Part shown: positions 1 through 25,422 of the stretch, one piece after another
Layout: every line of letters begins with the position of its first letter
Numbering within the stretch: position 1 is the stretch's first letter
Virus record (IMG/VR): IMGVR_UViG_3300030451_005087
Coordinates: 1 to 25,422 of that record
Direction: 5' to 3' (one strand)
Length of the DNA: 25,422 bases
DNA from: a virus
Made by a program: the position numbers and the translations under genes
Notes under the pieces: generated by a model
Databases searched by the model: none
Told to the model about the DNA's origin: nothing
The model's input: only the letters and a program-made list of their open reading frames with translations

Positions 1-1
1 T

Positions 2-127
2 ACTACAAAAGCAATTTTAAAGTGGGATGGTGACACTCCTGAAGTGTTTGATGGTATGACCACATATTCCCATAGTGAGATACTAACAATACTTGCCACA
101 TCAGAGTGGACAAAGGAGGAAGAATGA
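2..127 (+). CDS. Partial gene of unknown function upstream of tail genes
   Basis: The reading frame is open from the first bases of the window and ends in TGA at 125-127, giving about 41 C-terminal residues that finish in an acidic TKEEE tail. The beginning lies outside the window. The TGA overlaps the ATG of the next gene (ATGA), a typical translational coupling in this genome, which supports it as a real coding end. The position just before the tail tube gene would suit a neck or tail-terminator protein, but that is inferred from gene order only; no motif is recognisable in this fragment. Confidence 0.6.
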   Translation, partial: TTKAILKWDGDTPEVFDGMTTYSHSEILTILATSEWTKEEE

Positions 128-324
128 AAGTTAAATTAAAAGAAGGAGTATACCTGTCCTCTATGGATAACTATTGTGGGTTATCATATGATGATTGGTT
201 AGCCCTTGAACAAGGCAAAACAGTTGAGCTTACAGAATTAAATAAGTTCATCAAAGATAAAGTACAAATAATAGGTGCTGATAAAGTTAAAAAACAACCT
301 AAAGCGCAAAAGGAGGAAAAATAA
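124..324 (+). CDS. Small hypothetical protein before tail tube
   Basis: This encodes 66 residues starting MKVKLKEGV. I choose the ATG at 124 rather than the in-frame ATG at 106, because 124 overlaps the upstream stop (ATGA) and has AAGGAGGA directly before it at 114-121. The C-terminus is lysine-rich (residues 55-66). The stop TAA abuts the ATG of the tail tube gene, so the two are one transcription unit. The family is not recognised. A conserved short charged protein here could be a head-tail joining accessory, but nothing in the sequence proves it. Confidence 0.75.
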   Translation: MKVKLKEGVYLSSMDNYCGLSYDDWLALEQGKTVELTELNKFIKDKVQIIGADKVKKQPKAQKEEK

Positions 325-1323
325 ATGGCAAATGCAGTATTTTCACCAAAAGACTTTAAGGCTTGGGTCATAGAAGAAACGACTACAGGAACAGCACCAA
401 CATTAAATGCTTGTTACCAATTAGATGTAGATTCAGTTTCTTTCCCATCCTTAAATCCAAATCAAGTACATTCAGTAAGAAGTTCTACAGGAAGAGTTGC
501 TCGTGTTGAAGATTTTTTTCAAGACAACGACCACAGAGCAACAGAAATATCTCTTTCAGGAACTTTTCATAAAGATGGTGGTCACGTTATGTTATTGCAA
601 AGTGTTGCTTGTGTTGCTTTAAGCCCTGACTCAGTAGCAGATGTAACTATATCAACTTCTCCATCAGCGACTGTAGGCAAATATGGCGAGTCTGAAGCTA
701 ATAAAACTTTTAGTTTAGTTTTAGCCTCACCTGACAGGAATGATGCTCAAAATATAGTCCTTAAAGGGTGTCTATGTACATCTTTTACAATAAACGGAGA
801 TATGGGTACAGATGGAGGGCAATATAAATTTAGTGCTACGATTAGTACAGGAAGAGTGCCTGACCTTACTGAAAATAGTGCTGTTTCAGGTACAGCTTAT
901 AGTGCTACTGCTGTTAGTATGGCTTCCATTGATACTTCAGAAATTAAAATTGCAAATGTAACTCCTGTCCTATCTTCGTTTAGTGTTACAATTTCTAACC
1001 CTGCTGTCTATACAGGTGTTGCTGAAGGAGCAGGATATTCAGCATTTGGCAGGGGAGAAGAGATAGAAATAACAGCGAGTGCAACAGTAAAACTTGATAG
1101 CGTAACGATGGAGTTACCATCTGAATTTGATGTGCAAACAGAACATATTAATGCAGGTTTATTTACTTTAAATCAAACAACTGATACTGCTACATCAATA
1201 GCAATACCTTGTGGTGTATTGACTAATGTTGCTTACAATGAAGGTGATATTATGATGCTTGATGTTGAAATGAAGGCATTGAACAATGGCTCTGATAACG
1301 TAATTACGTTTGATTTTGCATAA
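325..1323 (+). CDS. Major tail tube protein (probable)
   Basis: This 332-residue protein is rich in Ser, Thr, Ala, Gly and Val, with alternating beta-strand character throughout and no membrane segment. The strands near residues 90-160 and 220-300 have the look of the beta-sandwich fold of phage tail tube subunits. It should polymerise into hexameric rings that form the conduit for DNA. The placement supports this: it lies directly before a tail assembly chaperone pair and the tape measure, the usual siphovirus order. The start is clear: AAAGGAGGAAAAATAA leads into the ATG at 325. It is longer than the 200-250 residues common for tube proteins, so residues from about 210 on may be an extra surface domain. 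The assignment rests on context and composition rather than a signature motif. Confidence 0.7.
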   Translation: MANAVFSPKDFKAWVIEETTTGTAPTLNACYQLDVDSVSFPSLNPNQVHSVRSSTGRVARVEDFFQDNDHRATEISLSGTFHKDGGHVMLLQSVACVALSPDSVADVTISTSPSATVGKYGESEANKTFSLVLASPDRNDAQNIVLKGCLCTSFTINGDMGTDGGQYKFSATISTGRVPDLTENSAVSGTAYSATAVSMASIDTSEIKIANVTPVLSSFSVTISNPAVYTGVAEGAGYSAFGRGEEIEITASATVKLDSVTMELPSEFDVQTEHINAGLFTLNQTTDTATSIAIPCGVLTNVAYNEGDIMMLDVEMKALNNGSDNVITFDFA

Positions 1324-1338
1324 AACAAAAGGAATAAA

Positions 1339-1620
1339 ATGAAGTTAAAACTTGACTCAGGCAGAGAAGTTAAACTCAAAGATGTATCTTTAGACGATAG
1401 AGATGCAATGTTAGATAAAGTGGAGTATCAGTTTAATGAAGATGGTACTCCAGCAGGTGTAAAGATGATGCACTCAACCATTACATTTTGGTTGCGTAAA
1501 GGACTTGATGGTGATGCCTCTGATGATTTTATTAGAGGCTTATCCTTTGAGGAAAGGACTGAAATCTTCCTAAAGATGCAAGAAGGATTGCTCTTGGGGG
1601 AAGAGAAGCCCTCCAAATAG
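1339..1620 (+). CDS. Tail assembly chaperone, short form (gpG-like)
   Basis: This encodes 93 residues that are acidic and helical, with residues 1-20 forming a small beta start (MKLKLDSGREVKLKDVSLDD). It sits exactly where gpG-type chaperones lie, between the tube and tape measure genes. Such proteins bind the tape measure and tube subunits during assembly and are not in the mature virion. The ATG follows AAAAGGAATAAA. The reading frame ends in TAG at 1618-1620. An overlapping -1 frame stays open from 1563 to 2057 and has no ATG, GTG or TTG before 1785, so a fraction of ribosomes probably shifts frame to make a longer form. Confidence 0.75.
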   Translation: MKLKLDSGREVKLKDVSLDDRDAMLDKVEYQFNEDGTPAGVKMMHSTITFWLRKGLDGDASDDFIRGLSFEERTEIFLKMQEGLLLGEEKPSK

Positions 1621-2057
1621 AAATAAATGTAATTTCTGATGGATGTGGAGGGTGTCAGTATCACGAATACCCATATAAGGCTCAATTACCTATCTTAATA
1701 GATGGAAAACGACCCATAAGGGAATTTACCTGCAAAGAAGATGTTTGGAATGTAATTGACCTATTAATAGAGGAAACAAAGCAAATGAATATGAAGGGTA
1801 ACGAGTTTGATATAGCCAAATCAATCAATTCTCAATTACCCTTTTTTGCTTGTAGGAATGTGGTATTCAATAACCAACATCAGAAAGATATTCAAAGATA
1901 TATTTATTGCAAGGAATTTGGCGTTCCTGCATACAAAGGAGCATACGGTGACCAACCCTCTAAATGGGTAGAGAAGTCATTTGTAATTAAAAATGCCCTT
2001 GCTAAAAAAGAAAAGGATTTAATAGATGGCAGCAGCAGACAAAAACATAACGATTAA
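1339..2057 (+). CDS. Tail assembly chaperone, frameshift form (gpGT-like)
   Basis: This is the predicted product of a -1 frameshift near 1597-1602: the first 87 or so residues of the short chaperone, then the -1 frame to TGA at 2057, about 239 residues in all. The extension begins GREALQIEINVISDG, then has CGGC, a later TCKED, FFACRN and YIYCKEFG. It is thus Cys-rich and could bind a metal. The extension has no canonical start codon for its first 222 bases, so either it is made by frameshifting or only a shorter piece starting at 1785 exists. In lambda the T extension links gpG to the tape measure; the same role is inferred here. The 3' end overlaps the start of the tape measure gene by 32 bases. 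Confidence 0.65.
1593..1653 (+). promoter_or_regulatory. Programmed -1 frameshift signal
   Basis: Zero-frame codons TTG GGG GAA contain a run of five G (1596-1600). The tRNA on GGG can re-pair perfectly one base back. Six bases after GAA, a perfect 7-bp stem forms between CCCTCCA (1609-1615) and TGGAGGG (1646-1652), extendable by G1608-T1653. Inside its loop AGAAAT (1619-1624) pairs with ATTTCT (1632-1637). Slippery run, short spacer and stem is the usual layout for such signals. The heptamer is not the classic GGGGGGA: the A-site GAA would shift to GGA with a middle mismatch. Confidence 0.65.
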
Positions 2058-4134
2058 GTTTATTGCCGATGGCGATAAAGATTTAATCAATGCCTTTAAG
2101 CAGCTTGCTACAGCTCAAGCAAAATATAATAACGTAAGTAAAGGCACAACAGCTCAATCAACAAGACTAAACTCTGCAACAACAAGTTTAATTGCAAAAC
2201 TTACAGCACAAGGTAAAAGTTTTAAAGATTTAGGATTAAGTACAAAGGTTTTATCACAGGCATATCAAGGTAATAAAGTAGCTATTGAAAAAATGAGAAT
2301 AGCTATGAAAAAATTAAATGTTGAGCAAGGCAAGACACGAAAAGGGGCAAGATTATTAGATAATACTTTTGCTACCCTGCGTTCACAAATGCTTTTATTC
2401 CAATTTGCTATGGGTACATTAGGTGTCAGGGCTTTAATTAGGTTTACAGCAGAAGCTGCAAAAGTAGAGTCTATGTCAAGAGCCTTTAACACCCTTTCAG
2501 GTGGGGCTACGAGTGGTACTGTGGCTATTGAAAAGTTAAGGTCTGCAACTAACAACACTATGAGTGAATTTGACCTATTCCAACAAGCTAACAATGCGAT
2601 GGTTCTTGGGATTACTAAAAATTCTGATGAAATGGCTGAAATGTTTGATATAGCCCAAAGACTTGGTCGTGCATTAGGGGTAGATACTGCAAGGTCAGTA
2701 GAGTCACTTATAACAGGTATTGGTCGTCAATCTCGCCTTATGCTTGATAATATTGGTATTATAGTAAAGTCTGATGAGGCTTATGAAAAGTATGCACAAA
2801 AATTAGGAACTACTGCTGACAAGCTATCCGATGCAGACAAAAAAACAGCGTTTTTACAGGCAACTATGGAGTCAGCGAGAGCAAAGGTAGCAACATTAGG
2901 GTCTGAAACTCTTTCATCACAAGATTCATTTGATGCTTTTTCAGCTACAGTTTCTGATTTGTCTGTTGCTCTTGGGGAAAAATTAAAAGGTGCTTTTTCA
3001 GGGGCTATGGATGCTTTTGTAAATTTTGTAGATTTAAATAGAGATGGTAATGCAGAAATCGCATTAAACACAATGACCCTTGATTCTATATCAACTCATT
3101 TAATGAGATATAGAGCTGAATTAAAACGTTTAGAAAACAGTTTTAGTGGCAGAGGGGCTATGAGTCCTGAAATGTATTCTGAAATTTCAGAAAAAATGGA
3201 TATAGCATCACACAATATTGAAAATCTTGAAACCCATCTCTTTGAGATGATGAGGCAATTAATGGTCACGCCTTCAACCCCACCTATTTTTGATGTATTC
3301 AAAGATTTTGAAGGGGTATTTAATGCCACTACTGCTATTGAAGTTATGGAAAACTTTAATCAAAAGGCAGAAACTTTACTTAATGACTTTTATACAAAAA
3401 GACACGAAGCAGGTTTAGAGTTTGGAGCTTTAGAGGAATCAAGGCTTATTACTGCTGCTCAAAATACGATTGATGATGAAATTGCATTGCAACAAACAAT
3501 TTTAGATATACAAAATCACTTTACAAATGAAAGGCTCAAGATAAAGCATAAAGAAAGAAAAGCCAAAGATGATGAAGCTCAAGAAGATAGAGATAGAAAA
3601 AATAAACAAAGGGAACTTGAAGAAAAAGCTCTCCAAATGCAAATAAAATCTGCTATAACAGCAGGAATGGCTTATGATAACGCAGGGAAAGCAGCAGAAG
3701 CAGCAGCAAGAACAGAAATACAATCCTTTTTATCAACTGCAATAGCAGCTTTAATAAAAGACTATATAATAAAATTAGGGTTTTTTGGAGTGCCTTTAGC
3801 AGCAGCAGCAGGGAATGTTATCGGTTCATTAGCAGGCTCGGCAATAGGTCAAGCAGGAAGAATGAAATTTGAACAAGGTGGGCTTGTTGGTGGTCGTAGA
3901 CACTCACAAGGTGGCACTTTAATTGAAGCAGAGCAAGGTGAGTTTGTAATGTCAAGAAATGCAGTACAAGCTGTAGGTATAGAGGCGATGAATCGTATTA
4001 ATCAAGGTGGTGGTGCAGGAAGTGTAAACATATCTTTTAGTGGCAATGTAATGAGCCAAGACTTTATAGAAGGCGAAGCAATCCCAATGATTAAAGAAGC
4101 CATTAGACGTGGTGCAGATATAGGAGTATCTTAA
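2026..4134 (+). CDS. Tail tape measure protein
   Basis: This encodes 702 residues. It sets tail length and sits inside the tube; at roughly 0.15 nm per residue it would suit a tail near 100 nm. Its N-terminal 120 residues are lysine-rich and helical, followed by long helical stretches with few prolines. There is a hydrophobic Ala/Gly segment at about residues 575-615 (FFGVPLAAAAGNVIGSLAG). The C-terminal signature of many tape measures, GGLVGGRRHSQGGTLIEAEQ then GEFVMSRNAV, is at about 625-650. A charged coiled-coil-like stretch lies near 500-540 (KERKAKDDEAQEDRDRKNKQ). The start overlaps the frameshift chaperone. The stop TAA shares a base with the next ATG. Confidence 0.9.
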   Translation: MAAADKNITIKFIADGDKDLINAFKQLATAQAKYNNVSKGTTAQSTRLNSATTSLIAKLTAQGKSFKDLGLSTKVLSQAYQGNKVAIEKMRIAMKKLNVEQGKTRKGARLLDNTFATLRSQMLLFQFAMGTLGVRALIRFTAEAAKVESMSRAFNTLSGGATSGTVAIEKLRSATNNTMSEFDLFQQANNAMVLGITKNSDEMAEMFDIAQRLGRALGVDTARSVESLITGIGRQSRLMLDNIGIIVKSDEAYEKYAQKLGTTADKLSDADKKTAFLQATMESARAKVATLGSETLSSQDSFDAFSATVSDLSVALGEKLKGAFSGAMDAFVNFVDLNRDGNAEIALNTMTLDSISTHLMRYRAELKRLENSFSGRGAMSPEMYSEISEKMDIASHNIENLETHLFEMMRQLMVTPSTPPIFDVFKDFEGVFNATTAIEVMENFNQKAETLLNDFYTKRHEAGLEFGALEESRLITAAQNTIDDEIALQQTILDIQNHFTNERLKIKHKERKAKDDEAQEDRDRKNKQRELEEKALQMQIKSAITAGMAYDNAGKAAEAAARTEIQSFLSTAIAALIKDYIIKLGFFGVPLAAAAGNVIGSLAGSAIGQAGRMKFEQGGLVGGRRHSQGGTLIEAEQGEFVMSRNAVQAVGIEAMNRINQGGGAGSVNISFSGNVMSQDFIEGEAIPMIKEAIRRGADIGVS

Positions 4135-7100
4135 TGGCATTTACAGACGACATAAAAGGTCAGAATACACAGCTATATCCTGTAGTTGTTATTGATGGCG
4201 TTTACTACTCTACAAACAATGTAACTATTGATGGCAATTACTGTAAGCCAATCTTGATGAACATCCCATCTATCAAAGAGTCTATAGATATAGAATCAAG
4301 AAAGTTTAAAATATCTAATGTAAGCCTTGAGTTTAACAACTTCCCTTTTAAGGGTGAAAGATTTTCTGACCAACTATCTGCATCATCACTTATAAACAAA
4401 GAAGCTATTATATACTATAAAAGCCCATCTACAAATACTATAAATGAGATGTATGAGCTGTTTAAAGGTACTATTAGGAGAATATCACACGATGATGAAA
4501 AGGTGCGTGTAGACTTAGAAGATTTAACTGAAAAAGAAGCACATATAGAGCTGCCAAGACAGACACCACCTCCATCAGAGTTTTTGCCTGAAAAATATGC
4601 AAATAAGCCTGTGCCTATGGTATATGGTCACGTTGAAAAAAGTCCTGTGTTGCCATATTATTCATATACTGAAGAAATAGTAGATGATTCTGATGAGGAA
4701 GAGAGTGTATTAGAATACAGATTAAAAATAGATAATGAGCCTATATTGGGAGAAGTTGAAGAAACAATAAAAATTGGGAATGCTGATTTTGTAAAGTCTG
4801 CTTTATTCTTTCACGAGAATGATTCATATTACAATGTGCATAGAACTAATGCAGAAATATCTGAACCAACTAATTCAGGTATAAGTAATTTCAGACACGA
4901 AGGAACAAGCATAGTATTTGATATAGATACTGAAAGCCAAAACATAGACAGCCAACCTGAACTTGATAATGATTTTTCAAAAGGTAGATTGAGGATACAT
5001 CAGGTCAGAGGGTTTTCTAAGATTGAAACTCAAGATTTATACAATGGTGGGAATGGTAGTGGAATAAATCAGGGTGAGTTATTTTTTGATGAATCAACAG
5101 GAATAGGTAGAATATATGGAACTATTGATTTACGCACTTTTATAAGTGGACAAGGAGATGACCAAAGAACCACAGATTATAGTTATGGATATTTTAAGTG
5201 TATTTTAGAACCATCAAGTACTCCTAATAATTTATCTACTGAGGTAAATAGTGATGGAGTGCAAGTTCCTGTTCCAACCATTACAAGAGTTTTGCTTGAT
5301 ATATTGCATTATAATTTTTCAAGCACATCAAATTCACCTGATGGAATTACAGAAAATACAATTACAAACGCACCAGGCTCAGAAAGTTCATATCCAATAG
5401 GTGGACAGTTAAGTGGAAAGCATACAAAATGGGCAGTATGGACAGGCAATGCTCCAATAATTTCTTCTGATGAGTTTTATCAAATAGGACAATTTTCTAA
5501 TTCAGGTTATTCAGGAGCAAATACTTTTAACAATATAGGAGGTGATGATACGCTTGATGTAAAACTTGCATTCCCAACACCTTCTTCTTTTGAATCAATT
5601 AATATAGGTATTGCCCCACATAGATTTCTCATAAGCAGCATTATTACTTCTATCTTATATGATGATGATGACCAAGTATTTAACGTAGATACTACGCTTA
5701 ACAATGGCTTTATAGTTCAAACATATTTTGTAGATGGTGTTGCAGATAAAGATTATTATGCTAACATTAATGGTAGAATTAACACATTTGACCATCCATT
5801 TTTAACAGATGGGGATAGTAGTGATGCAGAATTATACGATGAATTTGTAGAGGCATCATTTATTCAAAACCCTATTGATATAATTTATGATATTTTAAGA
5901 AGTGAATTAGGTTTAACTCGTGAACAGATAAATGAAGATGATTATGAAGAAGCAAGAACAGAACATTTCTATTGGAAGTTTGCTTTTACTCTAAACAAAA
6001 AAATGAACTCTAAAAAGTTAATAGAAGATATAGCTAAATCTACTAAATGCTTTCCTAAATTTAGAAATGATGGAACATTTGGATTCAATACAATTAAAGA
6101 TTCATATAACACAAGCGATTATGATGATGCACATCTCATAAAACAGTCAGATGTAATATCATATTCATTTAAGAAAACAAAGCCTGAACAAATATACAGA
6201 CAAGTAGACGTTCAATACAATATGGACTATGCACAAGACTCTTTGTTAAGTAGAACAGCCCTTCAAAATAATGGTGCATCTGATTTCTATGGCATAGAGT
6301 CACCTGATGATGCTTATTTAGAATTTGAATCTCCATATATTAGAGATGAGCAAACTGCTGTAAATTTAAGAGATTTTTTAGCAGCACATTATAAAAATGA
6401 CCATTTAATATTCAATCTAAAACTTCCATTACAATACATTGATTTAGAGATAGGTGAGCTTGTTAAGTTTACAGAATTATTTCAAGGGCTAAAAGCATAT
6501 GGAATAGACTACAGATTGATGTACCCTCAAGATTCATATAATATATTTTACCCATTATTTATGATTACATCCATTACAAAAAATTTAGACTCTGTGTCTA
6601 TTGAATGTATGCAGCTTCACGCTCTAACTGACTTTGGAGAAAACACTATACTTGAAATAACACAATTTAATTCACAATTAAATATATCTGACTCTGACCC
6701 TCTTACCATTACTCCATTCATTCCAGAACCTGAAGGAGAAATATTAGGAGAAAATTTATGGACAAATCCAGACTTTACAGATAGTTCATTTAGTGCTATA
6801 CAAATAGATGTAGTAGATGATGAAATTGTAATTGATGGTGGTTCTTTTAATCTTTATGGTTCAGAAATTTTATCTGCTGATAATCCTGACAATATTTTAG
6901 AGGAAGGAAAAGTATATAGATATGAATTTGAAATAACTGAATCAACAACAACAGCATCATTTTTTGGGATTAAAGTTTTTCCAGAGCAAAGTGGAAGCCC
7001 ATATGTTAATGAAGTAGGTGTATATAGTTTTGATTTAGAAAAACAGACGTATGGTGCACAAAACTTAAATGTTTTAAGATTACTTTTTTATGGATTCAGG

Positions 7101-7670
7101 GGAAAAATAAAAAACAACATATCTGTTAGAGAAGTTATACAAGAAGCTCCTCCATTTGATGGTGGTTTGATTGTAAATGATGACAATGCTTGGACTTTAC
7201 CAACAGCAGGAGAAGGTGAAGCATATGTAGAAAATGGTGTTTTAATTTTTAATGAGGCTATTTTTCAAGGAGGTTCAAGTTTAAAATATTTACACCAAGA
7301 AGAACTTGAAAGAGGTGCTATATACAGAGTACGCTTTGAAATATTTGATTATATTAAAGGGCATTTTAGATTAAGTGTACGTAATGCTGTTACACTTCCA
7401 AGAGCAGAAGGAAATGGAGAATATGAATATTTTGTTGAATGTTCACAAAATGGTCAAAATTATAGCTACACATATGTAGGAAATCCAAGCTCTACTGCTA
7501 ATGTATACTCAACATTTAAAGTTAGGAATATATCAATCCATAAGGTAGAAAATGATGAGTCTGTATTAGTTTCAAGAAATAGATTTAAAATTGATGACCT
7601 TATTCAAGAGCAAGAATTATATACAGAAGATAGCAAGTATGACCTAAAAGATTTAAAGGATATGGAATGA
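4134..7670 (+). CDS. Large baseplate hub/tail tip protein with C-terminal carbohydrate-binding-like domains
   Basis: This 1178-residue protein is the largest in the window and lies directly after the tape measure. Residues 1-170 look like a distal-tail or hub N-terminal domain, including LFKGTIRRISHDDEKVRVDLE. Residues 170-580 are an Asn/Ser/Asp-rich beta insertion. Residues 580-860 (DIIYDILRSELGLTREQI onward) resemble the hub part of tip proteins. From about residue 874 two tandem units follow, the first opening GENLWTNPDF and ending in NISVREV, the second opening around DDNAWTLPTAG and ending in RNISIHKVE. Each has the central GxxYRxxFEI-type strand seen in CBM4/9-like beta sandwiches. These would contact host surface glycans. 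The 3' end overlaps the next gene by 4 bases. The virion role is well supported by context; the domain names are by pattern only. Confidence 0.75.
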   Translation: MAFTDDIKGQNTQLYPVVVIDGVYYSTNNVTIDGNYCKPILMNIPSIKESIDIESRKFKISNVSLEFNNFPFKGERFSDQLSASSLINKEAIIYYKSPSTNTINEMYELFKGTIRRISHDDEKVRVDLEDLTEKEAHIELPRQTPPPSEFLPEKYANKPVPMVYGHVEKSPVLPYYSYTEEIVDDSDEEESVLEYRLKIDNEPILGEVEETIKIGNADFVKSALFFHENDSYYNVHRTNAEISEPTNSGISNFRHEGTSIVFDIDTESQNIDSQPELDNDFSKGRLRIHQVRGFSKIETQDLYNGGNGSGINQGELFFDESTGIGRIYGTIDLRTFISGQGDDQRTTDYSYGYFKCILEPSSTPNNLSTEVNSDGVQVPVPTITRVLLDILHYNFSSTSNSPDGITENTITNAPGSESSYPIGGQLSGKHTKWAVWTGNAPIISSDEFYQIGQFSNSGYSGANTFNNIGGDDTLDVKLAFPTPSSFESINIGIAPHRFLISSIITSILYDDDDQVFNVDTTLNNGFIVQTYFVDGVADKDYYANINGRINTFDHPFLTDGDSSDAELYDEFVEASFIQNPIDIIYDILRSELGLTREQINEDDYEEARTEHFYWKFAFTLNKKMNSKKLIEDIAKSTKCFPKFRNDGTFGFNTIKDSYNTSDYDDAHLIKQSDVISYSFKKTKPEQIYRQVDVQYNMDYAQDSLLSRTALQNNGASDFYGIESPDDAYLEFESPYIRDEQTAVNLRDFLAAHYKNDHLIFNLKLPLQYIDLEIGELVKFTELFQGLKAYGIDYRLMYPQDSYNIFYPLFMITSITKNLDSVSIECMQLHALTDFGENTILEITQFNSQLNISDSDPLTITPFIPEPEGEILGENLWTNPDFTDSSFSAIQIDVVDDEIVIDGGSFNLYGSEILSADNPDNILEEGKVYRYEFEITESTTTASFFGIKVFPEQSGSPYVNEVGVYSFDLEKQTYGAQNLNVLRLLFYGFRGKIKNNISVREVIQEAPPFDGGLIVNDDNAWTLPTAGEGEAYVENGVLIFNEAIFQGGSSLKYLHQEELERGAIYRVRFEIFDYIKGHFRLSVRNAVTLPRAEGNGEYEYFVECSQNGQNYSYTYVGNPSSTANVYSTFKVRNISIHKVENDESVLVSRNRFKIDDLIQEQELYTEDSKYDLKDLKDME

Positions 7671-8317
7671 TTACATATGGTGAAGGCAAGGTTCTATTTG
7701 ATGGTGCTGCCAAAGCATTTGAGATTAGATACAAAGGGATTATTAGGATTATAGATAGTCCTGATAAGCTGTTTATTAAGGCAGATAGAAATACAATCAA
7801 AGGTATTATGATTGATGGCTCTAATATACCACAAGAGCTATTCTCATATGTAGGTGAATTAAGATTGTTATCTGCTAAAGCAGGTAGCAACACTTTAGAG
7901 AGAGAGCGTATCACTTTACAAGGTGTTGATTATTGGGAGTTAGATAGAGAAAAATGGGAAGATGATGGTTCATTATGGGGGACAAGGAATGGAACATATT
8001 TAGTGGGTTCAAGGCAAAGATATAATGCTCACGATATTGTAGTCAATAACAACTTAAAAACTCAATATTCAGGGCAATTTTACTATCCTGATGGCAAGCC
8101 TGTACCTGCTAATGAGCCAATACATATACACGCTGATGGAGTAGTGATGTCAGGTGGAGTTCATACAGAAACTTCAGTAACACTAAAAGATAGCCCTGAT
8201 GCTAAAACACAAACAATTACACAAACTGTACAACAGCCTGTGCAAACTACTACTTACACAACTAGCACTACAAGTGGTGGAAGTTCAGGTGGAAGTTCAG
8301 GTGGAGGAGGATATTAA
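7667..8317 (+). CDS. Virion-associated hypothetical protein with Gly/Ser tail
   Basis: This encodes 216 residues. The ATG overlaps the upstream stop (ATGA) and is preceded by AAAGGATATGGA. Residues 1-150 look like a compact beta-rich domain (for example KLFIKADRNTIKGIMIDGSN and GVDYWELDREKWEDDGSLWG). Residues 150-200 are polar, and the last 40 are Thr/Gln then Gly/Ser low complexity (TSGGSSGGSSGGGGY). It lies between the hub-like protein and another structural protein, so a baseplate or tip component is the natural guess. No enzymatic motif is seen. Confidence 0.7.
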   Translation: MITYGEGKVLFDGAAKAFEIRYKGIIRIIDSPDKLFIKADRNTIKGIMIDGSNIPQELFSYVGELRLLSAKAGSNTLERERITLQGVDYWELDREKWEDDGSLWGTRNGTYLVGSRQRYNAHDIVVNNNLKTQYSGQFYYPDGKPVPANEPIHIHADGVVMSGGVHTETSVTLKDSPDAKTQTITQTVQQPVQTTTYTTSTTSGGSSGGSSGGGGY

Positions 8318-9351
8318 TGTCGTATCAAAATGTAGGCACACCAAGATTTTATGTAGACGTATTTAGCTACCTTAATGCAATAGGGCTTGTTGATGTAATA
8401 GGTTCTAATAGTTTAGGTGAAAATTTAAATGTTGGATTAAATCCTACTAATTCTAATTCATATACTATGAGTGAAAACTCTAATTTTTTTAGGACGCAAT
8501 TTAAAGAAAAGATACCATTAAGTTTTTTTCAAAATAAAGACAATAAAACTGCATATGCGTTACTTGGTCATAATTGTAGTAGTTCTAATGTAAATTGGAA
8601 TGTAAAAATAAGAAGCAACACTACAAACAGTTCTGAAGAAGATTATGGTGATGAAGGTTATAATGAAATAATAAATAAAGGTAGGGGTGGTTCACAGTAT
8701 AATGAGCCTGATTTTGATGGTTTTAGTATATATGAAGTTGAACACGGAATAACTAATAACGAATTAGCTGAGATGCAGTTGAGGGTACAAGTTCCTGATA
8801 CAAGTAGACCAACATTAGAGATAGGAAGTTTGTTTATGGGTACATATTTTGATATGCCCAACTCTCCTGACTTATCCTTAAAACTATCTTTTGAGTATGA
8901 TGGTGTAAAAACAATACAGACACGAGGTGGGGCAACGCTTAGCAATGCTACATATATCAAGCCTGCTGATTGGGGAAGTTATGGAGCTTGGCAGTTAGGT
9001 TCAGATGTAGATGGAAATCCTGTTGATAATTTACGTTCAGGTCGCAGAGTATGGGATTTATCATTTTCATATATATCAGATTCAGATTTAATGCCTATGG
9101 TTGCAGCAAGCTCTAACATAGAGGCAGACGCAAATGACACTACTTTATTAGATGGTTCTGATTTTTTTAGTATGGTTTGGAATCGTACATTAGGTGGTCA
9201 TTTACCATTTATATTTCAAGCTGATGGTTCTAATTCAGACCCTGCTCCTGACCAATTTTCAATCTGTAGATTTGATATGAATACATTACAGTATGACCAA
9301 GTTGCGAACAATGTTTATAATGTAAAACTAAAAATTAGAGAGGTATGGTAA
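8317..9351 (+). CDS. Tail tip/structural protein, function unknown
   Basis: This 344-residue protein starts within a TAATG overlap. It is Asn/Ser/Asp/Gly-rich with many predicted beta strands and no membrane segment. The final third holds DLSFSYISDSDLMPMVAASS, then FFSMVWNRTLGGHLPFIF, QADG and DQFSICRFD. I recall this arrangement from tail-tip proteins of many uncultured aquatic phages, where the function is not known. It is probably the last gene of the plus-strand tail operon apart from a doubtful 36-codon frame. Three adjacent genes (hub, the previous gene and this one) likely build one tip complex. Confidence 0.7.
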   Translation: MSYQNVGTPRFYVDVFSYLNAIGLVDVIGSNSLGENLNVGLNPTNSNSYTMSENSNFFRTQFKEKIPLSFFQNKDNKTAYALLGHNCSSSNVNWNVKIRSNTTNSSEEDYGDEGYNEIINKGRGGSQYNEPDFDGFSIYEVEHGITNNELAEMQLRVQVPDTSRPTLEIGSLFMGTYFDMPNSPDLSLKLSFEYDGVKTIQTRGGATLSNATYIKPADWGSYGAWQLGSDVDGNPVDNLRSGRRVWDLSFSYISDSDLMPMVAASSNIEADANDTTLLDGSDFFSMVWNRTLGGHLPFIFQADGSNSDPAPDQFSICRFDMNTLQYDQVANNVYNVKLKIREVW

Positions 9352-9461
9352 TGGGAACGACATTTTGTTCGGCTTCATTTTCGTATTCGCTATATGGACA
9401 GCACACTATCTTGATGAGCATCCAATGGGAGGATACACCTGTCCAATATATTGTTCAGTAG
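9351..9461 (+). CDS. Possible 36-residue ORF at the end of the tail operon
   Basis: The ATG shares a base with the upstream stop (TAATG), and the frame ends 12 bases before the convergent gene. The product starts MGTTFCSASFSYSLYG and has no recognisable motif. Support is only the start/stop coupling and fit to the gap; there is no independent sign of selection. No hairpin terminator is visible between the two convergent operons. Confidence 0.3.
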   Translation: MGTTFCSASFSYSLYGQHTILMSIQWEDTPVQYIVQ

Positions 9462-9473
9462 AGCATATACACT

Positions 9474-9815
9474 TTACCGACCACGAGGGTCTTGAACAGG
9501 ATAGCCTAATTGTGCAAAATGAATTATTATTTTGTCAAGATACTCCGAAAATTCAGATACACTTAAGTCCTTAGTAGACTCAATATCAAACAACTGTTTA
9601 ACTGTTTTGTGCATTTCATCTTCAGTGTAGCCAAGCTCATTGGCAATCTCTCTTATAATAGCTCTATAATATGCTAATTGCTTAGGAGAGTGGGCTTTTT
9701 CGGCACGTTTTACCTCAAGCCATACTTCACCCTCATAATCATATAAACTGCGTTTAAACCCCTCCCTATCATAGAGTTTTAACTTACCTTTTGTAACCTT
9801 ACCTGTAAATTTCAT
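9474..9815 (-). CDS. NinB/Orf-like recombination protein (probable)
   Basis: This encodes 113 residues. The central and C-terminal parts, SPKQLAYYRAIIREIANEL, GYTEDEMHKTVKQLF and STKDLSVSEFSEYLDKI, followed by QLGYPVQDPRG, match the pattern of lambda NinB (Orf) relatives: repeated short helices, then the TxxLSxxEFxxYL motif, then a Pro-rich end. NinB-type proteins bind ssDNA and assist RecA- or Red-type recombination. The ATG overlaps the upstream stop (ATGA). It is the last gene of the minus-strand cluster, directly after three nuclease-like genes, which fits a recombination role. The resemblance is by eye only. Confidence 0.5.
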   Translation of the reverse strand: MKFTGKVTKGKLKLYDREGFKRSLYDYEGEVWLEVKRAEKAHSPKQLAYYRAIIREIANELGYTEDEMHKTVKQLFDIESTKDLSVSEFSEYLDKIIIHFAQLGYPVQDPRGR

Positions 9816-10333
9816 AGAAATGGTTGCCTCATTTGATGTTCAGTATATGCGTTTGTAAGATTTTGTGGAGAATAATCAAATATATCTTTAATCTTGACTA
9901 ACAACAATCTGCTTGCCTTGTTGTCACCTCCCCAAACATCTTTTATCTTTTTTTCTTTCTTAAGCTCTTTTAATCTTCTGCGAAGCTCTTTAATAGGAAG
10001 AATATAGCCTCCTAATATAATATCTCTATAACTTAATAAATGAATCCAAGTACCTGCCTTAGTTTTACTTAATCCACTTTTGTATGGCTGGCATATTTGC
10101 ATCTTTCCGTCTACTTTTTTCATTTTATTTTCTATTTCAATGGCTATATTTCCTGAACCTGTCCATTTTAATTTTTCGTTTGTACCATATGATTGCTCGG
10201 TCTTTACCTCAATAGAAGGGTCTTGTTCTAAAATGGTCTGTACAATATACTCACCTTCCTCTCCTTTTTTGAGGCAAGATTCAAAATCTAATTTAATATC
10301 ATAATTATAATCTTTATAGCTTACTTTTGGCAT
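9812..10333 (-). CDS. PD-(D/E)XK-like nuclease, putative
   Basis: This encodes 173 residues. A helix with GEEGEY (24-29) is followed by a strand IEVKTE (41-46), then W57 and GNIAIEIENK (61-70). After that come KSGLSKTKAGTW (85-96) and a helix rich in Lys and Glu (about 115-132). The order Glu-helix, VK strand, GN-xx-xE-xE-xK, then SGL...T.A..W is what I know from phage PD-(D/E)XK-type endonucleases, with E66, E68 and K70 as candidate metal ligands. The exact active site cannot be fixed without a structural model. AAAGGG lies nine bases before the ATG. The start overlaps the 3' end of the HNH gene by 13 bases. Confidence 0.5.
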   Translation of the reverse strand: MPKVSYKDYNYDIKLDFESCLKKGEEGEYIVQTILEQDPSIEVKTEQSYGTNEKLKWTGSGNIAIEIENKMKKVDGKMQICQPYKSGLSKTKAGTWIHLLSYRDIILGGYILPIKELRRRLKELKKEKKIKDVWGGDNKASRLLLVKIKDIFDYSPQNLTNAYTEHQMRQPFL

Positions 10334-10596
10334 CTTCTAAACCCTTTATTCATTTGATAACAAACTTTCCACATATTAACATAATTTTTCTTTTCAAATT
10401 CTGTATTGCCAATCTGATGCCACTCTTGGTGGTGTTGTCGGCAAAGGGGAACGCAAGAAAAGTCCTCCACGCAATCGCTTTTTCTATTGCCCCCCATACC
10501 AATGGTGTCCAAGTGATGAGCATCAACAGGAGAAACGCCACATACAGAACACCCAAATCTCTTTACAAACTCTATATAGTCTTTATTTAAGCTCAC
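10321..10596 (-). CDS. HNH-type endonuclease-like protein
   Basis: This encodes 91 residues from a GTG start. Cys16/Cys19 (CSVCG) and Cys48/Cys52 can form a zinc site. DAHHLD (25-30) and LCRQHHQEWH (51-60) supply the His residues of a beta-beta-alpha-metal nuclease core, and GMGGNRKSD (33-41) lies between. This is the layout of small phage HNH proteins and of recombination-associated HNH domains of the DUF968/NinG neighbourhood. The GTG is preceded by AAAGGA eleven bases upstream and overlaps the resolvase-like gene by 14 bases. No in-frame ATG precedes the first Cys pair. In this cluster it probably processes recombination or replication intermediates rather than acting as a homing enzyme. 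Confidence 0.7.
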   Translation of the reverse strand: MSLNKDYIEFVKRFGCSVCGVSPVDAHHLDTIGMGGNRKSDCVEDFSCVPLCRQHHQEWHQIGNTEFEKKNYVNMWKVCYQMNKGFRRCQK

Positions 10597-10963
10597 GAAA
10601 CAATGTATCCTTTAGCTCTTTATTTTCCATTTCTAAAGATTCTTTTTCTTGGTATAAATCATTCATCCTATTTATAATTTCGCCAAGCGTTTCAACTGTC
10701 ATTGTCGCATAAGTTCCTGTTCTATTTCCTTTAAAGATTTGGAAATCCACTTCTTCATTTGGGATATAGAATGGTGATATTTGTGCTTTGCATTTAGCTT
10801 GCCATTTATATTCGTCATTAAGCGTTCCATCAACTCCTTCAGTAAGACCCATAGAACGACCATCACTCCCCCAAGCACGCCTGCAAGATAAGCCGACAGC
10901 TTCAAAAAAATTAACAATCCATCTTTCAAATGTATTCCCCTTTATTTTACTTTTATTTGGCAT
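10583..10963 (-). CDS. Holliday-junction-resolvase-like PD-(D/E)XK protein
   Basis: This encodes 126 residues. KGNTFERWIVNFFEAVGL (8-25) holds the first-helix Glu13. R28/R29 then WGSDGRS (31-37) follow, then GVDGTL with Asp45, then WQAKCK with Gln55/Lys57. This is the E...R..S.G...D...(E/Q)xK series of archaeal-type resolvases (Hjc/Hjr-like), with Gln in place of the usual Glu. Residues 95-126 form a charged coiled-coil tail (LYQEKESLEMENKEL). It would cut branched DNA before packaging. GGGG lies six bases before the ATG, and the start overlaps the upstream gene by 11 bases. Confidence 0.6.
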   Translation of the reverse strand: MPNKSKIKGNTFERWIVNFFEAVGLSCRRAWGSDGRSMGLTEGVDGTLNDEYKWQAKCKAQISPFYIPNEEVDFQIFKGNRTGTYATMTVETLGEIINRMNDLYQEKESLEMENKELKDTLFRELK

Positions 10964-11327
10964 TTTTTACCCCATTCGCAATTTGATTTACATAAATGTG
11001 CCTAAATTCTTCTGACCACATCTTTAGTTTTTTAATATAGGCATCTAAAGATATGTTTCCATCAATATAATCGTGAGCTACTACATCAAGACCATCTCTG
11101 CAAAAATCATATTCTCCTTTCTCTATTTTTTTTTCAGGGTCAAAATCAGGCATATCCTCTTGAGGGATTTGATATATATCCCAAATAACTTCTGTAGTTT
11201 TGTCAAGGTCTAAAACCTCATAAATTTGCATTCTATTACCAAAAACTTCCCCTAATTTATATAAAAATTGGTAAACTTTTTTTTGGTCTTGAAGTATTGC
11301 CCTTACTTGCTTTTCATTTATTTCCAT
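10953..11327 (-). CDS. Hypothetical acidic protein in recombination cluster
   Basis: This encodes 124 residues from ATG at 11327, starting MEINEKQVRAILQDQ. An in-frame ATG 15 codons upstream (11372) would overlap the preceding gene by 59 bases; 11327 has AAGGAATGGGAAG just before it and overlaps by only 14. The protein is mixed helical and acidic (IPQEDMPDFDPEKKIEKGEY), with HDYIDGNISLDAYIKKLKMW near the C-terminus. There are no catalytic motifs and no Cys clusters. The family is not recognised. Confidence 0.65.
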   Translation of the reverse strand: MEINEKQVRAILQDQKKVYQFLYKLGEVFGNRMQIYEVLDLDKTTEVIWDIYQIPQEDMPDFDPEKKIEKGEYDFCRDGLDVVAHDYIDGNISLDAYIKKLKMWSEEFRHIYVNQIANGVKNAK

Positions 11328-11538
11328 CTTCCCATTCCTTATATCTTTTGTTTTGTTTATACTTACTTCCAAATTCTTCTCTCATTGCACAATGTTTACA
11401 TACAATCTTGTTTACAAAATTATCAAGCAATTTTATAATTGCAGGGTGTGGTTTTAATAGGTAAAATATTGACCTGTTTTTATAAACGCCACATAGTTCG
11501 CATTTTCTACTTTGCTTTTCCGTTGGTGTGATTCTCAA
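11314..11538 (-). CDS. Small Cys-rich (zinc-ribbon-like) protein
   Basis: This encodes 74 residues from a TTG start; no in-frame ATG lies before the first Cys pair. Two pairs, CELC (13-16) and CKHC (47-50), are spaced as in a treble-clef or ribbon zinc site, with a basic linker and basic C-terminus (KYKQNKRYKEW). GAGGG lies ten bases before TTG. It overlaps its upstream neighbour by 32 bases. It could be a nucleic-acid-binding accessory; the family is unknown. Confidence 0.55.
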   Translation of the reverse strand: MRITPTEKQSRKCELCGVYKNRSIFYLLKPHPAIIKLLDNFVNKIVCKHCAMREEFGSKYKQNKRYKEWEDGNK

Positions 11539-11761
11539 TCGGTGGTATCCCTCTTCTATTTAGGTTTTGATTTACCAACTCAAGCAATCTTTTTTCAGTA
11601 ATCTTTATAAGATGTTCAGTTACTTTAGTACCAAACTCTGTTTCTTGACCATATAAAAAATTACCATCATCATCATAAACTGCAAGGCTCTTTAGTTTTT
11701 TTAGCTGACTTCTGTAAACAGCCATTATAACATCTCTTGTTTTTTGATTTGCAGACCTCAT
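11507..11761 (-). CDS. Hypothetical protein, 84 residues
   Basis: The ATG at 11761 follows AAAGGAACAT and lies eight bases after the stop of the small membrane protein gene. The protein is helical and basic at the N-terminus (QKTRDVIMAVYRSQLKKLKS), followed by a turn (YDDDGNFLYGQ) and a second helix (KVTEHLIKITEKRLLELVNQ). No motif is recognised. Confidence 0.65.
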   Translation of the reverse strand: MRSANQKTRDVIMAVYRSQLKKLKSLAVYDDDGNFLYGQETEFGTKVTEHLIKITEKRLLELVNQNLNRRGIPPIENHTNGKAK

Positions 11762-11769
11762 ATGTTCCT

Positions 11770-11916
11770 TTATTGTCTATTTTTTTCTTCAATATATATT
11801 GTCAATGCACTCATAAGTGCAACAACTATTGTGATTGTAGTGATGCTCAAGGCTATCCATATTAATATCATTATAAGTATATCTATCATAAATCTCCATA
11901 GTTTTGCCCTAGCCAT
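11770..11916 (-). CDS. Small single-span membrane protein
   Basis: This encodes 48 residues, starting MARAKLWRFM. Residues 9-42 are almost entirely Ile, Leu, Met, Val, Ala, Thr and Ser, long enough for one or two membrane passes, and a charged end (EEKNRQ) follows. Positive charges before the hydrophobic stretch suggest the N-terminus faces the cytoplasm. The stop lies eight bases before the next ATG, with the intervening AAAGGA as its ribosome site. No strong ribosome site precedes its own start. The opposite strand also has an open frame here, which I take to be a shadow. Confidence 0.55.
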   Translation of the reverse strand: MARAKLWRFMIDILIMILIWIALSITTITIVVALMSALTIYIEEKNRQ

Positions 11917-12001
11917 AGGACTTTACAGTTTTTAATGAGCAACTTGTAGCCTCATAATTCATTACGTAGTCAGCACACAAATTCTTACACTTGATTACTG
12001 A

Positions 12002-12087
12002 GTGCCTATGGCTCTCTTGGGCAATGGTAGGCATAGTAAGTAGGCAGACGAGAACCTACTTTAGGGAAAGGGCAACCTATCTATGCC
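12002..12087 (-). ncRNA. Candidate structured RNA element (three-way junction) inside operon
   Basis: GGCATAG (12030-12036) pairs with CTATGCC (12081-12087). Inside, AAGTAGG (12038-12044) pairs with CCTACTT (12055-12061), and TAGG (12062-12065) with CCTA (12076-12079). Only one unpaired base joins each arm to the outer stem and none separates the arms, so the drawing is a compact three-way junction. An alternative stem, GTGCCTA (12002-12008) with TAGGCAT (12028-12034), would use the same bases as the outer stem, so the element could switch. It lies between two minus-strand genes, its outer stem overlapping the upstream gene's stop, and is richer in G+C than its surroundings. The strand is inferred from the operon. 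Confidence 0.4.
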
Positions 12088-12271
12088 TTAATTCTTTTAA
12101 ACATTGTTCTGCTATTTTATAACTTTTAGCTTCAACAGAACACCTCAACCCTTCTTTCAACAACTTATTCTCAATCATAAGGATATTATTCTCTCTTTCA
12201 AGAACCTTTATCCTCTCATTTTTAATCAATATGTCTTTCATTGCTTCTTCCTTTTGGAAATCTTCATCCAT
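12077..12271 (-). CDS. Small coiled-coil protein
   Basis: This encodes 64 residues. AAGGAG lies five bases before the ATG. Residues 10-45 (KDILIKNERIKVLERENNIL and on) have heptad-like Leu/Ile spacing and high charge, as expected for a dimeric coiled coil. The C-terminus is basic (ELRHR). It lies directly after the O-like replication gene, and a loader or partner role is possible but unproven. Confidence 0.6.
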   Translation of the reverse strand: MDEDFQKEEAMKDILIKNERIKVLERENNILMIENKLLKEGLRCSVEAKSYKIAEQCLKELRHR

Positions 12272-12272
12272 A

Positions 12273-12668
12273 TCAACTCCTTGTTGGTTTTAAGTCTACG
12301 CCACAACATCTACTATTTTCCATATGAATCTGAAACTTATCATATGTATTACAATCACCACAAGATGTACAGAACCCTAATCGTGCATTACCTGATGGTG
12401 CAAGTTTAAAATCTGTTGCAACAATCTTTTTATTAACAATTACATCAGTTTCAAAATCATCTTCCCAATTTTCACCATTTATAAAAGTAGAGGGGTGTTT
12501 TATAAATTGAGGTTCAGTACCTTGAATCTGAATCTGTTTGATATATTTTCTAACGCCTTCAATGCACTCAATTTGAGTCTTTTTCGGCAATCTATTGAAA
12601 GATACCCTTGCCCTCTTCTTTTCTTTTTTTCGTGGATATATGCTCCAAAACGTATCAAAATTATCCAT
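12273..12668 (-). CDS. O-like phage replication protein with C-terminal zinc ribbon
   Basis: This encodes 131 residues from ATG 12668, preceded by AAGGGATTAGAT; an upstream in-frame GTG at 12695 would overlap the preceding gene. FDTFWSIYPRKKEKKRA (4-20) and FIKHPSTFINGENWEDD (55-71) are the two hallmarks of the C-terminal helicase-loader-interaction region found in phage replication initiators of the lambda O/DnaT kind. The usual N-terminal winged-helix origin-binding domain is absent. Instead the protein continues into a Cys cluster (C100, C103, C106, C121, C122) that looks like a zinc ribbon. It may recruit the host helicase using a separate DNA-binding partner or its own zinc finger. SSB is encoded two genes upstream. 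Confidence 0.65.
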   Translation of the reverse strand: MDNFDTFWSIYPRKKEKKRARVSFNRLPKKTQIECIEGVRKYIKQIQIQGTEPQFIKHPSTFINGENWEDDFETDVIVNKKIVATDFKLAPSGNARLGFCTSCGDCNTYDKFQIHMENSRCCGVDLKPTRS

Positions 12669-12678
12669 ATCTAATCCC

Positions 12679-12930
12679 TTAATTACAATTTGCACAACTA
12701 TCTACCTTTTCTTTACCTATTGATGGAAAATCGTGATAAATATCAATCTCATTGTCCTTGTAGAATCTTCTTGCATATGATAATGTCGGTTGAAAAACGT
12801 GCTTACAAGTCTTACAATAAAACATACGTCTGTCTTGTGATTGCTCATTGTCGCCACCGACATTTATTTTATCTAATTCTTTTCTAATTCTTTGTCTTTG
12901 TGTGGTTTGGATTGCCCAATCTATTCCCAT
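12679..12930 (-). CDS. Zinc-ribbon-like hypothetical protein
   Basis: This encodes 83 residues. AAGGAG precedes the ATG. CKTC (39-42) and CANC (79-82) form a likely four-Cys zinc site separated by an acidic loop. The N-terminus is basic (QTTQRQRIRKELDK). It is located between SSB and the O-like gene, so DNA or helicase binding is plausible but inferred from position. Confidence 0.6.
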   Translation of the reverse strand: MGIDWAIQTTQRQRIRKELDKINVGGDNEQSQDRRMFYCKTCKHVFQPTLSYARRFYKDNEIDIYHDFPSIGKEKVDSCANCN

Positions 12931-12945
12931 TATAATCTCCTTAAA

Positions 12946-12968
12946 GGGGGTAGAAAAATACTACCCCC
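12946..12968 (-). terminator. Hairpin after ssb, attenuator or terminator
   Basis: GGGGGTAG and CTACCCCC form a perfect 8-bp stem with a 7-base loop. On the minus strand it is followed by only TTT, so it may be a weak terminator or an mRNA-stabilising stem that sets SSB apart from the downstream genes. The next gene's ribosome site begins right after it. Confidence 0.5.
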
Positions 12969-12981
12969 ATTTATAATTAAC

Positions 12982-13260
12982 CTAAAATGGTAAGTCATCA
13001 TCAGTTGCAGTTTCAGTAGCCATCTGTGGGCTATCACCGAAAACAAACTCTTTACCATTGCCTACAAAGTTTTTAGAAGCCTTATTCAAACGCTCCTCTT
13101 GACTTTGTTGCTCATAAATATAATGAGTATCACCATATTGATTCTCACCATCTCTATTCTCTGCTACAACTAAATTAGCGTAAGTTCCCTTCTCTCCTTG
13201 ATAAAACTTTTCTTTATCTAATTTAGTTACATCTATTTTTAGGTTTATTATTTTACCCAT
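12982..13260 (-). CDS. ssb: Single-stranded DNA-binding protein
   Basis: This encodes 92 residues from ATG 13260 (second Met of the open frame). AGAGG lies eight bases upstream of this ATG and only two before the first ATG. The last residues, TDDDLPF, are the acidic tip by which SSB proteins bind their partners, a very specific signature (usually DDDIPF). The body is short compared with the 110-180 residues of typical SSB; the beta-strand part is residues 1-65, with many Gln/Tyr/Asn (YGDTHYIYEQQSQEERL). It would coat ssDNA during replication and recombination. The start overlaps the upstream gene by 8 bases, so the two proteins are made together. Confidence 0.8.
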   Translation of the reverse strand: MGKIINLKIDVTKLDKEKFYQGEKGTYANLVVAENRDGENQYGDTHYIYEQQSQEERLNKASKNFVGNGKEFVFGDSPQMATETATDDDLPF

Positions 13261-13801
13261 TTTCATTACCTCTTATTCTGTTATTTAACTTATCTATGTA
13301 TTCACTTGCTTTGCTTTTGGTTAGACCCTCAAACTCTATATGTCTTTTGACATTGGCTTGAACCTCTAAATCCATAATCAACTTTTTTTGTTTTTGTGTC
13401 GCAGGTATTGGTGCAACCTTTACCTCTTCATCAGGTTTCTTAAAATTATCTGCCTCTGAATCTGAATATATACCATATTCGTAAGCATTTATAAGTTTTA
13501 AGATACACCTATCTATTCCACGTTTCTCTCCCATCATCCCATAATATCTAGATTGACAATTCTCTTTACTTGCCTCACCAATAGATGTAATAGTCTTGTC
13601 ACCTTTAGACATTGTAATCAGGAATCTACAAAAATCTCTTTCACTATTTAAAGTTTTCCAATCTGTCATTACAATGTTTTCCATTGATGCAATCTTCTCA
13701 CAAGCATCGTGAGTTATAATCCACTTACCACTCTGCTTATGTTTCCAAAAGTCTACCTTTGGGTCAAGTTTATATTTAGTAGCTAACTCTTTAATCTGCA
13801 T
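13253..13801 (-). CDS. Putative ssDNA annealing/recombination-associated protein
   Basis: This encodes 182 residues. The core at 20-118 has KHKQSGKWIITHDACEKIA, SIGEASKENCQ, YYGMMGEKRGIDRCILKLIN and YGIYSDSEADNF. The block 'all AEKRA-like helix then ILKL, then SDSEAD' resembles Rad52-type/single-strand-annealing proteins coded next to SSB in many phages. The C-terminus (TQKQKKLIMDLE, then LTKSKASEYIDKLN, 135-172) is a short conserved helical domain seen attached to several phage DNA proteins. GGAG precedes the ATG. It overlaps the XRE gene by 11 bases and ssb by 8. The function is suggested by pattern and neighbours and is not certain. Confidence 0.5.
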   Translation of the reverse strand: MQIKELATKYKLDPKVDFWKHKQSGKWIITHDACEKIASMENIVMTDWKTLNSERDFCRFLITMSKGDKTITSIGEASKENCQSRYYGMMGEKRGIDRCILKLINAYEYGIYSDSEADNFKKPDEEVKVAPIPATQKQKKLIMDLEVQANVKRHIEFEGLTKSKASEYIDKLNNRIRGNENG

Positions 13802-13997
13802 TTACATCTCCAATATCATAAATATCTTCGGCAGTACATCCTAACACCTTGCACAATTTTGCTATATAAATACCACTTGGTTGTCTGTGATTGTTTACCC
13901 AATATGAAAAAGCAGTATCTGATACTCCCACAGACTTAGCTAAAAAGCCGTGCTTTATCCCCTTATCTGTTATTATTTGTTTTAAATTATTCTCCAT
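13791..13997 (-). CDS. XRE-family HTH regulator
   Basis: This encodes 68 residues. Residues 15-55 form the classic Cro/cI helix-turn-helix: GFLAKSVGVSDTAFSYWVNN followed by GIYIAKLCKVLGCTAEDIYD. It is a DNA-binding domain only, with no dimerisation or cleavage domain, so it is nearer Cro than cI in size. GGAG precedes the ATG. It is first in an SSB-containing transcription unit with a candidate promoter 39 bases upstream. Likely targets are the nearby palindromic promoter regions on the same strand (inference). Confidence 0.8.
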   Translation of the reverse strand: MENNLKQIITDKGIKHGFLAKSVGVSDTAFSYWVNNHRQPSGIYIAKLCKVLGCTAEDIYDIGDVNAD

Positions 13998-14035
13998 AAT
14001 TTCTCCGTTATTATTTATTTTTAATCCCTGTTGTG

Positions 14036-14049
14036 TAATTTATAAACAT
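14036..14049 (-). promoter_or_regulatory. Core promoter motif upstream of XRE gene
   Basis: On the minus strand this reads ATGTTTATAAATTA and contains a -10-like TATAAA. The same 14-base pattern (consensus RTGTTWATAARTTA) precedes the genes at 15161 and 15812, each 27-39 bases before the start codon. No common -35 box is evident. Confidence 0.45.
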
Positions 14050-14091
14050 AAGTTCTAAAAAACCAAACAAAATTATTATCTGAATTTATAA

Positions 14092-14298
14092 TTAATCACC
14101 TCTTGAATATGGGTCGTTATGTTCATAGTCTAAATATAGTTCATTTAGAAGATGTTTTCTCTCATACTTTGAACCATACTCTAAATCAAAATATAAATCA
14201 GATGCCTCCTCTTCACCATAGTATGTAACATAATTGTCTTCACTAAAATAAATAGTTATCTCATCTTTTTGATTGTACTCCCATCTTGGGTATCTCAT
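14092..14298 (-). CDS. Small acidic hypothetical protein
   Basis: This encodes 68 residues from ATG 14298, starting MRYPRWEYNQKDEITIYF. The open frame allows a start six codons earlier, but 14298 overlaps the stop of the small membrane gene (ATGA) and has AAGGA upstream. It is rich in Tyr, Glu and Asp (EEEASDLYFDLEYGSKYE). No family is recognised. Confidence 0.6.
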   Translation of the reverse strand: MRYPRWEYNQKDEITIYFSEDNYVTYYGEEEASDLYFDLEYGSKYERKHLLNELYLDYEHNDPYSRGD

Positions 14299-14444
14299 TT
14301 TCTTTTTCCTTTCCATAGTTCATAATTAGGGTTTAAAGCCAAATATAATCTGTCAATATATATCCCTATTACAATAAATATATACATCGCTATAAATGGA
14401 TTTAAAACGATAAATAAGTTTAGTTTATCTATAAGCATTATCAT
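14295..14444 (-). CDS. Small membrane protein, 49 residues
   Basis: The start ATG overlaps the upstream stop (ATGA) and follows AAAGGTAACAA; its own stop overlaps the next start (ATGA). Residues 8-32 are hydrophobic (LNLFIVLNPFIAMYIFIVIG), one transmembrane helix, followed by a basic end (ELWKGKRK). The doubly coupled overlaps make it a convincing gene despite its size. The function is unknown; it could act on the host envelope. Confidence 0.6.
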   Translation of the reverse strand: MIMLIDKLNLFIVLNPFIAMYIFIVIGIYIDRLYLALNPNYELWKGKRK

Positions 14445-14647
14445 TTGTTACCTTTCAATGTTTGTTGTATCATCTCCAATGCCTCAACCCATCCACTAAT
14501 ATTAGCCCATTCAGTTTCGCTCATAGGTTTAGTTTCAAGGTTTGATTTTTCTTGCTCTAATACATCGTGTAACTGCATCATAAGTTTGTTACGCAAATCA
14601 GATACTCCATCTGCATATCCTAATTTATATTCTTCTGTCTTTATCAT
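14441..14647 (-). CDS. Small hypothetical protein, 68 residues
   Basis: GGGGGAG lies upstream of the ATG, which directly follows the stop of the preceding gene. It is a helical, acidic protein (DGVSDLRNKLMMQLHDVLEQ and WANISGWVEALEMIQQTLKG). No motif is recognised. It belongs to a run of tiny early genes coupled start to stop. Confidence 0.6.
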   Translation of the reverse strand: MIKTEEYKLGYADGVSDLRNKLMMQLHDVLEQEKSNLETKPMSETEWANISGWVEALEMIQQTLKGNK

Positions 14648-14830
14648 TTATAACTCCCCCTTCATTTTGGCTAAATATTCTTCTGCTTCTTCTCTTGTTT
14701 TAAAGTGGTCTTCATTTATAATATCATCTTCTACAACATATCCTACTACATAAGTCCACTCCTCTACCTCTTTTCCATTGTCATTAATAAAATCCCAAAC
14801 CTTTTCTATTGTCCATTGACCTTTATTCAT
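14648..14830 (-). CDS. Small hypothetical protein, 60 residues
   Basis: AAGGAG lies before the ATG, which overlaps the preceding stop (AAATGA). It is acidic with Trp residues and has two beta-like strands (WTYVVGYVVEDDIINEDHF) then a helix (TREEAEEYLAKMKGE). The beta-beta-alpha shape is shared with the next upstream product (14827-15006), so the two may be diverged duplicates. No function is recognised. Confidence 0.6.
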   Translation of the reverse strand: MNKGQWTIEKVWDFINDNGKEVEEWTYVVGYVVEDDIINEDHFKTREEAEEYLAKMKGEL

Positions 14831-15006
14831 TTTATCTCCTTAAATAAATGGCTCATCATCTCAACCATTGGTTGATTGGTAGCCTTGTTAATATAATCAA
14901 CTGCTTTATTATAATCTCTGAAACATTCAAGTTCAAGTGAATCGCCATCACTCCAATATCCAATGACATTATAATAATTATCCTCTTTTTCTATTTTGTA
15001 TTTCAT
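14827..15006 (-). CDS. Small hypothetical protein, 59 residues
   Basis: The start shares bases with the upstream stop (TAATG), and the stop overlaps the next ATG. The product begins MKYKIEKEDNYYNVIGYW, then DGDSLELECFRDYNKAVDYI, with a helical end. The strand-strand-helix pattern resembles its downstream neighbour. Its ribosome site is weak (GAGG within the upstream gene), so translation is probably coupled. Confidence 0.55.
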   Translation of the reverse strand: MKYKIEKEDNYYNVIGYWSDGDSLELECFRDYNKAVDYINKATNQPMVEMMSHLFKEIK

Positions 15007-15161
15007 TACGCTAATTCCTCTGCTAAATCTTTAATTTGGTCTGATGTAAGCCATATATCCACCTCATTACCAGAATCATCAGTTTTTATAATTCTAACGC
15101 CTTTGGAACGTCTTATAATAACTAATCTTGTATCTTCAGTAATTTGTTTTATATTGTTCAT
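15006..15161 (-). CDS. Small hypothetical protein, 51 residues
   Basis: This is the first gene of an early unit: AGGAG precedes the ATG and a core promoter motif lies 27 bases upstream. The product starts MNNIKQITEDTRLVIIRRSK and ends in a helix (WLTSDQIKDLAEELA). It is too short for a domain call, although the beta-hairpin then helix is reminiscent of small anti-host or regulatory phage proteins. Confidence 0.55.
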   Translation of the reverse strand: MNNIKQITEDTRLVIIRRSKGVRIIKTDDSGNEVDIWLTSDQIKDLAEELA

Positions 15162-15187
15162 TTTTATCTCCTGCTTGTTTGATGTAA

Positions 15188-15240
15188 TAATTTATTAACA
15201 CTTGTTACTTAATTCCTAATCTTTTTTTAACAAAAGTTAA
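15188..15240 (-). promoter_or_regulatory. Promoter/operator region upstream of 15161 gene
   Basis: Minus-strand GTGTTAATAAATTA is read from 15201 to 15188, the same core as at 14036 and 15841. It is overlapped by a palindrome, TAACA-CT-TGTTA (15197-15208). A second palindrome, TTAAC-AAAA-GTTAA, ends at 15240. The paired dyads fit repressor binding sites for the nearby XRE protein; this is an inference. Confidence 0.4.
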
Positions 15241-15244
15241 TCCG

Positions 15245-15502
15245 TTAAATATACTTTTTATAATATATCGCTATAATATCTTCTTTAGTTTCAAGGTCTT
15301 TTTTATTTTGTATTTTATTTATATCATCCATAAATTTCTTTACATCTATTAATCTGATGAAATCAAAACCACCTTCATAACCTCTAATAATGTAGTTATA
15401 TGGTTTTAAAGAATCCCTTACAACAAAGTTATCAATATCAGATACTCTCTTTAATTCTGCACCAAGTTTCTCAAATACTGTTTCTTGTAGTCTTTTAAAC
15501 AT
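15245..15502 (-). CDS. Hypothetical protein, 85 residues
   Basis: GAGGAG lies upstream of the ATG, and the stop of the preceding gene overlaps it by one base. It has a helical N-terminus (FKRLQETVFEKLGAELKRV), a central beta part (NYIIRGYEGGFDFIRLIDVK), then a Lys-rich helix and YYKKYI end. It is not recognised. It is the third gene behind the promoter near 15850. Confidence 0.6.
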   Translation of the reverse strand: MFKRLQETVFEKLGAELKRVSDIDNFVVRDSLKPYNYIIRGYEGGFDFIRLIDVKKFMDDINKIQNKKDLETKEDIIAIYYKKYI

Positions 15503-15612
15503 TATACTAACTCCTCTTTATGTTTCTCTAAATATTCTTTGAGATACAATTTTTCTTTATTGGTTAATTCTTCATTGTAGATAAATATTTTATTTAAGAT
15601 TATTGTTATCAT
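15502..15612 (-). CDS. Micro-protein, 36 residues
   Basis: The ATG overlaps the upstream TAA and is preceded by AAAGGAG; the TAA overlaps the next ATG. The product begins MITIILNKIFIY and ends in a charged helix (KEKLYLKEYLEKHKEE). Coupling at both ends is the main support. Confidence 0.5.
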   Translation of the reverse strand: MITIILNKIFIYNEELTNKEKLYLKEYLEKHKEELV

Positions 15613-15812
15613 TACAACTCCTTTAATCTTTGAGCTAATAATTCAACTACCTTTTTGCCTAATATCATTTGTCTTACTGCTATCTGACTACCATCAATTG
15701 CATTATGCTCTATACACAAACGTCCATCAGTAGTTACAATTAATTTTATTGGGCTACCACAATCATCTGTTAATTGTCTATTATACTTATCTAATATTAT
15801 TCCTGCTTTCAT
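15612..15812 (-). CDS. Hypothetical protein, 66 residues, first gene of early operon
   Basis: AAGGAG precedes the ATG. It begins MKAGIILDKYNRQLTDDCGS, then has beta strands (IKLIVTTDGRLCIEHN) and a C-terminal helix (ILGKKVVELLAQRLKE). It is the first gene behind the promoter at about 15850, so it would be among the earliest products. The family is unknown. Confidence 0.6.
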   Translation of the reverse strand: MKAGIILDKYNRQLTDDCGSPIKLIVTTDGRLCIEHNAIDGSQIAVRQMILGKKVVELLAQRLKEL

Positions 15813-15840
15813 TATCTAACTCCTTGTTTTTTGACTACCA

Positions 15841-15895
15841 TAACTTATTAACATTTGTTGATGTAATGCAACTATTATTTTTACTTTTGTTAAAG
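15841..15895 (-). promoter_or_regulatory. Early promoter/operator region, minus strand
   Basis: The core ATGTTAATAAGTTA (minus strand, 15854-15841) lies 29 bases before the 15812 start codon. A dyad AACA-TT-TGTT overlaps it, and ACTTT-TGTT-AAAGT (15882-15895) lies further upstream. The paired-dyad arrangement repeats the region at 15188-15240, including a shared GATGTAAT, pointing to one common regulator. Confidence 0.4.
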
Positions 15896-15929
15896 TTTTT
15901 TTAATCTATAGAGGAGAAAAAGATATTTC

Positions 15930-15958
15930 TTGCATAGTATTTTTAGGTGTAATATATT
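15930..15958 (+). promoter_or_regulatory. Predicted promoter for the structured RNA
   Basis: TTGCAT, a 17-base spacer and TATATT (5 of 6 to the -10 consensus) would start transcription at about 15963-15966, exactly where the first hairpin of the structured region begins. The -35 box matches consensus poorly (3 of 6). Confidence 0.4.
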
Positions 15959-15960
15959 TT

Positions 15961-16220
15961 CAGTCCTTATTCGTTTGGGTACTGCACTTTTGGGGATAAG
16001 GATATAGAAATTGGCTACCAAAAGATGACGACAAAGCCAATAAGGTATTCCTAATGTAGATAACGCCTGTCGTGGTACAGAATCACCTGTAAATGAATCT
16101 GCCGACTTTAGATTGTGAATTGATACTAAAGTTACTAATATACTGCATCGGCTCGGCTCGGTAGGTAAAGTAGAGGGTTCTCTGTCCTATATAATTATGG
16201 GATGTAGGGATTCCTCTACT
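15961..16220 (+). ncRNA. Candidate highly structured non-coding RNA, about 260 nt
   Basis: There is no open frame of note, and the stretch is visibly richer in G+C than the DNA around it. Helices: TCCTTAT/ATAAGGA (15964-15970, 15996-16002); TTGGCT/AGCCAA (16011-16016, 16035-16040); TACAG/CTGTA (16076-16080, 16087-16091); ACTTTAG/CTAAAGT (16105-16111, 16126-16132), possibly closed by GCCGA/TCGGC (16101-16105, 16148-16152); AGTAGAGG/CCTCTACT (16169-16176, 16213-16220) enclosing TCCTAT/ATGGGA. Tertiary candidates: the first loop CTTTTGG (15987-15993) with the second loop CCAAAAG (16018-16024), and second-loop ACGACA (16028-16033) with TGTCGT (16068-16073), a pseudoknot. One wobble pair (T16188-G16199) is pairable only on the plus strand. 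No match to tmRNA, RNase P or tRNA signatures is seen. Confidence 0.5.
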
Positions 16221-16433
16221 CATTCCAACATAACTCTCTCAATAGGTAAAGTAAATTAAGAAGTAAAAATATAGTAGATAGTTATAAAATTAAGATGCAA
16301 AAATATAATCACGATTTATAATTTCAAAATTATAGGTCAAAATTATAATAGTAAAATATAATTTATCATTCCTAAAAGACCTGCCCTCAACTTTAGGTTC
16401 AAAAAACGCTCAAAACGTGCATATAAATATTAG

Positions 16434-16446
16434 TTGTATTATACAA
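16434..16446. promoter_or_regulatory. Palindrome TTGTAT-T-ATACAA
   Basis: This perfect 6-bp dyad with a one-base centre has the same half-sites as the palindrome at 23232-23244 before the scaffold/capsid operon. It contains TATTAT, so it may be a -10 element, an operator, or both. Confidence 0.45.
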
Positions 16447-16464
16447 GTATATACATATTTTACG

Positions 16465-16494
16465 TGTGATATGATTTTAAATATTTTGTGATTT
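16465..16494 (+). repeat. 30-bp direct repeat, left copy
   Basis: It matches 18614-18643 at 26 of 30 positions, including ATTTTGTGATTT and ATTTTAAA. The two copies flank the AT-rich gene module 16714-18199 at a spacing of 2149 bp. It could be a recombination scar, a protein-binding site or an origin element. Confidence 0.5.
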
Positions 16495-16641
16495 AAAGTA
16501 TTACTTTAACTAAAATATCTAAAATTAGATTTTAACTTGATATTTTAAAAACATATTAACAAAAAAAACAAGAAAAATATTTTTTTATTTTTTTTTCTCC
16601 TCTATTAATAAACATTTATTAAAATTATTTTTAATATTTGT

Positions 16642-16671
16642 TTGACTTTATTATATAAAAACCTGTAAATT
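16642..16671 (+). promoter_or_regulatory. Possible promoter of the AT-rich module
   Basis: TTGACT, an 18-base spacer and TAAATT lie 43 bases before the first start codon. In such AT-rich DNA chance matches are common, so this is tentative. Confidence 0.3.
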
Positions 16672-16713
16672 TCATAAACTTAATTTTACTTAATTAAATA
16701 GAGGTTACTTAAT

Positions 16714-16926
16714 ATGGATAATAAATATATAAAATTATTACTTAAAAAAATAGACGGGGAATTTTGCGTTCAATATATTGAAGACGGCAAAATCAATGAA
16801 AGTAAAAGTTATTTTACAGACTGTAAAAAAGACGCAATGGAAACTATGGAGCTAATGAATATTAATGTAATGTTAACAAATTATTTTAACGGCTATAAAT
16901 TCCCATCAATACACGATAATAAATAA
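16714..16926 (+). CDS. Small hypothetical protein, 70 residues
   Basis: AGAGGT lies eight bases before the ATG. The product starts MDNKYIKLLLKKIDGEFCVQ, then YIEDGKINESKSYFTDCKKD and a helical TMELMNINVMLTNYFNGY. It looks like a compact alpha/beta fold of two strands and one or two helices. No family is recognised. It is the first gene of a plus-strand module whose codons are even more A/T-biased than the tail genes. Confidence 0.65.
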   Translation: MDNKYIKLLLKKIDGEFCVQYIEDGKINESKSYFTDCKKDAMETMELMNINVMLTNYFNGYKFPSIHDNK

Positions 16927-16937
16927 AAGGGGATAAA

Positions 16938-17051
16938 ATGAAAAATAAATATATAAGTTATTTAGAAAATGACGTTAATTATGTACCATCAGGAAAATCA
17001 CCAAAACCACCAAAAAAAAAGACGGGTAAAAAATCAAAATTAAGGGGATAA
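16938..17051 (+). CDS. Basic micro-protein, 37 residues
   Basis: AAAAGGGGATAAA precedes the ATG, the same ribosome site as the next gene. The N-terminal half is MKNKYISYLENDVNYVPSGK; the rest is Pro/Lys-rich (SPKPPKKKTGKKSK), a likely disordered, nucleic-acid-binding tail. The opening MxNKYI is shared with the upstream product. It is too short for a family call. Confidence 0.55.
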   Translation: MKNKYISYLENDVNYVPSGKSPKPPKKKTGKKSKLRG

Positions 17052-17052
17052 A

Positions 17053-17973
17053 ATGAAAAAAATATTAAAAAATCATTCAGAAGTAGCACATTTTTGGGCT
17101 AATAAAATTCAAAGTGAAGGTAAGTCTTCTAATATGTTTTTTAAAGATAATATTATATATAGTTATGGTTATCATTTTCCAATAGCTAAACACGTAAACA
17201 AAGATGTAATTTTATTTACATCTAAAAGTTATTCTGTTAGCACGTCACAACATAAGAGCCATACAAGAAACGCAATTCCACATAATAAAACTGTATTTAC
17301 AGTTCCTAATATTGACGGTGGTAAATATTCAAGTTTAGATTTAAGTATTTCAGACCATCAAAAAAACATAGAATATTATATCAAAGAAATTAAATATAAC
17401 TTAAAAAAATCTAACAGGGCTAGAAAATTTAAAGAAATGCGTTTAAATAGAGTATTATCTTTAATTACAGAAATGAAAAAATATTTACAAATATTTAAAA
17501 TAAAATCTAAATTGACAAATAGTTTGAAAGCGTCTGTTAATATGGCTTTAAATATGGATTTTGATAAAATAAATGATATTATTAAAGCCGAACAAGAAAA
17601 AAACAAAAAAGCCAAACAATTAAGAAAAGCCGAACAAAAAAAGAAATTCTTTAAAAAACTTAAAGAATGGAGAAATTATAATATTGATAATTTACCATAT
17701 TATGAAAAGCAATATTTAAGACTTAAAAGAAATGGTTGGAACAATGGTGAATGGTGTGGAGACGTTCAAACATCATTAAATGTAAAAATTCCAATAGAAA
17801 CTTTTAAAAAATATTATGATATGTTAAAGTGTGGTAAATCTTTAATAGGTAAAAAGATTTCACATTATACAGTAAATAAACAAGATGACAAATTATTAAC
17901 TATTGGATGCCATAAAATTGAAATAAAAGAAATTGAATCAATAGCTAATCAAATAAAGGGGCTTAAATGTTAG
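17053..17973 (+). CDS. Phage hypothetical protein, 306 residues, central coiled coil
   Basis: AAGGGGATAAA lies directly before the ATG. The N-terminal domain (1-95) carries HSEVAHFWANKIQSEGKSSN, FFKDNIIYSYGYHFPIAKHV and VILFTSKSYSVSTSQHKS. I recognise this 'FWA-N...YSYG-HFPIA...YSV-T..H' pattern from phage hypothetical proteins of unknown function. Residues 105-225 are extremely Lys/Glu-rich and helical (AEQEKNKKAKQLRKAEQKKK), with few breaks. The C-terminal part (225-306) is a small mixed domain (KRNGWNNGEWCGDVQTSLNV). There is no enzymatic motif. The stop overlaps the next gene by 7 bases. Functional proposals would be guesswork; a structural or nucleic-acid-binding role fits the charge. 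Confidence 0.7.
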   Translation: MKKILKNHSEVAHFWANKIQSEGKSSNMFFKDNIIYSYGYHFPIAKHVNKDVILFTSKSYSVSTSQHKSHTRNAIPHNKTVFTVPNIDGGKYSSLDLSISDHQKNIEYYIKEIKYNLKKSNRARKFKEMRLNRVLSLITEMKKYLQIFKIKSKLTNSLKASVNMALNMDFDKINDIIKAEQEKNKKAKQLRKAEQKKKFFKKLKEWRNYNIDNLPYYEKQYLRLKRNGWNNGEWCGDVQTSLNVKIPIETFKKYYDMLKCGKSLIGKKISHYTVNKQDDKLLTIGCHKIEIKEIESIANQIKGLKC

Positions 17974-18074
17974 ATATTTTAATGCACTTACTATTTACAT
18001 TTTTATGTGTATCAGGTTTAATATTTGAAGTAATATTAATAATTAACAGAAATAAAAAAGGCGGTACAAAATGA
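17967..18074 (+). CDS. Micro membrane protein, 35 residues
   Basis: It starts inside the end of the 306-residue gene (AAGGGGC lies just upstream) and its stop overlaps the next ATG (ATGA). Residues 2-26 are hydrophobic (LLFTFLCVSGLIFEVILII), one membrane helix, with NRNKKGGTK after it. Confidence 0.5.
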   Translation: MLDILMHLLFTFLCVSGLIFEVILIINRNKKGGTK

Positions 18075-18199
18075 AGTATTTATGTAATAAATGCAATGAA
18101 CATATTAAAAAAGAAGATATGTTCTTTGATACAGAATACGATTGCGATTTATGCAAAAATTGTTTACCAAATAAAAATATTGAAGGCGGTACAGATTAA
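18071..18199 (+). CDS. Small four-Cys zinc-ribbon protein
   Basis: This encodes 42 residues. CNKC (5-8) and CDLCKNC (24-30) form a likely zinc knuckle, with acidic residues between. The ATG overlaps the upstream stop, and GGCGGTACA precedes it. The same GGCGGTACA recurs inside its own last codons. It is the last gene before a terminator. Confidence 0.55.
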   Translation: MKYLCNKCNEHIKKEDMFFDTEYDCDLCKNCLPNKNIEGGTD

Positions 18200-18234
18200 C
18201 ATATAACAAAACACACATAAAACAACAATAAAAG

Positions 18235-18261
18235 AAGCTCCAATAAAACGGGGCTTTTTTT
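18235..18261 (+). terminator. Rho-independent terminator
   Basis: AAGCTCC (18235-18241) pairs with GGGGCTT (18250-18256; one T-G wobble), with an 8-base loop and a following run of seven T. It closes the 16714-18199 transcription unit. Confidence 0.75.
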
Positions 18262-18613
18262 ATATATATTATATTACTCGTAAGTTTTTAGTAAGTCTTA
18301 ATAATAGACGTTTTAACGATAGATTTTTATAAAGTGATATCATCATATTAAAAGATATTTTTATTAGATTTTAAGCCTATTTAAAGAGCAATAAATAATA
18401 TTTAATGATATAGTAATATGTAGTAATACAATTAATAATAAATATTATGTAAATATATCTAAATGAATATGTATAAATATGGGCTTTCACCCCTCTTATA
18501 ATGCCCAAAATATCTACTAAAACACCCCAAATTTAAGACATAATGTAAATTAAGTGTAGGTATACCACAAAAAATAATAACGCCGTAATCAATTGATTTT
18601 ATTTAGTGGATTT

Positions 18614-18643
18614 TGTGACGTAATTTTAAAAATTTTGTGATTT
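18614..18643 (+). repeat. 30-bp direct repeat, right copy
   Basis: This is the partner of 16465-16494 (26 of 30 identical), in the same orientation. It is followed at once by the tandem 11-mers. Confidence 0.5.
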
Positions 18644-18649
18644 GAACGC

Positions 18650-18671
18650 ACTCGGAAGTTACTCGGAAGTT
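18650..18671 (+). repeat. Tandem repeat (ACTCGGAAGTT)x2
   Basis: Two perfect head-to-tail 11-base copies are present. A third, near-identical copy (ACTCGTAAGTT) lies at 18276-18286. The 11-base period matches one DNA turn, suggesting protein binding on one face. Confidence 0.6.
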
Positions 18672-18711
18672 TACCCCCTATAGGCGTATGTGCCGATTTT
18701 TGGTGGGGGGG

Positions 18712-18812
18712 CTACCATTCCTCAAAAAATGTGAAAACTAACTACCAAAAAAATAAAATAAAAAATCTACCAATTTTATCTACCATAGTAGTTAAATTAT
18801 AATGTTTGGTAG
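18712..18812. repeat. CTACCA iteron-like cluster
   Basis: CTACCA occurs at 18712, 18742, 18767 and 18780, and inverted (TGGTAG) at 18807-18812, just before the terS ribosome site. It could bind TerS for packaging or autoregulation. Confidence 0.45.
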
Positions 18813-18822
18813 AAAGGACAAT

Positions 18823-19500
18823 ATGAGCAAATTAATTAAGTCACCTCGTAAGGCACACGGAGCAGAGATGTATGCGTTACAACCTGATATTACTGCACAA
18901 CAAGTTGCAGATGTATTGGGTGTTAGTGTGAAGACTGTTGAGGGTTGGAGGCAAGACCCTAATTTTATAGATGCTATCTATGAGAGGTATATGTTGGAGT
19001 TTGGTGGTGAGATACCTGCTGTTCTTAATGCTATGATTAGAGAGGCTAAGAGTGGTAATGTACAAGCAGGTAGATTGGTATTGGAGCATAGTGGTAAGTT
19101 AGTTAAGAATATTAATGTTACTGTTGATTCGCCTTTTGAAAAATTTATGAAGAAAGTAGAGGTTGCTGAAGTTGTTGATGGTGAAGTTGAAGATGTGGTA
19201 GTTACTGAAATCGTAAATGAGATTCCTGAAGAAGTGGTAGATTTATCTACCTTGCCTGAACGCAATCTTGAAAGTCAGAAGGAACGTGTAGCTAAAGAAA
19301 AGAAGCAAGTCAAGAAAGCAATTAAATCAGAAAAACAAAAAGCAAAGTATCTTAATCAACGCAAAAAGTGGTATAGATGGAAGAAACGTGCTGAAGCTGT
19401 TGGTGTAGAGCCACTAAAGGCTAAAAGACCGACTAAAGGGCAACGTGTTGCGTGGCAAGATGAGATAGTAAGGAGAGAAAATGAAAAAAAAGACTTCTAA
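18823..19500 (+). CDS. terS: Terminase small subunit (TerS)
   Basis: This encodes 225 residues from ATG 18823, preceded by AAAGGACAAT; an ATG seven codons upstream lacks a ribosome site. Residues 24-43 form a helix-turn-helix (TAQQVADVLGVSVKTVEGWR), followed by DPNFIDAIYERY and a central helical oligomerisation part to about 95. The C-terminus is long and highly charged: acidic at 115-155, then Lys/Arg-rich (YLNQRKKWYRWKKRAEAVG). TerS recognises the packaging site and feeds DNA to TerL. TerL is encoded 4 kb away on the opposite strand, which is unusual since the two are commonly adjacent. The last codons overlap the next gene. Confidence 0.8.
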   Translation: MSKLIKSPRKAHGAEMYALQPDITAQQVADVLGVSVKTVEGWRQDPNFIDAIYERYMLEFGGEIPAVLNAMIREAKSGNVQAGRLVLEHSGKLVKNINVTVDSPFEKFMKKVEVAEVVDGEVEDVVVTEIVNEIPEEVVDLSTLPERNLESQKERVAKEKKQVKKAIKSEKQKAKYLNQRKKWYRWKKRAEAVGVEPLKAKRPTKGQRVAWQDEIVRRENEKKDF

Positions 19501-19654
19501 AAAGGAATTAGAAGCTAAAATAGCAGTTCTTGAGCGTAAAATAGACTCTTTCAATGTACTTTTTAGTATGTATGTTGATTACAAGAGTGAAAGCGTTGAG
19601 TTTCAAAAGCATTTAAAGAAACAAATGGAGAAGAAAAGTGGTATCGTGCTATAA
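19481..19654 (+). CDS. Small coiled-coil protein, 57 residues
   Basis: AAGGAGAGAAA precedes the ATG, which lies within the end of terS in another frame. The product starts MKKKTSKKELEAKIAVLERK, a basic start and short coiled coil, and ends KKSGIVL. No family is recognised; it may be a TerS accessory by position. Confidence 0.55.
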   Translation: MKKKTSKKELEAKIAVLERKIDSFNVLFSMYVDYKSESVEFQKHLKKQMEKKSGIVL

Positions 19655-19787
19655 TTGTGGAACTGAAATGATATGGCAGTCAGATTTTGACTTTGAAGAC
19701 TTTGATTATGAAGGTGATGGCATAATTTCTTGCTTTATTTGCCCTAAATGCGAAACATACGCTGAGTTTACTGTACCTTTTAAGTAA
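19638..19787 (+). CDS. Zinc-ribbon protein, GTG start
   Basis: This encodes 49 residues from GTG 19638, with GGAG seven bases upstream; no ATG is available in frame. CYNC (4-7) and CFICPKC (about 32-38) bracket an acidic aromatic loop (WQSDFDFEDFDYEGDG), a layout I know from small phage zinc-ribbon proteins of unknown function. The end overlaps the convergent minus gene by 8 bases. Confidence 0.6.
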   Translation: MVSCYNCGTEMIWQSDFDFEDFDYEGDGIISCFICPKCETYAEFTVPFK

Positions 19788-20037
19788 GCCCCATCACATT
19801 TATCTCATCTTCTTCTAAATATTCACACATTTCATTGTAGATTTCTTTACTTATTTGTACATCGCCACGATTTTCATCTTCAAAACAAATGGATTGTGGC
19901 TCGGTGTTGAGGTCTATCTTGTCTAATTGTGCTTGCATTGTGTTGATTTGGTGGGCTATATCTAAATGTTGCTTGAATATAAGGGTTAAAACTTCTCTTA
20001 TTGACTGTATCTCCTTGAGCAGCTTGAATATTTTCAT
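19780..20037 (-). CDS. Hypothetical protein after tail-completion gene
   Basis: This encodes 85 residues. AAGGAG precedes the ATG. The helical N-terminal half (IFKLLKEIQSIREVLTLIFK, then QINTMQAQLDKI) is coiled-coil-like, and the C-terminus is acidic (YLEEDEINVMGLT). It is the last gene of the minus-strand terL operon. No motif is recognised. Confidence 0.6.
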   Translation of the reverse strand: MKIFKLLKEIQSIREVLTLIFKQHLDIAHQINTMQAQLDKIDLNTEPQSICFEDENRGDVQISKEIYNEMCEYLEEDEINVMGLT

Positions 20038-20045
20038 ATAACTCC

Positions 20046-20573
20046 TTACTTTTTAAGTGCTTTGTGTATTTTTCTCATCAACCTTTTTCTAATCTTTTTA
20101 CGCCTTCTTAATGAGTTGAATGTTTCGCTTGTATGTATAAATTGTCGTGCAGGTACTTTAATGTTCTTTGTATTAGGCACAAAGAATACTTTTCTTTTAG
20201 TTTTTGCTTTTTTAACGGCTTGGCTTGCTAATCGTGTAGGTATTTTTTTAGGAGTATAGCCTGAACTTTGTATTGAGCCATATTCTTTGACAGATATGCC
20301 CCTTTTTGTAGCATTTATACTCTTGAGCAGCCTTCCTGATGCGTTTAATGGTGGATTATTGATAGATTGATTCCTTATGCTCCTTGTAAGCATAGTAGAA
20401 TCTTTTATTGGCTGCATCTTGCTACCATCTACAGTAGTGCCTGAAGCAAGCCTCTTCTTCATATCTTTTGCTTCTTCTTCTATTATGTCTGTAAGTAGCT
20501 CTTGCTTTATATCTCTAAACTTACCTGCAAGTTTCTGAAAACTAAAATTACTCTTGATTAGCATCTTCGGCAA
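20046..20573 (-). CDS. Tail completion/virion morphogenesis protein (gp10/gpG-like)
   Basis: This encodes 175 residues from TTG 20573, with GGAGGAG ending six bases upstream; the first ATG (20564) would be 15 bases away. The series DGSKMQPIKDSTMLTRSIR, then NPPLNASGRLLKSI, GYTPKKIPTRLA, and finally VPARQFIHTSE matches the phage virion morphogenesis family (P2 gpS/Mu gpG kind), which completes the neck or tail end. The C-terminus is strongly basic (RRRKKIRKRLMRKIHKALKK), beyond the family core. It overlaps the portal gene by 26 bases, which supports a head-tail joining role. Confidence 0.75.
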   Translation of the reverse strand: MPKMLIKSNFSFQKLAGKFRDIKQELLTDIIEEEAKDMKKRLASGTTVDGSKMQPIKDSTMLTRSIRNQSINNPPLNASGRLLKSINATKRGISVKEYGSIQSSGYTPKKIPTRLASQAVKKAKTKRKVFFVPNTKNIKVPARQFIHTSETFNSLRRRKKIRKRLMRKIHKALKK

Positions 20574-21864
20574 CAGTAGCTCCTCCCATAGCTTGTAGGT
20601 GTGGGGCTTCCATAGCTTCTCTGTTAGCCATTATTATAGATTCGGCTTCAGATTGGCTCAAGTCCTGATTGTATTTCATAAGCAACCCAACTTCATCAAT
20701 CATATGATGTTTTAGCATATGCTCATCCATAAGTATTTGGTCTTGTACTGTTTTCGGATATTCAGGCTCATTAAAGTCTATCTTTAACTCTTCAGGTAGT
20801 GCAATATTGTTGTATGATGCAATCTTTTTTTCTATCTCATACAAATCGTGTTCATACATACGATACAAATCTAAGTCGTCTTGATAGTCCTCAAACCTCT
20901 CAAGGTCTTTAATCTTGAGTGCAATTCCTGATGGAGTTTCTCCACCATCTTGAGCGAACTGCACGTACAGATGGTTATTCTGAGCAACCAAGTCTAATTG
21001 AAACTTAACTGACTCAATTACTGCTTGAATATCCCCTTCAGGAGCAGCAATACCAAAAGTAGAGCCTTCAGGCAAATCAAGTATTGTATCACTCCCTGCT
21101 CTTTCCAACTTCTTATCTCCATACATTCCTGTTATGAATGGTTGCCCAAACATTTGGAATCTAAGACCTAATTGCAATTCTGTCATTGTAATGTTTACCT
21201 GCTCATTACAGCTGACAATATCATTAGCACCTTCTACAAAAAATGAATCAACTTGGTCTTCTCTGTGAGTAAACAAAAATGGTATTACGCCATATCCGTG
21301 TAAATACTCTTGCATTATGTTACCATCTTCATCGTACTGAATGTACCTTTCATTATCCCAATACGCATACTGTAACTTCTCTGTATCTGCAATATCATTT
21401 ACATTCATTAATATTGGATATGTAATAGCAACAGGAGAGAAGGGGTTCTCGTGAAGATGCACATCAAAATAGTAAACAGGTCTATAATCAAAACAGGGCT
21501 GTGGGAGGTCATCACGATATATTACTTGTGTTGCAACAGTTCCTACAAGACGTGTCATTCTTTCAATGTGTTTCATTTTGGCATCTTTCCTGCGAGTCAA
21601 AGAGGAGTACGAATCACTCACATTACGAGAAGCCCCTACTGTATAGATGCGTGACATCTTATTAATAAATCTTCGTGTGAAGTTTGCGTTGTACAACGGA
21701 ATCTCCCTAAAGGCATCAGCAGAAAAGTAATCATCTATATACTTTTCAGTTTCTGTGCCTGTATAGTAATCAAGTAGCTTGCGAATCTCATTTCGTCTTT
21801 CTTTAGCTATTGCTAACTTATAGTCTTTGACCGATTCCTGTATTATATCTATCGGATTCATCAT
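20548..21864 (-). CDS. Portal protein
   Basis: This encodes 438 residues that would form the dodecameric DNA channel at one vertex. It is placed directly after terL and overlaps it by 4 bases (ATGA). Pattern support: LLDYYTGTETEKYIDDYF (N-terminal), NFTRRFINKMSRIYTVGASR, HGYGVIPFLFTHRE, DIVSCNEQVNITMTELQLGL, and GGETPSGIALKIKDLERFED in the helical stem/crown region, as in SPP1-family portals. The C-terminus is acidic and Ala-rich. Two consecutive ATG codons (21864, 21861) are both possible starts; the second has better spacing from AGGA. Confidence 0.85.
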   Translation of the reverse strand: MMNPIDIIQESVKDYKLAIAKERRNEIRKLLDYYTGTETEKYIDDYFSADAFREIPLYNANFTRRFINKMSRIYTVGASRNVSDSYSSLTRRKDAKMKHIERMTRLVGTVATQVIYRDDLPQPCFDYRPVYYFDVHLHENPFSPVAITYPILMNVNDIADTEKLQYAYWDNERYIQYDEDGNIMQEYLHGYGVIPFLFTHREDQVDSFFVEGANDIVSCNEQVNITMTELQLGLRFQMFGQPFITGMYGDKKLERAGSDTILDLPEGSTFGIAAPEGDIQAVIESVKFQLDLVAQNNHLYVQFAQDGGETPSGIALKIKDLERFEDYQDDLDLYRMYEHDLYEIEKKIASYNNIALPEELKIDFNEPEYPKTVQDQILMDEHMLKHHMIDEVGLLMKYNQDLSQSEAESIIMANREAMEAPHLQAMGGATVAEDANQE

Positions 21865-23183
21865 CTTCCTATTACTCCTAATTCTCGTTGTCTTATTGGA
21901 AATCTATTTAAAAAGAAATATCTAAAGGCATCCATACTATGGTCGTGCCTACCATCCTTAACAGGGTCAGGCTTTAAATCCTTGCCCTCTGTTGATTCAG
22001 GGTATCTGTAATTTTCTAAATCTTCTGCTAAACCTATACACTTTTTATCAAGGTGTACAAATCTTTGCCCTTGTGCGTTTTCTATAAACCCTCTTGTGTG
22101 TGTAATGCCTGATGCTATATTTCGTGACACTTTATCTCTGATGCTCTTGACTTGTATGCCTTTACGCCTAAAAATCTCAATATCACCTAATCCTGACTGT
22201 CCTTGTGCTTGCATACCTGCAGGGTCACCATAGTATTCTCTTACATAGTATCGTTTTGCCTTTATTTTTTCGGCAAATTCATCAGTTTTGATGTTCTGCT
22301 CGTGTACTATTTCATCTATTACGTTAATATGAGGCACTCCACCTACCATATAGGTCTGAAACCACAATGCAGCAGGCATTCTGTACCCAAAGTCTATTGA
22401 ACAAAATGTTGGAAAGCTTGGATTGTATGGAAAGTTTCCCATATCTAAACTTCTGTCAAATGGATAAACCCTGCCTTCAAATGAAGTAAACATTGCTCCA
22501 TACTCTTGCTCGTAAAGCTCTTTAGACATATTACGCTTACGCTCAATAAGGAATGGGTCTTTCTTGCCTTGAGGGAACACAACATCATTATCCCACGTTG
22601 GAGCTTGATGCGATTCCCATAAGTCATCTTGCTTGCCTAACAAAAACAAATCATATACCCAATTAAATCCTTCAGGAGTTGTTATAAAAATACCTTTTCC
22701 CCTTCTATCAGATAAGGTTGGCGAAAGATACATATCCCATATCTTTTTCTTCATTTTAGCCACCTCATCCATTATCAGTAAGTCTAATCCTTCGCCAACA
22801 AGTGAATCAGGGTTATCAGCAGATTTAGCCTCTACTGTAGTTCCCCACTTAAACTTTATAAATCTTTCTTTTTCAGAAGCACGCTCTATGTCGTTTGCAC
22901 GCCCAACTACCATCTTTTGCCATACTTCTCTAAACATCAGGTCGGCTTTATCATAGGATAGCCCTACGAGCCATATTTTTTTGTTGGGCTGTGAAGCATA
23001 ATATGTTGCTTCCATTGCAGATGCAGTAGTTTTGCCGAAACGCCTCCCACAGACCATCACGAAGAACCTTGCAGTATCCTTGTCAGGGAAATGTAGCTTT
23101 CTTTGACCTAAATGAGGTTTATACCCCATAAAGTCAAACCATTGTTTTTTATATTGTATCTGATTATCCATTAATACTTGCAT
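21861..23183 (-). CDS. terL: Terminase large subunit (TerL)
   Basis: This encodes 440 residues and is the packaging motor ATPase plus headful or cos nuclease. Walker A is CGRRFGKTTAS (45-55), Walker B LDLLIMDE (133-140) with catalytic Glu140, and the coupling motif FITTPEG is at 166-172. The RNase-H-like nuclease has Asp264 in SIDFGYR, Asp320 in YYGDPAG, and Asp414/Asp418 in DHSMDAFRYF. All key residues are intact and the length is normal. The start is 23183 or the in-frame ATG at 23171; neither has a strong ribosome site, so 5' leader effects are possible. It is divergent from scaffold/capsid across 91 bases. Confidence 0.92.
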   Translation of the reverse strand: MQVLMDNQIQYKKQWFDFMGYKPHLGQRKLHFPDKDTARFFVMVCGRRFGKTTASAMEATYYASQPNKKIWLVGLSYDKADLMFREVWQKMVVGRANDIERASEKERFIKFKWGTTVEAKSADNPDSLVGEGLDLLIMDEVAKMKKKIWDMYLSPTLSDRRGKGIFITTPEGFNWVYDLFLLGKQDDLWESHQAPTWDNDVVFPQGKKDPFLIERKRNMSKELYEQEYGAMFTSFEGRVYPFDRSLDMGNFPYNPSFPTFCSIDFGYRMPAALWFQTYMVGGVPHINVIDEIVHEQNIKTDEFAEKIKAKRYYVREYYGDPAGMQAQGQSGLGDIEIFRRKGIQVKSIRDKVSRNIASGITHTRGFIENAQGQRFVHLDKKCIGLAEDLENYRYPESTEGKDLKPDPVKDGRHDHSMDAFRYFFLNRFPIRQRELGVIGR

Positions 23184-23191
23184 CTTACAAG

Positions 23192-23208
23192 TAACTTAAT
23201 TTAAGTTA
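23192..23208. promoter_or_regulatory. Perfect palindrome in terL/scaffold divergent region
   Basis: TAACTTAA-T-TTAAGTTA is 17 bases, with 8-bp arms and a one-base centre. It lies 9 bases upstream of the terL ATG and is well placed as an operator controlling late divergent transcription. Confidence 0.55.
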
Positions 23209-23230
23209 TCCTATCCGTATTATGCAAGAT

Positions 23231-23245
23231 ATTGTATGATACAAT
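23231..23245. promoter_or_regulatory. Perfect palindrome ATTGTAT-G-ATACAAT
   Basis: It has 7-bp arms around one base, and contains TATGAT, a good -10 match for scaffold transcription, although no -35 box is evident at the usual distance. The TTGTAT/ATACAA half-sites recur at 16434-16446. Confidence 0.55.
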
Positions 23246-23274
23246 TATTCAATAACAATATATAGGAGGACAGG

Positions 23275-23781
23275 ATGTCCGAAGAACAAACTGTAGCAAC
23301 CGAAACAGTAAGTGAGGAAACTACCACAGAGGCAACTACACAGACCGATGTAGGAGCATTAATTGCAGAAAGCAAAAAGTATCGTAAAAGGTCACAGGAG
23401 GCTGAATCTCGTTTAGCCAAACTTGAAGCACAATTAGCAAAGCAAGAAGAAGCTAAGTTAATTCAAGAAGGTAAAAAAGACGAGGTTATTGCAAAATACA
23501 GAGCTGACAATGAGTCTTTAACAGCAAAAGCTGAAAAATATGATTTATTGATAGCACAAGAAACTGATATGATTTTAGCAAAGTTTCCTGAAGAAGAGAG
23601 AGAAGAATTAGCCTCTTTGGGCATATCTTCTTTAAGGATTTTAAATAAAAAAATTGAAAATACAAAACCTAATGCTCCTGAAGTAATTGGTACAAGCAAA
23701 GGATTTACTACAAATAAGTCTTGGGGTGAGATGACTGATGCTGAAAGACGTGCCTTTTATGAAGAAAAAGCAAGAGGTTAA
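23275..23781 (+). CDS. Capsid scaffold protein
   Basis: This encodes 168 residues. AGGAGGACAGG gives a strong ribosome site. It has an acidic, Thr/Glu-rich disordered N-terminus (1-25), a long coiled-coil helix (residues 32-100, for example ESRLAKLEAQLAKQEEAKLI), a short Pro-containing linker, then a C-terminal end (TTNKSWGEMTDAERRAFYEE) of the kind that binds capsid in other scaffolds. Position immediately before the capsid gene is decisive. Scaffolds shape the procapsid and leave before maturation. The protein is short but within range; no protease gene is visible nearby. Confidence 0.8.
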   Translation: MSEEQTVATETVSEETTTEATTQTDVGALIAESKKYRKRSQEAESRLAKLEAQLAKQEEAKLIQEGKKDEVIAKYRADNESLTAKAEKYDLLIAQETDMILAKFPEEEREELASLGISSLRILNKKIENTKPNAPEVIGTSKGFTTNKSWGEMTDAERRAFYEEKARG

Positions 23782-23797
23782 TAGTTAGGAGAAAATA

Positions 23798-24871
23798 ATG
23801 TCATTAACAAACACTAATAATATAGCTCTCGCAGGGGGTTTAAGAGATTCAAGTGTTGAGGCAGGTGTTCAAAACTTTATCCCTGAAATTTGGGGAGCAT
23901 CAATTATGGATTATATGGAAAAAAATCTTGTATTTGGTGCGTTAGCAAACGATATGTCTGCTATGGTAGCAGGTGGTGGAGATAGAATCCACTTACCAAA
24001 ACATACAGAGCTTACAGCAAGCGACACCTATGGTGCAGGAGTTGTTGAAACATTAATTGATAACAATTTAGCATTTGCCAAAACAAGTGCAGCAGATGGT
24101 GAGTATACTTTAGACATCAATCAGGCTATTCATAGTGCAATATCTGTAACTGATGTAGCTCAAATTCAATCAAGCTATGATGTAATGGATATTTATACTA
24201 AAAAGCTTGGATATGCTTTGGCTAAAAAAATAGACCAATATGTTGCTTTAAAATTATTTGAATCTATTGCATTTAACTATGCAAATGGTACAGATGATGG
24301 TGCTCAAGCAGGTAATACTATTGAATTAAATACAACTCACGATAGTACAGATATTATCGCAGCAGGTGTTGCAAATATGCTTGAAGCTATATATGCTAAC
24401 GATTCAAACGCAGAAGATATGGTTGCAGTTCTTACTCCTGCTACTTATGCAAGTTTGTTTAAATTGTCAGACTTTGCAAGGTATGATGGAGTTGGCAACT
24501 CATTTGGTGCTGAAGTGCCATTTATTAGTGGATTTGCAGGAAAACTTGCAGGTGTAGATGTTATTGTATCTAATAACTTTATGCACTATGGAGCAGGTTC
24601 AACTTCATCAGCTCAATCATCATCTCCTGTTGGCAACTTTAGTGCCAATGGAGTAACAGATGAAAGTGAGAAGTTGCTTGGATACTTAATCCACAAAGAT
24701 GCGTTGCATATTGCTTACTCAAATGGTTTAAAAGCAAGAGTTCAAAGTGACTATCACTTACCTTCATTATCAACACGTTTTGTTGCTGATAGTGTTTATG
24801 GGTGTTTAGTTACAGGTAGCACAACAGCAGGAAACAAAAGAGTTTTCGCTTTAGTTAGCCCTGCTTCTTAA
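23798..24871 (+). CDS. Major capsid protein (HK97-like fold, predicted)
   Basis: This encodes 357 residues. AGGAG precedes the ATG. The N-terminus is polar (1-20), then FIPEIWGASIMDYMEKNLVF (27-46), an extended beta arm with HLPKHTELTASDTYG, and SAISVTDVAQIQ, then the long helix SYDVMDIYTKKLGYALAKKI at about 127-146. A-domain-type stretches follow: MVAVLTPATYASLFKLSDF, FISGFAGKLAGVDVIVSNNF, and C-terminal RFVADSVYGCLVTG. This is the order seen in T7/P22-type HK97-fold coats. No maturation cleavage site is evident. A strong hairpin after the gene probably reduces downstream transcription, as fits a very abundant product. Confidence 0.85.
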   Translation: MSLTNTNNIALAGGLRDSSVEAGVQNFIPEIWGASIMDYMEKNLVFGALANDMSAMVAGGGDRIHLPKHTELTASDTYGAGVVETLIDNNLAFAKTSAADGEYTLDINQAIHSAISVTDVAQIQSSYDVMDIYTKKLGYALAKKIDQYVALKLFESIAFNYANGTDDGAQAGNTIELNTTHDSTDIIAAGVANMLEAIYANDSNAEDMVAVLTPATYASLFKLSDFARYDGVGNSFGAEVPFISGFAGKLAGVDVIVSNNFMHYGAGSTSSAQSSSPVGNFSANGVTDESEKLLGYLIHKDALHIAYSNGLKARVQSDYHLPSLSTRFVADSVYGCLVTGSTTAGNKRVFALVSPAS

Positions 24872-24884
24872 TAGAAGTTAATGT

Positions 24885-24914
24885 TATAGGGGGAGTGAAA
24901 TATCTCCCCCTATA
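24885..24914 (+). terminator. Hairpin after capsid gene
   Basis: TATAGGGGGAG and CTCCCCCTATA form a perfect 11-bp stem with an 8-base loop, followed by TTT. It probably acts as a partial terminator or mRNA 3' stabiliser between the capsid and the genes downstream. Confidence 0.65.
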
Positions 24915-24929
24915 TTTAATGGAGAACAA

Positions 24930-25073
24930 ATGAAACTTACAATTACAAAAGACAATGGTACAGTTTTAGTAAAAGAATTTGACGAAAGCTTGGTAGAACA
25001 GGCTAAATCTTTTGGGTGGACAGAGTATGAAAGAAGCCCAAAGCCTAAAAAGACAAAGAAGTCTAAAAAATGA
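24930..25073 (+). CDS. Small hypothetical protein, 47 residues
   Basis: GGAGAACAA precedes the ATG. It begins MKLTITKDNGTVLVKEFDES, then LVEQAKSFGWTEYERS, and ends in a Lys-rich tail (PKPKKTKKSKK), so it may bind nucleic acid or capsid. The stop overlaps the lysozyme start (ATGA). No family is recognised. Confidence 0.6.
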   Translation: MKLTITKDNGTVLVKEFDESLVEQAKSFGWTEYERSPKPKKTKKSKK

Positions 25074-25422
25074 AGAATTTGTTAGAAAAAATTAAGCATC
25101 ACGAAGGATTTGTGGGTCACGTCTATAAGTGTACAGAAGGATTTGACACTATTGGGTATGGCTTTGCTATTAAAGACCTTGAGATGCCTGAACATATTGC
25201 TGAAGAGCTACTTATATTAAAATTAGAAAAATTACAAAAGAACGCTAACTCTCGTTTTAAGTGGCTTGAAGATATGCCACAAGAAGTCCAAGAAGTTGTG
25301 ATTAATATGTGTTATCAGCTTGGCATAAACGGAGTATCAAAATTTAGAAAAGCTATATCAGCTATGCAAGAAGGTGATTGGGAAGAGGCTGCTGATGAAA
25401 TGCTTGATAGCCTATGGGCAAG
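25070..25422 (+). CDS. T4-type lysozyme (GH24), partial at right edge
   Basis: The first 117 residues are visible. The glycosidase core reads IKHHEGF (8-14) with Glu12 as catalytic acid, then YKCTEGFDTIGYG (19-31). The GH24 triad is E-x8-(D/C)-x5-T; here it is Glu12-Cys21-Thr27, so the usual Asp is Cys. The later MCYQLGINGVSKFRK matches the family's C-terminal N-x-x-x-N-x-G-like helix region. It has no signal peptide, so it would need a holin or serve as a virion lysin. It overlaps the upstream small gene by 4 bases. Cleavage of peptidoglycan is inferred from family; it is truncated only by the window end. Confidence 0.85.
   Translation, partial: MKNLLEKIKHHEGFVGHVYKCTEGFDTIGYGFAIKDLEMPEHIAEELLILKLEKLQKNANSRFKWLEDMPQEVQEVVINMCYQLGINGVSKFRKAISAMQEGDWEEAADEMLDSLWA

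Follow-up and report, generated by a model that had tools for sequence, protein, structure and literature searches.

The question raised by this locus is what occupies the gap between a leftward and a rightward set of genes in a phage contig of 25,422 bases (hereafter the window, meaning the whole stretch of DNA that was analysed), which carries terminase, capsid, neck and tape-measure genes. The last gene of the leftward operon lies at 15612-15812 (minus strand), the rightward genes begin at 16714, and a reading of the sequence alone (the sequence-only reading) had described the region between as free of ORFs and richer in G+C than its flanks. Both points are borne out: no ORF of at least 50 aa overlaps 15905-16713 on either strand, and the G+C content is 39.5% at 15961-16254 against 25.7% at 15700-15960 and 17.0% at 16255-16700. 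The locus encodes a structured RNA of about 290 bases (15964-16253, plus strand), and the RNA family to which it belongs is almost certainly real. The explanation that best accounts for the whole, to which we assign a probability of roughly 0.55, is an ornate trans-acting RNA with its own promoter and two copies of a recognition sequence for one partner. Its features in the window are the following:

15930-15958, plus strand: predicted sigma-70-type promoter matching the consensus, with -35 TTGCAT (15930-15935), a 17-nt spacer and -10 TATATT (15953-15958)
15964-16002, plus strand: hairpin P1, 15964-15972 pairing with 15994-16002, with the kissing strand CTTTTGG (15987-15993) in the loop
16011-16040, plus strand: hairpin P2, 16011-16016 pairing with 16035-16040, with CCAAAAG (16018-16024) and the PK2 strand ACGAC (16028-16032) in the loop
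16043-16068, plus strand: hairpin P3, AGG (16043-16045) pairing with CCT (16066-16068), with the PK3 strand GTAGAT (16056-16061) in the loop
16069-16073, plus strand: 3' strand of PK2, GTCGT, right after P3, pairing with 16028-16032
16077-16090, plus strand: small hairpin ACAG/CTGT, whose loop AATCAC (16081-16086) is the 5' strand of PK4
16097-16102, plus strand: 3' strand of PK3, ATCTGC, pairing with 16056-16061
16105-16132, plus strand: hairpin P5 (ACTTTAG/CTAAAGT), with the 3' strand of PK4 (16115-16120) in the loop
16133-16136, plus strand: S1, TACT (in other phages TATCCA, TGTCCA, TAACCA, TATGC and others)
16162-16172, plus strand: R1, TAGGTAAAGTA, the first R copy
16170-16219, plus strand: 3' hairpin P7 (RNA fold), GTAGAGG (16170-16176) pairing with CCTCTAC (16213-16219), with an inner stem between
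16216-16220, plus strand: S2, CTACT, in the 3' strand of P7
16221-16242, plus strand: linker 2, nearly free of G and probably single-stranded
16243-16253, plus strand: R2, TAGGTAAAGTA, the second R copy, at which the conserved element ends

The 5' domain comprises, from 5' to 3', P1, P2, the kissing loop between L1 and L2, P3, PK2, PK3, P5 and PK4. PK2 joins the 3' side of L2 to the bases right after P3, PK3 joins L3 to the strand before P5, and PK4 joins L5 to an upstream strand, forming a chain in which the partner of every hairpin loop is either the loop or the single strand that comes next. Homologues were gathered from large-terminase relatives and by exact-pattern scans of IMG/VR, and the homologous element in other phage contigs shares 60-90% identity. 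The check for compensatory changes that the sequence-only reading had called for was run on these homologues and returned strong covariation in the helices that it had listed and in both of its tertiary contacts. The first of these, the kissing loop CTTTTGG/CCAAAAG, lies where it had been placed and keeps its pairing in all 322 cells. It shows 22 double changes (0/500 shuffles), three of its base pairs are altered on both sides, and it occurs in four versions, CTTTTGG/CCAAAAG, CTTTTAG/CTAAAAG, CTTTTTG/CAAAAAG and CTTTCAG/CTGAAAG. The second, proposed as ACGACA with TGTCGT, covaries at ACGAC(A) 16028-16032 and (T)GTCGT 16069-16073 and corresponds to PK2. Two extra pseudoknots were added to these contacts, namely PK3 (16056-16061 with 16097-16102) and PK4 (16081-16086 with 16115-16120). 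Among the helices, all nine pairs of P1 and all four modelled pairs of P3 are altered on both sides across the family (96.1% and 92.2% of cells paired, respectively); the ACAG/CTGT stem was observed only in the subgroup of the window.

Strands read by hand in 22 members give a concordant account: pairing is retained in 127 of 128 cells of P2 (19 distinct strand pairs), 123 of 130 of P5 (17 distinct strand pairs, e.g., ACTATAG/CTATAGT in L128), 115 of 115 of PK2 (18), 135 of 135 of PK3 (19) and 105 of 111 of PK4 (15). Hand reading is open to bias, hence three controls were performed. As regards spacing, the 5' kissing strand abuts the 3' strand of P1 in 22/22 members, the 3' kissing strand begins one base past the 5' strand of P2 in 22/22, and the PK2 strand follows P3 at 0 nt in 20/22. 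When regions were taken by position and partners were swapped between phages, none of 5000 permutations reached the observed pairing for PK2, PK3 or PK4, each considered separately, and 12 of 5000 did so for the kissing loop, a contact of nearly uniform sequence. In model-made alignments, which were fitted to P1-P3 and therefore favour those helices, 94.0% of the cells of P1-P3 are paired and double changes number 285 against 74 in shuffled data, with pairing falling to about 40-44% when the partner is slid by one column; PK2, to which, like the kissing loop, these alignments were not fitted, reaches 78% pairing, compared with 48%, in an alignment where some rows are off register.

The boundaries, strand and promoter of the RNA had also been proposed. 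The 3' end is the one point that had to be moved, since the conserved part does not stop at 16220 but continues to about 16253. The preference for the plus strand holds: G-U pairs outnumber A-C mismatches across the family by 59 to 5, and for this reason the plus strand is taken to be the RNA. The plus strand has a folding energy of -82.7 kcal/mol, whereas its shuffles give -69.1 +/- 4.2 (z -3.2, 0/100); the folding energy of the minus strand is ordinary with respect to its own shuffles (z -1.0). The -10 box TATATT ends five bases 5' of the first helix, as had been stated, and the RNA is probably transcribed from its own sigma-70-type promoter, as judged from sequence. In support of the latter claim, the position of the predicted promoter is conserved, for 16 of 25 homologues carry a pattern of TTG, 16-19 bases and a sequence closely resembling TATAAT that ends 4-8 nt before P1, while at other offsets in the same 25 homologues the pattern is found in 0.31 on average and in 2 at most. 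In single sequences the promoter score is not significant and only the conserved position is, since in DNA so rich in A+T a single match is unremarkable. Inspection of the sequences past R2 revealed no intrinsic terminator.

A covariance model of the 5' domain recovers 50 members, all in uncultivated phage contigs and all with E <= 2.2e-8, and the element is present in a single copy per contig. All 19 long contigs carry the RNA at the same place in the genome, with an HTH regulator gene and the gene of a conserved 180-aa early protein upstream, and the small terminase gene usually 3-8 kb downstream (some of these 19 contigs are broken differently). The neighbouring genes are mostly antisense to the RNA, and thus it is not the leader of a fixed operon. 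Several contigs of terminase relatives longer than 20 kb, which may be fragments, show no match to the RNA. Outside these contigs, cultured phages (INPHARED) yielded no family match, the four weak matches falling in the AT-rich flank, plasmids yielded none, and the 22 matches of a pattern scan of GTDB genomes were each judged on reading to be due to chance.

Some observations concern the surroundings of the element. Eight of the 19 long contigs (G002, G004, G006, G008, G011, G015, G016 and G022) have their start no more than 4.5 kb upstream of the RNA, taken in its own orientation, which exceeds the expectation for even spacing; a genome end or a region that is hard to assemble may lie there. 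Beyond R2, the sequence is not common to different phage groups, and the DNA right after R2 is a gene mosaic in which insertions of about 0.1 to 1.4 kb with differing small genes start from the end of the RNA element (L048 17440-18979, L086 820-1480, L069 20243-20525 and L110 542-1083). A gene-cassette system with R at every boundary was considered and discarded, as no further R copies are found at other mosaic boundaries. In the subgroup of the window, the RNA is followed by a stretch of 17% G+C (16255-16700) with several copies of TATAATTT/AAATTATA-like motifs, and may serve as an origin or as a dense regulatory region. Further downstream, 17053-17973 (plus strand) encodes a 306-aa protein of phrog_7247, which has no assigned function. 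On the minus strand, 9474-12695 holds early genes, including relatives of NinB/Orf, an HNH endonuclease, a RusA-like resolvase and a replication initiation protein, and 13791-13997 encodes a small Cro/CI-like HTH protein (phrog_3, phrog_4). In many contigs its relatives lie a short way upstream of the RNA, and this gene and the RNA may be linked in their regulation.

The 3' domain holds a pair of direct repeats that was absent from the sequence-only reading. The order of its elements is P5, S1, linker, R1, P7, linker and R2, so that a bipartite S...R sequence is found twice around a hairpin, with S2 lying within the 3' strand of P7 in most groups. The P7 stem GTAGAGG/CCTCTAC becomes GCAGAGG/CCTCTGC in L010 and GGTTAGAG/CTCTAACC in L117. 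R1 and R2 are direct repeats of 6-17 nt, and their sequence depends on the phage: the window has TAGGTAAAGTA, L035 has AAGAGGAAGCA, a large group has AAGGTTGTA, L117 has AAGGTAACATT and L213 has AAGGGGATAGATATAAA, with AGGTATAATA and further versions in other phages. Among near relatives both copies are altered together, as in AGGGTTATAAT (L085), AGGTTTATAAT (L090) and AGGGATATAAT (L209) and, in a second set, AAGGCAAG (L200) and AAGACAAG (L221). The agreement of R1 with R2 within each RNA amounts to a mean shared run of 10.25 nt, against 5.80 nt when copies are swapped (24 members, 0/20000 permutations); the repeat is weak in the D group, where R (AAGCAA) has a length of just 6 nt. Likewise, S1 and S2 agree over 5.28 nt within a phage against 4.05 nt between phages (0/10000). 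S and R vary between phages but agree within one RNA, and hence the same partner may recognise both copies. This common-partner reading of the twin repeats is held tentatively, at slightly less than even odds. No trace of such a partner specific to the RNA, for example a co-inherited gene, was identified, and in the contigs checked no phage sequence other than the element itself is complementary to both R and S.

The same arrangement lends itself to a conformational switch, in which strand A, at the start of P7 after R1, would pair either with S1, closing a loop around R1, or with S2 in P7, and folding during transcription would pass between the two forms, hiding or exposing R1 and R2. Strand A is complementary to both S1 and S2, which are identical or nearly identical to each other, in all groups except C, and therefore P7 and the pairing with S1 are mutually exclusive in most groups. 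However, in group C (L083, L085 and L090) S does not pair with A and yet S1 and S2 agree, P7 is far stronger than the pairing of S1 with A, and a switch leaves the identity of R1 and R2 unexplained, all of which makes this explanation unlikely.

A different account would place the function of the 3' part in the DNA, the S...R sequence being a site bound by a phage protein of shifting specificity, such as a replication initiator, a terminase or a regulator, beside or inside the RNA gene. Direct repeats that are short, spaced by about 65-90 bp and vary together are typical of protein sites, and replication and HTH regulator genes lie close to the element, which is situated at a gene-mosaic boundary. 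Against such a site, R has no dyad symmetry, and the contigs contain no other such pair, apart from a few scattered matches to short R sequences. The composition of linker 2 also points to RNA, as its G and C contents are 4.6% and 26.8% (284 nt, 19 members), whereas the element as a whole has 21.1% G and 16.5% C; this avoidance of G, which is confined to the RNA strand, suggests a single strand kept open in the RNA. A DNA site is accordingly improbable. The related idea of R as a dispersed operator was rejected, since R occurs solely as the pair in nearly all the sequences checked; four of these have one or two scattered extra matches to a short R, none of which is adjoined by the complement of S.

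The RNA is also to be set against the known classes of structured RNA. The Rfam search gave no gathering-score match for the window or 13 relatives and, for the window, none beyond chance at E <= 5. Neither a riboswitch nor any other Rfam family exceeded its curated covariance-model cut-off. The lack of tRNA, tmRNA and RNase P hallmarks was upheld, for ARAGORN detected neither tRNA nor tmRNA and no Rfam match, including to RNase P, was obtained; tRNA genes are absent from the window and from 13 related contigs (ARAGORN).

The phi29 packaging RNA (pRNA) is a small phage RNA with loop-loop pairing and is not known to contain a pseudoknot chain. The present RNA shares its size class and loop-loop pairing but differs from it in having a pseudoknot chain, in lacking an Rfam match and, in most contigs, in being separated from the small terminase gene by 3-8 kb. 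The c4 RNA carries two short recognition segments complementary to a downstream target, and OMEGA RNA and tigRNA guides are structured RNAs with a variable recognition sequence. A phage RNA with two short recognition segments is what the present RNA and c4 have in common, although here the segments are direct repeats without a complement in the phage and no Rfam match is found. The c4 antisense RNA of P1/P7-like phages (RF01695) is listed in PMC2864571. With OMEGA RNA and tigRNA the present RNA likewise shares a structured fold and a recognition sequence that varies, but the 14 contigs searched contain neither a TnpB-type (PF07282) nor a Nop-domain/Tas-type (PF01798) protein. The retron reverse transcriptase domain PF00078 is also absent from the 14 contigs, with control genomes positive, and a guide RNA for TnpB, Tas or a reverse transcriptase was rejected, as no such protein is present.

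GOLLD and ROOL are phage-borne noncoding RNAs with elaborate pseudoknots and kissing loops, through which they assemble, and both, like the present RNA, have no assigned function (PMC12286853). As the sequence-only reading had noted, both are longer: GOLLD exceeds 800 nt in many members and is often near tRNA islands, and the ROOL member whose structure was determined by cryo-EM measures 659 nt (PMC12286853), against about 290 nt for the present RNA, which bears the twin S-R repeat, resides in phages without tRNAs and, in the window and 13 relatives, matches neither the GOLLD nor the ROOL covariance model of Rfam at gathering score, nor, for the window, at E <= 5. A homo-oligomer of the GOLLD/ROOL kind, or a phi29-like packaging RNA, would have its kissing loop join separate molecules, and the nearly invariant kissing sequence, together with the assembly of those phage-borne RNAs through such loops, speaks for it. 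The two loops are nevertheless adjacent, with a linker of only 5-9 nt between the hairpins and strands at fixed distances, which fits pairing within one molecule; moreover, the 13 relatives have no tRNA genes, unlike the tRNA islands of GOLLD and ROOL, and the repeats are left unexplained, so that we consider an oligomer quite improbable. A self-processing RNA, i.e., a new ribozyme in which R1 and R2 would be twin cleavage or joining sites for the same guide and the P7 segment would be released or circularised, is very improbable, for although two identical sites flanking a hairpin and a complex upstream fold are what such an RNA needs, no complement of R lies at a constant position within the RNA, no match to the group I intron or known ribozyme cores of Rfam was obtained, and manual drawing yielded no group I core.

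The RNA family is therefore new, as the sequence-only reading had suspected: it is unmatched in Rfam, its helices and tertiary contacts covary in homologues, and, within the libraries at hand, no known class tested shares the pseudoknot chain and the repeats. No description of such an RNA was found in the literature searched, and an unnamed entry in a large viral-RNA survey is possible. To our knowledge, twin repeats that vary together between phages are unlike those of any known RNA, and few phage RNAs are of comparable ornateness; other phage RNAs that lack an assigned function exist.

The molecule probably acts as a separate RNA. In the preferred reading, that of a trans-acting RNA with two recognition copies, the hairpin and pseudoknot chain of the 5' two thirds would form a compact scaffold, and the RNA would work in trans, either free or as an RNA-protein particle. 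One partner, which would differ between phages and may be a nucleic acid or a protein of the host or the phage, would recognise both S...R copies, making the RNA a two-armed binder or decoy. More broadly, and with considerable doubt, the family might represent a new class of re-programmable phage RNAs in which a conserved pseudoknotted body carries the same variable bipartite guide twice and tracks a changing partner in host or phage, as a bivalent guide, decoy or ribozyme without a described precedent. With about 50 members and four tertiary contacts with compensatory changes, it is a strong candidate for RNA structure work. The concerted change of the twin repeats leads to a clear and testable claim, namely that both copies serve one recognition event, and the identity of the partner would reveal the purpose of a phage RNA that has apparently been kept for long.
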